Virus record (IMG/VR): IMGVR_UViG_3300034103_001442
Location: 1-64,000 of that record
Length of the DNA stretch: 64,000 bases
Source of the DNA: a virus
Strand: one strand, 5' to 3'
Shown here: piece after piece, positions 1-64,000 of the stretch
Layout of the letters: each line of letters opens with the position of its first letter
How positions within the stretch are numbered: the stretch's first letter is position 1
The notes under the pieces: generated by a model
What the model was told of the DNA's origin: nothing
The model's database searches: none
The model's input: the letters and a program-made list of their open reading frames with translations, nothing else
Made by a program: the position numbers and the translations under genes

Positions 1-1930
1 CTGAATTATATACATCGTTTCTAGCGAAAGATCCAGAACTAATACCATCAACAGTATCAGCATCAAGACCAGAGCCAGATCCGTCGTTTCCTGCGTGCCA
101 AGCAACGCTTCCAGCAATTTTAAACCCGCCGCCTGAGACGTTGATATTTCCAGAATCACCATTAGGAGCAAAATCCATAATAGTGCTTGCAGTACGAATT
201 CTTAAACCGTAATATCCCGCAAACTGCGGAACTTGTGTTGCGCCAAATGTTAAATCTGTTGCGCCAAGACCGTACCAAGGAGCGCCATTAATTGAATCTG
301 AAAGATTAGAAGAAGAAATGCCAATTTTTGGAGAATAAATGCCAGAATTTGCATTTAACACTCCAGTCAGCGTCCCGCCACTTAATGGCAAATAAGAACT
401 CAAACTTGATGCTGCGGCAAAATAAGAACTATCATTACCATCCAACAAATCAGCATCCAATCCACTGCCACTTCCATCAACAGTTTTGATTTTAGTCAAA
501 ACATCAGATGCTGTATAATTCGTTGTGAAATAACTGACGGCATTTGAATACGCGGTGGCAGCAGAACTTGAAGAAACACTTACCGCATTCGAATAAGCAG
601 TGGCTGCTATTGATGCTGCGTAACTTGTGGCATTGCTATACGCAGTAGCAGCGGTACTATCACTATAACTTCTCAATGTTCCAGCGGTATTTCCCCCAAC
701 AGTTGCGGCATTGACACTGGTGACACTTGCGCCATTGCCACTAAATGAGGCAGCAGTTACAACATTTGCTTGAAAGTCTGCAATTCTGAATGATGCGTTT
801 GCAGTATCAATATATGGGCTGGCATCAGGCTCTGGTAAATATTGGTCATAAACTTTCCAAACGCCATCGCTTGCATCTCTAAAGAAACCAGTGTGGCGGT
901 AAGTACCATCATTATAGTTACCAGCAATACCCAAGTCAACGTTTGTGCTATTTGATCCATTATTCAAATAGATCATGTTGTCTTGAACAGATAAGTTATT
1001 AGCATTGACTGTTACTGTTGTTCCTGTTACAGTCAAATTTCCAGTGATTGTCATACCACCAAATGAAACAGTATCATTTGTTCTGACGTTTTGATCCATT
1101 CGATACGGAAGTCTGGCTTCTGCTAATGTTCCACTTGAAATGTTTGTGGCATTGGCTGCAAATGTTGTGGCATTTGAATATGCATTAGCAGCCTTGTTGT
1201 CAGCATATGATACAGCGTTTGAGTAAGCATTGGCTGCTTTATTATCTGCATAAGTCGCAGCATTACTATACGCAGTGGCTGCGTTATCATATGCAACTTT
1301 GACTGAGTTGGCTGATGCAGCAACATCAATATTTACGTTTGATACACTGTCAACAACTTTGATAATTCCAGCAACACTATCATTGGCTGCTGTGATTGAG
1401 GCTGGGAATGTTGAACCAGCACCAGTGGTAATTATGAATGTTGAGTTTGATGGGGTGTAAGTAAATCCAGTCACACCAGCAACGGCATTGGTTGTGGCTG
1501 ATGTAATTCTGCCCTTGTCATCAATCGTGATTACAGGGATGGATGAAGAGTTACCATAGGTGTTTGCCGTGACGCCACTGGTTGCCAGGACATTTGCGGT
1601 CAGTGTTCCAGTGGTGATGTTTGATGCATTGGATGCAAATGTTGTTGCATTTGTATATGCATTGGCTGCTTTGTTATCAGTATAAGATACTGAATTGCTA
1701 TAAGCATTCGCAGCCTTGTTGTCTGCGTAGCCAGTATAATAGGAACCGTTGGAACCCTCGAGGTAACTCGCATTGTTGGCTGTACCAGCAAATGCAGTTG
1801 CATTCAGCAGTGTGCCACTGATTGTGACTGTGTTGGCTGTGATGTGACCGTCTTGGTCAATGACATCGGTGGTTGTATGACCAGTGCCGACCGCGATGCC
1901 ATTTTTGGCAACGAATTTTTTATTTGCCAT
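1..1930 (-). CDS. Tail fibre / adhesin protein, partial (3' end outside window)
   Basis: The reading frame starts at ATG 1930 and stays open to the window edge (643 codons), so the C-terminus is missing. A purine-rich GAGGGATAGGGAA stretch lies just upstream of the ATG and an AATAAATA late box 33 nt upstream. The N-terminus MANKKFVAKNGIAVG resembles other marine T4-like fibre proteins. It is followed by short repeats of the type AYSNAxxYADNKAA, then a conserved domain (GNLTVTGTTVTVN ... NYNDGTYRHTGFFRDASDGVWKVYDQYLPEPDASP) and later GSGSGLDADLLDG repeats. The neighbouring 1872-aa fibre contains nearly the same blocks, so the two are paralogues. The likely role is a virion adhesin; the family is low-complexity and the receptor cannot be predicted. 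Confidence 0.8.
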   Translation of the reverse strand, partial: MANKKFVAKNGIAVGTGHTTTDVIDQDGHITANTVTISGTLLNATAFAGTANNASYLEGSNGSYYTGYADNKAANAYSNSVSYTDNKAANAYTNATTFASNASNITTGTLTANVLATSGVTANTYGNSSSIPVITIDDKGRITSATTNAVAGVTGFTYTPSNSTFIITTGAGSTFPASITAANDSVAGIIKVVDSVSNVNIDVAASANSVKVAYDNAATAYSNAATYADNKAANAYSNAVSYADNKAANAYSNATTFAANATNISSGTLAEARLPYRMDQNVRTNDTVSFGGMTITGNLTVTGTTVTVNANNLSVQDNMIYLNNGSNSTNVDLGIAGNYNDGTYRHTGFFRDASDGVWKVYDQYLPEPDASPYIDTANASFRIADFQANVVTAASFSGNGASVTSVNAATVGGNTAGTLRSYSDSTAATAYSNATSYAASIAATAYSNAVSVSSSSAATAYSNAVSYFTTNYTASDVLTKIKTVDGSGSGLDADLLDGNDSSYFAAASSLSSYLPLSGGTLTGVLNANSGIYSPKIGISSSNLSDSINGAPWYGLGATDLTFGATQVPQFAGYYGLRIRTASTIMDFAPNGDSGNINVSGGGFKIAGSVAWHAGNDGSGSGLDADTVDGISSGSFARNDVYNS

Positions 1931-1962
1931 CCGAGTTCCCTATCCCTCAAATGTTATTTTTG

Positions 1963-4900
1963 TTATTTATTTAACTTTGATTCTAGTTCTTCAATTTTTT
2001 GTTTGAGGTCGTTGATTATCTTTGTTTGTTCTTTGAATGCTTCAATGAACAATCCAGCGAGGTTGCCATAGTCAACACCAAACCTGTCATTTTCTTTATC
2101 ATGCGTTACGACTTCAGGAATGACTGGTTCAACTTCTTGAGCAATGACACCAATTTTTCGTTTCTTTTCTTCATCATCAATGCGGTTGTAGTAAACACCA
2201 CGCAATGCATTCACTTTATCAAGAGCACTCTCAACTGTGATTACGTTTTCTTTGATGCGTGCATCAGATGCCGCGACAATGTTTGCTGTTGAATAGATTG
2301 AGCCACCGACGTACATATAATATGAGGATGACGTCGTCGCTGTGCCGACGCCCATACAATTATTTCCAACATGATGATACCAATACCAGCGACCATTGGC
2401 TTCACGGTATACACCACCATTGCCACCCGAGTCATACATCATACCGTTTACAGCGCTGTGAGATATATACATACCGCTGTAACTGTTTTTGCTGCCATCT
2501 ATTTGTAATTGGGTATAACTACTCCCGCCATTTGGATAAAGATGCGCTCCGTAGTGATTTGGCCAGTAAATACCATACGAGCCATCCATTTGAATCCAAT
2601 TTTGCGGACGGAAATAACTGCCGCCACCTAAAATCAAAGATCCACAATAGGTGCTACCAATAACATGTAGATTATACGCAGGGTCAGAGGCACTAAAATC
2701 GCCGATGCCGACGTTGTTGGATGGACCAACCACAAGACCTGCTGTTGGTCTTGATATTGATGCTGGCGCTCCGTCGTAACCTGTAGCAAGGAAAATCATC
2801 CCAGCAGCATTTTTTGCCCAAATTCTTAACTCAGCATCACCATCATCATGTTGACGAATACCACACTGCCAAGTTGAGTTCGAACCAAATGTGATCAATC
2901 CTTCATATGACCCAGCGTGGACATTTACTGGACCAGTAAATGTTGCTGTTCCAGACATAGACATGCCACCAGCAAATCCAAATCTTGAATATGTGGTGCC
3001 GTTATTTCTCAAAGCAAGATGATGGTCATAGCCGCTGCCATATTCATATCCAAGACCGTACATATTTGCAAGTGGCCAACTTGCGCCGATCGTCCAAATT
3101 ACTTTTGATGCTGTTCCATCAGTATCATAATCACCCATGATACCTCTATTACCAGTTACACGAACGTAACCCGCACTCACCACTCCAGCACAAGAAACGC
3201 TGCCATTCGTACTAATATTACCAGATGAATCAATTGATGTTACATTTGATCCACCAGAATTTCTAAAGTACCAACCATTTGCTGCTTGAAAATACCAATA
3301 ACTACTGTGATATTGAATTTTACCTGAAAATTCTCCATCCCAAGAGGCACTATCAGAGCGCCAAGAACCAACAGTTCTTAATGAAGTTGTTGATGTTGGA
3401 TCGATATAATAACCTGTGTTATCATAATCATAAAATATACTTGACACTCTACCAATTTGACTATTAGTTTCAGTTGCACTGATTGTACCAAATGATGTTT
3501 CGAAAGAAATCGCCCAATTATCATCCCAATCCGCAGCACCATATCCAGAATATCCACCCTCAAAATCAGTTACAGTTACTTGAGGGTAAGTCCAGGAATC
3601 GCTTGTTTCTCCGATATAAACACAACAGTATGTTCCATCATGACCAAATCTTACCGTAAAATTTCTATTTGATCCTGGGTTTGCGAGAATATATGCAAAA
3701 GTGTTTACCCAGTAACTACCATAATTGTATCCACCGCAATTTACTTCAAACGATTCATTTGTTGTATATTCATAAATTTTAACCGTAAATCGCATCATAG
3801 TGTACGACCAAGAAACAGGCAATCTGATTTTGATCGCACCTGCAACAGAACTGCTTGTGCTTGCGTATGATGCGCCACCTGGGAACATAATTCGTACTGA
3901 ACCAGTGGCATCATTAGTGAAACTTGTTGCGCGAAGATTTGCTAGTACTGAAGTTGATGCAGGATCAACATAATAACTTGTATTAGCAGAGTCATAAAAT
4001 ATTGGCGCTCTCATTTGTACAGTTGACGAAACAATTCCACCTGTTGAAATAGAGAAATTCCAAGAGGATCCGTAACCGACGTTATTAATATCAAGATTAT
4101 TACAATTAATATACCTCAAACCACCAGATTGCCAGTCTCTTGTGCCCCATCCACCAACTGCACCAATGTTACCGCCCATGTATAAGTAATTTGTTGTGGC
4201 TAGGTGAATATTACCATTTACGCCAAGTGATACATCAGTTGGTGTAGTTGTTCCTATTGAAAGAGCGTTTAATATTGATGTTGATCCTGGATCGGCATAA
4301 TATCCAGTGCTGTCGCTATCAATTAATTGCGTAGCGTATAATGCACCAGTTTTATAATTAACTCCATATGCAGCCAAATAATACCAAGAATTCCAAGTAG
4401 TATCGATACCCTTTCTTAATCCAAGAATAGGAACACCACCACCATTAGTTGCAGATGATCCAAATGCTAATTGATAAGATGCATCACCAGTGCTTGATGT
4501 TGCTCCATCCCATGGGTGAAAATGCATAACACCAGAGTAATTGCCACCTGTACCAGTTGTACCCGCATTAGCAAAACTAAATCTTACAGCGCGTGTTTTA
4601 CTGTTTGGATAGTAGACTGCAGCACTCGCATCTCGGTCTGTGTCACTATAAAGTAACCAGTTTGATGCAAAACTTAAATCTCCAGTCATCGTTCCACCAG
4701 AAAGTGGTAGATATGAAGCCAAGTTAGAAGTTGTTGCTAATCCAAGTTGACTAATAACGTGTGCTGGTGTAGATTTACGGCAATAGTTATCCGAACCACT
4801 GTTTGTCCAAAATGCCGCAATTGATGGATTTTCGCTGTTTGAACTCGACTGATTGAAGTGCACGCCAAAGAAATAACGACTAGTAATATCACCACCGCTA

Positions 4901-7581
4901 TCACGAGCAACAATTGTGCTTGCTGTTGCTGCGGTCGTTGCGTCTAGTCCATCCAACAAATCAGCATCAAGACCAGAACCAGAACCGTCGTTTACGGAGT
5001 CCCAAACTTTTCTCCAAGCACTCCAAGCACTATTATAACCTCTGGTATAAGTTTCACCAGTTACGAAATCTGAAACCAATTGCCCAACAACGTTATTTTC
5101 GTTGCCATATTGAATCAATGAGTAATATCTGCTTGAGTCTGGAGCCGCACTCACGCCGTTGTTTACACGATACATGCCATTTCTTCTGGCATTGTTATTC
5201 ATTCCAGTATTGTCAGTTACTTCTGCACCTCTTTGAGAAACGGCAAAACCGCCCTCTGAGTATCCGTCCAATAAATCAGCATCAAGACCAGAGCCAGCAC
5301 CATCGTTGCCAGAAGTCCAGACAGCAGAACCACCAACGTTTAATGCACTTAAATTTGAGGTGCTAGCAGGATCAACATAATATCCAGTAGATGCGATATC
5401 ATAAAACACAGATGATTGTATTCCACCGCTATCTAATCCTATTTTTGAAGTTGTAGATCCCGCTGATCTAAATTCAATAAAATCAGGGCTATCTTCGTTA
5501 TAAAAAATCCCCCAATTTTGATAGTCGCCAGATACACACCAAATAGTTGAATCAGGAGCACCACTGAGCGCGCCCATCAAAGTTCCAGCAACCAAATTTA
5601 ATCTCGACGTGCTAGCAGGATCAACATAGAAACTTGTATTACCACTGTCATAAAATATTGGAGCACGGAAACTTGTATTGATATGAGCATAACCGCTGCT
5701 CTGACCATCAAATTCGAAATCGGTAGCAGCAAAATTCATATTCAAATATGAATTTGTACCACGGTTGTATGCTAAAGCGTATGCCTCACCAGCACTTATG
5801 CCAACTTCAAATGCAGCACCAGTGTAACCAGTTCCCGCATACCAACCACCAAAGCGACCTTGACCACTTGATGTAGTGATATCATTTGTAAACTCTGGAT
5901 CAGTCTTTAATGCAAAACTTGAGGCATCATACCCATCAACAGTATCAGCATCCAATCCACTTCCCGTTCCATCAACAGTTTTGATTTTAGTCAAAACATC
6001 TGATGCGGTGTAGTTTGATGTAAAATATGAAATCGCATTGCTATATGCAGTTGCGGCTGAACTTGAGGCTGAACTGACTGCGTTTGTATAGGCAGTTCCC
6101 GCCACACTGTCACTGTAACTACGTAGTGTTCCTGCGGTGTTACCGCCAACAGTAGCGGCATCGACGCTTGTTACGCTCGCCCCATTACCACTAAATGAAG
6201 CGGCAGTGACTACGTTCGCTTGGAAGTTTGCAATTCTAAATGAAGTGTTACCAGTGTCAATAAATGGCGATGCATCAGGTTCAGGTAAATATTGATCATA
6301 AACTTTCCAAACACCATCGCTTGCATCGCGGAAAAATCCAGCATGGCGATAAGTGCCATCATTATATGCACCTGCGAAACCAAGATCTGGGTTTGCATTT
6401 GCACCTTGAGTTCCTTCATTGAGGTAGATCATATTATCTTCAACAGCCAACTCTGTAGCATTGATTGTTACAGTTGTACCGTTGACGGTCAAATTACCAC
6501 TGATCACCGCATCATGAAAGGTTACATTGTCTGTTGTGCGAACATTTTGATCCATTCTAAATGGTAGGCGAGCCTCAGCCAAAGTGCCACTTGAAATATT
6601 TGTGGCATTTGAGGCAAAAGTTGTGGCATTACTGTAGGCATTTGCTGCCTTGTTATCAGTATATGTTACACCGTTGGAGTAGGCTGTTCCAGCGATTGTT
6701 GCTGCGTAACTTGTTGCGTTGGTGTATGCAGTGTCAGCAATAGTTCCCGCATAAGATACAGCATTGCTATATGCACTGGCTGCGTTTGTATTAGCAGCAA
6801 TTGCCGCATCATATGCAGTTTTGACTGAACTGACTGCAGCGGAAATAGTTGTATTTGTATTAGCAACAGAATCAAGAACCTTTAATACACCAGTGTGGGT
6901 TGCATTTGCGGTTCCGATATTAGCAGCAAACGTTGAACCATCGCCTGTGGAAATAGCAAAAGTATTATTGGCTTCAGTGTAAGTGAAACTTGTAACACCA
7001 GCAACGGCATTTGTAGTTGCTGATGTGATGCGTCCAGTTGCATCAACTGTGATTACTGGAATTTGAGAAGAGTTACCATAAGTGGCAGCAGTGACACCGC
7101 TTGTAGGAAGTACGTTCGCGGTTAGTGTGCCACTTGAAATATTTGTAGCATTAGCAGAATAGGCAATAGCATTGGAATATGCATTGGCTGCTTTGTTATC
7201 GGCATAAGTTGCAGCATTAGAGTAAGCAGTACCAGCGGCTGTTGTAGCAAAACTTGTTGCATTAGTGTATGCTGTTCCTGCTACGGTGTCAGCATATGAG
7301 GTGGCGTTGGAATAAGCAGTTCCCGCGACCGTACCAGCATAGGTTGCAGCATTGCTATATGCTGTTCCAGCGACAGTGTCTGAATAGTTACGGAGGTCAG
7401 AGGCAGTATTACCACCAACAGTATTTGCATTAATACTTGTTGCGGTGAAAGTGGCATTGACTGTGCTATTGCCAATGGTTACACTATTGGATACAATTAA
7501 ACTGCCATCAATGTTTGCTGTATTCGCGCTGACTGATAAGATCGAGCCTAATTCAGAAAGTTCTTTACCTTTCGTCGCCAT
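1963..7581 (-). CDS. Long tail fibre with C-terminal S74 intramolecular chaperone (1872 aa)
   Basis: A very long repetitive protein. The first 350 residues are alanine/asparagine-rich repeats (TAYSNAxSYADTVAG). The shared fibre domain (GNLTVNGTTVTIN ... HAGFFRDASDGVWKVYDQY) follows at about residues 380-470. The body has many units of FYDSxNTxYYVDPxSTSxL alternating with GSGSGLDADLLDG. The last ~105 residues are a Peptidase_S74 chaperone: SDARIKENV (Ser and Lys five residues apart, the known catalytic dyad), GVIAQEVEPVIPEVV and a terminal coiled coil ending in KQKIEELESKLNK. In this family the chaperone trimerises the fibre and cleaves itself off before the Ser. An AATAAATA late box lies 27 nt upstream of ATG 7581. 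Assignment as a fibre is secure; target receptor unknown. Confidence 0.85.
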   Translation of the reverse strand: MATKGKELSELGSILSVSANTANIDGSLIVSNSVTIGNSTVNATFTATSINANTVGGNTASDLRNYSDTVAGTAYSNAATYAGTVAGTAYSNATSYADTVAGTAYTNATSFATTAAGTAYSNAATYADNKAANAYSNAIAYSANATNISSGTLTANVLPTSGVTAATYGNSSQIPVITVDATGRITSATTNAVAGVTSFTYTEANNTFAISTGDGSTFAANIGTANATHTGVLKVLDSVANTNTTISAAVSSVKTAYDAAIAANTNAASAYSNAVSYAGTIADTAYTNATSYAATIAGTAYSNGVTYTDNKAANAYSNATTFASNATNISSGTLAEARLPFRMDQNVRTTDNVTFHDAVISGNLTVNGTTVTINATELAVEDNMIYLNEGTQGANANPDLGFAGAYNDGTYRHAGFFRDASDGVWKVYDQYLPEPDASPFIDTGNTSFRIANFQANVVTAASFSGNGASVTSVDAATVGGNTAGTLRSYSDSVAGTAYTNAVSSASSSAATAYSNAISYFTSNYTASDVLTKIKTVDGTGSGLDADTVDGYDASSFALKTDPEFTNDITTSSGQGRFGGWYAGTGYTGAAFEVGISAGEAYALAYNRGTNSYLNMNFAATDFEFDGQSSGYAHINTSFRAPIFYDSGNTSFYVDPASTSRLNLVAGTLMGALSGAPDSTIWCVSGDYQNWGIFYNEDSPDFIEFRSAGSTTSKIGLDSGGIQSSVFYDIASTGYYVDPASTSNLSALNVGGSAVWTSGNDGAGSGLDADLLDGYSEGGFAVSQRGAEVTDNTGMNNNARRNGMYRVNNGVSAAPDSSRYYSLIQYGNENNVVGQLVSDFVTGETYTRGYNSAWSAWRKVWDSVNDGSGSGLDADLLDGLDATTAATASTIVARDSGGDITSRYFFGVHFNQSSSNSENPSIAAFWTNSGSDNYCRKSTPAHVISQLGLATTSNLASYLPLSGGTMTGDLSFASNWLLYSDTDRDASAAVYYPNSKTRAVRFSFANAGTTGTGGNYSGVMHFHPWDGATSSTGDASYQLAFGSSATNGGGVPILGLRKGIDTTWNSWYYLAAYGVNYKTGALYATQLIDSDSTGYYADPGSTSILNALSIGTTTPTDVSLGVNGNIHLATTNYLYMGGNIGAVGGWGTRDWQSGGLRYINCNNLDINNVGYGSSWNFSISTGGIVSSTVQMRAPIFYDSANTSYYVDPASTSVLANLRATSFTNDATGSVRIMFPGGASYASTSSSVAGAIKIRLPVSWSYTMMRFTVKIYEYTTNESFEVNCGGYNYGSYWVNTFAYILANPGSNRNFTVRFGHDGTYCCVYIGETSDSWTYPQVTVTDFEGGYSGYGAADWDDNWAISFETSFGTISATETNSQIGRVSSIFYDYDNTGYYIDPTSTTSLRTVGSWRSDSASWDGEFSGKIQYHSSYWYFQAANGWYFRNSGGSNVTSIDSSGNISTNGSVSCAGVVSAGYVRVTGNRGIMGDYDTDGTASKVIWTIGASWPLANMYGLGYEYGSGYDHHLALRNNGTTYSRFGFAGGMSMSGTATFTGPVNVHAGSYEGLITFGSNSTWQCGIRQHDDGDAELRIWAKNAAGMIFLATGYDGAPASISRPTAGLVVGPSNNVGIGDFSASDPAYNLHVIGSTYCGSLILGGGSYFRPQNWIQMDGSYGIYWPNHYGAHLYPNGGSSYTQLQIDGSKNSYSGMYISHSAVNGMMYDSGGNGGVYREANGRWYWYHHVGNNCMGVGTATTSSSYYMYVGGSIYSTANIVAASDARIKENVITVESALDKVNALRGVYYNRIDDEEKKRKIGVIAQEVEPVIPEVVTHDKENDRFGVDYGNLAGLFIEAFKEQTKIINDLKQKIEELESKLNK
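1964..1971 (-). promoter_or_regulatory. Late -10 box AATAAATA
   Basis: 33 nt upstream of the partial fibre gene start (1930). NATAAATA is the late -10 form in marine T4-like phages. It lies at the very 3' end of the 1872-aa gene. Confidence 0.55.
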
Positions 7582-7582
7582 T

Positions 7583-8419
7583 CTATACCTCTAACGTAAT
7601 TCTTTTTATATTTATTGTGCTATTTGCATACGTAGGCGCAACAAGTAAATCTATATTCGCCCCATTCACATTCGCACTAACAATACCTAAAGAATTGTTA
7701 GAAGATATAACAGCGTATTCAGTGAAGAAAACGTTTGCATTATTATGGATCAATAACACTTCTGACGCATGATATTGACTATTTGAACTGATTTGGATAT
7801 AATACTTGGCAGTTCTATAAGTCGCTTTTGGAAAACTGTCAACAATCGTGTTTGCAGTTGAAACTGTGGTTGCACTGTTTGCGCCATCCAATATTGTAAT
7901 TGGATTAAATGCCATGACCTCAACAACATCACCATTGACTGCATTACTGCTTAATGTAATGGTTGATGTATCTGTTCTTGTATAATCATTTGCGCCAGTA
8001 AGTCTAACACCGTTAACAAATACACTCTCAAGTCCAGATGTATACAACAGTGTGTTTGAATTGGCATCAGCGCCAGTGATTACTGTTGTATTTGTTGTGA
8101 TGTTGTATGTGTATACTTTAAGACTATTTGATCCAGAACCACCACCAGTTTGTGCTGTCCAGTATACGTTTGATCCATTTGTAGCAAGCACCTGACCAGC
8201 ATTGCCAGTGACGCCATTTGCTACAATTGAACTTACAGTAAGAGTAGAAAGATTAGAGCCTACTTCAAAATAGGCTGAACCATTTGAGGTGAAAAGTTTA
8301 TGATCAACTAAATTGACGGCAAGTTCGCCAGCGTCAATATACGATGTATTAGAGACGTTAGTGGTGTTCGGCGTACGACCCGAGACGGATGTACGTTTTA
8401 TTTGAAACTTGTTCGCCAT
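7583..8419 (-). CDS. Fibre-like virion protein (278 aa)
   Basis: Starts MANKFQIKRTSVSGRTP, an N-terminus shared in style with the 570-aa neighbour (MANLIQIKRSLTTSVP), followed by ELAVN and DHKLFTSNGSAYFEVG. Gly/Asn/Thr-rich beta-type sequence continues to a C-terminal segment (SFPKATYRTAKYYIQISSNSQYHASEVLLIHN) that is also found near the C-terminus of the 714-aa protein at 14629-16773 (DFPKATYSTGKLTVQIKNGTSTQISEMVVAHN). That C-terminal block therefore looks like a shared folding or attachment domain. One base separates it from the 1872-aa fibre. Likely a small fibre or collar/whisker-type structural protein; exact role unknown. Confidence 0.7.
   Translation of the reverse strand: MANKFQIKRTSVSGRTPNTTNVSNTSYIDAGELAVNLVDHKLFTSNGSAYFEVGSNLSTLTVSSIVANGVTGNAGQVLATNGSNVYWTAQTGGGSGSNSLKVYTYNITTNTTVITGADANSNTLLYTSGLESVFVNGVRLTGANDYTRTDTSTITLSSNAVNGDVVEVMAFNPITILDGANSATTVSTANTIVDSFPKATYRTAKYYIQISSNSQYHASEVLLIHNNANVFFTEYAVISSNNSLGIVSANVNGANIDLLVAPTYANSTINIKRITLEV
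7609..7616 (-). promoter_or_regulatory. Late -10 box AATAAATA
   Basis: 27 nt upstream of the 1872-aa fibre start (7581), within the end of the preceding gene. Confidence 0.55.
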
Positions 8420-8483
8420 ATGGCAACCTACTCAGTTAGATATCTATCTACCTTTTCACCCCAACAATATTGCTGGGCTCTAT

Positions 8484-8491
8484 TATTTATG
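8484..8491 (-). promoter_or_regulatory. Late -10 box CATAAATA
   Basis: In the 77-bp gap before the 278-aa gene (start 8419), 64 nt upstream of the ATG. Confidence 0.5.
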
Positions 8492-8496
8492 ATATA

Positions 8497-10209
8497 TTAG
8501 AACGTGCCGCCATCAAGTGTTGCGTAAACCACCGTTGATCCATTTGACTGCAACACTGTTCCATCAGCGCCAAGTCCCAATTTTGAGATATGCGTTGCGT
8601 TGGCAGCAACAAACACATCACCTGTTGCAAATGACGCATGTCCTGTACCACCGCTTGTTGCAGCAAGTGGCGTGCTCAAGGTCAATGTATTAGCAGTAAT
8701 GGTTGCGCTTACTGTTGAGTTTGCAGTAATTGCTAATGCTGATGAGTTTGATGTCAATGCACCTGATGTCAGGTACGTATTCAACATCGCAATTGTAAAG
8801 TCGGATGCTACGTTAGCAACATCAATTACGTTGTTTGTTGGTTCGGTCTTATACTTGTGGAACAAGTAGAATTCATCATCAGCAGCATGGCGAACCAAAC
8901 CAGCATGGCGCTGGAATGAACCATCGTAATAGTTACCAACGAAACCGATATCAAGCAAGTCTGATGTATAGTTGTTACCTGCGAGGTAAATCAACGGGTC
9001 AGTTACTTGCAATGACGATACGTTGACTGTAGTTACGTTACCGCTGACTGTCAAGTCGCCAGTGACTTGGACTGAGCCTTCAAAGTAACCAGAGACCGCA
9101 TGAACGTTTGCAGTGTGAATTTCAGCCCAACGGTTACTATTGTTACCTAGAACATAGGTGACATTTGCGCTTGGGATGATGTTTGTATTTACAACACCAT
9201 TGATTGAAACGATGTCAGTTACGGCATCGCCAAGTGAAACGTTAGCAGTGAATGATGTTGGAACGCTCGCTGTTACTGATGTGACGTTGGCTACAAAACT
9301 TGAACCGACGGACAACACAGCAGCATTGGCTGTTCCAGTTGCAAACACACCAAGTGAGTTAGCAATTATATCACTGCCAACTGAAAGGACTGAGGCGTTT
9401 ACTGTTCCAGTATGATATGCACCAGTTGAGTTGGCAATGAAACTTGTGCCAACTGTAAGTGAAGATGCGTTGACACTTGCTGTTGCATTTACCCAACCAG
9501 TTACAGTTGTGTTTCCCGCAGCAACAACGTTTTGTAGATTTGCAAACCCAGTTACTGTTATTGTGTTGCTGAGTGTGGCTGCACCCAGTACATCCAACGT
9601 GCCATCAGTGTTGATTGCAGTTGATGTGATTACAGTGTTGACTGATGAGTTGCCTACAGCAAGGCTAGTTGTATTGAGTACTACATCTGTTCCAACTGAC
9701 AGTGATGTTGGGAGGACTACGGAGTTAGCAAGAACAACACTAATGTTTTGGTTGGAGAACAGTATATCAACTTGGCTTGTGTTACCGCCAATGGTGTGAT
9801 TTTCCCACTGACCAGCGGTAGCATCGTATACAAGGAGGTCATTATTTGCGACTGATGTGATTGTGACATCGGACAAACCATCAATTGTAGTTACTGGTAC
9901 TGCCCAGTGAACCGTAGTGCCATTTGATGTCAGTACTTGACCAGCGGTGCCAAATGAACCATTAGCATATACTGCTGTTGGTACTAGGTTGGCAACAATT
10001 ACTTTGTCGATACCGCTTGTTGAGTTCGCAACAAGTGCTTGGTTCGCGGTAAGGACACCGTAGTTGTATAGACCACCGATGTGAACAACGGAGCCATTAG
10101 ATCCGACAAACAAGTGATCCCCATTTGCAGAGTATGCAAGTTCACCGTTAGCCAGTGCTGCAGGGACGGATGTCGTTAACGATCTTTTTATTTGAATTAA
10201 GTTAGCCAT
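8497..10209 (-). CDS. Fibre-like virion protein (570 aa)
   Basis: Begins MANLIQIKRSLTTSVPAALANGELAYS, contains SNTITVTGFANLQ-type and VGTSFIANSTG-type repeats, and carries the fibre domain shared with the two large fibres (GDLTVSGNVTTVN ... GFVGNYYDGSFQRHAGLVRHAADDEFYLFHKY). It ends in LDGGTF, exactly as the small protein immediately upstream in the operon does (10222-10464). A virion structural role is inferred from domain sharing and position; no catalytic motif is visible. Possible GATAAATA late box at 10262-10269 inside the preceding gene. Confidence 0.7.
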   Translation of the reverse strand: MANLIQIKRSLTTSVPAALANGELAYSANGDHLFVGSNGSVVHIGGLYNYGVLTANQALVANSTSGIDKVIVANLVPTAVYANGSFGTAGQVLTSNGTTVHWAVPVTTIDGLSDVTITSVANNDLLVYDATAGQWENHTIGGNTSQVDILFSNQNISVVLANSVVLPTSLSVGTDVVLNTTSLAVGNSSVNTVITSTAINTDGTLDVLGAATLSNTITVTGFANLQNVVAAGNTTVTGWVNATASVNASSLTVGTSFIANSTGAYHTGTVNASVLSVGSDIIANSLGVFATGTANAAVLSVGSSFVANVTSVTASVPTSFTANVSLGDAVTDIVSINGVVNTNIIPSANVTYVLGNNSNRWAEIHTANVHAVSGYFEGSVQVTGDLTVSGNVTTVNVSSLQVTDPLIYLAGNNYTSDLLDIGFVGNYYDGSFQRHAGLVRHAADDEFYLFHKYKTEPTNNVIDVANVASDFTIAMLNTYLTSGALTSNSSALAITANSTVSATITANTLTLSTPLAATSGGTGHASFATGDVFVAANATHISKLGLGADGTVLQSNGSTVVYATLDGGTF

Positions 10210-10221
10210 TTTATCTCCGTT

Positions 10222-10464
10222 TTAGAACGTTCCTCCATCAAGGTCTAACATCTTAATTTCATATTTATCAGTCGTAGAATTGTAAACTAGGGTAGAACCC
10301 GTAGCCACATTAATCTCATCAACATCTCCTATATCTTCAATACTACGAATCTCTTGTATTTGATTCTTCAAAGTCAAAGGTGCAACAGTGGAAAGAACGC
10401 CAGAATTATTTGTTACTTTAGCCTGTACGCCTGTTATTTTTGTAATTTTTGCATTCAGTGCCAT
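10222..10464 (-). CDS. Small virion-associated protein with LDGGTF C-terminus (80 aa)
   Basis: An 80-residue protein (MALNAKITKITGVQ ... KMLDLDGGTF) lying between two structural genes; its start overlaps the stop of the preceding 109-aa gene by one base, indicating translational coupling. The segment DVDEINVATGSTLVYNSTTDKYEI resembles the domain found in fibre N-termini of marine phages. The C-terminal LDGGTF is identical to that of the 570-aa protein downstream. Function unknown; probably a small fibre connector or capsid/tail decoration. Confidence 0.65.
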   Translation of the reverse strand: MALNAKITKITGVQAKVTNNSGVLSTVAPLTLKNQIQEIRSIEDIGDVDEINVATGSTLVYNSTTDKYEIKMLDLDGGTF

Positions 10465-10793
10465 TATCTAGTGACCTGTGGCGTTACTGTCACAATACCC
10501 TCAACGAGTCTTGTAACAGCATTTGAACTACTTGTCAGTTCGCAATCATAAACGTAACGACCTGCAGTGATTGCCGCTGTTGTATTCGCGGTCATGCTGA
10601 TCGTTACGATCCCTTGTGCGGCATTAACTGAAGTGGTGAAGTTGTGTGCATTTGCTGAGGTGTAGTGTTTTCGCATTTGCGCAGCAGCGGTATACCCCGT
10701 CAAGTCCACAACGTCGCCATCGTCATTGGTGACATTAATTGACGTTGAAAAATCAGTTCCCTGATCTATTACAATGTTCGCCTTTAATGCCAC
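10464..10793 (-). CDS. Baseplate/fibre-associated Ig-like small protein (109 aa)
   Basis: Contains DQGTDFSTSINVTNDDGDVVDLTGYTAAAQMRKH and TAGRYVYDCELTSSSNAVTRLVEGIVTVTPQVTR. This pattern (fixed N-terminal 'DLTGYTA' strand, C-terminal 'YVYDVELT ... RVxEGxVTVxPxVT') is that of small phage baseplate-upper or tail-accessory beta-sandwich proteins. AATAAATA late box 24 nt upstream of the ATG at 10793. It is followed by the overlapping 80-aa gene. The family call is by motif recall, so function is only inferred as virion structural. Confidence 0.65.
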   Translation of the reverse strand: MALKANIVIDQGTDFSTSINVTNDDGDVVDLTGYTAAAQMRKHYTSANAHNFTTSVNAAQGIVTISMTANTTAAITAGRYVYDCELTSSSNAVTRLVEGIVTVTPQVTR

Positions 10794-10817
10794 CTAGTTT
10801 CTCCAAATCTTTTTTTG

Positions 10818-10825
10818 TATTTATT
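10818..10825 (-). promoter_or_regulatory. Late -10 box AATAAATA
   Basis: 24 nt upstream of the 109-aa gene start (10793), in the short intergenic gap. Confidence 0.6.
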
Positions 10826-10828
10826 AAA

Positions 10829-11437
10829 TTATGGTGCACTATCAACTTCGAAATCGATCGTGGCAGTATCAACAACTGTTCCTGTTGGTGAGTATCGTAT
10901 TTGCACTGTCAGTCCTCTGTTTACATAATTATTTGTAGCAGAAAGAGTAAATTCTCTAAGAGTTCCCAAATTCAACCAAGTTGCTGGGGTGTCACCGCCT
11001 ATTGAACCGCCACCTATGTAACCATCACCACCACCTTGTGCCGACCAAGTGACGTAAACATCAAAATCAGAAGCAGTACCGCTGACGAGCCACTCGCCTG
11101 AAATACTTACGAGGGTGCCAGAAATGTTTGTTCTATATGCCGCGCCATTATTACTCAATCTATATGTCGCAGTTGCAGTACCGCCGATACCAGATTTTGA
11201 TAAATTTTGCGCAGATTGATTGGTTATATTAATAGAGTAAGTCACACGTGCTGCGCCAAGGAAATCAAGAATTGAAATTGTACCTGATGATGGGACGTTT
11301 GGCGCGGTGTCATCACCGTCTACAATTCCAGCGCCCTTTAAATAAGCGCGCAAGTTGTTAGCAGATCCAGCAAACTCAGTTTTTATTTCACTGAATTTTA
11401 GTGGGTCGCCAGCACTGGCACTAGCCTGCAATGCCAT
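10829..11437 (-). CDS. Virion structural protein, unknown (202 aa)
   Basis: Starts MALQASASAGDPLKFSEIKTEFAG with a segment (NNLRAYLKGAGIVDGDDTAPNVPSSGTISILDFLGA) typical of marine phage tail proteins in which a short helical head is followed by a beta-rich domain (residues ~65-200). One base separates it from the 1060-aa fibre gene upstream, so the two are probably cotranscribed and coupled. No enzymatic motif is visible. A small fibre tip or accessory adhesin would fit its place directly after a long fibre, but this is inference. Confidence 0.65.
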   Translation of the reverse strand: MALQASASAGDPLKFSEIKTEFAGSANNLRAYLKGAGIVDGDDTAPNVPSSGTISILDFLGAARVTYSINITNQSAQNLSKSGIGGTATATYRLSNNGAAYRTNISGTLVSISGEWLVSGTASDFDVYVTWSAQGGGDGYIGGGSIGGDTPATWLNLGTLREFTLSATNNYVNRGLTVQIRYSPTGTVVDTATIDFEVDSAP

Positions 11438-11438
11438 T

Positions 11439-14400
11439 TCACTTACCCTCTAACTTTTTGACTTTTTCGCTGAGTTCTTTGACTGCTTGAATTAGCAGTG
11501 GGACAAGTTTATCGTAACTGACTGACTTGTATCCATCATCGTTTGTATTGACGATTTCTGGAACAACCGCCTCAACTTCTTGAGCAATGACGCCAACTTG
11601 AACTTTGTCTTTGTCTGGGTTGGTTGCGAGTTCATTCCACTTAAACTTAACACCGTTGATTTTTTCGATTGTATCAAGTGCGTTTTGAATTTCAATAATA
11701 TCTGTTTTGAGGCGGGCATCTGAGGTTGCTTGGAAGTCATTTGCGTATATGTCACCAGAAGCGTCGCGTGCTGCAACTTTACTTGCTGTTGCAGTTGTTG
11801 TAGCGTCAACCGCTACTGTATCTGCAGCAACAGTGATGTAACTACCAGCGCCAACGTTGAGTGTGACTGTGCCTGAAGAGGTTATTGTACCGCCGCCAGT
11901 CAAACCGTTTCCTGCAGTAATACCAACGCTGGTTACAGTACCAGCATTTGTGGTGTATCCTGCCGAGCCAGTTACTGCAGTCACACGACCATAAGCGTCA
12001 ACTGTAATTGCACTAATACCCGAGGTGTAACTTGCTGCACCTGCGCCAGCCGTAGCGAGTGAGAATGTTCTAGCAGCAGAACCGTTATAAGTTCCTGCGC
12101 TAGTCAAACCTGTTCCTGCAGTTAGGGCATTTGTTACAGAACCAGCACTTGTTGCAAAGTTGACACTAATGCTACCACGAGCCGCTAGGTAGTTAGTTCC
12201 ATTGCTGTCAGTGCCCCACAAATATAACGGTGAATTGCTAGAATTAGTATAGTTAAAATTCTGACCGTCGACAGTGTCTGCGTTGCCTGCGCTTGATGCA
12301 CTGGCTGCGCTTGATGCATAAGCAACATACATACTAGAAGGTTCAATGTAACCTAGAGTGCCGCCAACAGCCTGATTGTTATAAACATAACGACCATAAG
12401 TGGCGGTGTTGGCGGTGTTGGCACTTAATGCACTAGACGAACTACCAGAACTTGTGGCATAACCAACGTTTACATCAGCGATATTCCAAGAATAATATGT
12501 TAAATTGTCATTTGTACCCAGTAATCTTGTTGGGTTCAAACTGCCAATTGTATTGGAAATGTCGATTGCAGTACCATCTGATCTTCTTGGGTATGCGCGA
12601 CCATCTGTGGTTATATAACCATTTGGATTAGTTGAGTTATATGGAGTATAACCCAATGCAGCTGTTACCATTCCACTGGTAATGCCACTGATGTATGAGT
12701 TAGGATTGGTTGAGTTATATGGAGTATAACCCAATGCAGCTGTTACCATTCCACTGGTAATGCCGCTAATGTATGAGTTAGGATTGGTTGAATTGTATGG
12801 GGTGTATCCTAGCGCAGCTGTTACCATTCCACTGGTAATGCCGCTAATGTATGAGTTAGGATTTGAAGCGGCGTATGCGCCAATTTCTGCCAAAGACCAG
12901 GAAACATCGCCACTACCATTTACAGACTTACCAGTGCTGCCGATTGTGATTGTTCTAGTAGTACCCCAAGTTGCAGTAGTAATATCACCGCTACCATTAA
13001 AGGATGTGCCATTGATATTTCTTGCTGTTTGTAAAGTCGTTGCTGTTGTAGCATTACCACTCAGTGCACCAATGAACGTTCCAGCAACTAGGTTTTGCGC
13101 CCCGAGAGTCCAACGGAGATTTGCCTCATCCCAAAGGAATGATACAGTTGTTGATGAACCGCGATTAACTTCAAACCCAGCATTTTGACTTGGCGCCCCT
13201 GAATGGTCTGCATTCAATGTGATGATGTTATCGCCAATGTTCAATGTTTGCGTGTTGATGTACGTTGTTGTGCCACTTACAGTCAAGTTACCACTGACTG
13301 TCATATTTCCGAATGTTACGGTGTCAGTTGTTCTGACGCTTTGATCCATTCTATATGGTAAACGAGCCTCAGCAAGAGTGCCATTGATAATGTTTGTAGC
13401 ATTTGCGGCAAACACTGTAGCATTAGTATATGCTGTTCCCGCTACACTTGTCGCATAATTCGCAACACTTGTATTAGCAGCATTTGTATATGATACTGAG
13501 TTTGAATATGCTGTTGCCGCCTGACCAGCCGCATATGACTGGGTTGATAAACCCAAGCCACTAATGAAATTTGTATTGCTTATTTTACGATAGAAACCGT
13601 CAGTTGTATTCGTTACAATGACATTACCGATTGTTGGAGTTTCAGCAGCAGCAGTTTGATTGAAATAAGAGGCATACAAATAGCCTTCAGCAGTGCGAAC
13701 CGCAACAGTGCTTCCAGTGTCTGATGTGCTTGTATTGTATCCATCAAGCAGGTCAGCATCCAAGTTTGAGGATGAACCATCAACGGTCAAAAGTTTTGAA
13801 AGAATATTTGAGGCTGTATCTGGTGGTGGGTTTGGAACCGCCCAGAGATAATTACCAGCATTATCAGTACTCAAAATGTAAGTGTAAGCAAACCCAGTTG
13901 TTGTATTTACTGATACTGAGTTTGCAAGATTTACGAATGCGTTTGTTCTTGTTGTTTGACCAGTGCCGCCATAAAGCACTGGAAGAACACCGTTGGTTAC
14001 GGCTGAGGCGTTTACAAACAAGCCTTGTGTATTTGAGAACAAACCAGCATTTAGAGGAACTGATATTGTTGGATTTCCTGAAACGCCATCGCCATTTGTT
14101 ACTGTTATAGTGCTATCACCTGCAGTAATTGTTCTAGTGTTACCTGCAGCAGCACCAGTTCTTACAACGATGCCTGTTGTTGTCAATCCATAAACGTTAT
14201 TTGCGTTTGTTGTTGTAGCAGAAACACCCAGTGAGTTGATTGTAACTACCCCAGCAACCACAATTGAGTTGGCGGCAATTACATCGCGGGCATTAACATC
14301 CCATTGAGTTGATGCTGTACCGAGTGGAATACCATTGCTTACTGGATTTAAACGACCATAAACGATGTTATTTCCCGTATGGGTGTCAAATGTTGAAGTT

Positions 14401-14621
14401 GTATCACCGATCACCCTACCATTAGCATTTGGCAAAAAGTTCCCGCTGATTGTAGTTCTAGCGAGTGAGGTGTTTCCAGTTACGGCAAGATTTGCTGATA
14501 CACTGGCATCGCCTGTGACAGAGGTGTTTGCTCTCAAGTCAACTGCGTTAGCATTAACTACACGCAGGTCACCACCACTTACGGTTAGACCATTATCAAC
14601 TTTGAATACGTTATTTGCCAT
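11439..14621 (-). CDS. Tail fibre with C-terminal S74 intramolecular chaperone (1060 aa)
   Basis: N-terminus MANNVFKVDNGLTVSGGDLRVVNANAV, then beta-rich repeats, a shared fibre domain (MDQSVRTTDTVTFGNMTVSGNLTVSGTT, residues ~420-440), three perfect-length copies of a 26-residue unit (SYISGITSGMVTAALGYTPY, residues ~588-665), and a C-terminal Peptidase_S74 chaperone of ~95 residues: SDARLKTDI with Ser and Lys five apart, GVIAQEVEAVVPEIV and a closing coiled coil (VKELSEKVKKLEGK). Self-cleavage before the Ser during trimerisation is expected for this family. Second S74 fibre in the window, with a different repeat body from the 1872-aa one. Confidence 0.82.
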   Translation of the reverse strand: MANNVFKVDNGLTVSGGDLRVVNANAVDLRANTSVTGDASVSANLAVTGNTSLARTTISGNFLPNANGRVIGDTTSTFDTHTGNNIVYGRLNPVSNGIPLGTASTQWDVNARDVIAANSIVVAGVVTINSLGVSATTTNANNVYGLTTTGIVVRTGAAAGNTRTITAGDSTITVTNGDGVSGNPTISVPLNAGLFSNTQGLFVNASAVTNGVLPVLYGGTGQTTRTNAFVNLANSVSVNTTTGFAYTYILSTDNAGNYLWAVPNPPPDTASNILSKLLTVDGSSSNLDADLLDGYNTSTSDTGSTVAVRTAEGYLYASYFNQTAAAETPTIGNVIVTNTTDGFYRKISNTNFISGLGLSTQSYAAGQAATAYSNSVSYTNAANTSVANYATSVAGTAYTNATVFAANATNIINGTLAEARLPYRMDQSVRTTDTVTFGNMTVSGNLTVSGTTTYINTQTLNIGDNIITLNADHSGAPSQNAGFEVNRGSSTTVSFLWDEANLRWTLGAQNLVAGTFIGALSGNATTATTLQTARNINGTSFNGSGDITTATWGTTRTITIGSTGKSVNGSGDVSWSLAEIGAYAASNPNSYISGITSGMVTAALGYTPYNSTNPNSYISGITSGMVTAALGYTPYNSTNPNSYISGITSGMVTAALGYTPYNSTNPNGYITTDGRAYPRRSDGTAIDISNTIGSLNPTRLLGTNDNLTYYSWNIADVNVGYATSSGSSSSALSANTANTATYGRYVYNNQAVGGTLGYIEPSSMYVAYASSAASASSAGNADTVDGQNFNYTNSSNSPLYLWGTDSNGTNYLAARGSISVNFATSAGSVTNALTAGTGLTSAGTYNGSAARTFSLATAGAGAASYTSGISAITVDAYGRVTAVTGSAGYTTNAGTVTSVGITAGNGLTGGGTITSSGTVTLNVGAGSYITVAADTVAVDATTTATASKVAARDASGDIYANDFQATSDARLKTDIIEIQNALDTIEKINGVKFKWNELATNPDKDKVQVGVIAQEVEAVVPEIVNTNDDGYKSVSYDKLVPLLIQAVKELSEKVKKLEGK
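12627..12860 (-). repeat. Three tandem 78-bp in-frame repeats in the 1060-aa fibre gene
   Basis: Units at 12627-12704, 12705-12782 and 12783-12860 are near identical at DNA level, each coding 26 residues containing SYISGITSGMVTAALGYTPY. The unit length is a multiple of three, so copy number can change without a frameshift. The low divergence between units points to recent duplication. Confidence 0.9.
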
Positions 14622-14628
14622 GGCTACC

Positions 14629-16773
14629 TTACTTTATTAAATTTGCTACAACTTTTGTTGATGAATTTGCTGTTGTCTGTATAAATTTCAATTCAACGTT
14701 AGCATTATTTATCGCCGCAGTGTATGTACCAAGTGGTGATACACCATTATTTGCGGCTGGTGGTGATGCTACAGTGCCATACACTGAAACATAAGCATCA
14801 GTACCATTATGAGCAACAACCATTTCTGAAATTTGAGTGCTGGTTCCGTTTTTAATTTGTACAGTCAACTTACCTGTTGAATATGTCGCTTTAGGGAAAT
14901 CATAGATCAACAATGCTGTACCAGTTGTTGCACCCAAGTCAGCATTAGCAGAAACTTGAATTACATACTCATTTTGAATTGTTACAGCATTTCCGAATGA
15001 AGAAGTTCCTGTTACACTCAGGGTGTTTGAAAGTGTTGTCGCTCCGAGAACTGCCAATGTGCCATCAGTGTCAATCGCTGTTGACGTGATGGCGGTGTTT
15101 ACAGTCGAGTTACCGACATTAATTCTGGTTGTCGTCAAGTTGACATTTGTACCAACGTTCATAGCAACGGAGGCATTTGCAGTCGTGGTATTGAGTGCAG
15201 CGTTGAACGTACCCAAGCCAGCAACGGTCATTGTGTTACTGAACGTTGCAGAATTTGTTACTGCAATTGTATTGCTAAATGTTGCAGCACCAGCAACGGA
15301 TAACGTGTTACTGAATGTACCAGTGTTTGTTACTGCGATTGTGTTGCTAAAGGTTGCTGCCCCAGTTACACCCAGCGTGTTTGCCATTGTTGTAGCGCCA
15401 GTGATTGCCACTGTGTTACTAAATGTCGCAGTATTTGTAACTGCTAGGGTGTTACTGAAAGTACCTGCTCCAGTCACACCCAAAGTGTTGGCGAGTGTTG
15501 CTGCACCAGTTACTGCGATTGTGTTACTGAAACTTGCTGAGTTAACAACGGTCATATTTGCATTGACTGTTGTTCTTCCACCACCAGTGGTGTTTGTAAT
15601 TACAAGGTTGGCAGTCGTTGTCAGCGCAGTTTCATTGAGTATCAAAGTATTTGCGCCAGCCGCGATATAGAGTGAGGTGGCGTTGGCGATCAAATTCGCA
15701 CCAACTGAAACGGCTGTGCTATTTACAGTCGAAATTCCAGTGCGGAAAGCAGTTGGGGTTACGTTTGAAGTTCCTGCTGCGCCAGTGACACTGAGGAAAC
15801 TTGTATTGACGAATGTATTTGAGGTTGCGCCAACAATATCAAGCGTGCCCTCGGTGAGCGTAGAAGTTTCAGTTGCGCTTCTAATTACGACTGATGTTTT
15901 GTCAACCGTGGTATTATCCGTGGCGTCGCCAACTCTTAATTGAGTCGCTGTAGCAACGAGGTTTGCCCCAACAGAAACTGCAATAGTGTTTACTGTCGAA
16001 ATGCCTGTTTTGAAACTGATATGATCGACGTTTGCTGATGACGTTGCTGTGGCTACGCTCAACAAAGTTGAATTTGCTAATGCATTTACTGTAGAGTTAC
16101 CACTCAAAAATCTTTCAACAGAAACTGAAGTTGAATGTATTGCATTGCTGATCAACAATACTGTATTACTTAAAACAGAATTGTCAGTCGCGCTGCCAAT
16201 ATAAAGGTGCGATGCGTTAGCAATAACATTTGCGCCAACCGCTACAGCAACAGTGTTTACCAAACTAATTCCAGTTCTGAAACTGATTGGGTTGACATTG
16301 GCTGATGATGTTGAATTTGCGATTGAAATAACTGTTGAGTTGGCGATAGTGTTGATTGTGCTATTACCAACAAGCAAACGACCTTCAGTCAATGAGGCTG
16401 AATGGATTGAGTTACTGATTAATTTGATTGATGAATTTGACAGTGCATTAACTGTATTATTACCAATCAAAACGTTAAGATTGGCGCTGCCAGCTGATGA
16501 ATTAGCAAAAACCGTATTTGTAGTAACTGTAAGGGCTGTAAAACCGCCAGTAACGTTACCACCGCGTAGTGTATCGGTTACTACAATATGGTTTGCGCCC
16601 ATCGTACCCCACAGTTGCGCAGTGCGTGGGAAAGCAGAGTTTCCTGTATTCGCATAAGTGGTATTGGCGGTGATAATTTCAGTAGAAAGTGAATTCAATA
16701 ATTCATTTGTCAGTAACAGCCAATTTTCAAAACTGTCTGACAGAATTTCTACATTTGCTACTTGTCTTGCCAT
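14629..16773 (-). CDS. Repetitive fibre-like virion protein (714 aa)
   Basis: Begins MARQVANVEILSDSFENWLLLTNELLNSLSTEIITAN, a start seen in fibre-like proteins of marine T4-like phages. Two repeat zones follow: ~90-residue units (NTVAVAVGANVIANASHLYIG, residues ~120-380) and a run of 12-residue units (AATFSNTIAVTN, TGTFSNTLSVAG) at ~420-540. The C-terminus shares the block DFPKATYSTGKLTVQIKNG with the 278-aa protein. Such repeats are typical of extended beta-helical fibres. Its start overlaps the stop of the 62-aa coiled-coil gene by one base. Virion role inferred, attachment site unknown. Confidence 0.72.
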   Translation of the reverse strand: MARQVANVEILSDSFENWLLLTNELLNSLSTEIITANTTYANTGNSAFPRTAQLWGTMGANHIVVTDTLRGGNVTGGFTALTVTTNTVFANSSAGSANLNVLIGNNTVNALSNSSIKLISNSIHSASLTEGRLLVGNSTINTIANSTVISIANSTSSANVNPISFRTGISLVNTVAVAVGANVIANASHLYIGSATDNSVLSNTVLLISNAIHSTSVSVERFLSGNSTVNALANSTLLSVATATSSANVDHISFKTGISTVNTIAVSVGANLVATATQLRVGDATDNTTVDKTSVVIRSATETSTLTEGTLDIVGATSNTFVNTSFLSVTGAAGTSNVTPTAFRTGISTVNSTAVSVGANLIANATSLYIAAGANTLILNETALTTTANLVITNTTGGGRTTVNANMTVVNSASFSNTIAVTGAATLANTLGVTGAGTFSNTLAVTNTATFSNTVAITGATTMANTLGVTGAATFSNTIAVTNTGTFSNTLSVAGAATFSNTIAVTNSATFSNTMTVAGLGTFNAALNTTTANASVAMNVGTNVNLTTTRINVGNSTVNTAITSTAIDTDGTLAVLGATTLSNTLSVTGTSSFGNAVTIQNEYVIQVSANADLGATTGTALLIYDFPKATYSTGKLTVQIKNGTSTQISEMVVAHNGTDAYVSVYGTVASPPAANNGVSPLGTYTAAINNANVELKFIQTTANSSTKVVANLIK

Positions 16774-16961
16774 TATCCGTTTCCGTTAATTAATGCTTTT
16801 AATTGTTTTAATTCTTTCTCTAAAAGGTCAACTCTTCTTTCAAGTTCTTTGTTTCTTTTAGCAGCAGCACGAGCAGCCAAAATCTTTTTGTATTCTGCCT
16901 CTTCATTATTTATCACCATCTCATTAATTGTTTTTTTGATACTATCAGTTATATCGTACAT
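16773..16961 (-). CDS. Small coiled-coil protein (62 aa)
   Basis: A short acidic/basic protein (MYDITDSIKKTINEMVINNEEAEYKK ... RRVDLLEKELKQLKALINGNG) whose C-terminal half is a clear heptad coiled coil. The ATG at 16961 overlaps the stop codon of the 696-aa gene by one base, and its own stop overlaps the next start by one base, so it sits in a tight translational chain of virion genes. This makes it likely real despite its size. It may be an oligomerisation or fibre-assembly cofactor; function unknown. Confidence 0.65.
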   Translation of the reverse strand: MYDITDSIKKTINEMVINNEEAEYKKILAARAAAKRNKELERRVDLLEKELKQLKALINGNG

Positions 16962-19051
16962 TATGCTGAAGTTGCAATTGCTTGCAGACTGTCCACTTTA
17001 GGGATAGAATAACTGTTATTGGTCAACAATACAATTTTGATTTGATACATGTTGAACTTATCAACCTCTTGGTTTGAAGATGTTGTATAATATCTTGCGA
17101 CATTGTCACTTGCGATATTGTTAAATGCGATTGTCTTATATTTCAACAAATCAATAGATGGGTTTGTTGGAATGTTGACATTTGAGATCAGTTTGTTCAA
17201 CTCTAGTGATGTGCTGTTGGCGCTGATGACTTTAAACACTTCATGATTTTGAGGAATTGATGGATCATACAATCTAACCAAATCATTTGCGGCAACGTTT
17301 GAACTGATATCAGTTCCAGTTGCGACATTCGCGCTTGCTGGATTTACAGTAAATGTTGAATCGACATTATATCTGATTGCTGGATACTGTGGTAAACCGT
17401 AAGTGTATTCGATTAAATTTCTCTCATCATCTTCGCGGCTGTATTTGTCATTATTGTTTTTCAGTTCAAGTGGTGTCCATGCCTTATCATCAAATGATTC
17501 GTTTTCAGCGCCAGTGTTTTGAATTTTAGCATACACTCTAACTTCAGTTCCAAATGGACGGTAGGCTTTTACATATACAACCAAGTCTTCAGCATATCTT
17601 TTTTCTTCAAGTTGATATTTGATTGAGATGTATTTGGATTTTGCCAGACCGTTTTTGTCAATCTCGGTATCATAATCTTCAATACCACCCCTTGTCTCAG
17701 TGTATGTATTGTTTACATCATATGTATGCATAAAGAGGTCGAGATCATCGCCGCTTATATACGGAACACTGAACAGGTTTGTATTTGAAGCACTTACTGT
17801 GAATGAAAGATTAGCAACTGCTGACTTTTTATTTGTTCCAAACAAATTGCTACCAACAACTTCATCTGAACGAGATAAAACATAACTTTTTTCAGAAACT
17901 TTATTTTGTTTCTGGTTTTCTAAATTTGAAAACGATGCTGCAATATTGTTTGCAGTATTTGCAAACTTGTATTGGACTGAATATGTAGATGTTGATGGAT
18001 TTCCGATCTTAAACTCTGGACGGAAAGCATCAACCGCATATCTATCAATTGAAGAAATTGTTGCAGTTGCACCGCTTATTTGACCCTTGAGTGAGCCAGC
18101 AGCAGCAAATTTGAAAGTTGAGTTTGCTGCATTTGAATCGACAAGGTGAAGTTTCTTTGCTGGGTAACTCACATAACAAACTTTACCCATTGGTGGCACT
18201 GAGAATCCAATTGATGCGTTTGTGAAACTTGGTGCCCTATCAACAGTCATTGAAGTGTTGTTGGCGATTCTTTCGATGGTTAATACATCAATTGTGCCGC
18301 CACTTTCAATTACAATTTTATCGCCCGCAGAAAAATTGGTCAAAGTTGTTCCAGTGCCAGTCAAAGTTCTGCTTGTGCTAGAAACACTGAGTGTTCCAGT
18401 TGAGTTTGCTGTAACTTGATAAACAGACTCACCACCCTTGAAAACCCCAGTGAAAGTTCCGAAAGTGAAAAATTCATAGTTTTTGTTTACGAGGTTAACA
18501 CTTCCTGTTGTCCCAGTAAACTTGGCAATGTTGATCTTTAATTTCAAGTCTCTATCATCAAACTTCAAAAATCCATTTGTATTATTTGAGCGATACAGTT
18601 CACCATCAAAACGTGACTGGGCTCCTGGTGATGGTGTTCCTGTTGGACCAGACTCATCAACCAAACGGTCTCCCTGTTTATTTACCCAAATGTCAAATGC
18701 TGGGTCAGAAAACTTTATCACCAAACCGTAAGTTTTACCAGCAGTGATTACTAGTGGATTTCTGAAAGAAAATCTAGTTGCTGATGAAGCATTTGCTGTC
18801 GTGTTGATCAACTCATAATCAATGATAGAAATTGAATCTCTAACAACACGTTGCGGTGTTGGACCGCCATCAGCAGTTACATCACAAAGCCAAATTGTAA
18901 CTGATGGTTTCGCGCTACCACTAGCATTTGTTGTAAGAGATGGCTTTGCCTTAAAATAAAGATCAATAGAAGTCAACATGACTTCCGCAGAATTATTTAC
19001 ACGATCTCTGTTTATTGAAAATGTTTGAATGTAATCAAATACTGCAGACAT
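16961..19051 (-). CDS. Large structural protein (696 aa), baseplate/fibre region
   Basis: Starts MSAVFDYIQTFSINRDRVNNSAEVMLTSIDLYFKAKPS; a conserved N-terminal domain with KPSVTIWLCDVTADGGPTPQRVVRDS (about residues 45-75) and TAGKTYGLVIKFSD is followed by beta-rich sequence. Proteins with this beginning occur in marine T4-like phages directly after the DUF4815 protein and are annotated only as structural. It occupies roughly the place of T4 gp10-gp12 in the baseplate order but no direct similarity to those is visible. AATAAATA late box 21 nt upstream of the start. Confidence 0.72.
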   Translation of the reverse strand: MSAVFDYIQTFSINRDRVNNSAEVMLTSIDLYFKAKPSLTTNASGSAKPSVTIWLCDVTADGGPTPQRVVRDSISIIDYELINTTANASSATRFSFRNPLVITAGKTYGLVIKFSDPAFDIWVNKQGDRLVDESGPTGTPSPGAQSRFDGELYRSNNTNGFLKFDDRDLKLKINIAKFTGTTGSVNLVNKNYEFFTFGTFTGVFKGGESVYQVTANSTGTLSVSSTSRTLTGTGTTLTNFSAGDKIVIESGGTIDVLTIERIANNTSMTVDRAPSFTNASIGFSVPPMGKVCYVSYPAKKLHLVDSNAANSTFKFAAAGSLKGQISGATATISSIDRYAVDAFRPEFKIGNPSTSTYSVQYKFANTANNIAASFSNLENQKQNKVSEKSYVLSRSDEVVGSNLFGTNKKSAVANLSFTVSASNTNLFSVPYISGDDLDLFMHTYDVNNTYTETRGGIEDYDTEIDKNGLAKSKYISIKYQLEEKRYAEDLVVYVKAYRPFGTEVRVYAKIQNTGAENESFDDKAWTPLELKNNNDKYSREDDERNLIEYTYGLPQYPAIRYNVDSTFTVNPASANVATGTDISSNVAANDLVRLYDPSIPQNHEVFKVISANSTSLELNKLISNVNIPTNPSIDLLKYKTIAFNNIASDNVARYYTTSSNQEVDKFNMYQIKIVLLTNNSYSIPKVDSLQAIATSA

Positions 19052-19072
19052 TATTGGACTTCCTTTTTCGTG

Positions 19073-19080
19073 TATTTATT
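19073..19080 (-). promoter_or_regulatory. Late -10 box AATAAATA
   Basis: 21 nt upstream of the 696-aa gene start (19051), in the 46-bp gap after the DUF4815 gene. Confidence 0.6.
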
Positions 19081-19097
19081 CATTTTAACTACCACTA

Positions 19098-22000
19098 CTA
19101 TCCTCTATCTGGCAATTCGTCTGATCTGCCTGAAGTGATAGTTATATTGTCACCAAAGTTGATGTTCACAAATTCGTTCAAGTTTACGATAGTGTTAAAT
19201 CTTGAACTTGGGTCTTGAACAAATATAGCACCACCACCGCCAGTGGTTTTGGATGCACTATCAGTTGATCCAGTTTCAGTATCAACCTTATCACCAATTG
19301 GCTTGGTGTTTTGTGTACCACCCACTTCAGCAGCGACAATATAGGATTTAATCGTTATTGTGCCACCAGCGAATGAGTTGCCATCAGTGCTTTCCACCTT
19401 GAATTGTTTTTCACCAGCAACAGAAGCGACAAGTTTATTTTGTTCTTCAAGATCGCTTGTGGCTTCGTTAATACCAGCATCGTAGTAGTAGTCAAACGCT
19501 AACAAACCATTTTCATCACTACGCAATGCTGTCGCAACATCCGTGCTTATGCGTATTTGTTTACACAATGAAGTTTTATCTGCGCCGTCAATAAAGAATT
19601 TGTGATCTGTATTTGGCTTCAAATTTGCTACTGAAACTATGAAAAGTTGCGAGTCAGCGACAAATTTACGAACAGTGGTGATGTTGCCGCCACCTCTTGA
19701 AGTGTTCCAAAGGTCTGTTACATCCCTTTCAATACCCTGAATTATTGTGAAGTTTGGCGGCTCAACGCTATGAACGATACCCACGTAATCAAAGGAGTCT
19801 GGATCTGTTACAACCTTGACTGTATTTGTTTGTGTATCTGATGGGTAGCAAAGTTTATAAGTGAATGAACCAGGAACTGATCTTCTACCGCCCTTGTCGC
19901 CCTTGTAAACTCTTACTTTGATATGCTGACCAAGTGTTGGTTCGTGTGTCCACTTCATCCAGAAATGTTCTTCCAACCAACCACCAACTGGTCCATATGA
20001 GAAACGTTCTAATGCACCAATTGACTCAATACGAGTAAACTCACCGTAAGTCAGGCTTTCCTCAATAATCGTGTTGTTGTCAATTGGGTATGCAATCGCT
20101 GATGACGTAATGCTTGTCCATGGACCATTTTCCGAAAGACTTTGGAAAATTTCAACAGCACCACGGTTGTCTCTTGAACCCCAATAAAGTCTTGCTGGAC
20201 CAGTAAGTTTGCTAAACACATATTGGAATTCTTCATATACAGTGCCTTCATCGTTACGGTATCTAGTTGTAACGTTGTTTTGGTACTGACATACGATTTG
20301 TTGTGTTGTGGTGATAATTGTAACATTACCACTTGTATTTGATACTGGTGGCTGTTCAGTTCCTGTGATTGGACCATCAGTTGCATCCAATTGACTGATT
20401 GCTGTATACTCTTCATATGGAAGCGTGTACAGTGTTTTACCACCGAACTCTGGTGACACCTCGTATTCAAACTCAAGAACCTGTTCTGATCTTTTTGGAA
20501 CAAGGAAGTCATTTTCAATTGTAGCATAGAACTCTGGGTGTAATGACTCGCAATATCTTGTGTCAACCATTGGGTCAACAAATATTCCAAATTTGTATCT
20601 GTCAATCAACTCATCGCCAGAACTTGGTACATAACGTGAGTTTGCGATAATGTTTACAAGCGTCACTGTTACATAGTATTCCAAATCTTTAATTCTTCTT
20701 TCAAGTGCAGCAATATCAACCATTTGATAATTCTTGACTTGAATATCAGCAATTTGATCGGCTGTTAAAGTTGTTGTAACTCTATAGTTGATTGCACGAC
20801 GGTTGGTATATTTCTCATTTGCAACCTTTGTATCAATAATCTTAATCATATCCTCTGACATTGACTGTGGCAATGATGGATATGGTGGAATGATCAAACG
20901 CTGCAAGGTCATTGCATTTTTTGGCTCTGGTGGGTATGCGTCAAGAACATTTGGCACACCCTTCACTACAGAAAATACGCCGCTTGTATCGAGGATTACA
21001 CGATCTCTTCTTCCAAGGTAATATTGAATATTGGAAATGACATCACTATTTGGTAGTGGGAATTTCCATTCAGTTCCTGTTGAAATTCTATCACTTGCTG
21101 TGCCACCACCTGGATTTATAATGCTGTTGTTTGAAACATCTGATAAACGTGGAATGGTGTTCGCTACAGTTGGACGGAAGTCAATTTGATCGCGCAGGTC
21201 GTAGTACGTATCATTTTTACCAAACAACTCTGGAATTTCCATAGTGTTGATATCGGTATTAGATGAAACCAGTGTTGTCAAACTTACGCCATCGTTGATG
21301 CTATAAGAACTGACTGACTTGGCGCCACCAGTTGTAGTGAATATATCAAACTTGACTAGCAATGAGTCATTTGTAGTTGGTTTCGTCTTTTGTGGCTTCA
21401 AGTACAAATATGAAACATCTAGGAAATCTTCATTTTGATTATGATCAAGGTAATAATCATTTGTTACATCAGTGACGCCATAAGTGTTTTCAGTGAAGTG
21501 TAATGGCAATCCAGTCAATGTGTGATTTTCTGAAACGGTATTTGCAGTAATGTTAATGTTTGCGCCGCCAAAGGTTGATGCAAGAGCAAGACCTGTTGAA
21601 TTTGCAAACACAACATAATATGAAGAACCGTTAGCCAAACCACCGACAACTGTTGTACCGCCAGTATTTGAATAAGTGACTTGGTCGCCATTAGCAAATG
21701 GGTTATTTGCGATTGTAATAAAGTCTGTTGAGTCATTAACCCCAGTGTTGGCGTTGAATGATTTGGCCACTGATGCTGTATTGGCAACCCAAACACCACG
21801 TAAGCGGAAGGCATCTGGATGACCAAGTGCCCATGGACCAGTGTTGTTTGCTGAGTTGTTGGCCATACGCAATCTTGCATACATGTTTCTGTTGTTGTTT
21901 TTGGCAACAGGCGAAACATTATTTGCAGTTACGTTATAAACTAGGACAACGTTCGCACTAGTGCTACCGCCAGTTGAGTTGGCGAGGTTAGTTCCTAGGA

Positions 22001-24497
22001 ATACATTGAGTGCGCCAGTTGAAGAGTTGACATTTGCTGAACGTCCAGTGCGTGTCAAACTGATTGGAACGTTGTTTGGGAAATACAAAACTGCATTTCC
22101 AGTGATTGTGGTTCCTACAGTTAAAACAGTCTTCATCAATGTGTTGTTTACAACTTCACTGATTTGCGTTACAACGTTAGCAGTGGCGTTGGCCACTTGA
22201 ACAAAGTCTCCAGCCTTGAAGTCTGATGTAAATGTCGTTGTTGTACCAACTAGGTTACTTTGACCTGAAGTTGCATCAACTGTTCCTGCGCCATTTGCAT
22301 TTTTCTTATAGTTTGCAGTTGGAATTACCAAAACTTCATTTCTAACTGATGCTGGAATTTCGCCGCTGTATGGGAAATATTCATCAGCACTTGGCTTGGC
22401 TACTGAAATACCACCAGTGCTGTTTGCTGTGACTGAGGTATTGATTGTACGATAGGTATATTTGAGTGCCGTTGCAGACTTTGTAGCATCAAACGCCTTG
22501 ACCAATAGACCATTAAATTCTCTACCAGCGTCTTGAATGACTGCATCACCACCGCTTGAAAGAACAATGTCAGCAGCACCACGCGAAACTGAACTGCCAT
22601 CTTTGTAAATGACTGATCTTACATCGGCAAAGTTTTTACCAGCGTCCATTTCAACATCGAACAAATACAATTTGTAAACTGCATCTTTTGTTCCTGGGAC
22701 ACCGCTCTTCAAAATCAAGTTACGCATACGAGCGTAACCAATTCTCACGCCAGAGGCTGTGATCACACCCTTATCAGAACTGACTGAGTCAAGTGCTGCG
22801 CTATAAAGTTCTACACGGTCGGCATAGTTGAATCGGAAATATCCGACCAGTTCGTCAATTTCGACGAAATTACCATATGCAACTTTTACAGTTGCACCGC
22901 TGACTGACTCTGTTGAAGTTCCTTTGTCAACGTTTGCTGAATAAGTCGCAGCAGTTTCAACTCTATAACCTTGGAGATATGCTGTACCTGGATCAATAAA
23001 AATTTTGAAAATATTATTTGATTGAGCAATTGCTGTAGAGTCTTTAGTTGTTACATTAAATTGATCAAGGACATAGTTGCCTGACTCTTCAAAAGTACGT
23101 TTTGCCATCTCATCGCCGATGACATTGTATACTGTTTTCTTGTTTTGCTTATATGGTTTTCCATCAGCAAATTCGATGATTGGTAAAAAGTCGCTATTGG
23201 CATCAGCAACGCTTTTATCAAACACATAAAGTTTTGGATTGAGGTATAAACGGTCAGCGCCAGGAGCCGCATAGTTATATGTTCCCGTGGCATTATCAAG
23301 GAGTGACTGATCTTGGTTGCTATCAATGATAGACTCTTCAGTGTGGAAACCGACTGATTTTGTAAAGTTTGTATTTGAATATTTGTTTACAATTACAAGT
23401 TGGCGATCAACTTTACTGAAGAAACCCTTTTGATATACCGTTCCTTCATTAACGGTCATACCATAACCCATACCAATTGGGTCATTTACTGATGGAGCAA
23501 TTGGCACTGTTGTTTTAAAGTTTTGAGCCGTTACAGCCAACTGGGCAACCTTTGCTGCAGCCACGCCACTGCCATTGTTAGCAACCGTGACATGTGGCGA
23601 AACATAGTAACCCTCACCACTGTTGATCACTGAAATTGATGTGATTTTACCAAGAGTATCAGTAACTAGGGAAGCAACTGCACCAGTACCAACTACAGCG
23701 ACAACGTTTGCTGAGTTAGCACTTGTTGTGCTCTTGATCGTTTCTCCAGTTGAAAATCTCCAAAGTACACTGTTCGCGCCAGCAGATGCAACAAGGTTGT
23801 TAGCATATGGGCGAATTTTCAAAATCAAAACTTGAGAGTTAGCAGTGCCGTTGGCTTCGATAATTACGGCATTTGCGACACCGTTTTGAATCGTGTGACC
23901 TGCTGAAAATGCTCCAGCTGGAAATGTATTACCGCCAGTTGAGTTTGTTACAGCAATGGCTGATGTAATAACTACGGTGTCAGTGTTTGAAAAGTCTGAT
24001 GAACCGTCAGTTACAATGTATTTGAAAATTGGGTATGATGGGCTGTATACAGTTAGTGTTTGACCAGAGGAAAATGCGCTGGTGTTTGAATCTGAACCGC
24101 TGTTGAGGTATTTTACATACAGGGTGTTGAGGTTTGGTGACTGTGACTCGAAACCTGCTTCTGTTTTTACGATAAGCGCATTAACATTGCTGCTATTTTT
24201 TACATATAGATTTTGATATGATGCAACGTTTACTGGTGTGCCATCTGACTCTGTATCTTTTAGTTTTACATATGGTAGTGATGAGTGAAGAACAACGCCA
24301 CAACCCTCGATGATTGTGCCACGCTTGAAGATGTTATCGCCAAATTTCTCAATCTGATTTTGAAGGATTGACTGGAGTTGATTTAACTCACGAGCCTGTA
24401 GCGCGACTGATGGCTGGAAAAGCACACGGTAGTACTTTTTCGCTGGGTCAAAGTCGTCATGATATGGGGCTACGTTTAAGTCTGTTTGTAGAGCCAT
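19098..24497 (-). CDS. DUF4815-domain large structural protein (1799 aa)
   Basis: N-terminus MALQTDLNVAPYHDDFDPAK, then YRVLFQPSVALQARELNQLQ and QNQIEKFGDNIFKRGTII, is diagnostic of the DUF4815 family found in marine T4-like phages next to gp8. Inserted in the middle (about residues 930-1000; 21490-21710) is a module (ANGDQVTYSN ... SYYVVFANSTGLALAS) that occurs seven times in the gp7-like protein. A GxGY-type motif (VINSGEGYYVSPHVTV) occurs near residue 300. The C-terminal third contains fibre-binding-like beta domains. It lies 4 bp from gp8, so it is probably a baseplate-periphery component, positioned where T4 has gp9/gp10. Confidence 0.8.
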   Translation of the reverse strand: MALQTDLNVAPYHDDFDPAKKYYRVLFQPSVALQARELNQLQSILQNQIEKFGDNIFKRGTIIEGCGVVLHSSLPYVKLKDTESDGTPVNVASYQNLYVKNSSNVNALIVKTEAGFESQSPNLNTLYVKYLNSGSDSNTSAFSSGQTLTVYSPSYPIFKYIVTDGSSDFSNTDTVVITSAIAVTNSTGGNTFPAGAFSAGHTIQNGVANAVIIEANGTANSQVLILKIRPYANNLVASAGANSVLWRFSTGETIKSTTSANSANVVAVVGTGAVASLVTDTLGKITSISVINSGEGYYVSPHVTVANNGSGVAAAKVAQLAVTAQNFKTTVPIAPSVNDPIGMGYGMTVNEGTVYQKGFFSKVDRQLVIVNKYSNTNFTKSVGFHTEESIIDSNQDQSLLDNATGTYNYAAPGADRLYLNPKLYVFDKSVADANSDFLPIIEFADGKPYKQNKKTVYNVIGDEMAKRTFEESGNYVLDQFNVTTKDSTAIAQSNNIFKIFIDPGTAYLQGYRVETAATYSANVDKGTSTESVSGATVKVAYGNFVEIDELVGYFRFNYADRVELYSAALDSVSSDKGVITASGVRIGYARMRNLILKSGVPGTKDAVYKLYLFDVEMDAGKNFADVRSVIYKDGSSVSRGAADIVLSSGGDAVIQDAGREFNGLLVKAFDATKSATALKYTYRTINTSVTANSTGGISVAKPSADEYFPYSGEIPASVRNEVLVIPTANYKKNANGAGTVDATSGQSNLVGTTTTFTSDFKAGDFVQVANATANVVTQISEVVNNTLMKTVLTVGTTITGNAVLYFPNNVPISLTRTGRSANVNSSTGALNVFLGTNLANSTGGSTSANVVLVYNVTANNVSPVAKNNNRNMYARLRMANNSANNTGPWALGHPDAFRLRGVWVANTASVAKSFNANTGVNDSTDFITIANNPFANGDQVTYSNTGGTTVVGGLANGSSYYVVFANSTGLALASTFGGANINITANTVSENHTLTGLPLHFTENTYGVTDVTNDYYLDHNQNEDFLDVSYLYLKPQKTKPTTNDSLLVKFDIFTTTGGAKSVSSYSINDGVSLTTLVSSNTDINTMEIPELFGKNDTYYDLRDQIDFRPTVANTIPRLSDVSNNSIINPGGGTASDRISTGTEWKFPLPNSDVISNIQYYLGRRDRVILDTSGVFSVVKGVPNVLDAYPPEPKNAMTLQRLIIPPYPSLPQSMSEDMIKIIDTKVANEKYTNRRAINYRVTTTLTADQIADIQVKNYQMVDIAALERRIKDLEYYVTVTLVNIIANSRYVPSSGDELIDRYKFGIFVDPMVDTRYCESLHPEFYATIENDFLVPKRSEQVLEFEYEVSPEFGGKTLYTLPYEEYTAISQLDATDGPITGTEQPPVSNTSGNVTIITTTQQIVCQYQNNVTTRYRNDEGTVYEEFQYVFSKLTGPARLYWGSRDNRGAVEIFQSLSENGPWTSITSSAIAYPIDNNTIIEESLTYGEFTRIESIGALERFSYGPVGGWLEEHFWMKWTHEPTLGQHIKVRVYKGDKGGRRSVPGSFTYKLCYPSDTQTNTVKVVTDPDSFDYVGIVHSVEPPNFTIIQGIERDVTDLWNTSRGGGNITTVRKFVADSQLFIVSVANLKPNTDHKFFIDGADKTSLCKQIRISTDVATALRSDENGLLAFDYYYDAGINEATSDLEEQNKLVASVAGEKQFKVESTDGNSFAGGTITIKSYIVAAEVGGTQNTKPIGDKVDTETGSTDSASKTTGGGGAIFVQDPSSRFNTIVNLNEFVNINFGDNITITSGRSDELPDRG

Positions 24498-24501
24498 TTA
24501 G

Positions 24502-26922
24502 TTAAAACTCCAGTATAATCTTTACAATTTCTGATTTATTGCCGCTGCGTGTAATCGGATCCAAGTTTTCGTAGTATAGAACCTGACCACTACCTTTTAC
24601 GAAATCTCCCTTGTATTTATTGTTTAAATATGAAAGGGATCCGTCACTATCGTCTCCTGATATTTCTCTGACACCTGATGGGTCAAGATTGAAAATACCA
24701 AACTCATTACTAATGTAGAGAATATCATCACCACTACCAGCCTGTATTTCGGCATGGTGTACATATCCACTAGGTTGAACTGCTGAAATAAGGCTGGCTT
24801 GCCTTACTTTTTCGTCTTCAATGAATGGTGTGCTGCCAGTAGTGAAGTCACCAACAAGTCTGGTCAATTGAACAGCGAGTGAGAAGTTGCCAGAATTGCG
24901 ATCATTGATTTGAATTCTTTGTCCAGATGGAGCATCGTCTCTGATAACTGATGTCGCTCCAGATGCTAAACCTACAATCTTGCTACCGACTGAAAATACC
25001 CCTGACACATTTGCAAGTGTGATTTGACCAGTGCTTACTGCAGTTACAACACCCTCTGCTGAAAATTCAAATTTTGAAAGTTCGGCGTTGTCAGCCGTAA
25101 ATGTGCTGTTTGATGCGCAGTTGATCTGATAATCTTGAGGAACGTTTGTAACAAGTCCAAGGTAGTTTTGAGTTGACTTGTTGACCAACACGTAGTCACC
25201 AACATTAAATGCATCTTTAAATACGGTTTGTTGCGGGTTGGCAAAATCGATACTGAATTGAGCATTTGATCCACCAGCGCCGCCAGTCACGTTGACTGAT
25301 ATTGCTGGTATTGAAGTATAACCAGAACCTTGGTTTGTGACAGTTACTGAAGTGATTGCACCAGAACCGTTATTGGCAAATGTCGCGGCTGCTCCAGCAC
25401 CACCCCCACCAGTAAATACGAGTTCGTTATTTGTCGTATTATCATAACCAGTGCCACCGTTAACAATTGTTATTGTACTAGCAAGCACCCCATTGTCGGT
25501 TTTGATAATAGTATTTGCAGTGCTGCTAATTGAAACGTTACCAAACAATTTGATTTTCTTATATTGCTTAACCGTTTCGCCGATGGAAAACGAACCCACT
25601 GATAAACTTGTATTTGTTGAGATTTCGACATTGTTAAATTGAGGATCTTTAATCAAACCAATTTGACGGAAGTCATTTTCAATTGGGATTGTAATACCGC
25701 CAACTGTCTCCGATTGATTAAACTTCGTACTGATACAAATACGATTTGCACCGAGTTCTGTATATGGGTCAGAACCGTGACCGCCCTTTGGAGAAACGAT
25801 TGCCTTCAAATCTGCTACTTTAAATGTAGCACTTGACTTAATAACCGTAGGGAGGTCGATAAAGACGCTTGATGCGGTGTATGGGACTTCTACTGATGAT
25901 TCGCCAGCAACAGCCTCAGCATATCTGTAACCTGCTCCTGGCTCTAGGATCTCAACTTCAGAAATGGAATTTGCTGCGGTTGAATCAACTTTTGCTATGG
26001 CTTCTGCTGGAGTAGTCTCATTTCCATCACCCCAAACATAAATGTATGGGTAAACTTCATAGGTGTCATTGACTGCTGGTGGCGTGCCAAACCCTTCGTT
26101 CAAAATGAATAGTTTTTGAGCGCCTGTTCCTTCATAATTTACAATGCGACGAAATTGACCTGCTTGTGCTCCCGATGTAATTTTTAGTACACAACTGCGA
26201 TAGTAGTCATCAATTGTTGATGCTGTTTCTGGGGCGCCATAAGTTGTATCAGAACCGAAAACGCGGATGTCGCCAGTTTTAAACACACCGCTTGCAATAT
26301 AGTTGTCATACCCTTTACCAGCGTCGACAATTTTAATTACTTCGATTCTGCCTGGCACTGCGCCAGTGATTATGCTTGTATTTGGGGTGACTGGAACATA
26401 TGACAATGAAGCAAACTTCTCAAAATCTGTTTTAGTGATGGTGTACATGTATTTCCAAACATAATCATCACTGGTTTTGATTGGCTCTAAATCTGCAGCA
26501 CTTCCCGCGCGAACTGGTTTTGCGGTTGAGTTAGCCCCATTATTGTTAAACAAACATTTCCAAACGTTATACTCGGTGTCATCGTTTGTTACAATGAAGA
26601 ACTGTTTATCGTATAAATCGCCATCATCATGAGCGTATGCATCATAAACTGTATCAGTTGTCCAATTGTACCTTGGAATTACATGGACAACATCGCTTGA
26701 TGCAACTTTTTTAGCAAACACCATGTTGTTGTAAACATCAAGGTGTGTATCCTTTACACTATTTGTTGGGTCATCAAGGATAGTGTCACCACCAGCATAT
26801 GGAATGTGGTTTCCAACATACACAAAGTACTGGTTATTTGATTGCTCTGTAATTGACTCCAAAAATTGTGCAGCATTGTGCACATTAAAATTTTTGGTTA
26901 CAAGTTTTTTGGTAACTGACAT
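24502..26922 (-). CDS. 8: Baseplate wedge protein gp8 (806 aa, enlarged)
   Basis: The N-terminal region (QYFVYVGNHIPYAGGD ... VHVIPRYNWTTDTVYD ... YNVWKCLFNNNG ... DDYVWKYMYTI) and the C-terminus (GQVLYYENLDPITRSGNKSE followed by IVKIILEF) match T4 gp8 (FITFGRSEPW, VIPRRDW, VYRCLD, GYVWEYLFEI, MIYMENRPPI). T4 gp8 has 334 residues; the extra ~470 residues are mainly a beta-rich insertion with repeated GGTGYDN / GSGYTSIPAISV motifs. The start abuts the gp7-like stop at 26922. A TATAAATA late box lies 61 nt upstream. Role: dimeric wedge component joining gp7 and gp6 in the baseplate. Confidence 0.88.
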   Translation of the reverse strand: MSVTKKLVTKNFNVHNAAQFLESITEQSNNQYFVYVGNHIPYAGGDTILDDPTNSVKDTHLDVYNNMVFAKKVASSDVVHVIPRYNWTTDTVYDAYAHDDGDLYDKQFFIVTNDDTEYNVWKCLFNNNGANSTAKPVRAGSAADLEPIKTSDDYVWKYMYTITKTDFEKFASLSYVPVTPNTSIITGAVPGRIEVIKIVDAGKGYDNYIASGVFKTGDIRVFGSDTTYGAPETASTIDDYYRSCVLKITSGAQAGQFRRIVNYEGTGAQKLFILNEGFGTPPAVNDTYEVYPYIYVWGDGNETTPAEAIAKVDSTAANSISEVEILEPGAGYRYAEAVAGESSVEVPYTASSVFIDLPTVIKSSATFKVADLKAIVSPKGGHGSDPYTELGANRICISTKFNQSETVGGITIPIENDFRQIGLIKDPQFNNVEISTNTSLSVGSFSIGETVKQYKKIKLFGNVSISSTANTIIKTDNGVLASTITIVNGGTGYDNTTNNELVFTGGGGAGAAATFANNGSGAITSVTVTNQGSGYTSIPAISVNVTGGAGGSNAQFSIDFANPQQTVFKDAFNVGDYVLVNKSTQNYLGLVTNVPQDYQINCASNSTFTADNAELSKFEFSAEGVVTAVSTGQITLANVSGVFSVGSKIVGLASGATSVIRDDAPSGQRIQINDRNSGNFSLAVQLTRLVGDFTTGSTPFIEDEKVRQASLISAVQPSGYVHHAEIQAGSGDDILYISNEFGIFNLDPSGVREISGDDSDGSLSYLNNKYKGDFVKGSGQVLYYENLDPITRSGNKSEIVKIILEF

Positions 26923-29900
26923 TAAGTTTCCTCAACGATCTTGATCAGGTAGTGACCAACTTCTGACGAGCCTTTCGCTGTAATATTTATAGGCGATCCC
27001 GTAGAGGTTGTTGCCAACTGTAGAGAAATTGGATTTGTATTTTTGGCATAGTAAATTTGGTTGTTTGTCAATCCAGTCAACGCAGTGACTGCAGTCTGAG
27101 TTCTGTAAATGATTTGATCGCCATTTGCAATTGGGTTTACGTAACTTGTAAACTTGTGACCCCACTCTGTCGCCACACTTGGTGCAATTGGTAGTGGTGA
27201 GCCATTTGCTACTGATGATAGTTTCACACCGAGGGTGTTCGCCTGTACAATGTAATAGTAGTTTCCATTAGTCAATCCATTGATTGCAGTATTACCTGCT
27301 GAGACTTGATACCTGATGTAATCATTATTTGAGAATGGATTTTTGAATACAGTGATGAAGTCTGTAGAGTTATCAATTTGAGCAGGATTGATATTGCGAT
27401 AATTTTTCTCGATATCAACTTGAATTCTTTCAGTTGAACTATTGACATCATCTGCTGCATCAAACTCGATTTCTAGACCAGTTGCAATTTCTGAAATCGT
27501 AACTGGGGCTGAGTCCTCTTCAACAACAAGTGCTGAACCGAAAAACTTGGTTCCAGCAGTGTGCATAACTTTCTTAAACATATCAGAGTATTTGTCAACT
27601 GATAGTTTTGAGAAAATTTCATATGAATACTCTTGATAGTAGTCGCCATCATGAATGTACATGTCGGCTGACAAAAAGCCCTTTGAACTTCTGTAGTAGC
27701 CCTTTCCAGTTCCGTGACCGCCGATGATCACTTTAATACTGGCTGAACGTAAATTATCTTCAGAATTTACCTGAACAATTTCTCCGTTGGAGTAGCCCAC
27801 CCCAGAGTCAACAACTGATAGTCCAGCGATTTGTCCATTGGCGGTGATAACGTTTGCTGAAATATCAGCATTCAAACCAATTGGATACTCTCTATAATCT
27901 TGTTTGACGCTTACAACATTTGCGACCGCGCCAGAAGTGTCACCAGTAATTTCAATATTTTCTTGAAATGTATTTTCAAATGTGATACGCTCTAAGAAAA
28001 GTGTCGTTGTATTTGATCCTGGTTTTACAAGACCTTTGGCTGTGCTTACAATTGAAACTAATTCAACATTTGAAACTACAGCGTTGACATATGGGTTTGT
28101 ATATGACTGTAGGTTGAAACCATTAGCCAAGGTATTTTCAACGCCATTTACTCTTACGAACTTGTTTGTTCCAGTTCTTACTGAGTTTACAAATGCGTTT
28201 GCGACAGACTTGAGCGTATGATTTTCGCTTAAACCAGCAGTTAAATCAAGAGCAGTACCACCAGTAGTTGTTGCTAGTTTTAAGGTATTGCCTGAAGTTC
28301 CTGTTACATAATAGTAGGAATTGTTTGACAATCCTGTTAAAACTGTTCCAGCTGCGCCAGTGTAATATAGGACACGGTCGCCATTTGCAAATGGGCGGTC
28401 AGCAATTGTAATCGTATTTGCTGATGAGTCAACGGCACTTAATGCATTAAATGTTGTAGTGATTTGTTGATATACTTTATCTTTTGGTAAAAATCCAGCA
28501 ATTGTAGCAAAATAATGTCCAGCCTCGTTTGTTGCGGCTGCAGTCAAGTCGAGGGCAGTACCACCAAGTGTTGATGACAGTTTAATAGCAACACTGTTAC
28601 TTCCAACAACATAATATGCGGCTGCGTTTGTGAGACCAGTTACCGCAGTGTTTCCTGTAGTTGTTGTATATAATATTTGAACATCGTTGGCATATGGATT
28701 TGAATAGTTACGGAGAACGTGACCATTATATCCATCATTGTAGTATTTTAAGTAGTGACCATTGCCGCCAGGATTCAAACCGACAATATCAACGTTTGCG
28801 CCGCCAGAGGTTAGTGACAAAGCCAAGCCAGTGCTGTTCGCTGCGACAACATAATAAATTGAATTGTTTGTCAACCCTGTTAATGCGGTGTTGCCCGTAC
28901 CAGTATAATATTTGACACGATCTCCATTACTGAATAATGTGCTGGCGCTTGCTATAGAAATAAAATCAATGGCGCTGCTGACATTAGTATTTGAGTGGAA
29001 GTTTGCAGTGTTAGTGCTGGTCAAATCAACATTAGCACCACCTGCTGTTGCAGACAGTGTTATAGTATTTCCAGTTACGTTTTTTACGAAATAGAAAGTG
29101 TTATTTGACAAACCGCCAAGTGCTGTGTTAGCATCAACAGTGTAGTAGCGAACTAGGTCATTTGCTGCAAATGGATTTCCAGCAATTGTAATTGTATTGG
29201 CGTCATTGTCAACATCAGTTGAGATATTGAAAGTGACTGTATTTGATGGCATGTAAATCGCATTTGCTGTTCCTTCGACTTCATCTTTAGAATTGAATCC
29301 GAGTGTCACTTCGTTATATGTGTTTCCATAAACACCACTATCAACTTTCAGATCATAAAATTGAAGGTTGGCTTGAACTTGATTTACCTTTTCTCCAACA
29401 GCAAAAGAACTTGTAGCATCTTTAACTGTCATTTCATAATCATGACGCCCGAAACCAGCAATTGGTTTTTCGTATACAAGCACATATGGGTCAACGTTGT
29501 AATCCGCTCCTGGGTCAACGTTGATCAGTGAGCCAATTGTACCAATTTCAAAACGACCAAATGACAAACAGGAGTAAATGGTATCTTTGAAGTCGCCCTG
29601 TGGATTTTTTGGGAATCCAAATGCGGCTGCGCGAGGTGATAGGGTATAAAATGCCTGATTTGCAGTTGTTATTGTCGCTGCTACGCCAACGGCTGAAATA
29701 GCAGAATTTGTTGATGGTGTTTTGTACAAAATCAAATTGCTATTACCATAAGTGGTAACACTGGCTCCAGCAGCAGTGGTGCCAAATAGATTGTAAACGG
29801 ATTTTACACTAATATCAGTTCCTGATATATTATACACTGTGCCATATGCAACTTTGTATAGGTAGTGACCTTCCTCGCTTACTGTAGCATTATTTGCAAA

Positions 29901-32102
29901 ATTGGAATTTGTTGTATTAATTTGTGTCAGTTTGTTCCAAGTGTATGATAATATCACACCAGTACTGTTGGCAAATGAGACATAATAGTAGTCATCATTA
30001 ACCAAACCATTAACAACTGTATTTCCTGATGCTGCTTGGTATTTGACAATATCACCAGCAATAATTCTAGTGCTCACATCAGATGGCAAAGTGATAAACC
30101 CAGTTGTTGGATTTATTGCTGTGTTTGGATTAAATGCAATCTTATTGTATTCCTGGTAAACATAATCACCAACAGCAAAACCGCTAGCAGAGCCTACAGT
30201 GATTACGCTTCTGCTATAGTTCAAACTGCTTTGATTGTTTGCTGCAATAAGATCAGTACCGATAAATATGACTTCAGTTTCGCCAATTGTACCAACGTTA
30301 AATCCAGCACCTGATCCAAGACTTACGGATACAACATTTGCGTTTGTATTTGAATAAATGCCGAATGCGAGTGACTGTGGTGAGTTTACAAAGTCGCCAC
30401 CCTCAGTTTCAACTGAATAGGTTACAAGTGTTGCTTGGGCGTTATTCGATTGGGTGTAAATCTTTTGAGTATCTTCAAAATAACCACTCATCGGGATAAT
30501 TGAAAGGTTGCCAGTTCCCGCATCATATGATGAAGTGAGAACAAGTCCCTTGGCGGTTACTTTATTTGCATCATTATACTGATAAACGTATGGCGTAAAT
30601 GCGATATTTGCGTTGGTGGCTGAATTATATTTTAGCCTGTAAATGCTCTTGTTAATATTATACACACCAAGTGATGTATCAACATTGGTGACGGTGGCAT
30701 TAAATACAGCACTGTCTTCATTTTTGATTGTTGTTTTCTTAAACGCCCCGACAGCATTTGCGACGTAAATTGTATTTCCCGTAGCAATAGGGGAAACGTT
30801 TGAAACCTGACCCCTAGCAAAAATGCCAAGAGAGTTTGACTGATAAACGTGATCACCAACTTGTATATCACCAGTTTGACTTGTGATATTAATGGTATAG
30901 GTATTTGGAATACCCATAGCCTGAGAACTAATTGTTCTGTCTTCAACTGACTGGACTGAAATAGAAACAGCATTTCCAGTTGTATAATAAGTTCTTGAGT
31001 TTGCAAATGGACCAGTCAGCAGTGGTCTAATTGTAATATCGCCGCTTGCGCCAACTTGGTTTGAACTTAATACAACACCTGAAGATGACACTGTGTTGTT
31101 GGCGTGATAACTGTAAACAATATCACCAGCAACAACGTTTGAAGTGGCAGAAATGAAGTTTGCATTTACAAGAGGCTGAACAACTGTTTCAAAAAGTTTG
31201 AATGTTAAATTGCTGGTTGAGGTAGGAATGACATTTGAAAGGTTGAGCACCTTTTCTGATACAATAGCATTTGCGCTTAATGTATAACCCCATCCGCCAT
31301 CGACGAAAATAAAGTCCACAACACCAGTGGCTTCAGAAACTGCAGTAACTCTAGCAAGACCACCAGTTCCTCTGAGTGAACCGCTGAATGATACGATGTC
31401 GCCGACCTTGAAGTTTCTTCCCTTGTCTTGAATCAAAACTTGGTCAACAGAACCAATAAGACTTGCACGTTTTGCGGAGTCATAAGTTGGTGTGCCATTT
31501 ACACTGATACCGATTACTTCACCTTTTTGGAAGTTTCCTTGACGACCAGAAATGTAAAGCAGGTTTACATATCCGTAACCCGCTCTGCGGCGAATGTATC
31601 GTTCAACGAATGCTGTGGCTCCTGATAATGAGCCAATGATTTGTTTACCGACATAATCAACGTTGAACTTTGAGTAATTGATTTCAAGATACTCTGGACG
31701 CTCCCAAATACCATCCGAAACACGGAGGATTTTTTCACCAGGATATCCGACTTCAGCACTTGTACCATAAACAAGTTTGAAGAACAAGTCGATCGAACGT
31801 TCAGTTCCTTTTGAACGATAAAGTTCAAGTGAGTTTTTAATCAACAACTGTTTGTTGGTTGCCGTGTCAAACTGAATGTTTTTGAGATACTTTTCTTTGA
31901 AGTAAACAATAAACTCATCAAGTGTTGTATCAATATCACGGAGGTCAGTTAGTCTACGAGCATACCATAATGGGTTGTTCGTACTTTCAAGCCACTCATA
32001 ATATGCCTTGACAAACGCAATGAACTGGCTACCCTCCTCACGATAAAAAGAGGGAAACTGAGACTCAACAAATGGGGAGATTAATTTCTCAAACTGTTTC
32101 AT
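26922..32102 (-). CDS. 7: Baseplate wedge protein gp7-like, with seven-copy repeat module (1726 aa)
   Basis: Residues ~25-130 (FIAFVKAYYEWLES ... YARRLTDLRDID ... LELYRSKGTERSIDLFFKLVYG) correspond to the C-terminal half of T4 gp7 (FCEAYIQYLSDG ... FYSTKGIEASYKFLFKVLYN), and YSYEIFSKLSVDKYSDMFKK near residue 1480 to the T4 segment RSYYVMKIKSNL. Gene order gp25-gp6-this-gp8 agrees. Unlike T4 gp7 it lacks the N-terminal propeller-like half and instead carries seven ~65-residue modules (NGDRVKYYTG ... ALTGLTNNSIYYVV ... LSxTxGGA), two of them after the core. Role: initiator of wedge assembly. Identification is by motif comparison from memory. Confidence 0.75.
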   Translation of the reverse strand: MKQFEKLISPFVESQFPSFYREEGSQFIAFVKAYYEWLESTNNPLWYARRLTDLRDIDTTLDEFIVYFKEKYLKNIQFDTATNKQLLIKNSLELYRSKGTERSIDLFFKLVYGTSAEVGYPGEKILRVSDGIWERPEYLEINYSKFNVDYVGKQIIGSLSGATAFVERYIRRRAGYGYVNLLYISGRQGNFQKGEVIGISVNGTPTYDSAKRASLIGSVDQVLIQDKGRNFKVGDIVSFSGSLRGTGGLARVTAVSEATGVVDFIFVDGGWGYTLSANAIVSEKVLNLSNVIPTSTSNLTFKLFETVVQPLVNANFISATSNVVAGDIVYSYHANNTVSSSGVVLSSNQVGASGDITIRPLLTGPFANSRTYYTTGNAVSISVQSVEDRTISSQAMGIPNTYTINITSQTGDIQVGDHVYQSNSLGIFARGQVSNVSPIATGNTIYVANAVGAFKKTTIKNEDSAVFNATVTNVDTSLGVYNINKSIYRLKYNSATNANIAFTPYVYQYNDANKVTAKGLVLTSSYDAGTGNLSIIPMSGYFEDTQKIYTQSNNAQATLVTYSVETEGGDFVNSPQSLAFGIYSNTNANVVSVSLGSGAGFNVGTIGETEVIFIGTDLIAANNQSSLNYSRSVITVGSASGFAVGDYVYQEYNKIAFNPNTAINPTTGFITLPSDVSTRIIAGDIVKYQAASGNTVVNGLVNDDYYYVSFANSTGVILSYTWNKLTQINTTNSNFANNATVSEEGHYLYKVAYGTVYNISGTDISVKSVYNLFGTTAAGASVTTYGNSNLILYKTPSTNSAISAVGVAATITTANQAFYTLSPRAAAFGFPKNPQGDFKDTIYSCLSFGRFEIGTIGSLINVDPGADYNVDPYVLVYEKPIAGFGRHDYEMTVKDATSSFAVGEKVNQVQANLQFYDLKVDSGVYGNTYNEVTLGFNSKDEVEGTANAIYMPSNTVTFNISTDVDNDANTITIAGNPFAANDLVRYYTVDANTALGGLSNNTFYFVKNVTGNTITLSATAGGANVDLTSTNTANFHSNTNVSSAIDFISIASASTLFSNGDRVKYYTGTGNTALTGLTNNSIYYVVAANSTGLALSLTSGGANVDIVGLNPGGNGHYLKYYNDGYNGHVLRNYSNPYANDVQILYTTTTGNTAVTGLTNAAAYYVVGSNSVAIKLSSTLGGTALDLTAAATNEAGHYFATIAGFLPKDKVYQQITTTFNALSAVDSSANTITIADRPFANGDRVLYYTGAAGTVLTGLSNNSYYYVTGTSGNTLKLATTTGGTALDLTAGLSENHTLKSVANAFVNSVRTGTNKFVRVNGVENTLANGFNLQSYTNPYVNAVVSNVELVSIVSTAKGLVKPGSNTTTLFLERITFENTFQENIEITGDTSGAVANVVSVKQDYREYPIGLNADISANVITANGQIAGLSVVDSGVGYSNGEIVQVNSEDNLRSASIKVIIGGHGTGKGYYRSSKGFLSADMYIHDGDYYQEYSYEIFSKLSVDKYSDMFKKVMHTAGTKFFGSALVVEEDSAPVTISEIATGLEIEFDAADDVNSSTERIQVDIEKNYRNINPAQIDNSTDFITVFKNPFSNNDYIRYQVSAGNTAINGLTNGNYYYIVQANTLGVKLSSVANGSPLPIAPSVATEWGHKFTSYVNPIANGDQIIYRTQTAVTALTGLTNNQIYYAKNTNPISLQLATTSTGSPINITAKGSSEVGHYLIKIVEET
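26940..29960 (-). repeat. Array of seven ~65-aa modules within gp7-like gene
   Basis: Modules of the form [FY]xNGDxVxYYTxxxNTALTGL, then TNNxxYYVVxANSTG, then xxLSxTxGGAxxDLT, ending in a His-containing GHYL/NHTL segment, occur at roughly 29960-29850, 29180-29000, 28930-28740, 28710-28510, 28400-28200, 27340-27150 and 27120-26940. An eighth copy lies in the DUF4815 gene (21490-21710). Unit boundaries are approximate; the copies are diverged at sequence level, so this is an old repeat family. Confidence 0.75.
26984..26991 (-). promoter_or_regulatory. Late -10 box TATAAATA
   Basis: Perfect T4 late box 61 nt upstream of gp8 (start 26922), inside the last codons of the gp7-like gene. Confidence 0.55.
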
Positions 32103-33889
32103 TATTCGCGGACTTGTTGAACGTTAATTTCGACATCTGGTTCAAGAATATTTAGGATGGTATTTTTCGTTGATGTAATATCTTTGAATTTTGGTAGTGC
32201 GTAAATTTTTAGGTAACTCCCATTATATGAAGTGAGGTTGAATCCTCTCGCATCAAGTTGACCATTGGCATAGTCAATTGTACCAACGTCAACAAGTTTT
32301 TGGTGGCTGTCACCAAGCACTGTTGTAACTCTTATGACTCCATTACCGTCATCTTCTAAATTACATTGTTTACCATCAAATGTGAACAAACTTGAACCAA
32401 TTGCATGAACGTCATCAGCGTTGTGAGAGTCGCCAAGTTCAGGGATTGTGTCACTAATTGGAATGCCATAGTTTACAGCGATTCTTTGTGAAGTGTTCAA
32501 TGTTGGGGTCAAATACTTAACAAGTTTAATCTCAGTTTCGTTACTGATAATGCTTGGATCAGACTCATCGATCGTTTTGATAAACTTCGAATAACGTAGT
32601 GTTCTGTTGAAGTTGTTCAAGTTTGTTGAGGCAAAGTCCAAAATCTTCGAAAGCACAAGTGTTCGAATATCATCTGGGTTCAATGATGTAAGGTTAATAT
32701 TGTATTTGATATTTGTAACAATTGACAAATACAAGTATTCAGGTGCGATGAATATTGGCTCCATTGCTACGGTTGCGCGGCTGCGGAGAAAACGTTTGTA
32801 TTCCTCCTCCTTGACCTTTGGAAGACCATCAACATCCTTTAAGTCAATAGACAAAAAGATTCGACCAAATTGTGGCGGTGTTGCATCTTCGCCGCCATAT
32901 GCAGCAACTGTGTTAATTTCTGGAAAATTGATTTTTAGTAGGTTTTCATAGTCTTCAGCGGTAACTGCTCTTTCCTGAGTCGTAAACGCTCTTGGAGCGT
33001 TGTATTTGATTGACTCAAGAGTTTCGTAAACAGAACCTGCTGAAGCAGAAGAAACTGTTCTAACTGTGATGTTTGTTTCGCTGTCAATGGCTTGGGCTGC
33101 ACGAAACACTCTTGCGCCGTTCGGCAATTCACCATTTGATACACGGTACTCAATTACAACAACAGACTCATTCTTTGGTCTGCGTCCAACAATGCCATCA
33201 CCGAAAATAATCTCATATGTGTCGCCGATGTATGGCTGAATGAAGTAAACTTTTGAGAGTGATGTCAAGTCGAATAGCGAGGTTGCGCGTGTGTATGTTT
33301 GAAGCGTTGCACCATTGTCTTCAAGAATTGTAACCTTCAAACTCGCAAGGTCGACATTTTTGTTACTGATTGTATATTTTGTTGGCTTTGTGTAACTTAC
33401 TGGGTAGGTGTCAGTGACATAATCACCCTCATAAACAGTCAGTGTTGTTGTAAATGTGGTATTTGAACTTGTGACAGTTGATGTTTCTGCAGTTGTGAAC
33501 AGGTAAGTGTTTGAGCCAACGCGAGTGCTGAATGCCGTTCCTTTTGGAATTACAATGTTTCTTTTGTCTTGATCGGTAGTTACGATAGTCAGAGCCAGTG
33601 TAGCCTCTGATGACTTAAATGAACGTGGGAGATAGTTCAACTCCTTGGCGTGGCTAACAACACTGTCACGTAACTGAGCACTGTCAAGGAACATTTCGTT
33701 ACCGATCATGTTCATATAGAATGCGTTCTGATACGTGTTATATGCTAACACATCAAGAAGCACATTAATGTTTGATGATTCGTAATCGTAATCCTTGAAT
33801 GCTGATTGTTGTTTTAGAAACGCCTTCAACTCCCTTTTGTAGGAGTCAAAGTCTAAAGAGGTCAATGAGACGCTTGAATTCGCTGCCAT
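32102..33889 (-). CDS. 6: Baseplate wedge protein gp6 (595 aa)
   Basis: N-terminal part SLDFDSYKRELKAFLKQQS, then YESSNINVLLDVLAYNTYQN and NMIGNEMFLDSAQLRDSV, is the hallmark of gp6 / Baseplate_J-like proteins; GDGIVGRRPKN and a conserved C-terminal domain follow. Length is close to T4 gp6 (660). gp6 forms the ring that holds neighbouring wedges together. The start overlaps the gp25 stop by one base (33889), and the gp6 stop overlaps the next gene's start by one base, showing coupled translation through the wedge operon. A CATAAATA late box lies 46 nt upstream. Confidence 0.92.
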   Translation of the reverse strand: MAANSSVSLTSLDFDSYKRELKAFLKQQSAFKDYDYESSNINVLLDVLAYNTYQNAFYMNMIGNEMFLDSAQLRDSVVSHAKELNYLPRSFKSSEATLALTIVTTDQDKRNIVIPKGTAFSTRVGSNTYLFTTAETSTVTSSNTTFTTTLTVYEGDYVTDTYPVSYTKPTKYTISNKNVDLASLKVTILEDNGATLQTYTRATSLFDLTSLSKVYFIQPYIGDTYEIIFGDGIVGRRPKNESVVVIEYRVSNGELPNGARVFRAAQAIDSETNITVRTVSSASAGSVYETLESIKYNAPRAFTTQERAVTAEDYENLLKINFPEINTVAAYGGEDATPPQFGRIFLSIDLKDVDGLPKVKEEEYKRFLRSRATVAMEPIFIAPEYLYLSIVTNIKYNINLTSLNPDDIRTLVLSKILDFASTNLNNFNRTLRYSKFIKTIDESDPSIISNETEIKLVKYLTPTLNTSQRIAVNYGIPISDTIPELGDSHNADDVHAIGSSLFTFDGKQCNLEDDGNGVIRVTTVLGDSHQKLVDVGTIDYANGQLDARGFNLTSYNGSYLKIYALPKFKDITSTKNTILNILEPDVEINVQQVRE

Positions 33890-34311
33890 TATCGTACTCT
33901 ATCTAATTTGATTTGAAGTAATGCTGGATCAGGATTATTTATGACCCTGAAAATAATGTCGATATTATATGTTTGTTCATCGTTACTGAGTGAGATTCTG
34001 ATTTCATCTACAATGGCACGTGGTTCATATTTCTTCAACGTTTCAGAAATCGACACCTTCAAGTTTTCTTTTGTTACAGAGTCTGCTGGTTCAAAGAGAT
34101 ATTTCTTAATGTTTCCACCGAGGTCTGGGGCGAAAAATCTCTCACCTTTATCCGTTGACAATAGGTTTCTGATACTGCGCTTTACAGCCTCAACATTTGT
34201 TCTTTTCAACAACATGCCAGTGTTTGGATGTGCGTTGAGATTCGTCATGAAATCACTATAGATTTCCTTGTTACGCAGGTTTGATTGATCATCTACTCTT
34301 TGAATTGCCAT
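33889..34311 (-). CDS. 25: Baseplate wedge protein gp25 (140 aa)
   Basis: A GPW/gp25-family protein: NEEIYSDF-type N-terminus (RNKEIYSDFMTNLNAHPNTG), ALKRSIRNLL-type motif (VEAVKRSIRNLLSTDKGERF), PDLGGNIKKYLFEP and YEPRAIVDEIRISLSNDEQT. Length matches T4 gp25 (132 aa). gp25 connects the inner baseplate to the sheath and forms a core bundle with gp6. Gene order gp5-x-gp25-gp6 is conserved with other T4-like phages except for the inserted 459-aa gene. Confidence 0.93.
   Translation of the reverse strand: MAIQRVDDQSNLRNKEIYSDFMTNLNAHPNTGMLLKRTNVEAVKRSIRNLLSTDKGERFFAPDLGGNIKKYLFEPADSVTKENLKVSISETLKKYEPRAIVDEIRISLSNDEQTYNIDIIFRVINNPDPALLQIKLDRVR
33936..33943 (-). promoter_or_regulatory. Late -10 box CATAAATA
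   Basis: 46 nt upstream of gp6 (start 33889), inside gp25. Confidence 0.45.
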
Positions 34312-34342
34312 CAGAGTCTCTTTTTGAAGTATTTGGTTTTAT

Positions 34343-35722
34343 TTAGGCACTGGGTCTGGTTGCAGTAATAACAACTTCTTCTAATTGTTCATCGCCAGGC
34401 AAATAGCCATACTTGGTAAATTTTAACTCAAAACATGCTTTAGGAAGCAGACCGTAAACAACATCTGCTAGGCTGAAAATTGGTTTCAAAATGATATTCA
34501 TCACAGTGCAAACATCAACCTTACCCCTGAAAATGTCAACAAGTTGTATGACAAAATCAAAAATCTTCAGTGCCTGTTTTACGATCGGAATTGTACTTGC
34601 CAATTCTTTCAGAGTTTTGAGAACTTTTTCAAATGCTTTCATAATGAGTTCGACAAAACTCAGTGCTGAGAGCCTTTTCAATTTGTTCATCAAACGATTC
34701 CAGCCATCTTTTATTCTGGCGATCACTTTCTCTTTCATGAATGTTTTGAATTTCTTTATCTCTTCCTCCATGTTAATGTCAAGCATTTCACCCACAGTGT
34801 TTGCACCGAGGAGTGAACTGAATGGTGGGGGAATCGGTATTGCCAAAATAGCATCGATGAATGCATTCATTATCTTACTGGCTTGTTTCTCAAGTTCTGC
34901 CCTAACTTCATCCGCATATTCGCCACTGAGAAGTTTTTTCCTAATTTCTTGGTATTCTTCCTTTGCCTTTTTGTAGAGTTTATCGAAAAACTCTCTCAGT
35001 GTTGTTGTTGGATCAGTGATTGAACCCAACTTGCTTATCAAAGATCCCAAAACAGGAACTTTTTTCAAAAAGTCTGTCATCGCAGTTACGATTTTGGTAA
35101 TTGAAATATCAAACTGCTCATTGATCCAGTCAACTAGTTTTTGCCACAACTCCTCCGCACTGTAGTCTGGCGCAACAATATTCCACTCACCTGTGAAAAA
35201 GTCTGTTACAGTTTCATCAATACTTTTGATGAACTTTTGAGCCTCTTTGGCATATTCAGCCATTGCCGCTTTGATTTTGGCTTTACCCTCTTTGGTGAAC
35301 ACATCGCCGAGTTTACAGTCTGGTAAAAACGGTATTGGTAAGTTTAGTGGGTTTGGTATTGCGAAACTGATAATTTCTACAATTTTGAATAAGATTTCAA
35401 GAAGAAGTTTTTGCAAATACACATCAATGTCTTTGAGAAACTCTCTAACCTTATACTCCATTTCATCCACACCGCATCTTATTTTTGTGAAAACATCGGT
35501 CATTAAGATGCCAGTGATTTCGTTAATCACTTTTTCGATTTCAGCAATAGAGTTTTCTAATTCTTTTGTGCAATCATTATCATTCAACATTGCAGCCTGA
35601 ACTCTCAATTGTGATGGAACACTACCGAGAGTTTTGAAATAGTTTTGCAATGTTTTTGTCATGTCTCCATTTTTGCACTCTATTTGCGGAGGCTCTGGGA
35701 GATATAAAACAAACTTGGACAT
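34343..35722 (-). CDS. Unknown helical virion-region protein (459 aa)
   Basis: Not recognised. It is mainly helical with several hydrophobic or amphipathic stretches (LLLEILFKIVEIISFAIPNPLNLPIPFLP around residues 88-116; IPIPPPFSSLL around 305) and long charged helices. No catalytic motif or signal peptide is visible. It lies between gp5 (one base upstream, so likely coupled) and gp25, where marine T4-like phages often carry one long unassigned gene. The location makes a hub- or spike-associated component likely; interaction with a membrane is a speculation from the hydrophobic segments. Confidence 0.7.
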   Translation of the reverse strand: MSKFVLYLPEPPQIECKNGDMTKTLQNYFKTLGSVPSQLRVQAAMLNDNDCTKELENSIAEIEKVINEITGILMTDVFTKIRCGVDEMEYKVREFLKDIDVYLQKLLLEILFKIVEIISFAIPNPLNLPIPFLPDCKLGDVFTKEGKAKIKAAMAEYAKEAQKFIKSIDETVTDFFTGEWNIVAPDYSAEELWQKLVDWINEQFDISITKIVTAMTDFLKKVPVLGSLISKLGSITDPTTTLREFFDKLYKKAKEEYQEIRKKLLSGEYADEVRAELEKQASKIMNAFIDAILAIPIPPPFSSLLGANTVGEMLDINMEEEIKKFKTFMKEKVIARIKDGWNRLMNKLKRLSALSFVELIMKAFEKVLKTLKELASTIPIVKQALKIFDFVIQLVDIFRGKVDVCTVMNIILKPIFSLADVVYGLLPKACFELKFTKYGYLPGDEQLEEVVITATRPSA

Positions 35723-35723
35723 T

Positions 35724-36413
35724 TTATGGATTGATTCCGACTATTGGAGCCTGAATGCTTATTGCTGTTGATGAAGTGATGCTGACTTTGTCTTTAGAGA
35801 CAATATTTACTTTTCCATTTATAACTTGAACTTGTAAGTCACCACTATTTACAAACATAAATTTGTCTTGTTCAGTGTATTCAGTGTTGTTTACATTTGA
35901 GATAATATTGATATCACCATTTTCATCCATCATAATATATGAGCCAGACTTGTGAGTTATGTTTAATCTTTCATATCCTGGCGTGTCATCAACTTCAATT
36001 GTATGACCACTTACAGTTTCGTAAACTTTATTAAATGGGTACTGGCTCGCGCTACCATTTTCACCCCTTGCGGCTGCGTTGACATCGTGATTTGCTGGAT
36101 TGCCATTAGGTTTTGGAATATGAAACGTTCCCATAACAACAGGAATGTTTTTCTCTTTACCATCCATGTAAAATCCAACCACGTGTGAACCAACTTCAAT
36201 TCCTGTTGGCGACCAACCTTTACCTCTATATGAAGATGAGGTTGGTGGCATCATAATGATAGCCCATGGGAGTTTGTCATCAGATATTTTATCAAAATGT
36301 TCATTGATGACCTTGATTTGAACCCTACCTGCTTTGTCTGGATCGTCGCTGTTGTTAACAACTTCGCCAACGAACCAAACAAATGTTCCCTCGCCGATAG
36401 TACTGAAACTCAT
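35724..36413 (-). CDS. 5: Baseplate spike protein gp5-like, lacking the lysozyme domain (229 aa)
   Basis: Residues ~10-105 form an OB-fold typical of gp5/VgrG spike proteins (FVGEVVNNSDDPDKAGRVQI, HVVGFYMDGKEKNIPVVMGTF), followed by a linker and a beta-helix-like C-terminus with short repeats (NITHKSGSYIMMDENGDINI, VQVINGKVNIVSKDKVSITSS). T4 gp5 is 575 aa with a lysozyme between OB-fold and helix; here the two are joined directly. It lies 3 nt after the gp27-like gene, as expected for the gp27-gp5 spike complex. Confidence 0.85.
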   Translation of the reverse strand: MSFSTIGEGTFVWFVGEVVNNSDDPDKAGRVQIKVINEHFDKISDDKLPWAIIMMPPTSSSYRGKGWSPTGIEVGSHVVGFYMDGKEKNIPVVMGTFHIPKPNGNPANHDVNAAARGENGSASQYPFNKVYETVSGHTIEVDDTPGYERLNITHKSGSYIMMDENGDINIISNVNNTEYTEQDKFMFVNSGDLQVQVINGKVNIVSKDKVSITSSTAISIQAPIVGINP

Positions 36414-36416
36414 AAT

Positions 36417-37658
36417 TTACTCCTTCAAAAATCCTGTTTTGAGCACTTCACATGCTTGAGTGTACATGGCTTGTCCAGTTGGTCTAATGATATGTCTAAT
36501 TTTTGTAATCAGATAATTACCTGATAACATTTTGTTTGTAGATTTTTCAGTCATACCGTCTGCATTTGGGAATTCGATATTGATAACTGAACCAGCAGTA
36601 AGTGCTGAGTCGCCCCAAATTTCTATGTTTAAAATGTTACTCATTAAACGAGAAAGATATGGGGTAATAAAATTTTCTTTCTTGACTCTTTCTAAATCTT
36701 TTTCATTTTTAATAGCAATGATTGTATTTGTTGCGTTTTTATCATCACCTTGATATTTTGCGGCAATGTCTTTTCTAACAGTGAAAGACTCTTGATCTAT
36801 GTTAAATTGACCATCGTCTTTAGTCTTTTCGAACTTGTAGGGTTCAGTTGTTCCTGTTTCTAAATTAAACGCCCAAACAACATTTTGCACGCCACCAATT
36901 GCGATTGTCTCCAAAAGGTTTTGATTTGAAATTTGTTTAGCAGCGAGTATGTTTCTCCAATCAGTGCTTTCGACACCAACTTTGCTTACAGTTTCAAATG
37001 TAAAATTTCTATCGCCATTGACTACAGTAGGATCTTTTTTACCTTCGGCGATTAAGTTTTCGATTGTGGAAAATGTATACCCGAAACGATTTTCAAAAAA
37101 GCAGTAAGATGAAGACTTGTTATTTCTTGATACAGACCTGCGTCTTATTTTATCAATAGCCTGAAATGGTTTTAGTTTAGTGACATTTACAGTATCCATG
37201 CCAAGTGTTTTTTCAAATACAAATTTTTTCTTTGTCTTCAACCCATTTTGTAATATGACTGAGATCATATCTTCTGGTTGTTTTTCTTTAAAAATTTCAG
37301 TAATGGTTTGCGCTGCACCCTCAAACAACTCTGGGCTAGACATCCGAACTGTATACGTTTTGTATGAACTACTTGACCCAACTTTTACATCAGTCACGGA
37401 GTCGATTTTGAATTTGAATAAAGAGTTTTCAACACCTTCATAAGTGCAATATTCTATATCTACATCACTACCAGCCAAATCAACTCTTTCTAGTAAACCA
37501 GCCCCATCATAAACGAACATATCAGCATGAATGCAAGGCGCAATCACACTTTCGTAAATATCAATTCTGGTTATAAAACCAACCAAGTCCACTTCGCCAT
37601 TTTTGTGTATCAGCTTGAATCGCTTGATATCAATATTACCAGGATTTAAAATATTCAT
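36417..37658 (-). CDS. 27: Baseplate hub protein gp27-like (413 aa)
   Basis: Starts MNILNPGNIDIKRFKLIHKNGEVDLVGFITRIDIYESVIAPCIHAD; the C-terminus has the pattern of phage hub proteins (NIEIWGDSALTAGSVINIEFP ... NKMLSGNYLITKIRHII). Length (T4 gp27 391 aa) and position directly upstream of the gp5 spike gene support a gp27 role: the trimeric hub that binds gp5 and the tube. Similarity to T4 gp27 is not obvious by eye in the middle, so the assignment rests on context and the C-terminal pattern. Its start overlaps the gp53 stop by one base. Confidence 0.72.
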   Translation of the reverse strand: MNILNPGNIDIKRFKLIHKNGEVDLVGFITRIDIYESVIAPCIHADMFVYDGAGLLERVDLAGSDVDIEYCTYEGVENSLFKFKIDSVTDVKVGSSSSYKTYTVRMSSPELFEGAAQTITEIFKEKQPEDMISVILQNGLKTKKKFVFEKTLGMDTVNVTKLKPFQAIDKIRRRSVSRNNKSSSYCFFENRFGYTFSTIENLIAEGKKDPTVVNGDRNFTFETVSKVGVESTDWRNILAAKQISNQNLLETIAIGGVQNVVWAFNLETGTTEPYKFEKTKDDGQFNIDQESFTVRKDIAAKYQGDDKNATNTIIAIKNEKDLERVKKENFITPYLSRLMSNILNIEIWGDSALTAGSVINIEFPNADGMTEKSTNKMLSGNYLITKIRHIIRPTGQAMYTQACEVLKTGFLKE

Positions 37659-38536
37659 TATGACCTCAAGAGTTCACTTAATTGCTCTTCCGCTTTTCCT
37701 TTTTGGCTGTTTCTGAGTAATATGATATCTCTTTTCTTTTGGTTTTCTTCAATTTCGTAATCATATGCACTAACTGGAGTCCAGTAAGAGACTTCATCAT
37801 TTGGGATATTCAAGACTGTTTGAGCAACACTGCTTACTGTATATTCGTATTGAGTGTTTTTGTATTTACTTACCAAAATGTTATTTGTAGTTGTTACAAA
37901 TTCTCCATCAAGGTTTTTAAAAGTCATTGTAGAAGTTTCGGCATTAAATGCCGCCAACTGCGCTTTTGCCACTGGAGTCGCATTGCCATCTTCATATTGT
38001 AAGTAAACATCATCAACTGCAGCAAAATCTACTGTATCAACTACAAGTGTGACCAACTTGTTTGTTGAGACTGTCCAATCAATCTTTTTACGAGAGTAAC
38101 CAGTGACGTTTCCGAAATAATCTATTTCAGATGTGTAGTATTTTCTTTTTGCTACTGATAGTTGATAATATTCTTTTTCACTTATTGAAGGTTGACTGAC
38201 CCAGTTGTTTCTGTAAAACAAAATGTAATCTCTAGCATAACTCAAAGAGGTATACTTCTCGATAATCTTTTTATTTAAAATTTCGTCTGATAATACAACA
38301 TCATAATATGGGTCGACAATTTCATTACTAAAATAATACAGCCAATCATAATATGGATTGTTGTAGTATTTTTCCGCAACCGTGTCAGCCCTCAGTACAG
38401 AAGACTCCAAACGGTGAGGAACAAAATTTACTGGATTGTTTTTTGTTTCTTCAGACAAACGAGCACGAGCCAAAATGTTTTTGACTGGACTGCCATTGTA
38501 AACGATAGTTGGAAATTTGTCGAAATATTTTGCCAT
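37658..38536 (-). CDS. 53: Baseplate wedge protein gp53 (292 aa)
   Basis: N-terminus MAKYFDKFPTIVYNGSPVKNIL with ADTVAEKYYNNPYYDWLYYFSNEIVDPYYD is characteristic of gp53 of T4-like phages (Base plate wedge protein 53 family). T4 gp53 has 196 residues; the extra ~90 residues at 150-240 form a beta-rich insertion. The C-terminus (VSAYDYEIEENQKKRDIILL) is also typical. gp53 clamps the (gp6)2-gp25-type core late in wedge assembly. It follows gp48 with one intervening base. Confidence 0.88.
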   Translation of the reverse strand: MAKYFDKFPTIVYNGSPVKNILARARLSEETKNNPVNFVPHRLESSVLRADTVAEKYYNNPYYDWLYYFSNEIVDPYYDVVLSDEILNKKIIEKYTSLSYARDYILFYRNNWVSQPSISEKEYYQLSVAKRKYYTSEIDYFGNVTGYSRKKIDWTVSTNKLVTLVVDTVDFAAVDDVYLQYEDGNATPVAKAQLAAFNAETSTMTFKNLDGEFVTTTNNILVSKYKNTQYEYTVSSVAQTVLNIPNDEVSYWTPVSAYDYEIEENQKKRDIILLRNSQKGKAEEQLSELLRS

Positions 38537-38537
38537 T

Positions 38538-40061
38538 TTATGTTACTGGTTTGTTTGTTACTTTAGCACTGTTGCCATTGTTGTTGTACATAAAGTTGAC
38601 CCCACCTTTATAATTGGTGTCCTCTTCAAGACCTAGAGTCAAGAGAAACGTCGATGCCGTGGTTATATTTCTAACGTCATGATCGCCAAAATCATTTGGC
38701 GGTTCACTTATATACCTACTACCATCACTTGTTACATATACAACTCTTGAACCGTCTTTATTGGTGTATTTTTTCGTAGTGCTTACAACTGTTCCGTTTT
38801 GCCCCTTTGTATCACTTGAGGCGACAGGCGTTGTATTGGCTCCTGTTCCACTGGTTGAAGAGTTTTCTACTTCAGCTGTTGCATTAGTCATAGCCACAAG
38901 GTCTTTAACTTCTTGTACAGCATTTTCGATTACGCCCACGGCTGAGGTGTTTGATTTTCTTCCATAATCGTCGGAGGTAAAGTATTCAATTTCTAATAAA
39001 GATACACTCAATAAAATAAATGATGGGGCTGGGTTTGTCCCACTGTTAAAAAAGGTTGGAGAGTCTGGCGCGTAATTTACTGAAACGTTTTCGATCATGC
39101 AGTGTTTGAAGGTGTACAAGTTACTTTTAGTGTTATTTTCTATATCATCATCACTTGACGCCCAAGGCATCAATTTAACCTTAATCATTTCTGGCATTTC
39201 TAATAGATTTACACTATCACTAATGAATGCTGGCAGTGCCGCTTGTTTTAATCTCAATAATAATTTACGTAGCGTTTCGCTTTCTTCTGCATTATTTGGG
39301 GCAAACAACCAATCAAAACGGTGTCTACGTAATGTTGGAGATTTAAACAATGCAGAAATGTGAGGGTTTGGTATTGCGCCAGCCATTTGCTGAGCCACTG
39401 CGAAAATTTGATTCGCCACAAATTCTTTTGCGGTATATGCTCCTGCGGTTACTAAAGCAGTTTTCGCAGCATCGGCTGCAGACTTACCCTGAAGGTCTTG
39501 AACAGTTGCTGGAGACGTAACGGCTCCAACAAGACCAAGTTCTAAACTAGAATCATATGATATTTCATGTCTATCTTCTAAAGTTCTAGGTAAAGGTAGG
39601 ATGATTACGTCTCTTACCTCCATTTCTGCTTTAGATTGAGGTGTTGGTCTTTTATATTTTTTGATTTCCAAACGCATATGGTAATCATTTAACGTTGATG
39701 GAAATCTCAAAACGTTAGAAGCATCGCCTTGGGTTTCTGTTTCTAACGTTCCTGGATCATCTGCATCCGCATCAATTAGACCACGATTTTGCTGAATTTC
39801 CTCTTTGGTTGCTCTGTTAATGTCTTTACCGAGAGCGCCGAAAAACTCTGCTGCTAGATCAGCGACGATTGCATCGCCGAGTTGGCTAACAATATTTTTA
39901 CCAGAACCTTGACCGAGACCAACCTTGGCCAAAGCATCAGAAAGGGCACCAGTCAATTTCTCTTCGGCTTTTGCTTGAAGTTTATCTGCCAAACTGTTGG
40001 CAAACTTTTTGATTGGATTTTTTTCTTTTTTGAAAAGATCTGATACGTTTAAGTCTGCCAT
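38538..40061 (-). CDS. 48: Baseplate tail-tube cap protein gp48-like (507 aa)
   Basis: Contains RHRFDWLFAPNNAEESETLRKLLLRLKQ, MPEMIKVKLMPW, FKHCMIENVSVNYAPDSPTFF and FILLSVSLLEIEYFTSDDYG, the conserved blocks of gp48-type tube-cap proteins. It is longer than T4 gp48 (364 aa), with an extended helical N-terminus (residues 1-120) and a low-complexity tail. gp48 sits on the hub and, with gp54, starts tube polymerisation. First gene of the leftward baseplate operon, 29 nt after its TATAAATA late box. Confidence 0.8.
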   Translation of the reverse strand: MADLNVSDLFKKEKNPIKKFANSLADKLQAKAEEKLTGALSDALAKVGLGQGSGKNIVSQLGDAIVADLAAEFFGALGKDINRATKEEIQQNRGLIDADADDPGTLETETQGDASNVLRFPSTLNDYHMRLEIKKYKRPTPQSKAEMEVRDVIILPLPRTLEDRHEISYDSSLELGLVGAVTSPATVQDLQGKSAADAAKTALVTAGAYTAKEFVANQIFAVAQQMAGAIPNPHISALFKSPTLRRHRFDWLFAPNNAEESETLRKLLLRLKQAALPAFISDSVNLLEMPEMIKVKLMPWASSDDDIENNTKSNLYTFKHCMIENVSVNYAPDSPTFFNSGTNPAPSFILLSVSLLEIEYFTSDDYGRKSNTSAVGVIENAVQEVKDLVAMTNATAEVENSSTSGTGANTTPVASSDTKGQNGTVVSTTKKYTNKDGSRVVYVTSDGSRYISEPPNDFGDHDVRNITTASTFLLTLGLEEDTNYKGGVNFMYNNNGNSAKVTNKPVT

Positions 40062-40090
40062 TGATTCACGCCGAGGTAGATGTTACGGAT

Positions 40091-40102
40091 TATTTATAAA
40101 TA
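40091..40102. promoter_or_regulatory. Divergent overlapping T4-type late promoters
   Basis: The 12-bp sequence TATTTATAAATA contains TATAAATA on the plus strand (40095-40102, 6 nt before the gp4 ATG at 40109) and TATAAATA on the minus strand (40098-40091, 29 nt before the gp48 ATG at 40061). TATAAATA is the T4 late -10 box recognised by gp55-RNA polymerase. The two boxes share four base pairs, so one site would serve the leftward baseplate operon and the rightward block. Confidence 0.75.
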
Positions 40103-40108
40103 CCTCCC

Positions 40109-40552
40109 ATGGCTTATCAAGGTGTGTTTAAGCCCAAGAACCCACAAAAATACTTGGGCAACCCTACAAATATCATTTATCGTAGCCGCTGGGAGTTGAT
40201 TTTTATGTCATATCTTGACTCCCAGCAGAACGTCATTCAGTGGGCATCTGAAGAGTTTTGCATTCCATACAGATCACCAATGGACAACCGTGTACATCGC
40301 TACTTTCCAGACTTTTTGGTGAAGAAAAAGACACCCGAGAATCAAATAGAGACGCTCGTAGTTGAAATCAAACCAATGAGCCAATCCAAACCCCCAAAGC
40401 CGCAAACAGGCAAGCCGACACGTGCCTACCTCCGCGAGGTGTACAACTGGGGTATTAATTCAGCCAAGTGGGAAGCGGCGAATAAATATTGTGAAGAAAG
40501 AGGGTGGAAATTTCTGGTCATTGGGGAAAAAGAACTTGGCATCAATTTTTGA
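40109..40552 (+). CDS. 4: Head completion nuclease gp4 (147 aa)
   Basis: Length as T4 gp4 (150 aa). PD-(D/E)XK nuclease pattern: RSRWELIFMSYLD (Glu29), HRYFPDFLV (Asp68) and LVVEIKP (Glu86-x-Lys88), as in Tn7 TnsA-like nucleases. gp4 is needed for head completion before tail joining. First gene of the rightward late block; ATG 40109 follows CCTCCC, without an obvious Shine-Dalgarno, and the late box ends 6 nt before it, so the transcript leader would be absent or very short. Confidence 0.88.
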   Translation: MAYQGVFKPKNPQKYLGNPTNIIYRSRWELIFMSYLDSQQNVIQWASEEFCIPYRSPMDNRVHRYFPDFLVKKKTPENQIETLVVEIKPMSQSKPPKPQTGKPTRAYLREVYNWGINSAKWEAANKYCEERGWKFLVIGEKELGINF

Positions 40553-41132
40553 CAGAATCGTAATTCAGGGTGTTCGTGAGGGTAAAATCCCAGCACGCAC
40601 TCAAGATGCACGCAATTGGTTCCGTGACACGGCTCAGAAAATCAGAGCAGTGAATGAGCGCAGCCTGATGAAAAACGAAAAAGATCGTTTGGTCAGTCAG
40701 CCAATCGTCGGTAGCATGTACATGTTCTATTATGACCCAAAGTATGCTGCTGAACTGCCATACTATGACAGATTTCCTCTCGTTTTCCCATACAAAAAGG
40801 TTGAGGGTGGCTTTTATGGGCTCAACCTTCACTATTTACCACTGCAATACCGAGCAAAATTGATGGATGGTTTGTACAGTTTCGCAAACAACACTCGCTA
40901 TGATGAGTCAACAAAACTCAAAATGAGTTATCAACTGCTATCAAATGCAGCCAAACTTCGTTTTTTCGAACCTTGTTTGAAGAGATATTTGATTGACCAT
41001 GTGGGATCTAAATTCATGTATGTTTACCCATCAGAGTGGGATATTGCATTGTTTTTACCAACAGAAAGATTTGCCAAAAAGACCAAGTCACAAGTCTGGG
41101 CAGACTCTAAACGCATGCTGGGAGGCATATAA
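40536..41132 (+). CDS. Conserved T4-like phage protein of unknown function (198 aa), TTG start
   Basis: Protein (M)ASIFDRIVIQGVREGKIPARTQ ... WFRDTAQKIRAVNERSLM ... MYMFYYDPKYAAELPYYDRFPLVFP ... LNLHYLPLQYRAKLMDGLY ... SEWDIALFLPTERF. Proteins with these blocks occur in marine T4-like phages next to gp4, unassigned. Conserved sequence begins at ASIFDRI, so the TTG at 40536, preceded by TTGGGGAAAAAG, is the best start; it overlaps the gp4 end by 17 nt. A longer frame upstream reads through gp4 and looks spurious. The stop overlaps the next ATG by one base. Confidence 0.78.
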   Translation: MASIFDRIVIQGVREGKIPARTQDARNWFRDTAQKIRAVNERSLMKNEKDRLVSQPIVGSMYMFYYDPKYAAELPYYDRFPLVFPYKKVEGGFYGLNLHYLPLQYRAKLMDGLYSFANNTRYDESTKLKMSYQLLSNAAKLRFFEPCLKRYLIDHVGSKFMYVYPSEWDIALFLPTERFAKKTKSQVWADSKRMLGGI

Positions 41133-42112
41133 TGGCTGAGTCTTTAGAAGAAGCAATTGCAGTTGCCAACCAACAGGCTGGGTTAGATCAAAAAAATAAA
41201 AACACGCTTGGTGGTCCAACCAGTTATGCAGCCACAGAAACATTAAGAAATCGTCCTGCTGCAGAGCAATTAAATGCTGAACAAGAATTGGAAACTGTTA
41301 CTGTTGTTTCCCGCGCAAGACCATTTAACATTAATGAATTTAGATCAGAACTCAACACAAATGGAGTTTTGCGTAGCCACAGTTTTACAATGGTTATGCA
41401 ACCGCCAAAAATGTTTTCTGATAATGAACAATTTTTAACTGTTTTTGGTGATGAAACGTTTAGTGGTCCAATCCAAAATCCAGATTTAAGAAATCTAATA
41501 ATGCGTTGTGAATCTGTCGTTGTTCCTGGTGTAAACTTTTTTACATCTGACAATATTAGACGCTATGGTTATGGTCCAATTGAACGTCGCCCATATTTGC
41601 CACAGTTTAACCCAATCACCGCAACATTTGTTGTTGATAGGGCTGCTGAAGTAATTCGCTTTTTTCACCTGTGGAATAATGGTATCATGAACCATGACGT
41701 TTTTGTGGGGGGATTCAATGGCTCTCCAGACACTGTTTCAAAACCATACTTTTTGCGATATAAAGACGATTATATTAGCCCACAGTTGACGATTTTCGTA
41801 TATGATGAAAAATTTCAACAGTCATTTGTTGTTAAATTGAGAGACGCTTACCCATTGACAACAACAGATATTTCAATGTCGTGGGGTGCAACAGATGATG
41901 TTATTAGATACAGCGTAACATTTATGTACACTGATATGGCAATTGATTTCAAGTCGATAGGAACTGGTGGTGGTAAAATACTCGCATCTGCTGACAGTGG
42001 TCCAGATTTCAAAGCGGGCAAAGGTATTGTTGATAAGATTAAAAACCTTGTCAATGGAAAAATTTATTCAGCCCAAGAAAAGATTACAAATAAGATTTTA
42101 AATTCATTTTAA
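41132..42112 (+). CDS. 54: Baseplate tail-tube initiator, gp54-like (326 aa)
   Basis: From residue ~70 it has the tail-tube (gp19/gp54) superfamily pattern: MRCESVVVPGVNFFTSDNIRRYGYG, PFIERRPYLPQF-like strand, AAEVIRFFHLWNNGI, a YKDDYISPQLTIFVYDEKFQ hairpin and LRDAYPLTTTDISMSWGATDD followed by VIRYSVTFMYTDM. T4 gp54 (320 aa) has the same length and starts tube assembly on gp48. The window holds no separate gp19, so a tube role cannot be excluded, but the long N- and C-terminal extensions favour gp54. Confidence 0.7.
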   Translation: MAESLEEAIAVANQQAGLDQKNKNTLGGPTSYAATETLRNRPAAEQLNAEQELETVTVVSRARPFNINEFRSELNTNGVLRSHSFTMVMQPPKMFSDNEQFLTVFGDETFSGPIQNPDLRNLIMRCESVVVPGVNFFTSDNIRRYGYGPIERRPYLPQFNPITATFVVDRAAEVIRFFHLWNNGIMNHDVFVGGFNGSPDTVSKPYFLRYKDDYISPQLTIFVYDEKFQQSFVVKLRDAYPLTTTDISMSWGATDDVIRYSVTFMYTDMAIDFKSIGTGGGKILASADSGPDFKAGKGIVDKIKNLVNGKIYSAQEKITNKILNSF

Positions 42113-42130
42113 TGAAATGAGGAGTTGATC

Positions 42131-42841
42131 ATGGCTTTACCGAAAATACAATCACCTACATTTGAAGTGATTATACCATCCATTAACAAAACTGTTTTGT
42201 TTAGACCATTTTTAGTCAAAGAAGAAAAAATTCTTTTAATGGCTCAACAAAGCAATGATGATAAAGATATTATCAAGGCTATCAAGCAAGTTGTCAACAA
42301 CTGTTGTTTAGATGATAAATTAGACATCGACAAACTGGCAACATTTGATCTTGAGTATTTGTTTCTGAAACTTCGAGCAAGATCAGTGAACAACGTTGTC
42401 GAAATTTTATACAAAGATGCAGAAGATGAAAAGGAATACAAATTTTCTATAAATTTGGATGATGTTGAAGTTACGATGCCGAAAAAATCTGAAAAAAATA
42501 TTAAGATCAATAAGAAGTCTGGCATCGTTATGAAATACCCGAACTTGAGCATCGTGGACCAAATTAAAGATTTTAAAGATGAAATGGAGTTTTTAAACTT
42601 CTTCATCATTAAATGTATCGATGAAATTTACGATGAAAATGATGTTTACCCTGCATCAGAACAAACAGATGAAGAGTTGCAAGAGTTCATTGACAATTTG
42701 GATGTGAAAACCTTTGACAAAATCAGAGAGTTTATGGAGAATATGCCAAAACTTGAACATGTTATAACTTATACTAACTCTTTAGGAAAAGAGAAAAAAG
42801 TAACGTTGAGTACACTAAATGATTTTTTTACATTGGGCTGA
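42131..42841 (+). CDS. 26: Baseplate hub assembly chaperone gp26 (236 aa)
   Basis: Begins MALPKIQSPTFEVIIPSINKT with FRPFLVKEEKILLMAQQSND, IIKAIKQVVNNC and FDLEYLFLKLRARSV, the hallmark of the T4 baseplate gp26 family (T4_baseplate). Start chosen at ATG 42131, 6 nt after GGAG. In tailed phages this family precedes the tape-measure gene, like lambda gpG. The last codons GAT TTT TTT ACA TTG GGC TGA contain a slippery heptamer; a -1 slip would produce a 292-residue fusion with the gp51-like segment. Confidence 0.88.
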   Translation: MALPKIQSPTFEVIIPSINKTVLFRPFLVKEEKILLMAQQSNDDKDIIKAIKQVVNNCCLDDKLDIDKLATFDLEYLFLKLRARSVNNVVEILYKDAEDEKEYKFSINLDDVEVTMPKKSEKNIKINKKSGIVMKYPNLSIVDQIKDFKDEMEFLNFFIIKCIDEIYDENDVYPASEQTDEELQEFIDNLDVKTFDKIREFMENMPKLEHVITYTNSLGKEKKVTLSTLNDFFTLG

Positions 42842-42892
42842 GTCATACCAGTTTAGCAAATTATTATAACATAATTTTCTCATTGGCTCAGC
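42823..42892 (+). promoter_or_regulatory. Putative -1 programmed ribosomal frameshift signal (gp26 to gp51-like)
   Basis: Slippery heptamer T TTT TTT at 42823-42829 in the gp26 reading frame, a 7-nt spacer (42830-42836), then a stem in which 42837-42845 (GCTGAGTCA) pairs with 42884-42892 (TGGCTCAGC): nine pairs, one of them G-U, closing a 38-nt loop. The gp26 stop codon (42839-42841) lies inside the 5' arm. The layout is that of classical -1 frameshift sites. Confidence 0.75.
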
Positions 42893-43008
42893 ATCATAAA
42901 TACTCGATAAGTGATATTGAAAATTTGATACCGTTTGAAAGAGACTTGTATGTACAAATGTTAATAGACTTTTTGGAAAAAGAAAAAGAAAAAAGAGAGC
43001 AAAAATAA
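42829..43008 (+). CDS. 51: gp51-like -1 frame extension of gp26 (59 aa), no start codon
   Basis: The -1 frame after the slippery site encodes YIGLSHTSLANYYNIIFSLA, then QHHKYSISDIENLIPFERDL and YVQMLIDFLEKEKEKREQK, ending at TAA 43006-43008. The 'HHKYS.S.IE..IPFERD.YV..L' pattern fits gp51-type baseplate hub assembly proteins and frameshifted tail-chaperone extensions. The frame is closed by TGA just upstream of the heptamer (42820-42822) and holds no ATG, GTG or TTG before the conserved part, so independent initiation is unlikely. Too short and start-less for standard gene callers. Confidence 0.72.
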   Translation, partial: YIGLSHTSLANYYNIIFSLAQHHKYSISDIENLIPFERDLYVQMLIDFLEKEKEKREQK

Positions 43009-44451
43009 ATGCCATTACCACTAGCAGGAATATTAGGAACCCTCGGAAGAGGAGCAATGTTAGCGAGATCAGTAACGCCAATTGTTTCGGGATTATCACT
43101 CAGCAGATTTGGTATGGGTAGAGTTTTCCCATTTTTGAAAGACACTCTGAAAAAAGGGGCAGAACTGATAAAACGTGGCGGCAAAGGCGTGGCGAAAAGA
43201 ATTCCTACTGCTGCTGCATTATTTCTTGGTCTTAATAAATTTGGCTCCAAATTTGGTGAAGAGGGCGGGGAATTTTTACAACCAGAGCAAAATGGTGGTG
43301 CGCAAAATGGTGGTGCGTTTTCGGAACGTGGTGTACTTGGTGCTGGGGGTGGTGAAGCATTAGGTGCTGCATTACCAAGTTTAAGAAATGCAAACATTCC
43401 ATCGCTGCCAAGTTATAAAAGTGGTAAAGAAGGAGAAACTACAGCCAAACTTCTTTCAATTGCAATTAAATATCTTGCTGGAATTGATGCCACTTTAAAA
43501 AACCAACTTGACGTACAAAGAGCATCATTTACACAAACAAATCAAGCAACAAGAGAAAAAAGTTTAGAGGGTTCCGATATAGAGGGGGGCAGACCTACAT
43601 CATCAATAGTATCAAGGATGAAAAGTGCTGGTGGTGGTATTTTGTCTTTCTTTTCCAGTATGTTAATGAAAACATTACTTTTAACTGCACCATTGATTAT
43701 CAAAAAGATTTCCGACATGGTGGATGGGTTTGATTTTGGTTTTGGTGATGATGAAGAAACCGAACCAAGAGCAACACCTCAAAATGGAATGACAAATCAA
43801 AATGGAATGACAAACGATAGACCATCTACAGGCGTTTTGTCTGTCAGAAACAATAATCCTGGTAATTTGAGATTTGCTAATCAAAGAGGGGCAATAGGAA
43901 AAGACAAAAACGGTTTTGCTATATTCCCAACTCGAGAAGCTGGAATGGAGGCAATGAGGCGTCAAGTCGCAAAGGACACTCAAGAAAGAGGTTTGACATT
44001 AGAAAATTTCATTAAAAAATATGCCCCGCCAAGCGAAAATCCAACTTCTGAATATGTGAAAAACGTTTCAGAAAAAACTGGAATTGCTCCAAATGCAAAA
44101 GTTCCTTCTGATAAAATACCTGATGTTATGAGGGCGATGGTGCTTCAAGAGGGCGGTCAACAGGCAATTCAATATTTTTATAACAATCAAGCCCCTACTT
44201 CTGGACAAATGGTTGCTCAACAAACTTCAGGGTCAGCAGCAAAAATTTCAGAAGCAGCAGTTGATAGAGCCGCCAGAGAAAGCGGAGTGGCAACAACGCC
44301 AACAACACCTGCACCAGTTGTAGTCGCTCAAAACGCACCACCGCCAAGTTCAACGACGGTGACTTCTGGTGGTCCTGGCGACCCAAGCAGTGTAAGTTCT
44401 GATAGAACGTTGATGACTTGGATTCAATACTTTTCACCATTGCAAGCATAA
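43009..44451 (+). CDS. Tail protein with lysozyme-like 'RNNNPGNLR' domain; candidate tape measure (480 aa)
   Basis: The N-terminal half is Gly/Ala-rich with hydrophobic stretches (GILSFFSSMLMKTLLLTAPLII, split around residues 205-235). Residues ~278-375 contain VRNNNPGNLRFANQRGAIGK, NGFAIFPTREAGMEAMRRQV, LENFIKKYAPPSENPTSEYV, the pattern of phage structural peptidoglycan-degrading domains (PRD1 P5/P7-like, lysozyme superfamily). Its place directly after the gp26/gp51 chaperone is where tape-measure genes lie (T4 gp29). It starts one codon-overlap after the gp51 frame (TAA ATG). It may replace the lysozyme lost from gp5. Tape-measure role is inference. Confidence 0.68.
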   Translation: MPLPLAGILGTLGRGAMLARSVTPIVSGLSLSRFGMGRVFPFLKDTLKKGAELIKRGGKGVAKRIPTAAALFLGLNKFGSKFGEEGGEFLQPEQNGGAQNGGAFSERGVLGAGGGEALGAALPSLRNANIPSLPSYKSGKEGETTAKLLSIAIKYLAGIDATLKNQLDVQRASFTQTNQATREKSLEGSDIEGGRPTSSIVSRMKSAGGGILSFFSSMLMKTLLLTAPLIIKKISDMVDGFDFGFGDDEETEPRATPQNGMTNQNGMTNDRPSTGVLSVRNNNPGNLRFANQRGAIGKDKNGFAIFPTREAGMEAMRRQVAKDTQERGLTLENFIKKYAPPSENPTSEYVKNVSEKTGIAPNAKVPSDKIPDVMRAMVLQEGGQQAIQYFYNNQAPTSGQMVAQQTSGSAAKISEAAVDRAARESGVATTPTTPAPVVVAQNAPPPSSTTVTSGGPGDPSSVSSDRTLMTWIQYFSPLQA

Positions 44452-44480
44452 AAAAAGAGGGGTGGCTTTCACCACCCCTC
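44450..44480 (-). terminator. Rho-independent terminator of the gp32 transcript
   Basis: Perfect 9-bp stem GAGGGGTGG/CCACCCCTC (44457-44465 with 44472-44480) around a 6-nt loop. Read on the minus strand it is followed by seven U residues (44456-44450). On the plus strand no T-run follows, so it mainly ends the leftward gp32 operon, though the hairpin may also stop the converging rightward transcript. Confidence 0.88.
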
Positions 44481-44507
44481 CCAACCCAATCAATCTTCAG
44501 CCGCGAA

Positions 44508-45407
44508 TTAATCCTCGCTAGCAAGTTTCTTGAAGAACTCAAGATCCTCGTCATCATCACTGCTTGTGGCAGTGACTGGAGCCTCCTTCGCCTTGAATGT
44601 AGGTGCTTCAGTAGCATCCTCCGTAGCGAGTTCGGCGCGAGTGTTAGGACGTGGTGCTGAGCCATCAAGACCCAAAACCATATCCAAACGTGCCTTGAGT
44701 TCCGCATAGGACTTGAAGTGCTTCGGGTCAACGAGTTCCTTGAGGGAATACTCCTTGTTCCAAACTTCCTCAAGTTTATCGTCCTCATCGAATAGTGGTG
44801 CGGGGGAATCGAATTCGGACTTATCGTAGTTGCGGTATCCCTCAACATTACGAATTTTCAACTTGAAGTTAGCACCCTTCCAAAGATCGAAAGGATTAAC
44901 TGGCTTTTCATCCTCAAACTGAGGATACATCATATCGTTAATCTTATCGAAAATCTTTTTACCATATCTAAAGAGAAATACTTTACCCTCATTGGCAGGG
45001 TTGGATGAGTCCTTCAGCACCATAATATTTGAAACATAAGTTAGGCGACGCTTTTGCTTACGTGCGAGTTCCTTATCGGACTCAATACCGCTGTTCCAAA
45101 GTTTGCTGTTGTACTCACCAACAGGGTCTTCCTTGTTCAAAGTCGTGAGTGACTTCTCGATATACCAAAGACCGCTTGGTCCTTGGAAACCGTGATCCCA
45201 AATGCGGACAAAAGGAATGTCCTCATTGCCTGGGGCTGGAAGAAAACGGATGAGGGCAAAACCATTACCTGCCTTATCAACCGTTGGCTTCCAATACTTT
45301 TCTTCTTCTTTAGAATTATCGAATGTGTTTTTGTTTAGTTTCTCCAACTCTTTGGTGAGTTTATCGAAACTGCTTGCGCTTGAACGCTTTAGGTCAGCAA
45401 ATGACAT
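44508..45407 (-). CDS. 32: Single-stranded DNA-binding protein gp32 (299 aa)
   Basis: T4 gp32 family: N-terminal LKRSSASSFDKLTKELEKL resembles the LAST-type cooperativity motif, an OB core follows (YWKPTVDKAGNGFALIRFLP, PFVRIWDHGFQGP, RRLTYVSNIMVLKD, NPFDLWKGANFKLKIRNV), and the C-terminus is acidic (SSDDDEDLEFFKKLA), as used for partner binding. T4 gp32 has a zinc site (His64, Cys77, Cys87, Cys90); this protein has no cysteine at all, so zinc binding is absent. Coordinates ssDNA in replication and recombination with gp59. Start preceded by AAGGAG. Confidence 0.93.
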   Translation of the reverse strand: MSFADLKRSSASSFDKLTKELEKLNKNTFDNSKEEEKYWKPTVDKAGNGFALIRFLPAPGNEDIPFVRIWDHGFQGPSGLWYIEKSLTTLNKEDPVGEYNSKLWNSGIESDKELARKQKRRLTYVSNIMVLKDSSNPANEGKVFLFRYGKKIFDKINDMMYPQFEDEKPVNPFDLWKGANFKLKIRNVEGYRNYDKSEFDSPAPLFDEDDKLEEVWNKEYSLKELVDPKHFKSYAELKARLDMVLGLDGSAPRPNTRAELATEDATEAPTFKAKEAPVTATSSDDDEDLEFFKKLASED

Positions 45408-45479
45408 ATGTATCTCCTTGTATATCGTTGTATTACTTTGTATATCGTAGTATATGCCTTGTGGGCATGGTTATTTATA
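45408..45479 (-). promoter_or_regulatory. gp32 leader: late promoter, hairpin and direct repeat
   Basis: Read leftwards: TATAAATA late box (45479-45472), a small hairpin ATGCC-CACAA-GGCAT (45468-45454), then two copies of ACGATATACAA, the second running into AAGGAG before the ATG at 45407. T4 gp32 represses its own translation by binding a structured, AT-rich leader; this arrangement could serve that role, but no pseudoknot is apparent. Confidence 0.55.
45472..45479 (-). promoter_or_regulatory. Late -10 box TATAAATA upstream of gp32
   Basis: Perfect T4 late box 64 nt upstream of gp32, in the gap after the carbamoyltransferase gene. Confidence 0.65.
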
Positions 45480-47048
45480 TTACTTCGTCATGATCTCGTC
45501 GCCAACAACCAGAACGTCAAGATCACTTGTATCAAATAGTTTCTTTGCGTCATCCACGTATCCAGCAATAGGTGCGCCATTCACATTGAGTGAAGTGTTT
45601 AGCACCATTGGAATACCAGTTTTGCGTCGGAAACTTTCGATCAAGTCTCGGTAAATTGCATATTGTGGCTGCTCATTCACTGTTTGAATTCGGCAAGTAC
45701 CATCAACGTGCAAAATAGGTTTGAATTGAGTCTTATCAAGAGCATCAATTACATAAAGCATATATGGACTTTCATAGTCGCAGTCAAAATATTGGCTGGT
45801 GTATTCATTCAAAATAGATGCACCAAATGGACGGTATGGTTCACGCTTTTTAACACGCTCATTCAAAATGTCCTTACCGTTTTCAACATTTGGGTTCATC
45901 AAAATAGAACGATTGCCCAACGCTCTTGGTCCAATTTCACCATTGCCTTGGTACCACGCTACTATTTTACCCTGAGCAAGAAATTCCGCGGTCTTTTCTA
46001 TAGTGGATGCTGATGGCGTGCTATCAGGTGCTTGATCACTTTGCCAATATGGGAAGTTGCTATTGTCAAACTTCGGCTGGCAGAAAAGTTTACGCAGGAA
46101 CTCAACACAACCCAAACTCAAACCGTCATCTGGACAGTGAGGTGGGATATGCATATTCTTGAAACGTTTACGTAGCGAGGTGTTCACCACGGTGTTTTGA
46201 GCAGTACCGCCCGAGTATGTAATCACATCATCTGGATTTGCATACAGTGAGAAGTAGTCAGGCATCTTGCGCTCACCAAACACATGCATCCAGTGTGATA
46301 GATTAATCAACTGCTGTCTTTCGTCGGGAACTGGAACCAACATTTGGTTGGCTTGCATTGCAATTTGAATGAACTGATTGAGGTGGCGGTAACGCAGTGG
46401 CTCAACAAACTTCATCAAATGGTTGGTCAAATCATCGGGGACATTGTGGAATGACTTGAGTGCCATCAGTTTGCCAGCAATATCAAGAACAATTCCTTCA
46501 ATGCCGATCTTTTGTCCAACCTGTTCCATGGTGACTGACAGCCCCATGTTTTCGCTACGGTCTACATACTCAACGAGTTGGTCATTCTTAAAAATACCAG
46601 AAATGCGACCATGATCACCCAAACCGTCAAGAACAAAATGGGTTGATACTGTATCAAGATCGACAAGTGGCCAACAACTCAAAGTGTGTGAGTAGTGGTG
46701 GTCAACGCGATAAACTGGGCACTTGAATTGCGACCAAAGTTCATTTTTGCTTTTGTCGATTTCAAAGTAGTTCTCATTGATTTGAACTTCACGATCCAAC
46801 TTATGAAGTCCTGGATCATTTGAAATACAGATGCCATCAAGTTCCTGTAGGTCAATACCAAAAATGTCTTTGGCATGCTGAAGTAACTCTGGAACATCAT
46901 CCTTCTTTTCTACATCGCCACCCTTGATGGATGCGGTGTTGTAGTGCTTCTTTTGGACATTGCGTTCAATTTTGGCATAGCGAACCTTGATGCCGTCTGA
47001 ATATGCAATGTTACAATCATGACCGTTACGAATACCTAAAAATTTCAT
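45480..47048 (-). CDS. Carbamoyltransferase, NodU/CmcH/TobZ family (522 aa)
   Basis: N-terminal Kae1-like part: MKFLGIRNGHDCNIAYSDG, VYRVDHHYSHTLSCWP (metal-binding His), FVLDGLGDHGRISG; C-terminal YrdC-like part: WYQGNGEIGPRALGNRSILM (around residues 365-384) and KKREPYRPFGASIL. These are the signature motifs of O-carbamoyltransferases that use carbamoyl phosphate and ATP. The same family is known in marine T4-like phages. Located between gp59 and gp32, 16 nt after gp59, in a replication/late operon. Substrate is unknown: a modified nucleobase, a surface glycan or another metabolite are all possible. Confidence 0.88.
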   Translation of the reverse strand: MKFLGIRNGHDCNIAYSDGIKVRYAKIERNVQKKHYNTASIKGGDVEKKDDVPELLQHAKDIFGIDLQELDGICISNDPGLHKLDREVQINENYFEIDKSKNELWSQFKCPVYRVDHHYSHTLSCWPLVDLDTVSTHFVLDGLGDHGRISGIFKNDQLVEYVDRSENMGLSVTMEQVGQKIGIEGIVLDIAGKLMALKSFHNVPDDLTNHLMKFVEPLRYRHLNQFIQIAMQANQMLVPVPDERQQLINLSHWMHVFGERKMPDYFSLYANPDDVITYSGGTAQNTVVNTSLRKRFKNMHIPPHCPDDGLSLGCVEFLRKLFCQPKFDNSNFPYWQSDQAPDSTPSASTIEKTAEFLAQGKIVAWYQGNGEIGPRALGNRSILMNPNVENGKDILNERVKKREPYRPFGASILNEYTSQYFDCDYESPYMLYVIDALDKTQFKPILHVDGTCRIQTVNEQPQYAIYRDLIESFRRKTGIPMVLNTSLNVNGAPIAGYVDDAKKLFDTSDLDVLVVGDEIMTK

Positions 47049-47063
47049 TCAAGTCTCCTCAAT

Positions 47064-47648
47064 TCAACTGAACGTTTCTTTCAATGCCTTCTTACATTTG
47101 AAAACGTTATACTGTACGAATGGTTTATACTTCAGACACTTATTATATATGCCTGGCCAAATAATGGTGTCTTCAATTTTCTTGTTCCAATATGGAAAAA
47201 AGTTGAAGATGTCATTCAGTATGATCAGGGTTTCAATGCTTATTTCTTTACGCAAAAACATCCTGAGTAAGTGTGGATGCTGTCCATCTTTAATTATAAT
47301 GTTTTCATCAAATTTAGTCAATAACTTTTTTGTCTCATTAGAAAAAATATATGTCAATGACTCCTGCTTTTTGAGCCAGTTGTTATAAATTTCCTCAGCA
47401 TCATCACTGAATAAGTCGCCAACCCACTTCAAATCACGTTCGACAAAGTTGGATACCAAAAATTTTTCAGCATCTTTATGCTTGCTCAGTCTATAAAACT
47501 GATACTTGTCTTTGCGTCGCTCAAATGAGTCACTGGTCGCTTTGACCTTTCCCTGGTACTTGAAGTAATCGTACCCACCGTCAAAGTGATATTTGAGAGC
47601 AAGAAATTTTTTATATGCTTCAAATGGACTCATACTCAATGAAATCAT
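47064..47648 (-). CDS. 59: DNA helicase loader gp59 (194 aa)
   Basis: Blocks MSPFEAYKKFLALKYHFDGG, YDYFKYQGKVKATSDSFERR, KDKYQFYRLSKH and FLVSNFVERDLKWVGDLFSD align with T4 gp59 (VYKLYLMIKQHMNGKYDVIKYN, RRDKYFFQKLSEK, FISNLVANQDAWIGD). T4 gp59 is 217 aa. It binds fork DNA and gp32 and loads the gp41 helicase. Overlaps gp33 by 4 nt (ATGA type), showing coupling. An internal ATG (MSPFEAY, 6 codons on) is an alternative start. Confidence 0.88.
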   Translation of the reverse strand: MISLSMSPFEAYKKFLALKYHFDGGYDYFKYQGKVKATSDSFERRKDKYQFYRLSKHKDAEKFLVSNFVERDLKWVGDLFSDDAEEIYNNWLKKQESLTYIFSNETKKLLTKFDENIIIKDGQHPHLLRMFLRKEISIETLIILNDIFNFFPYWNKKIEDTIIWPGIYNKCLKYKPFVQYNVFKCKKALKETFS

Positions 47649-47893
47649 ACAGGCAATTTAGCACGCTTTGGGAGGTAGTTCAAATTCTCATAGTCAGACT
47701 GAAGTTTTGACTTCATCTTTGGATTGCTTTTGACAATTGAGGCGGCAGTTTCAATCTCAATATTGTTTTTCTCGCAAAAGTGTACAACAGCATCCACATA
47801 TGTAATACCGAGGTCATTTACGATTTTATCAATCTCACGAATGAAATTTTCCGATGTCAGTGCTGTTTGCACTACCACTTCTTCAGTTTGCAT
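47645..47893 (-). CDS. 33: Late transcription co-activator gp33 (82 aa)
   Basis: A small acidic protein with FIREIDKIVNDLGITYVDAVVHFCEKNNIEIETA and a conserved C-terminus SDYENLNYLPKRAKLPV, the pattern of gp33 in marine T4-like phages. gp33 links gp45 sliding clamp to RNA polymerase at late promoters. Upstream of gp59 as in related phages; matches the many NATAAATA late boxes in this window. Confidence 0.82.
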   Translation of the reverse strand: MQTEEVVVQTALTSENFIREIDKIVNDLGITYVDAVVHFCEKNNIEIETAASIVKSNPKMKSKLQSDYENLNYLPKRAKLPV

Positions 47894-47894
47894 A

Positions 47895-48524
47895 TTACCC
47901 CTTGTAAAATAAATGATTGCCTATTTGTCTGACAAATTGTTTGGTCTTTGACCAACTAGGCTCAACATAGTCTGCATGAAAGAATGTCGCATTACCAATT
48001 ATACCGTAGTCACGTTTTAAAATCAATATGTTCTCAGCAATTTTCACGGATTCTTTCCATGATTGGTTACGTCGGACAATTTTGCCATCCTCGCAAACCC
48101 AAGAAAATTGACAAACACCCTTGACCTTTTGGTGAACAACACCACAAACTGTTCTTGGGTATTGTTTACTTTTGACACGGTTCATAGTCACTTCAGCGAC
48201 TGCGACTTTACCAGCATGCGGTTCGCCGCCAGCCTCAAAGTAAATATTTCTCGCCAAGCACTCAACTTCCTTCAGCACTGTCTTTTTCTTTTCATAAGAC
48301 AGGTTGAGAAATTCGACTTTATGATTCAACACTTCAAGTTCCGAAACAAGAAGTTCATTTGTTTCTTTTTGTGCTTCAAGTTTTTCTTGCATCCTGTCAA
48401 CTATGTTATAGGGTACAAACAGGGTGAAGAAAACTAGAGCAAAGAGTCCACCAAATCTCAAAAACAAATTATGATTTCTATCAAAATAGTTTTCAATACG
48501 ATGTAATGTGTCTACTGCATTCAT
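47895..48524 (-). CDS. SleB-type cell wall hydrolase with N-terminal membrane anchor (209 aa)
   Basis: Residues ~21-40 form one transmembrane segment (FLRFGGLFALVFFTLFV), 44-85 a coiled coil, and 88-209 a Hydrolase_2 (SleB) domain: CLARNIYFEAGGEPHAGKVA with the likely catalytic Glu97, VAEVTMNRVKS, VCQFSWVCEDG and ATFFHADYVEPSW. SleB-type enzymes cut peptidoglycan glycan strands. The single-pass anchor suggests a signal-anchored endolysin exported without a holin channel for folding. Two bases separate it from gp33. Likely the lysis enzyme; a virion role is possible. Confidence 0.85.
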   Translation of the reverse strand: MNAVDTLHRIENYFDRNHNLFLRFGGLFALVFFTLFVPYNIVDRMQEKLEAQKETNELLVSELEVLNHKVEFLNLSYEKKKTVLKEVECLARNIYFEAGGEPHAGKVAVAEVTMNRVKSKQYPRTVCGVVHQKVKGVCQFSWVCEDGKIVRRNQSWKESVKIAENILILKRDYGIIGNATFFHADYVEPSWSKTKQFVRQIGNHLFYKG

Positions 48525-48551
48525 GTGTATTTTGCCTCCATTATTGCAGTT

Positions 48552-48588
48552 GAAAGAAAAGGGTGGACAGTTTTTACACTGCCACCCC
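48552..48588 (-). terminator. Terminator of the tmRNA transcript
   Basis: Minus strand GGGTGGCAGT (48588-...) pairs with ACTG-T-CCACCC (one bulged base) around a short A-rich loop (48561-48588), followed by TTTTCTTTC (48560-48552). The hairpin closes the coding piece of the tmRNA and would separate it partly from the lysin gene downstream. Confidence 0.75.
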
Positions 48589-48830
48589 TGACTATTCTGT
48601 TACCAAGTAGTCAACTCTGGTATTCTTATACTGCTATTAAGCAGCAAGAGCCATGTCGTAATTGCTATCGTTTGCAGTTACTATTTTGCGCTGATTAAGT
48701 CAGTCGCCTCACTGGTAGCCGTCTGGTTATTACTTGCTCCGTCGAAACTGTGCACCCCCATAGTGGTGGAGGTGGTGGGAATCGCACCCACGTCCGAAAC
48801 ACTTTTAACAGTCAGTTTACTACCATTAGT
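48561..48830 (-). ncRNA. ssrA: Circularly permuted two-piece tmRNA
   Basis: Read leftwards, the acceptor piece comes first: GTTTCGGACGTGGGTGCGAT, a T-arm (GTGGG/CCCAC stem) and CCTCCACCA ending at 48764. After only CTAT, the 5' end of the coding piece starts at 48759 (GGGGGTGCACAGTTTCGACGG). These two ends form a 7-bp acceptor stem. The tag frame begins at GCA 48675 and reads ANDSNYDMALAA followed by TAA TAG. AATAGTCAG near the coding piece's 3' end pairs with CTGACTGTT of the acceptor piece, the helix that holds both pieces together. tmRNA with SmpB rescues stalled ribosomes and tags products for proteolysis. Ends of the outer termini are approximate. Confidence 0.9.
48637..48675 (-). other. 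tmRNA tag reading frame (ANDSNYDMALAA)
   Basis: Twelve codons from the resume codon GCA (48675-48673) to TAA (48639-48637), with a second in-frame stop TAG next. The tag starts AND and ends ALAA, like bacterial ssrA tags (E. coli ANDENYALAA); the hydrophobic C-terminus is what ClpXP recognises. UAGUAAC precedes the resume codon, as in bacterial tmRNAs. Confidence 0.88.
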
Positions 48831-48834
48831 TTGG

Positions 48835-48842
48835 TATTTATT
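48835..48842 (-). promoter_or_regulatory. Late -10 box AATAAATA upstream of tmRNA
   Basis: AATAAATA on the minus strand (48842-48835) begins just before the acceptor piece; expected transcription start about 48827-48830, matching the predicted start of the tmRNA precursor. The NATAAATA form is shared with virion gene promoters here, so the tmRNA may be made late. Confidence 0.6.
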
Positions 48843-48846
48843 TCAA

Positions 48847-49413
48847 TTAAAAAGGCGCATCCTCTTCACCCTTGAGCCAATTGAGAATTGTCTTTGGTGA
48901 AGTTTCGCCATATGGATCAGTTGGGCAGTTGTCCTTTTTGCCAGGCTCAATGAACCACTTTTCAATCTTACCGTTGTCAGCAACCACGGCATAACGCCAT
49001 GAGCGGTATCCAAAACCAAGGTTGTCCTTATCAACTAGCATTCGCATTTTGCTGGTGAAGTTACCACTGCCATCAGGAATGACTTTGACATTTTGAATGT
49101 TCTGAGCCTTTGCCCAAGCATTCATAACGAAAGCATCATTGACTGATACGCAATAAATCTCATCAACACCCTGCGCATTGAACTCTTCATACATTTCCTC
49201 AAACCCAGGCAACTGATAGGTTGAGCAGGTTGGGGTGAATGCACCAGGCAATGAGAAAACAACTACACGTTTGCCACCGAAATAATCATAGGATGAAACA
49301 TCCTCCCAGCGGTATGGGTTTGGTCCACCAACTGATTCATCGCGCACTCGAGTCTTAAAGACTACAGCAGGCAAAACCGTAGGCAAATCTTCTTCAAAAT
49401 TATCATCAAACAT
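48847..49413 (-). CDS. Peroxiredoxin, Prx5-like (188 aa)
   Basis: Thioredoxin-fold redoxin with the motif PGAFTPTCS (residues 56-64, peroxidatic Cys63), followed by FEEMYEEFNAQGVDEIYCVSVNDAFVMNAWAKAQ, typical of the Prx5/AhpE-like group, and a C-terminal RSWRYAVVADNGKIEKWFIEP. Reduces peroxides with thiol or glutaredoxin partners. Start chosen at ATG 49413 because GGAGGAAG lies 5 nt upstream; a frame 9 codons longer lacks such a site. It overlaps the HAD gene by 8 nt. As a phage auxiliary gene it could protect the infected cell from oxidative stress. Confidence 0.87.
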   Translation of the reverse strand: MFDDNFEEDLPTVLPAVVFKTRVRDESVGGPNPYRWEDVSSYDYFGGKRVVVFSLPGAFTPTCSTYQLPGFEEMYEEFNAQGVDEIYCVSVNDAFVMNAWAKAQNIQNVKVIPDGSGNFTSKMRMLVDKDNLGFGYRSWRYAVVADNGKIEKWFIEPGKKDNCPTDPYGETSPKTILNWLKGEEDAPF

Positions 49414-49990
49414 TTTCTTCCTCCATAAGAATTTTTTCATAAATTTCCTTCCAATTCCTGACCAGTGGGATCAGGTTGTCAATATAATGCATGTTGTGTT
49501 CGTGTTCCATTAGGATTGAATTCAACCCAATATCAGAACCAACCACAGCATTTTCGATCTTATCTTCAATCCAGTACAACCCCGAATCACGATAGGGTTC
49601 AAGTACCTTATCCTTATCAGCGCCAGTGTCAAGACAAATCACTGACTCGATTGCACTACCAAACAACTTGATCAAATTCTTTTCGCGCAGTCGCTTGGCA
49701 TAAGGGTCAAGGCTCAGTGAAGTGATTACGCGAAAAACGTAACCGTGCTCTTCGTGAAGTCGCTTGACGTAATACATGGCATCACGGTGTGGGGGTAAAA
49801 ACCCAATCGCCGCAGACTCATTAAACTGCCTGATCAGTTTTTTAGCGTTATCAATACCGTAACGTTCTCCAATGTTGTAAGCACTAGTGTCTACAACCTT
49901 GTGACCATGAGTCTCCATCCAACATTCAAATGCAAACTCCCAATTGAGTAGCACACCATCACAATCTGTCAATATCAATTTACTATTCAT
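49406..49990 (-). CDS. HAD-superfamily phosphatase (194 aa)
   Basis: HAD motif I LTDCDGVLLNW (Asp9, Asp11), a short cap with HRDAMYYVKRLHEEHGYVF, motif II ITSLS, and motif III/IV region KDKVLEPY ... YWIEDKIENA. Similar HAD phosphatases of marine T4-like phages are annotated as nucleotidases; substrate not predictable. Transcribed from the promoter at 49997-50025, whose -10 is separated from the ATG by six bases, so the mRNA is probably leaderless. The purine context (GMP reductase next upstream) would suit a nucleotidase. Confidence 0.78.
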   Translation of the reverse strand: MNSKLILTDCDGVLLNWEFAFECWMETHGHKVVDTSAYNIGERYGIDNAKKLIRQFNESAAIGFLPPHRDAMYYVKRLHEEHGYVFRVITSLSLDPYAKRLREKNLIKLFGSAIESVICLDTGADKDKVLEPYRDSGLYWIEDKIENAVVGSDIGLNSILMEHEHNMHYIDNLIPLVRNWKEIYEKILMEEENV

Positions 49991-49996
49991 AATACG

Positions 49997-50025
49997 ATAT
50001 TACGGCATTTCAGAAATAAAGTCAA
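49997..50025 (-). promoter_or_regulatory. sigma70-like promoter of HAD gene, leaderless layout
   Basis: -35 TTGACT (50025-50020), 17-bp spacer containing TTATTTCTGAAA, -10 TAATAT (50002-49997), six bases, then ATG at 49990. Best match to sigma70 in the family, with the expected +1 on the A of the start codon. Confidence 0.8.
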
Positions 50026-51035
50026 GTGGTAAAAACTCTATTGTGAGTGTCGGTGCATCTTATGAACTCAACCTTGTCTGCAAATTGAGAAAGGTTGGCT
50101 GCACCTACGTAAGTGCATGCGCTTCTGAGCCCTCCGAGCAAGTCTCTGACCGTATTGGACACTGGTCCACGATAAGGTATGGTGACGGTTCTGCCCTCGC
50201 TACTACGGTAATCGGCAACGCCGCCATTGTGTTTGTTCATTGCGGTATCACTGCTCATACCGTAAAACATCACTTTACCATCAATGGGTTTCCTACAACC
50301 CTCATCATGACCAGCGAGCATACCGCCAAGCATTACAAAGTCGGCACCTGCGCCAAATGCTTTAGCAACATCGCCAGGAGAAGTGCAGCCGCCATCAGCA
50401 ATGATATGACCGCCCAAAACGTGAGCAGCATGAGCGCATTCGAGTACTGCTGACAATTGCGGGTAGCCCACTCCAGTTTGTAGACGAGTAGTGCACACAC
50501 TACCAGGACCAATACCAACTTTAACAATATCAACGCCATTCTTAATTAACTCCATTGTCATATCACCAGTGACAACGTTACCCGCAATGAGCGTGGTGGT
50601 TGGAAATTGAGTCCGCAAAATCCGAATTGTATCAATAAATGAATCCGTGTAACCATTAGCAACATCAAGGCAAATATATTGAGGTATGGATGCCTTGAAA
50701 ACTCTAGTCAGTTTTATCAGGTCATTATTATTAGTGCCAATTGAAATCGCAGAATTTGGTTTGGGTGATCTGAAATGACGAATCAATTCTTCTTCGCTGT
50801 AATGCTTAATCAAACAAGTGAACATGTTGTATTTGTCAAGTTCACTTTCCATATTAAAAGTGCCCACCCCATCCATGTTTGCTGCCATGATTGGAGTGCC
50901 AGTGTATTTTTTCTTTGAGTGCTTGAAGGTGTAATTTACATTCAAGTCAACTTCTGATCGTGACTTGAGTTTTGATCGTTTTGGCACAATCAAAACATCA
51001 CTGTAATTGTATTTCAATTCTTCAATTATTTTCAT
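50022..51035 (-). CDS. guaC: GMP reductase (337 aa)
   Basis: IMPDH/GMPR TIM barrel without CBS domains. Start [20 protein letters not shown] and end [20 protein letters not shown] ... [14 protein letters not shown] match E. coli GuaC ([49 protein letters not shown]). Catalytic loop [11 protein letters not shown] with Cys181. It converts GMP to IMP using NADPH, releasing ammonia, and so feeds guanine nucleotides back to the adenine branch. Start at the second ATG (51035), which aligns with the E. coli start and has GGGATG 6 nt upstream; ATG 51041 is an alternative. Confidence 0.92.
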   Translation of the reverse strand: [337 protein letters not shown]

Positions 51036-51156
51036 ATACATCCCAAAAAGAATTCGGTTTATCTCTGTTGGTGCGCATCCAACTTGATCCTACAAAACTA
51101 CCATCGCTGTGCGACAAACTCTACACCGAAAGGTTGAGCGGTAGGTTTTTATTTAG

Positions 51157-52122
51157 TTACGCCGCCTCGGCAAACTCCACGGCAGTCTCAAGCGCATTGG
51201 TCTTGAGTGTGCGGTTCTGACCGAACCAAGCACTTCGGAGACGAGCATCAGCGGTACGACCAATCACGTGGTCAGTCATAAAGGTGACGGTGTTGAATGC
51301 CTGCCACCAAGTACCCTCAGCAAAGTTCGCTCCTGGTTGCTGATTGATAATATCAAGAGCAATCTTCGCGTTCTTGCTGACTTCCTTCTTACCCTCAACC
51401 TTTGAGGTGATGACAGGGAACACACGGTTGAAGTACTCACCAAGAGTTTCGTTAGTGTATCGCTTCTGACCGAGGAACGCAGCCATTTCCTTATACTGAG
51501 CCAACTTGTCTTTCGCAATGCCAAGGGTCTGCTTGACCGCATCGCCATCAAACTTACGACGGTGCGAGACCTTTACAACCTGCGAGTTGAGGCTGGAACC
51601 CTGAATGGCAAGGGTGAGTGTGTTGTTGCACACTACGCGGATCGGGGTGAACCGAATGTCAATAGACTGACCATAAGAGTGGGGGTTGGTGAAGAGCAAG
51701 AAACTCTCAACCTTGTCACCACCAAACAGTTCAAAACTGTCATTGACCTTGGCAAGCGCCCAAACAATACGACCGTCAGCAAGTGAACCAGCGGTATGCA
51801 TTTCCATATCACCAGCCGCGACAAAGTCATTGAAGAACTCAAACGCCTCCTGGTTTTGGCAAGGCTCCCAGTCATTGGTGATGACATCGAGAATCTTGTT
51901 ATCAGAACTGCGAACCAGTGCTGATCGGTTAACGCTGGTTTCAACGCCACCAATCATAGCAAAGGCAGGAACAGGGGTGACAGTCCAATCCAACTTCGCT
52001 GCCTGAAGCATTTGCTCGGGCGAAACGTCATTGGGAACCTTTACACCAAGACCGTGCCAAGGGGTCTCACCAGCATAAGCCATGTGAGCAAAACCATCAA
52101 CCACTTCAATCATATGTGCCAT
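51157..52122 (-). CDS. DUF932 phage/plasmid-like protein (321 aa)
   Basis: Typical of the DUF932 (phage/plasmid-like TIGR03299) family: TPWHGLGVKVP, SNDNKILDVITNDWEPCQNQEAFEFF-like block, GDKVESFLLFTNPHSYGQSI, IRVVCNNTLTLAI and SHRRKFDG. Function of the family is unknown; it is widespread in phages and plasmids, often near replication or anti-host genes. AGGAG lies before the ATG at 52122. About 115 bp without a gene separate it from guaC. Confidence 0.85.
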   Translation of the reverse strand: MAHMIEVVDGFAHMAYAGETPWHGLGVKVPNDVSPEQMLQAAKLDWTVTPVPAFAMIGGVETSVNRSALVRSSDNKILDVITNDWEPCQNQEAFEFFNDFVAAGDMEMHTAGSLADGRIVWALAKVNDSFELFGGDKVESFLLFTNPHSYGQSIDIRFTPIRVVCNNTLTLAIQGSSLNSQVVKVSHRRKFDGDAVKQTLGIAKDKLAQYKEMAAFLGQKRYTNETLGEYFNRVFPVITSKVEGKKEVSKNAKIALDIINQQPGANFAEGTWWQAFNTVTFMTDHVIGRTADARLRSAWFGQNRTLKTNALETAVEFAEAA

Positions 52123-52135
52123 AACAAATTACTCC

Positions 52136-52309
52136 TTAAATATCCAAATCACAAACATCATAATCAATTTCACCACGTTCATAACAAGAGATCACGTCAT
52201 GAACCATTTCTAAAGAAACTCCAAGTGACTTGGAAATTTCCTCTTCCTTCATGCCATCATTGCAATACATATCAATGATGTCAATTTCAATGTTCTTAAA
52301 GAATCCCAT
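52136..52309 (-). CDS. Small putative DNA-binding protein (57 aa)
   Basis: A short frame, MGFFKNIEIDIIDMYCNDG then MKEEEISKSLGVSLEMVHDV and ISCYERGEIDYDVCDLDI. The central part (MKEEEISKSLGVSLEMVHDV) has the look of a helix-turn-helix. Its ATG overlaps the stop of the 69-aa gene (TAATG), so it is translationally coupled. AAGGAG of the next gene overlaps its end. Function unknown; a small regulator is a reasonable guess. Confidence 0.65.
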   Translation of the reverse strand: MGFFKNIEIDIIDMYCNDGMKEEEISKSLGVSLEMVHDVISCYERGEIDYDVCDLDI

Positions 52310-52518
52310 TATTTTTGCTCCATCAAATACTTCATTCGATTTTCAATGTACTTACGAGCCTGAGGACTCTCATCCATCATCATACCGAGAAGTGATTCAA
52401 GGTAGCCAACCATGTACTGACTCGGCTTGGTGATGTTCAACTTGTTGATTGCACGATCCTCAACCAGTTTGACAAAGGACTGGGCGAGGGCGAAATTGTT
52501 TATTGCTTTATTTTTCAT
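52309..52518 (-). CDS. Small early protein, unknown (69 aa)
   Basis: MKNKAINNFALAQSFVKLVE ... KPSQYMVGYLESLLGMMMDE ... RKYIENRMKYLMEQK: an all-helical short protein. The ATG at 52518 is six bases after a TATACT -10 box, so there is no room for a Shine-Dalgarno. No known domain recognised. Confidence 0.65.
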   Translation of the reverse strand: MKNKAINNFALAQSFVKLVEDRAINKLNITKPSQYMVGYLESLLGMMMDESPQARKYIENRMKYLMEQK

Positions 52519-52524
52519 ACTTCC

Positions 52525-52553
52525 AGTATACGTTTTTTCAGAAATAAAATAAA
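52525..52553 (-). promoter_or_regulatory. Promoter of TTTCTGAAA family (52518 gene)
   Basis: -10 TATACT (52530-52525), 17-bp spacer carrying TTATTTCTGAAA, weak -35 (TTTATT). Start codon at the seventh base after the -10. Confidence 0.72.
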
Positions 52554-52561
52554 GTCTTTTT

Positions 52562-52717
52562 TTAAGAATTTTTCAACAACTGAACTTTTTCTTCAATTTC
52601 CGCAAGACGACGTTCAGTCTCAGCATTGTCAATCGGAGAAAGTTGACCACGAACTTCTGAAAGGAAAATCCACTGCTCAACCAAACGGTCAATCATTTGT
52701 TGTTTGTCAATAGGCAT
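52562..52717 (-). CDS. Small helical protein (51 aa)
   Basis: MPIDKQQMIDRLVEQWIFLS ... DNAETERRLAEIEEKVQLLKNS, probably a short coiled coil. ATG 52717 chosen because the preceding gene's stop lies immediately upstream (52719) and the longer frame through that gene is spurious. Function unknown. Confidence 0.6.
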   Translation of the reverse strand: MPIDKQQMIDRLVEQWIFLSEVRGQLSPIDNAETERRLAEIEEKVQLLKNS

Positions 52718-52718
52718 A

Positions 52719-52940
52719 TTACACCCAGTCCTTATGATTGTCAGACTCTTCGTTTTCGTCAAAGCCAAGGTTGTACTCATAAATTTCATCCTTGGTCATA
52801 TTTTCTTCAAGGATTTCTTCACTGTTGTACGTGTCTCCACGGAAAAAATGCGGGCGACGAGGGCGACGGTAGTAACTGTCAGCGGAACCGCGATCATACG
52901 GACCACCGTGGCGGCGATTGATTTCCAATACACGTGACAT
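52719..52940 (-). CDS. Small charged protein (73 aa)
   Basis: MSRVLEINRRHGGPYDRGSADSYYRRPRRP-type Arg/Tyr-rich N-terminus (first ~30 residues) followed by an acidic C-terminal half (EEILEENMTKDEIYEYNLGFDENEE). The basic, Tyr/Arg-rich N-terminus suggests nucleic acid or protein contact. GGAGCAAAAGTAAA precedes ATG 52940. A longer frame upstream belongs to the next gene. Function unknown. Confidence 0.65.
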   Translation of the reverse strand: MSRVLEINRRHGGPYDRGSADSYYRRPRRPHFFRGDTYNSEEILEENMTKDEIYEYNLGFDENEESDNHKDWV

Positions 52941-52941
52941 T

Positions 52942-53220
52942 TTACTTTTGCTCCGTGGTATAAACTGAAAGGATCCATTTGGCACGATTGAGCAACTGAC
53001 GAATGTCATCACGCTCCATCCAATCAATTTCACCCTGAACAGGATCAACCATGTTGCTGGCATCACTGATCAACCTGATTGCCATTGCGGTGGGGCTGGA
53101 AAACCTGAAAGACAAATTTTCAGTAACTACCTCACGCATTTGCTCAACCGTACAGCCGTAAATGGCAACTTCACGCTTTTCAGCGTCGCTCATATTCAAA
53201 TATGTGTTTTCGTTTATCAT
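52942..53220 (-). CDS. Small early protein, unknown (92 aa)
   Basis: MINENTYLNMSDAEKREVAI, YGCTVEQMREVVTENLSFRF, then SPTAMAIRLISDASNMV and RDDIRQLLNRAKWILSVYTT. Mostly helical, no known domain recognised. The ATG at 53220 is six bases after the TATACT -10 box, giving a leaderless layout. First gene of a five-gene run down to 52136. Confidence 0.68.
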   Translation of the reverse strand: MINENTYLNMSDAEKREVAIYGCTVEQMREVVTENLSFRFSSPTAMAIRLISDASNMVDPVQGEIDWMERDDIRQLLNRAKWILSVYTTEQK

Positions 53221-53226
53221 AGAACC

Positions 53227-53255
53227 AGTATACGTTCTTTCAGAAATAAAGAAAA
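53227..53255 (-). promoter_or_regulatory. Promoter of TTTCTGAAA family (53220 gene)
   Basis: -10 TATACT (53232-53227), 17-bp spacer TTATTTCTGAAAGAACG, weak -35 (TTTTCT). Start codon at the seventh base after the -10. Confidence 0.72.
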
Positions 53256-53267
53256 GTTTTTTTTAAA

Positions 53268-53456
53268 TTAAAGCGGATGACGGTCTTGGTAAGTGTCCAT
53301 CCAGTTTTTTAGATACTGTCTGGCTTCTTGCTTGTTGACCCCAAACACTTCAGAAATATACGGTGCTGCTCCAAACATGTTGATCGCACCAGACTTTTGC
53401 ATAGTGTCCAGATAAATGTTGACCTTTTTTTGCATTTCCATTCTAAACTTATCCAT
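53268..53456 (-). CDS. Small early protein, unknown (62 aa)
   Basis: MDKFRMEMQKKVNIYLDTMQ, then GAAPYISEVFGVNKQEARQY and LKNWMDTYQDRHPL; the middle resembles a helix-turn-helix (ISEVFGVNKQEARQYLKNW). ATG 53456 follows GGGGTTAATC, two bases after the stop of the 121-aa gene. Function unknown. Confidence 0.65.
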   Translation of the reverse strand: MDKFRMEMQKKVNIYLDTMQKSGAINMFGAAPYISEVFGVNKQEARQYLKNWMDTYQDRHPL

Positions 53457-53458
53457 GA

Positions 53459-53824
53459 TTAACCCCAATTTTTGCCGCTGAGATAACCATACGGAACACC
53501 GAGTTCGAACTCGAGAGACTCAACGCTACCGTAGGTGTTGTATGCATCATGCAGTTGGCGAATTACATCCTCGCGCGACTCACCAAATTGCTGCTTGAAC
53601 CGAACACGCTCTTCAAACTTGGCAATCGCCTCCTCATGATAACGTTTTTCCTCGCGGATCGAATCGCCGACAGCGTCGACAAGTTGATCCCAAAGATCCT
53701 GCTTACCGTCGTCATCGAGACAGTCCCACTCACGGTAAAAAGTCTCATTAGGACGGAAGCCATAGGCATCCTTGTGAAGGTCGGAGAGAATGTTTTCGTC
53801 AAAAGTGTATGTCGTAGTGTTCAT
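53459..53824 (-). CDS. Early protein, unknown (121 aa)
   Basis: MNTTTYTFDENILSDLHKDA, then YGFRPNETFYREWDCLDDDG, KQDLWDQLVDAVGDSIREEK and a C-terminal HDAYNTYGSVESLEFELGVPYGYLS. An acidic helical protein of a type often found in phages but without a named function. The TATACT -10 box ends eight bases before the ATG. Confidence 0.7.
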   Translation of the reverse strand: MNTTTYTFDENILSDLHKDAYGFRPNETFYREWDCLDDDGKQDLWDQLVDAVGDSIREEKRYHEEAIAKFEERVRFKQQFGESREDVIRQLHDAYNTYGSVESLEFELGVPYGYLSGKNWG

Positions 53825-53832
53825 ATAGAGCC

Positions 53833-53861
53833 AGTATAGGTTATTTCAGAAATAAAATAAA
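53833..53861 (-). promoter_or_regulatory. Promoter of TTTCTGAAA family (53824 gene)
   Basis: -10 TATACT (53838-53833), 17-bp spacer TTATTTCTGAAATAACC, weak -35 (TTTATT). ATG begins nine bases after the -10, giving at most a leader of about two bases. Confidence 0.72.
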
Positions 53862-53867
53862 GTCTTT

Positions 53868-54143
53868 TTAAGACTTTGCTCGCTTGAGAATCTCACCAAC
53901 ATGGAACACTGAGAAATAAAACGGAACCATTTTGCGAGTTTGATCCTCGTCAGCACCCTTCTTTTCAACCAAACGCATAAGACGAGCAGCAGACTTCAGA
54001 CCTTTCATCTTGGCACCAGACATGCCAGGGATCTTGATTGCTTGCTTGAAGGTAACAAACGCATCGCCCTCTTCAAACCCAAGGCTCTCAAGGATGTCAG
54101 CATTTTGACCCGTATACTCGTGACCAGAAACATAATTACGCAT
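53868..54143 (-). CDS. Early protein, unknown (91 aa)
   Basis: MRNYVSGHEYTGQNADILES, then LGFEEGDAFVTFKQAIKIPG, MSGAKMKGLKSAARLMRLVE and a C-terminal FYFSVFHVGEILKRAKS. Not recognised. Start at ATG 54143 because AAAGGAAA lies 6 nt upstream; this is the one gene of the TTTCTGAAA promoter family with a normal leader (about 29 nt). Function unknown. Confidence 0.68.
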   Translation of the reverse strand: MRNYVSGHEYTGQNADILESLGFEEGDAFVTFKQAIKIPGMSGAKMKGLKSAARLMRLVEKKGADEDQTRKMVPFYFSVFHVGEILKRAKS

Positions 54144-54178
54144 TTCAAATTTCCTTTCAATTACCAAACTATAGATCC

Positions 54179-54207
54179 AGTATAAGTTATTTCAGAAATA
54201 AAAAAAA
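54179..54207 (-). promoter_or_regulatory. Promoter of TTTCTGAAA family (54143 gene)
   Basis: -10 TATACT (54184-54179), 17-bp spacer TTATTTCTGAAATAACT. Its -35 area (54202-54207) is the T-run of the porin terminator, so terminator and promoter are fused back to back. Confidence 0.7.
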
Positions 54208-54228
54208 GGGGTGACATTATGCCACCCC
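54199..54228 (-). terminator. Terminator after the porin gene
   Basis: Minus strand GGGGTGgCATAATGtCACCCC (54228-54208, stem with one mismatch) followed by a run of T residues (54207-54199). It ends the phoH-pstS-porin transcript. Confidence 0.85.
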
Positions 54229-54252
54229 TCTTCATCTAGTTTCTTTTAGAAA

Positions 54253-55224
54253 TTAGAAAGCAAATACAAGATCGACCATGAGTCGCTTGTAATCGGCTTT
54301 GGCTGCGCCAACCTCTACATCAAAGAGACTGCCACGAACCATCCAACCATCAGCAAGCCCATAGGCTGCGCGAATGGCTGTACCGTCATGAAGTGTTGCT
54401 TCACCACCAAAGTCACTATCAGTCCAAACGGCTGAAAGTGCGTTGGCTTCCGCATCTTGCTTCAATACGCTAACTTCCCAGTCACCTGCTTTCTTTGCAT
54501 TTCCAAAGGTAACACCGTATGCTGTTGCCTTGTCTTGGGTTTTAGCCTCATCGTTGGTTAGTTGCTCAACAAAAAGTTTTACTGGAACACCAGCAACATC
54601 CTTCTTGAGTGATGCACCTAAAATAAGTTGATCATGCTTCACGAAAGCATTACCAACTTTGACCTCCTGCTTTAATGTTGTTGCATGAGCCGCAACATCA
54701 AGACCAGCAAGTTTCTTATTCAAACCAACTTGCAGACCAACAAGATCGCTGTCTTTAGCAACGCCACCTTCAGCTAATTTTAAGTTGAAAGCACTGGCTG
54801 AAAGACCGCTATCATGTTTCATTGCAACTGCCAATCCTTCTGGCTTGATATCGTTATCAAAAAATAACGCATCAGATGCCCAAGGACGATTCATTTTGCC
54901 AAGTGTTACCTTTGCAAATGGCGCAGCTGCATATTCAACATATGCCAAATCGAGTCCAACATTCTTTAATGAATTACCTTCGCCCATGTCATTCCAACCA
55001 GACTTTGTAGTACCAGTGCGAACACCAAATACAACTTTTGTCTTGTCGTTGACATCAGCAGTTGTTTTCAACTGCAAACGGAGACGATCACGATTTGAAT
55101 CGGTGAGACCAAGTTGAAGATCATCATTGCGATAACCTAAACCACCACCGAACTTTACATCAGCGGCTTGCGCTACTGAGAACATTGTGCCCAAAATAAC
55201 AAATGTTAAAATTGCTTTACGCAT
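54253..55224 (-). CDS. Outer-membrane porin-like protein (323 aa)
   Basis: Signal peptide (MRKAILTFVILGTMFSVAQA, cleavage before AD), then alternating beta-strand sequence (FGGGLGYRNDDLQLGL, RLRLQLKTTADV, VGLDLAYVEYAAAPFAKVTLG) and a terminal KRLMVDLVFAF ending in Phe, as Gram-negative outer-membrane barrels do. Size and pattern fit putative-porin families. Phage-encoded porins are rare. It follows PstS by 27 bp with AAGGAG before its ATG, and shares its transcript, so import of phosphate or phosphorylated compounds across the outer membrane is likely. Altering receptor availability is an alternative. Confidence 0.8.
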   Translation of the reverse strand: MRKAILTFVILGTMFSVAQAADVKFGGGLGYRNDDLQLGLTDSNRDRLRLQLKTTADVNDKTKVVFGVRTGTTKSGWNDMGEGNSLKNVGLDLAYVEYAAAPFAKVTLGKMNRPWASDALFFDNDIKPEGLAVAMKHDSGLSASAFNLKLAEGGVAKDSDLVGLQVGLNKKLAGLDVAAHATTLKQEVKVGNAFVKHDQLILGASLKKDVAGVPVKLFVEQLTNDEAKTQDKATAYGVTFGNAKKAGDWEVSVLKQDAEANALSAVWTDSDFGGEATLHDGTAIRAAYGLADGWMVRGSLFDVEVGAAKADYKRLMVDLVFAF

Positions 55225-55251
55225 TTTTTACTCCTTATCTACACCGCGAAA

Positions 55252-56250
55252 TTACGGCTTGAAGTTTTTCATTGACTTAACATCTGCTCTTGTTTTAGCA
55301 AGTTCAGATGGGTCAAGAGAAACTAAACCACGGTCTGAAAGATAACCTTCCTCGCCAATGGCTTTGTTACTCACATACTCTTCCATAAATTCTTTTAAGC
55401 CAGGAATGACACCAATGTGCGCTTTCTTGACATAAATGAATAATGGTCGTGCAGCCGTATATTTAGCATTTGAGATAGTTTCAAAATTTGGACTAATACC
55501 ATCAATTTTCAATGCTTTAATTTTATCTGCGTTTTCTTCTAGGAAAGAATAACCAAAAATACCGAGGGCATTTTTATTTGCTGCTAATTTTTGAACAATA
55601 AGGTTATCGTTCTCACCTGCTTCAATATATGCACCGTCTTCACGAATTAAATGACACTTCTTTTTATCATCAAATGGGCAACCTGCTTCCATAAAGAGTT
55701 CGTGAAATGAGTCACGTGTGCCAGAAGTTGGTGGTGGACCAAGCACTTCAATTTTTGTAGCAGGAAGTGAAGCATCAATTTGATTCCATGTCTTATATGG
55801 ATTTGGAATTAAATTTCCTGATGCATCTGGAACTTGCTTTGCTAATGCTTTCCAAAGTTGTTCCTTTGTGATATTGGTAAATTTACCTGCCTTTGATTCA
55901 GCAACGGTCAAACCATCGTAACCAATTTTGATTTCAACAATTTCACCAACGCCATTTTTTGTGCAAGTTTCAAACTCGCCCTTCTTCATTGCGCGTGATG
56001 CGTTTGCTACATCTGGAAACTGTGGACCAACGCCATTACAAAATAATTTAATACCGCCACCAGTACCTGTTGATTCAACCTTTGGGGTCTTAAACTTTCC
56101 AGCACGACCGAATTGCTCGGCGACGGCTGTTGTAAATGGATATACTGTTGAAGATCCTACTACAGAAATTTGGTCTCTGCCTTGCGCATTTGCAACGTGA
56201 GAAATTAGGATCAAACCGAAAACGAAAAGAACTGCGAGTTTAGACTTCAT
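55252..56250 (-). CDS. pstS: Phosphate-binding protein PstS (332 aa)
   Basis: Signal peptide (residues 1-22, ANA/QG), then VGSSTVYPF (31-39), ESTGTGGGIKLFCNGVG, DVANASRAMK and PTSGTRDSFHEL, the phosphate-contacting loops of PstS. Periplasmic binding protein of the Pst ABC transporter. PstS genes are common in marine T4-like phages from low-phosphate waters. AAGGAG precedes the ATG. It is followed by the porin gene. No convincing Pho box was seen upstream; an inverted repeat CCGTTT/AAACGG lies in the leader. Confidence 0.93.
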   Translation of the reverse strand: MKSKLAVLFVFGLILISHVANAQGRDQISVVGSSTVYPFTTAVAEQFGRAGKFKTPKVESTGTGGGIKLFCNGVGPQFPDVANASRAMKKGEFETCTKNGVGEIVEIKIGYDGLTVAESKAGKFTNITKEQLWKALAKQVPDASGNLIPNPYKTWNQIDASLPATKIEVLGPPPTSGTRDSFHELFMEAGCPFDDKKKCHLIREDGAYIEAGENDNLIVQKLAANKNALGIFGYSFLEENADKIKALKIDGISPNFETISNAKYTAARPLFIYVKKAHIGVIPGLKEFMEEYVSNKAIGEEGYLSDRGLVSLDPSELAKTRADVKSMKNFKP

Positions 56251-56279
56251 AAACTGACTCCTTGTTATTACACTATCTG

Positions 56280-56296
56280 CCGTTTATTTAAAACGG
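56280..56296. repeat. Inverted repeat in pstS leader
   Basis: CCGTTT-ATTTA-AAACGG, 6-bp arms and a 5-bp loop, 30 nt upstream of the pstS ATG. No T-run follows on the minus strand, so it is not a typical terminator; it could be an operator or mRNA hairpin. Confidence 0.4.
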
Positions 56297-56328
56297 GAAT
56301 GTCCAGATTTTGGGGGTGTAATAAAAAT

Positions 56329-57021
56329 TTAATTTTTGTGGTAGTTTTTAACCATCCCAGCAGCCTTTTCGATATACTTCACTGGCGACTCTATGAATAT
56401 TTGTGGCTTGGTTTCAGATTCAACACATATTCCAATCATAATCTTTTTGACGGGAATACCAGTCATTTCCCAAAACATGTAGGAATAAAGTGATGCTTGG
56501 AGGAAATAACTCTCAATCCACTCTTTCTTTTTTGTTTTGTCTGAAGTTTTGAAGTCGATAATAGAAATTTCATCATCATATTCGGCGATCAAGTCAACGC
56601 GACCTGCAACCTTTAATTTGTGAGACACTAGTGGTGACTCAACGCAATAAATGTTATCAACCTTATTATCAAGCACTTCCTTCATTTGATTGAATAACAT
56701 TTTAGTAGTCGGCATTTCTTCGCTGAAATTTACATCCTCATTGAGAACATATTTTTCACAGGCAAGGTGGAGTGCTTTTCCTCTTGATGCGGCACGCCTT
56801 GATATTTTATTTGCCTCAGCCTCACCTACACGCTTGCGCCATTCAAACAATGAAGTCTTGTCTGTCATAGAATCAAGCACTGTAGTTACTGATGGATAAG
56901 CATCGCCAGTTTCCATTACATAGTAGCGTTTGCCATTCTTACTGATTGTGTTTAGGTCTGGAAAATCAAGCAGTTTGTGTGTAAAGTTTTTACGCTTGAA
57001 GACCGAGTTTTTCTCTTGCAA
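56329..57021 (-). CDS. PD-(D/E)XK exonuclease, RecB/Cas4-like (230 aa)
   Basis: Motifs of PDDEXK_1-type nucleases: YPSVTTVLDSMTD, ASRGKALHLACEKYV (His/Glu), VAGRVDLIAEYDDEISIIDFKTSDK (catalytic Asp and Asp-x-Lys) and YFLQASLYSYMFWE (QxxxY). Similar exonucleases are present in marine T4-like phages. Probably acts in DNA end processing, recombination or host DNA breakdown. It overlaps the PhoH stop by 32 nt; a slightly later start (MKNxx is absent) cannot be ruled out, but conserved KNFTHKLLDFPDL near the N-terminus favours a start close to 57021. Confidence 0.82.
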   Translation of the reverse strand: MQEKNSVFKRKNFTHKLLDFPDLNTISKNGKRYYVMETGDAYPSVTTVLDSMTDKTSLFEWRKRVGEAEANKISRRAASRGKALHLACEKYVLNEDVNFSEEMPTTKMLFNQMKEVLDNKVDNIYCVESPLVSHKLKVAGRVDLIAEYDDEISIIDFKTSDKTKKKEWIESYFLQASLYSYMFWEMTGIPVKKIMIGICVESETKPQIFIESPVKYIEKAAGMVKNYHKN

Positions 57022-57745
57022 TGATGTACTCTTTTACCAATTTTGATCTGACAATATCTTTTTCTTGAAAATCAATATGCTCAAAGTCAGATAATTTGTT
57101 TATAATTTTAATGAAGTCTTGTAAGCCATTTCGTTCTTGATCACGTGTTAAATCAGACTGTCGAAAGTCCCCACAAAACATCACTCTACAGTTTTTGCCG
57201 ATGCGAGTTATAACTGAATCAAGTTCATGAAAAGTCATGTTGTTGATTTCATCTACAATCACATAGCAATCATTCAACGTTGTCCCACGAATAAACGACG
57301 TGGACATAAATTCAATTGCACCCCTTTGCTTCAAAACTTCATAAGCATCACCACGCTTGTATAGTTCTGAACAAATTGCCATGTATGGTGCTTCATACAC
57401 TTTCATTTTTTCTTTTTGATTGCCAGGTAGAAATCCCATATCGCGAGTGGGAACTACGCTTCTGACAATGTATATTTTATTTTGGACAGAGGCTCCATCC
57501 ATCAGCTGTTTTAAAGCAAGATACAGTGAGACAAAAGTCTTTCCTGTTCCTGCCATACCGTGCAACATTAAGTGTTTTTGTTGTTCAAACGCTTCAAATG
57601 TTTTTCTTTGGTTTTCGGTTATCGGCTGTATGTTTGCTAGTTTAAAGTTCGGTGAGGTAAATGTTGGTTTATTGCTTTCATCCAGTTCGCCATTTTGTTT
57701 CAGTATTCTTTTTTCTCTTTTTGTTAATCTTTTTGTAGTTGACAC
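56990..57745 (-). CDS. phoH: PhoH-like ATPase (251 aa)
   Basis: Walker A LHGMAGTGKTFVSLYLAL (residues 61-78), IVRSVVPTRDMGFLPG, SFIRGTTLNDCYVIVDEINNM (Walker B, 160-169) and a final MFCGDFRQSDL (TGDxxQ-like sensor). PhoH family proteins are NTPases/helicase-like proteins found in most marine phages; role debated (RNA handling, phosphate stress). Upstream of the nuclease and pstS, so part of the same leftward transcript. Confidence 0.92.
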   Translation of the reverse strand: MSTTKRLTKREKRILKQNGELDESNKPTFTSPNFKLANIQPITENQRKTFEAFEQQKHLMLHGMAGTGKTFVSLYLALKQLMDGASVQNKIYIVRSVVPTRDMGFLPGNQKEKMKVYEAPYMAICSELYKRGDAYEVLKQRGAIEFMSTSFIRGTTLNDCYVIVDEINNMTFHELDSVITRIGKNCRVMFCGDFRQSDLTRDQERNGLQDFIKIINKLSDFEHIDFQEKDIVRSKLVKEYIIAREKLGLQA

Positions 57746-57753
57746 TGATAATC

Positions 57754-57981
57754 CTAAAATGTGTTGATGTTGGAGCCTCTGTGCTTTGATTTAATCTTTT
57801 TCAAAACATCCCTAAAACCAGCCGCTGGTTTCGTTTTTGTACCCTTATAACTCATTGCTGGAGCAGAATCAATGATCTGCTGAATGTTTGGGTCTTTAAC
57901 TAATTCATCCCTCGCGGAGATTGAAATAGTGTCTTCCCAAACCTTTCCAGTCTTTAAATTTTTAAAGGTATACGTTGGCAT
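57754..57981 (-). CDS. Small FmdB-like protein without zinc cysteines (75 aa)
   Basis: Starts MPTYTFKNLKTGKVWEDTISISARDEL, the pattern of FmdB-type zinc ribbons (MPTYxFxCxxC), but both CxxC pairs are missing. C-terminal FRDVLKKIKSKHRGSNINTF is conserved in marine T4-like phage relatives. Function unknown. Lies 3 bp after the 61-aa gene and just before phoH. Confidence 0.7.
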   Translation of the reverse strand: MPTYTFKNLKTGKVWEDTISISARDELVKDPNIQQIIDSAPAMSYKGTKTKPAAGFRDVLKKIKSKHRGSNINTF

Positions 57982-57984
57982 GTT

Positions 57985-58170
57985 TTATTTATAATGATCA
58001 TCGTAAAAATCGTCATAATCATCATCAAGACGTTGAAGCAAGTCAATGTCATTAGTCCTCAAAGCATTACGCAATTTCTTTTCCTTACGCTTTTGCTTCC
58101 TGTCTTCATATGATTCATAACCACGTTCTTCGTCCTCATAAGACTCAAAACGTTTATCTCTTTTACTCAT
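57985..58170 (-). CDS. Small highly charged protein (61 aa)
   Basis: MSKRDKRFESYEDEERGYES, then KQKRKEKKLRNALRTNDIDL and an acidic tail DDDYDDFYDDHYK. Basic middle, acidic C-terminus. Overlaps the end of the DUF6433 gene by 8 nt. Similar short proteins are conserved at this place in marine T4-like phages. Function unknown. Confidence 0.68.
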   Translation of the reverse strand: MSKRDKRFESYEDEERGYESYEDRKQKRKEKKLRNALRTNDIDLLQRLDDDYDDFYDDHYK

Positions 58171-58585
58171 CTTCGATTAACCTCGGGAATGCTAGATTTA
58201 CTACTTTTTTGGTGATGCCCTTTGGGAGTTTTTTATCCTTCGCGGCAATGATGAGTTCTGCATCTTTTGGATTCAGCGACTCAAGCATATTAATGAAGAG
58301 CATTTCGCGTCTGAACTTCGTCAAACCGTCATTGCCCCCCTCTACAAACAAATAAAGACGTCTTGCTTCTGAATAAAGCATACCCTCAATATCAAGAGCC
58401 TCACAAGGCTTGTAAGGAGGTGCACCCTCAGGCAATGCCCACTTGATCGTTGAATCGAGGGCGAACTTTAAAACAGTTTGAAGCGCAGTGCTATCATGTT
58501 GTTGTAAATAGGCAGCACGCTCTTCAATCTTTTTCAAATTGGCTGCGTTTTCGATAATAGTCGATATTGGTAATTTTCTTGCCAT
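58163..58585 (-). CDS. DUF6433 conserved phage protein (140 aa)
   Basis: Contains QQHDSTALQTVLKFALDSTIKW, LPEGAPPYKPC, MLYSEARRLYLFVEGG and FINMLESLNPKDAELIIAAKDKKLP, the signature of the DUF6433 family of T4-like phages; function unknown. ATG 58585 (MARKLPIS) follows the RNase H stop by one base; an ATG four codons earlier (58597) is also possible and would overlap RNase H. Confidence 0.82.
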   Translation of the reverse strand: MARKLPISTIIENAANLKKIEERAAYLQQHDSTALQTVLKFALDSTIKWALPEGAPPYKPCEALDIEGMLYSEARRLYLFVEGGNDGLTKFRREMLFINMLESLNPKDAELIIAAKDKKLPKGITKKVVNLAFPRLIEDE

Positions 58586-58586
58586 G

Positions 58587-59438
58587 TTAAAACTCATTAA
58601 TGTTTTCCAATAGATGTTTCAGTTTTTTCTCAACAAAATAGTTGAACAAATGTTGACGGTTCTTATTTGACTGACTATCATATTGTTCAATCACCCTGCT
58701 CTTAACTTCAGGGGGAGTAAAATTCAAGTCAATCAATTGTTGATTACGGTTGTAGTTGCGGAGCATACCTTCATCACAAAACTCTTCTGGCTTTTGGTTA
58801 ACCCAAAGGTCTAGTTTCTTTTGGCTCAGTGGCTTTTGACGACCGCCAACTACAAAGCAGTTGTCAGCACTGAGGAAGTTTGGGACACCGTCACCTGCAT
58901 CGCCTCGCATAATTTGTTCCTTCACAAAACGTGATGGGTCATTATGCTCAACAAACTTTTTACGAACTGGGTCATATTGCTTGACGTTCATGTAAGTCTG
59001 TAGTTGAACGAAATCTTTGTCGCCAGATAGGATCAAGATTTTTTCGTGAGTGTTACCAAACTTTTCTACAAGTGTGCCGATTACATCATCTGCTTCCGCG
59101 CCATCGGCTTGAATAACACGATACGGGAAGTAGAGTTTCAACTCTTCACGTATCTTATTTAGACTTTCAAAAACCACATTCCAATCAATTTCAGAAGCCT
59201 CTCGGGACTTTCTGCGATTCGCCTTGTAGTAAGGGTAGACCTCACGACGCCAGTAGTGGCGATCATCACAGGCAATGACAACCTCACCATATTCATTTTT
59301 GAACTTCTTAATGTATGAACGGATACAGTTGAGAATCATATGCCGTAGCAAATCCTCTTCAACCTTTACGTTGGTGTGATTACCAATTTGCGACATAAAA
59401 GTCGAAATCATAACCTGATTCAAGTCAATGATCATCAT
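58587..59438 (-). CDS. rnh: RNase H / 5' exonuclease (283 aa)
   Basis: FEN-family nuclease like T4 RNase H: MIIDLNQVMISTF, VIACDDRHYWRREVYPYYKANR, IQADGAEADDVIGTLVEKFG, ILSGDKDFVQLQ and RGDAGDGVPNFLSADN (acidic metal-binding residues). Removes RNA primers and 5' flaps on the lagging strand, with gp32. T4 enzyme is 305 aa. Followed by DUF6433, a common pairing in marine T4-like phages. Confidence 0.92.
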   Translation of the reverse strand: MMIIDLNQVMISTFMSQIGNHTNVKVEEDLLRHMILNCIRSYIKKFKNEYGEVVIACDDRHYWRREVYPYYKANRRKSREASEIDWNVVFESLNKIREELKLYFPYRVIQADGAEADDVIGTLVEKFGNTHEKILILSGDKDFVQLQTYMNVKQYDPVRKKFVEHNDPSRFVKEQIMRGDAGDGVPNFLSADNCFVVGGRQKPLSQKKLDLWVNQKPEEFCDEGMLRNYNRNQQLIDLNFTPPEVKSRVIEQYDSQSNKNRQHLFNYFVEKKLKHLLENINEF

Positions 59439-59448
59439 AAAATTAAAA

Positions 59449-59826
59449 TCACTCCTGCTCTTCGTTCTCTTCCAACTCAGTAAACATTTCTGGAGAGAAA
59501 CTATAGGTCACACCAGTATCATCTTCATTATATATGAAAAACTGTTCAGCAATATCATGAAATGGATGATGTATTTTCATCATTTTGTGCATATGAGCGC
59601 GTATACATTCAATGAACATTGCATTTAACGTTTGTTGATCTGGGTGTGTTATATCAACGCCAACAGTGGACAAAATGTTAAGCATTTGAGGGGCAATTTC
59701 TTGAATTGTATTTTCAGCATGCTCAAGTCTAATCTTTTCAATTTTGTCTACAATTTCGTCTAACGTTTGTGGTGGGGCGTCTTCTTTCTTGCCCTTTGGA
59801 AACATTATGACATTATTTTTATTCAT
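59449..59826 (-). CDS. Conserved phage protein, unknown (125 aa)
   Basis: MNKNNVIMFPKGKKEDAPPQ, then LDEIVDKIEKIRLEHAENTI, MLNILSTVGVDITHPDQQTL and an acidic C-terminus FTELEENEEQE. Mostly helical; proteins of this type precede RNase H in related phages. Its start overlaps the stop of the 355-aa gene by 4 nt. Function unknown. Confidence 0.7.
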   Translation of the reverse strand: MNKNNVIMFPKGKKEDAPPQTLDEIVDKIEKIRLEHAENTIQEIAPQMLNILSTVGVDITHPDQQTLNAMFIECIRAHMHKMMKIHHPFHDIAEQFFIYNEDDTGVTYSFSPEMFTELEENEEQE

Positions 59827-60890
59827 TTGTTAACCTTTAACAAAATCGTTTGGTCGTTGATTCTGCCATTGGGTTTTATCGACTTTGTTGATAGGTTTGA
59901 TAACAATTTTCTTTGTACAATTTTACCACCAGCAAGCAGAGCCTTAATTGTTTCCTCTGGCTTTCTGAGAGTTTTTGTTTCTGAAGTCTCAACATCAAAC
60001 CCAACAAGTGTCGTTCCCTTGACAGAAAGTCCACTGCGACCGCTGCTGTAATATACAGTCAACTGTTTGTATTTAGTGTTGTAGACCCATAGGGATTCAG
60101 AACCGACAATATCAACTGGGTTGACACTGACCAACTTCAACTCTGTAAAGTTTTTCTGATACTTTAAATTCTTAACAAGATCAGTTGCGAGTTTTTCCTT
60201 CTTGGCTCTCGGTTTTCTGACCTTCGACCCACGCTTGTTTCCAATGTAACGATCACAATCATACACCAACTGGGTATAAAAGTCAAGCCACATTTTCAGT
60301 TTCTTACCGTAAGCCTCGGCAATTTGCGGGTCATCACCCTTCAAAAAGTTCAAGTGCTTTTCAAAATGCGCCTTGATCATATTGGCGACTTGAGGCGAAA
60401 TTTGGTTTTTGGTCAGGTAGTTGTAGGTGTCGAATGACCCACCCTTCATGACCACGTCAATCTCACTATCAATTTCACCAATGCGTTTGTCAGCGTTTTC
60501 TTTCACGCGCACCTGAATATCAACAACCTTTTTCTCTGCCTTAACCACTGATGGCTTTGCGGCAGCAGCGTTGTCATTAATCTTTCGGTGAAAATACTCC
60601 ATCAATTGGTCGCCAAACCTTGTGCCATTGAGCATCATTTTCGCCATCCAACAAATGGTTGTTGGCGTGCGCCAGTTTGGGGCTGTTCTAATAGACTCAG
60701 CAATTCCCGTTGGGTAGTGTTTCTTTAAATACTGGAGTAGCCATGGTTTACCCTTGTCAATGGTATACATGTAGTTGTACCAATTGAGGGCATGAATCAA
60801 CCTGCTATCTGTAGAGTCAGTGATTGTGTCAAGTATAATCGGTTCATCGCCGAGGCACTGCTGTTCGATCGACTTTGTATTTTTCATCAT
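59823..60890 (-). CDS. Conserved phage protein, unknown (355 aa)
   Basis: MMKNTKSIEQQCLGDEPIIL, then HALNWYNYMYTIDKGKPWLL, YLKKHYPTGIAESIRTAPNW, TPTTICWMAKMMLNGTRF, a basic middle (GSKVRKPRAKKEKLATDLV) and a C-terminal block VGSESLWVYNTKYKQLTVYY with GLSVKGTTLVGFD. Long proteins with these blocks occur in marine T4-like phages, unassigned. The basic region suggests nucleic acid binding. Start set at ATG 60890 (or 60887), because a promoter with TTGACT and TAGAAT ends just upstream; a 12-codon longer frame would start before that promoter. Confidence 0.72.
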   Translation of the reverse strand: MMKNTKSIEQQCLGDEPIILDTITDSTDSRLIHALNWYNYMYTIDKGKPWLLQYLKKHYPTGIAESIRTAPNWRTPTTICWMAKMMLNGTRFGDQLMEYFHRKINDNAAAAKPSVVKAEKKVVDIQVRVKENADKRIGEIDSEIDVVMKGGSFDTYNYLTKNQISPQVANMIKAHFEKHLNFLKGDDPQIAEAYGKKLKMWLDFYTQLVYDCDRYIGNKRGSKVRKPRAKKEKLATDLVKNLKYQKNFTELKLVSVNPVDIVGSESLWVYNTKYKQLTVYYSSGRSGLSVKGTTLVGFDVETSETKTLRKPEETIKALLAGGKIVQRKLLSNLSTKSIKPNGRINDQTILLKVNK

Positions 60891-60897
60891 ATTTCTT

Positions 60898-60926
60898 ATT
60901 CTATTTCTTTTTAGAAATAAAGTCAA
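60898..60926 (-). promoter_or_regulatory. sigma70-like promoter of 355-aa gene, leaderless layout
   Basis: -35 TTGACT (60926-60921), 17-bp spacer TTATTTCTAAAAAGAAA, -10 TAGAAT (60903-60898), seven bases, then ATG 60890. The -35 overlaps the GmhA stop codon region. Confidence 0.75.
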
Positions 60927-61489
60927 GCCCAGAGTTTCGCCCTGACATACTTGGCAATCATATGCATGACTGCTTGATGAACATCTTCAGTCGCTTCATA
61001 TTCTTGAATGTCGACGTGGACTACAAAATCAGCAGACTCCCAACATCTGCCCCCGACAAAGCCAGTGAGCGCCACAGTCAACATTCCTCGATTACGTGCA
61101 GCCTCAATTGCTTTGACCACGTTTGGCGAGTTACCACTGCTGCTGATAACAATTAACAGATCACCAACTTCACCTGCTCGCTCAATTTGATATGAGTAAA
61201 CATCATCATATGATATGTCATTTGCAATTGCAGTCATCAATGGGATGTTTGCTGACAATGAGTAAACCTGCGGAGCCAAACTTCCCTTTGAACAACCCTT
61301 GAAGTAATCACAAGCCCAGTGTTGAGCGATTGAGGCTGATGCACCATTGCCACAGGTGAAAATACGTTTGCGACCTTTGATTGCGTCGACAATAACATCA
61401 GCAGCCCTCTGAAACTCGCCAAGGTTGATTGAGTCCAGTCCATGTTCAATTAACTTTTTGTGATTGTCTAAAATCTCATTAATCTTCAT
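60923..61489 (-). CDS. gmhA: Phosphoheptose isomerase GmhA (188 aa)
   Basis: SIS-domain protein of the GmhA group: FTCGNGASASIAQHWACDYF (45-64; the substrate-binding loop), SANIPLMTAIANDISYDDVYSYQI, VISSSGNSPNVVKAIEAARN and VQEYEATEDVHQAVMHMIAKY-like C-terminus (Glu/His of the active site). Converts sedoheptulose 7-phosphate to D-glycero-D-manno-heptose 7-phosphate. Start at ATG 61489, after AAAGG; the upstream TTG is less likely. Overlaps the kinase gene by 11 nt, which makes the next enzyme in the pathway. Confidence 0.9.
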   Translation of the reverse strand: MKINEILDNHKKLIEHGLDSINLGEFQRAADVIVDAIKGRKRIFTCGNGASASIAQHWACDYFKGCSKGSLAPQVYSLSANIPLMTAIANDISYDDVYSYQIERAGEVGDLLIVISSSGNSPNVVKAIEAARNRGMLTVALTGFVGGRCWESADFVVHVDIQEYEATEDVHQAVMHMIAKYVRAKLWA

Positions 61490-62414
61490 ATACAACCTTT
61501 GCTCCCTCTTCGGCGATGTTTATTTTCATCGCTCCTGTTTGTCTAAAGTGTTTTCTGGCTGCAGGGTGATCGGCGACTACCATTAGATAACCGCCTCCTC
61601 CTGCGCCGAGGAGTTTGCCGCCGATCGCACCCCTTTCCAGCGCATCGGCATATAGTTTGTCGATCTTATCATTAGAAACACCGCCATCAAGCATTTTCTT
61701 GATTTCCCAGCATTTTTTCAACTCAGAACCTAGTTGCTTGGGTGTTAAAAACTTATCTTTATTTCTCTTGGCGTATTCAGCCAACTCGCATATCAGGGCT
61801 GTTTTTTCATCAAAATTGATGGAGTTCAAGACCTTTGTCGAGTGCCTTTCAATTTTCGTTGGGACAAGGTACAGCGAGTCCAACTCACACAATTTCTGAA
61901 CCTTGGTTACGCTCGCAACACCCAAGTCTTTATACTCAATGTAGTTGAACCCACCAAACGCTGATGCATACTGGTCTTGATAACCGATTCGCCAGCCGCA
62001 CATGTTAATTTCAATATGACATGCGATTTGTGCAATTTTGTAGGCATCAACATCATACTCAAGGTAGCGACTGAGTGCGGCGACGAGGGCGCAAGTGAAT
62101 GCTGATGAACCGCCAAGCCCACTACCAATAGTAGGGATGTCGGCAAATGATGTAATTTCTATGTTTGACTTTATTCCGAAATAATTTAGAGCATTTCGGA
62201 CAATTTCATTTTGAATGTCATCAACTGAAGTGACAACCTCAAGTTTTGAATAAGTCAGTTTGATATGTGGCTGTGGTGTCCCAATAACCGATACGTAAAC
62301 GTATTTGTCAATGGCGGTTGATAGTGTGGCACCACCGTGTTTTAAAAAGTGGGCGGGGATATCGCTACCCCCACCAAAGAAACTAACCCTGAGTGGCGCC
62401 TTTGATAAGATCAC
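61479..62414 (-). CDS. hddA: Heptose 7-phosphate kinase, GHMP family (HddA-like, 311 aa)
   Basis: GHMP kinase: SKAPLRVSFFGGGSDIPAHF, PTIGSGLGGSSAF (94-106, ATP loop) and KLLGAGGGGYLMVVA. The N-terminal pattern is that of D-glycero-alpha-D-manno-heptose 7-phosphate kinases used for GDP-heptose. Pairing with GmhA supports this rather than a fucokinase or galactokinase. Overlaps the glycosyltransferase end by 32 nt. Confidence 0.87.
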   Translation of the reverse strand: MILSKAPLRVSFFGGGSDIPAHFLKHGGATLSTAIDKYVYVSVIGTPQPHIKLTYSKLEVVTSVDDIQNEIVRNALNYFGIKSNIEITSFADIPTIGSGLGGSSAFTCALVAALSRYLEYDVDAYKIAQIACHIEINMCGWRIGYQDQYASAFGGFNYIEYKDLGVASVTKVQKLCELDSLYLVPTKIERHSTKVLNSINFDEKTALICELAEYAKRNKDKFLTPKQLGSELKKCWEIKKMLDGGVSNDKIDKLYADALERGAIGGKLLGAGGGGYLMVVADHPAARKHFRQTGAMKINIAEEGAKVVYED

Positions 62415-63372
62415 GATGCTCTGCCTTTAGTGCTGCAATCATTGATTTCCATTTGTGAATTACTGTCGTCCATGAAAATCTTGCATCAGCGTATGATTTC
62501 ACAAATGATAACCAGTTTGTCAAATCGTTATTTTGTACATTATCAATCGCATACATCAACGTGTGCGCAAACATATTAGCATGGGCGTTGATATCACTAT
62601 GATCACCGTCATATTGAACAGTCAACCCACCTGATGTATCAGTCAATGCTGAGAAGTTTGGATGTACAGATAAACAACCTGCTGACATCGCCTCAATAAG
62701 ACTACGGCAAGATGTTTCTGGCCAAATACATGGATAGGCGAAAATATGAGCACGCTGATATGCCTCACGGACTACATCATTAGATGCCCAACCGTGATAG
62801 TTGATTTGTGGGTGAGCCCTACAACGCTCGAACAATTCTTCAAATGGTTTGTTTCTTTGTTCCCATTCGCTACCATAAATTCCAAATGAGGAAAATACAT
62901 CCAACTCGATGTTTGGATATTTTTTAGCCAGAACTTCAAATACAGGAACAAGAATTTCAAGACCACGGTGGGGTGTTGAAGTGTAAATGAGTCTGATTTT
63001 GTCTTTTGGTTTGTTTGTAAATGAAATTGGCTCAACGCCAGTTTCGATCACGGTGCTTTGATGACTGTATGGAACGCCCAAGTAGTCACGGTACTGTTGA
63101 TACTGCCAGTTGGAAGAAAATACAAGTTTGTGAAAACGTTTGCGGCTTTCCTCTTCCTTCAAGTGGGCTGCTTCTGGATCAAGCGCCAAATCATGAAGGT
63201 GGTAAATTCGAATTTTATCCTGCTTCAGTTCGCGGACGCGAGCAGTAATAATTTGAACATTTTCGAGTTCTTCACGGTCTAAACGATCAAACAGATTTTT
63301 CGTTGTAAGTTCAGTGCCGCCCTGTGACTCTTTATTCAGTTCGTTCAATTCTATTAAGTCTTGATTTTTCAT
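62383..63372 (-). CDS. Glycosyltransferase, GT4-like (329 aa)
   Basis: GT-B fold, GT4 family features: KIRIYHLHDLALD, FSSNWQYQQYRDYLGVPYSH, VIETGVEP, IRLIYTSTPHRGLEILVPVF (nucleotide-sugar domain) and PETSCRSLIEAMSAGCLSV (EX7E-type motif region). Start at ATG 63372 after AAGGA with 8 nt spacing; it overlaps the HAD gene by 41 nt. In this cassette it could transfer the heptose made by GmhA/HddA to a surface glycan or to a phage component. Target unknown. Confidence 0.85.
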   Translation of the reverse strand: MKNQDLIELNELNKESQGGTELTTKNLFDRLDREELENVQIITARVRELKQDKIRIYHLHDLALDPEAAHLKEEESRKRFHKLVFSSNWQYQQYRDYLGVPYSHQSTVIETGVEPISFTNKPKDKIRLIYTSTPHRGLEILVPVFEVLAKKYPNIELDVFSSFGIYGSEWEQRNKPFEELFERCRAHPQINYHGWASNDVVREAYQRAHIFAYPCIWPETSCRSLIEAMSAGCLSVHPNFSALTDTSGGLTVQYDGDHSDINAHANMFAHTLMYAIDNVQNNDLTNWLSFVKSYADARFSWTTVIHKWKSMIAALKAEHRDLIKGATQG

Positions 63373-63673
63373 CAAAAAATTCCTTATCACTAAATGCCTT
63401 ATCATCTACCCAAACATCATAACTTGGTTTACCCATGCGGAGTTCATGATACAAAACTCCCCACTTGTCAAGTTGATTTCTTGTAATTCGGTATTGGTTT
63501 ATACCACTACCAGAACCTCGGGCAGTCCAGTAAATAATCGTATGACCATCGTGGTATAATGTATTTATGACCGCAATTCTTTCTTGAATCGGTTTTGATA
63601 ATTCATACGCTTGACGACCATCAACAGTTGGTGTATGACAAATTGTTTGGTCGATGTCAACTATGTAAATCAT
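63332..63673 (-). CDS. HAD-type sugar-phosphate phosphatase (113 aa)
   Basis: A short C0-type HAD protein: YIVDIDQTICHT (Asp6, Asp8), YWTARGSGSGINQ, and GKPSYDVWVDDKAFS (Lys and Asp pair). Such small HAD proteins accompany capsule and heptose genes. Removal of the 7-phosphate's partner phosphate from heptose bisphosphate is possible by context. The start overlaps the 105-aa gene stop by 4 nt. Confidence 0.8.
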   Translation of the reverse strand: MIYIVDIDQTICHTPTVDGRQAYELSKPIQERIAVINTLYHDGHTIIYWTARGSGSGINQYRITRNQLDKWGVLYHELRMGKPSYDVWVDDKAFSDKEFFDEKSRLNRIERTE

Positions 63674-63987
63674 GCGACAATATCCTCAACGGTGGGGTCA
63701 TGGTCAACAGTGACTGATGTGACGCTGTCAAGTCTGAATGCTCTCCAGTCGTTCTTATCCACATCCCAAACTGATAACACACTCTCATTTACCTTTCTTG
63801 GCTTTGCGTTTTCTTTCACCTCAACCTTTGGTAAAATATCCTCACGCAAAGTGCAGCGCATTTTTCTAAACTCGCCATTGATTTTGGTAAAAGAAACAAC
63901 GCAGATATGCTCTTGCAAATTTTCAAGCAATGATTTCATTAGTGACTCGCTGATTAAGTTTTGTCTTTGATATTCCAGTAGTTCCAT
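63670..63987 (-). CDS. WYL_2/DUF2693-type Sm-like protein (105 aa)
   Basis: HICVVSFTKINGEFRKMRCT, LREDILPKV and VLSVWDVDKNDWRAFRLDSV match the DUF2693/WYL_2 family of marine phages (SH3-like barrel, V.FTKxDGxxRxMxCTL ... VWDxxxxxWRxFRxDSI). Function unknown; a nucleic acid or ligand-sensing role is proposed for related WYL domains. First gene of the sugar cassette in the window; bases 63988-64000 show no further feature. Confidence 0.75.
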   Translation of the reverse strand: MELLEYQRQNLISESLMKSLLENLQEHICVVSFTKINGEFRKMRCTLREDILPKVEVKENAKPRKVNESVLSVWDVDKNDWRAFRLDSVTSVTVDHDPTVEDIVA

Positions 63988-64000
63988 TGCATTTGCACAG

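Follow-up and report, generated by a model that had tools for sequence, protein, structure and literature searches.

A complete circularly permuted two-piece tmRNA gene upstream of gp33 and gp59 in a large T4-like phage

Introduction

Two-piece tmRNAs of phages have been published before: one study of 402 phages listed 53 of them among 133 distinct tmRNA genes (PMC9004378), and another gave 79 phage tmRNA sequences of all forms (PMC11915505). Among the closest described systems is the Methylophilales phage Melnitz (MZ577097), a T4-like phage whose permuted tmRNA precedes gp33 and gp59 on the same strand. Its authors positioned the tmRNA upstream of gp33, called the gene early, matched it to the alphaproteobacterial type and reported a glutamine riboswitch (PMC9004378). 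In Pelagibacter phage HTVC008M, too, gp33 is preceded by a permuted tmRNA on the same strand. This tmRNA is of the alphaproteobacterial type (RF01849, 83.8 bits) with the tag ANFNEYALAA, and we located it at about 145120-145461 of KC465899 (2241-2582 of our locus L316), where it is unannotated and overlaps a called hypothetical protein; phage tmRNAs thus get missed even in annotated isolates. Mycobacteriophage DS6A carries a further phage-borne relative that consists of the tRNA-like domain only, without a tag frame.

Here we describe a permuted tmRNA gene in an IMG/VR virus record. It is of the RF01850 type and has a 4-nt intervening segment, a 12-residue tag with a complete frame and a late-promoter motif without a -35 box, whereas Melnitz has a long intervening segment, a 14-residue tag (ANDNYVPVDYALAA) and no endolysin gene between the tmRNA and gp33. 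In the literature that we searched, with incomplete coverage, there was no earlier statement of a general gp33 linkage, of a late-promoter motif or of a viral-only clade; the fixed place next to gp33 and gp59 and the late-promoter motif are what is new here.

Results

A complete permuted tmRNA gene

The window that we analyzed is a stretch of 64,000 bases from the 151,740-base virus record IMGVR_UViG_3300034103_001442. The record contains T4-type baseplate, tail-tube and tail-fibre genes in addition to gp33 and gp59, and the phage is a large, T4-like one. A sequence-only reading had proposed a phage-encoded circularly permuted two-piece tmRNA on the minus strand, and covariance models and ARAGORN bear it out. 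RF04321 (tmRNA_permuted) matched positions 48637-48824 over the full model (1-213) with 147.7 bits against a gathering score of 47 (E 3.4e-29), and RF01850 (beta_tmRNA) matched 48560-48860 (model 1-331) with 121.1 bits against 84 (E 2.5e-36), both on the minus strand. ARAGORN called a single permuted tmRNA at 48546-48856 on the same strand with the tag ANDSNYDMALAA and two stops. The gene is complete and runs from about 48830 to 48553 (Table 1). The T-arm and the 3' end come first and the 5' end second, the two termini form the 7-bp acceptor stem that had been described, and the tag frame (GCA AAC GAT AGC AAT TAC GAC ATG GCT CTT GCT GCT) is followed by TAA TAG. The coding piece comprises the acceptor 5' strand, the D-loop, the P2 5' strands, the PK1 region, the tag and a terminal hairpin. 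The alanine identity set (G3-U70, A73, CCA) is present, and the precursor fold has an energy of -96.4 kcal/mol (z -5.1 against shuffles).

Table 1. Features of the tmRNA gene and of the genes downstream of it
Feature	Position	Strand	Details and basis
T4-type late-promoter motif ATAAATA	48835..48841	-	directly after the redoxin stop codon
Acceptor (3') piece	48764..48830	-	P2 3' strands, T-arm, acceptor 3' strand, A, CCA; 5' end predicted
T-arm	48791-48775	-	GTGGG TGCGATT CCCAC
Acceptor 3' strand CACCTCC	48774-48768	-	sequence; then A
CCA end, encoded	48766-48764	-	sequence
4-nt intervening segment CTAT	48763-48760	-	between the CCA end and G1
Coding (5') piece	48588..48759	-	acceptor 5' strand to terminal hairpin; 3' end predicted
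Acceptor 5' strand GGGGGTG	48759-48753	-	7/7 pairs, including the G3-U70 wobble
D-loop with GTTTCGAC	within the coding piece	-	sequence
Tag frame ANDSNYDMALAA + TAA TAG	48675-48634	-	resume codon GCA; ARAGORN
Terminal hairpin of the coding piece	48588-48614	-	sequence, fold
Terminator-like hairpin, bulged, GGGTGGCAGT / ACTG-T-CCACCC, then TTTTCTTT	48553..48587	-	sequence, fold
Cell-wall hydrolase (endolysin), next gene downstream	47895..48524	-	PF07486, E 4.8e-26
gp33-like late-transcription coactivator	47645..47893	-	PF16805, E 4e-16
gp59-like loader of gp41 helicase	47064..47648	-	phrog_269, E 2.7e-54

The terminator-like hairpin was missed by strict terminator scans owing to its bulge; over the relatives, a strict scan gave a modest enrichment (12% vs 2%). 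In the T-loop (TGCGATT, 48780-48786), position 55 is G and not U, as it is in loci L115, L145 and L136. A G at this position counts against a functional reading, and it occurs in other viral and in alphaproteobacterial tmRNAs as well.

On the minus strand, the genes are ordered DUF932, COG2908 RNA, GMP reductase, an unknown protein, redoxin, tmRNA, cell-wall hydrolase, gp33, gp59 and carbamoyltransferase. The phage record encodes neither SmpB nor SspB, so these would have to come from the host. The Rfam COG2908 RNA (51099-51143, minus strand, 67.4 bits) lies directly upstream of the GMP reductase gene (50022-51041, minus strand; NF003470, 480 bits, cutoff 397), and this pair recurs in loci L016, L020 and L029. 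In L115 and L146, a related gene lies between the endolysin gene and gp33, and there is no COG2908 RNA match. A single cluster of 22 tRNA genes (G000 L004, 7350-12205), covering nearly all amino acids, is distant from the tmRNA.

A fixed place upstream of gp33 and gp59

Partial-pattern scans of viral contigs gave permuted tmRNAs, by a common rule, in 173 viral loci (131 distinct), and with the 53 two-piece tmRNAs already listed in PMC9004378 the statement that phage copies are rare does not hold. The examined stretch includes gp33 or gp59 in 67 of the 173 loci, and in every one of the 67 these genes follow the tmRNA on its own strand; in none do they lie upstream or on the opposite strand, with a median room of 3.4 and 3.5 kb on the two sides. 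Many of the 67 loci are related, and they are not 67 independent events. Both Melnitz and HTVC008M have this placement among the isolates. An endolysin gene lies between the tmRNA and gp33 in 34 of the 67. Three loci (L010, L016 and L020) belong to the same phage species as ours. In L028/L029, whose neighbouring proteins are mostly 72-94% identical to those of this phage, the tmRNA stands at the same place with a 44-nt intervening segment. Among the relatives gp59 is 28-79% identical to that of this phage (going down to 28-57%), and there is diversity in both the acceptor stems and the tags.

The position does show some freedom: in L030 (gp59 57% identical), a tmRNA of the alpha type lies about 7 kb upstream, still on the same strand. 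Nor is the arrangement universal in T4-like phages, because the stretches read of Caulobacter phage Cr30, S-SRM01, DLP_6 and AG-345-L05 have no tmRNA upstream of gp59. A blastn search of the tmRNA against named phages gave no match. In eight other loci (L263, L281, L285, L287, L311, L312, L126 and L150), an adjacent same-strand tRNA (tRNA-Gly, -Asn or -Leu) shares 20-45 nt with the tmRNA ends given by ARAGORN.

Selection on the structure

We aligned the structures of ten members of the nearest group (A1). The acceptor stem and the T-stem are paired in 100% of cells and the inner P2 helix, which adjoins the tRNA-like domain, in 98.6%, with compensatory changes that touch both sides of each helix. 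The whole structure scored 0.388 for covariation, a value that none of 500 shuffles reached (0.172 in shuffles). Acceptor pairs 5 and 6 occur as GC, CG, AT and TA among the 131 distinct viral tmRNAs; acceptor positions 1-4, G3-U70 included, were set there by the search patterns, which leaves positions 5-7 as the independent evidence. The acceptor stem of L028/L029 (GGGGAAG/CTTCTCC) differs from that of this phage in two pairs, each by matched changes.

The sequence-only reading had also joined the two pieces by a CTGACTGTT/AATAGTCAG helix. This helix pairs in 56% of cells in the ten relatives against 54% in shuffles, and we rejected it as having covariation no better than chance. Instead, AATAGTCAG closes the local terminal hairpin with TTGACTA, and compensatory changes are found there: TTGACTA/TAGTCAG in this phage, TTAACC/GGTTAG in L110 and TTGACC/GGTCAG in L155. 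Judged by the paired helices of the alignment, the two pieces are held together by the acceptor stem and P2.

A phage tag kept through codon changes

The tag end is of the ClpX type, and the frame has its resume codon and stops. This phage and L115 share all twelve tag residues, with synonymous differences in three of the codons. Among the gp33-linked viral tags, 54 of 54 end in Ala-Ala, with all four Ala codons in use, and L, I, M or V precedes this end in 53 of 54; ARAGORN may favour Ala-ending tags, and the alignment shows the same ending directly. Since the Ala-Ala end is kept while the codons vary, the comparison indicates that the tag is under selection as a translated degron. Compared with bacterial ssrA tags, ANDSNYDMALAA and its close variants belong to the phage group, whereas Rhodocyclales have ANDERFALAA or ANDEQFAIAA.

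The tag also bears on the reading of the RNA as a decoy, which would be charged or SmpB-bound and would serve to titrate the trans-translation of the host, a role that has been proposed for the tag-less DS6A tmRNA. A phage tmRNA of the tRNA-like domain only has been reported to inhibit the host RNA (PMC4131195; PMC11915505), but in the gene described here the tag frame is complete with its resume codon and stops, the PK1 region and P2 are retained, and the tag end is conserved through synonymous change, so that a decoy appears very improbable. With a complete gene and a structure and tag that appear selected, the phage very probably carries its own working ribosome-rescue RNA, as had been suggested.

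A late-promoter motif ahead of the gene

The motif ATAAATA stands about ten bases ahead of the P2 start. The octamer AATAAATA at 48842-48835 matches the T4 late consensus TATAAATA at 7 of 8 positions, and Melnitz has TATAAATA at the same place. Among 57 gp33-linked phage tmRNAs, 20 carry ATAAATA between -180 and -60 relative to the CCA end, mostly 71-93 nt upstream of it, against 1.9 expected from the motif density in the same loci. Within positions 1-53000 of the window, 11 of 14 coding-strand copies are found no more than 130 nt ahead of a gene start (1.0 expected), and the motif also stands ahead of the structural genes of this phage. Because most copies sit shortly upstream of gene starts, the phage very likely uses ATAAATA as a late promoter, and it encodes the gp33 coactivator for late transcription (PF16805), which acts with gp55 and gp45 at T4-type late genes. 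We infer from the motif that the tmRNA is expressed late in this phage.

The authors of the Melnitz study favoured early expression, in which a functional tmRNA would sustain hijacked translation or tag host proteins. Sigma-70 elements in several relatives speak for this, some of which have sigma-70 sites only, as does TTGACA-17-TATAAA in Melnitz. The Melnitz element reads in full as TTGACA-17-TATAAATA and fits both early and late use. Similarly, hybrid promoters that can be read as sigma-70 and as T4 late (TTGAC(A/T), 17 nt, TATAAATA) are found ahead of the tmRNAs in L174 (15980-16015), L223, L243 and L288. Against late expression stand the one-base deviation from TATAAATA, the share of carriers (20/57) and the sigma-70 or hybrid promoters elsewhere. 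However, no sigma-70-like site is found upstream of the gene in the window, and the late motif stands at the expected start and is shared with the structural genes; early expression therefore seems unlikely here, though it deserves more weight than a decoy.

Origin and host

The sequence-only reading had the gene acquired from a host with a two-piece tmRNA and offered it as help in naming that host; neither idea is supported. In a tree of 182 tmRNAs, which are short sequences with weak deep branches and include a small cellular sample picked by short intervening segments, the tmRNA belongs to a 12-member viral clade with SH-aLRT 99, in which nine of the tmRNAs are gp33-linked. This clade has no cellular member, so the tmRNA has long been a phage gene. 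Rhodocyclales tmRNAs form a separate clade of their own. They resemble the phage tmRNA in the RF01850 match, and an Accumulibacter has the same acceptor stem (GGGGGTG/CACCTCC) and the same CTAT segment, but their own tags are of 10 residues and differ from ANDSNYDMALAA.

A recent capture of host ssrA without a selected phage function, for example by imprecise excision of an ssrA-integrating ancestor, draws on the identity with Accumulibacter, on ssrA being a common integration site and on PMC9004378, which suggests such a route for Melnitz. The nearest relatives are nevertheless phage tmRNAs, most at the same locus; the coding piece is just about 0.6-0.76 identical to the sampled cellular tmRNAs; and place and structure are conserved among phages of the gp59 divergence given above. 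We consider recent capture highly unlikely.

We also rejected the idea that the 4-nt intervening segment is new to phages: about 58 of 61 pattern-matched viral loci have segments of 3-8 nt, as do Rhodocyclales and some Alphaproteobacteria, and the 4-nt length is common to Rhodocyclales and many phages. The RF01850 match shows the structural type only, which makes a betaproteobacterial host plausible and no more. In a bacterial survey aimed at the host order, just 9 of 200 genomes passed the cut-off, and no host is named on its basis. In two pairs of loci (L066 and L138, L069 and L132), a viral contig and a Hydrogenophaga or Dyella genome share identical or near-identical permuted tmRNAs, with an odd 18-residue tag in the Dyella case; these genome copies are possibly prophage-borne ssrA.

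Discussion

We consider it likely that the gene is a functional, long phage-resident and late-expressed permuted tmRNA that uses the SmpB and ClpXP of the host. Transcription would begin just ahead of the acceptor piece, at the putative T4-type late promoter, and would end at the terminator-like hairpin ahead of the endolysin gene. The subsequent steps are modelled on the known tmRNA class. RNase P would cut at G1, 3' processing would expose the CCA end, and loss of the CTAT segment would leave two pieces that stay together through the acceptor stem and P2. Host AlaRS would charge the RNA via G3-U70 and A73. Late in infection, host SmpB would deliver the RNA wherever a broken message had stalled a ribosome. 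The product would receive the tag A-ANDSNYDMALAA and be degraded by host ClpXP, and ribosomes would be freed for late phage protein synthesis at a time when host ssrA may no longer be transcribed.

More broadly, and tentatively, the permuted tmRNA may be an old inherited late-gene module (tmRNA-(endolysin)-gp33-gp59) in a broad T4-like group, run by phage late transcription and rescuing ribosomes after host transcription shutdown. It would give phage-specific tags with SspB- and ClpX-type signals spaced apart (AANDSNY-DM-ALAA), and would not have been passively acquired from hosts. The adjacency to gp33, the late motif and the selection on the tag lead to a direct prediction, namely that rescue would be late and gp33-dependent, and they would explain why phage tmRNA genes are poor indicators of the host.
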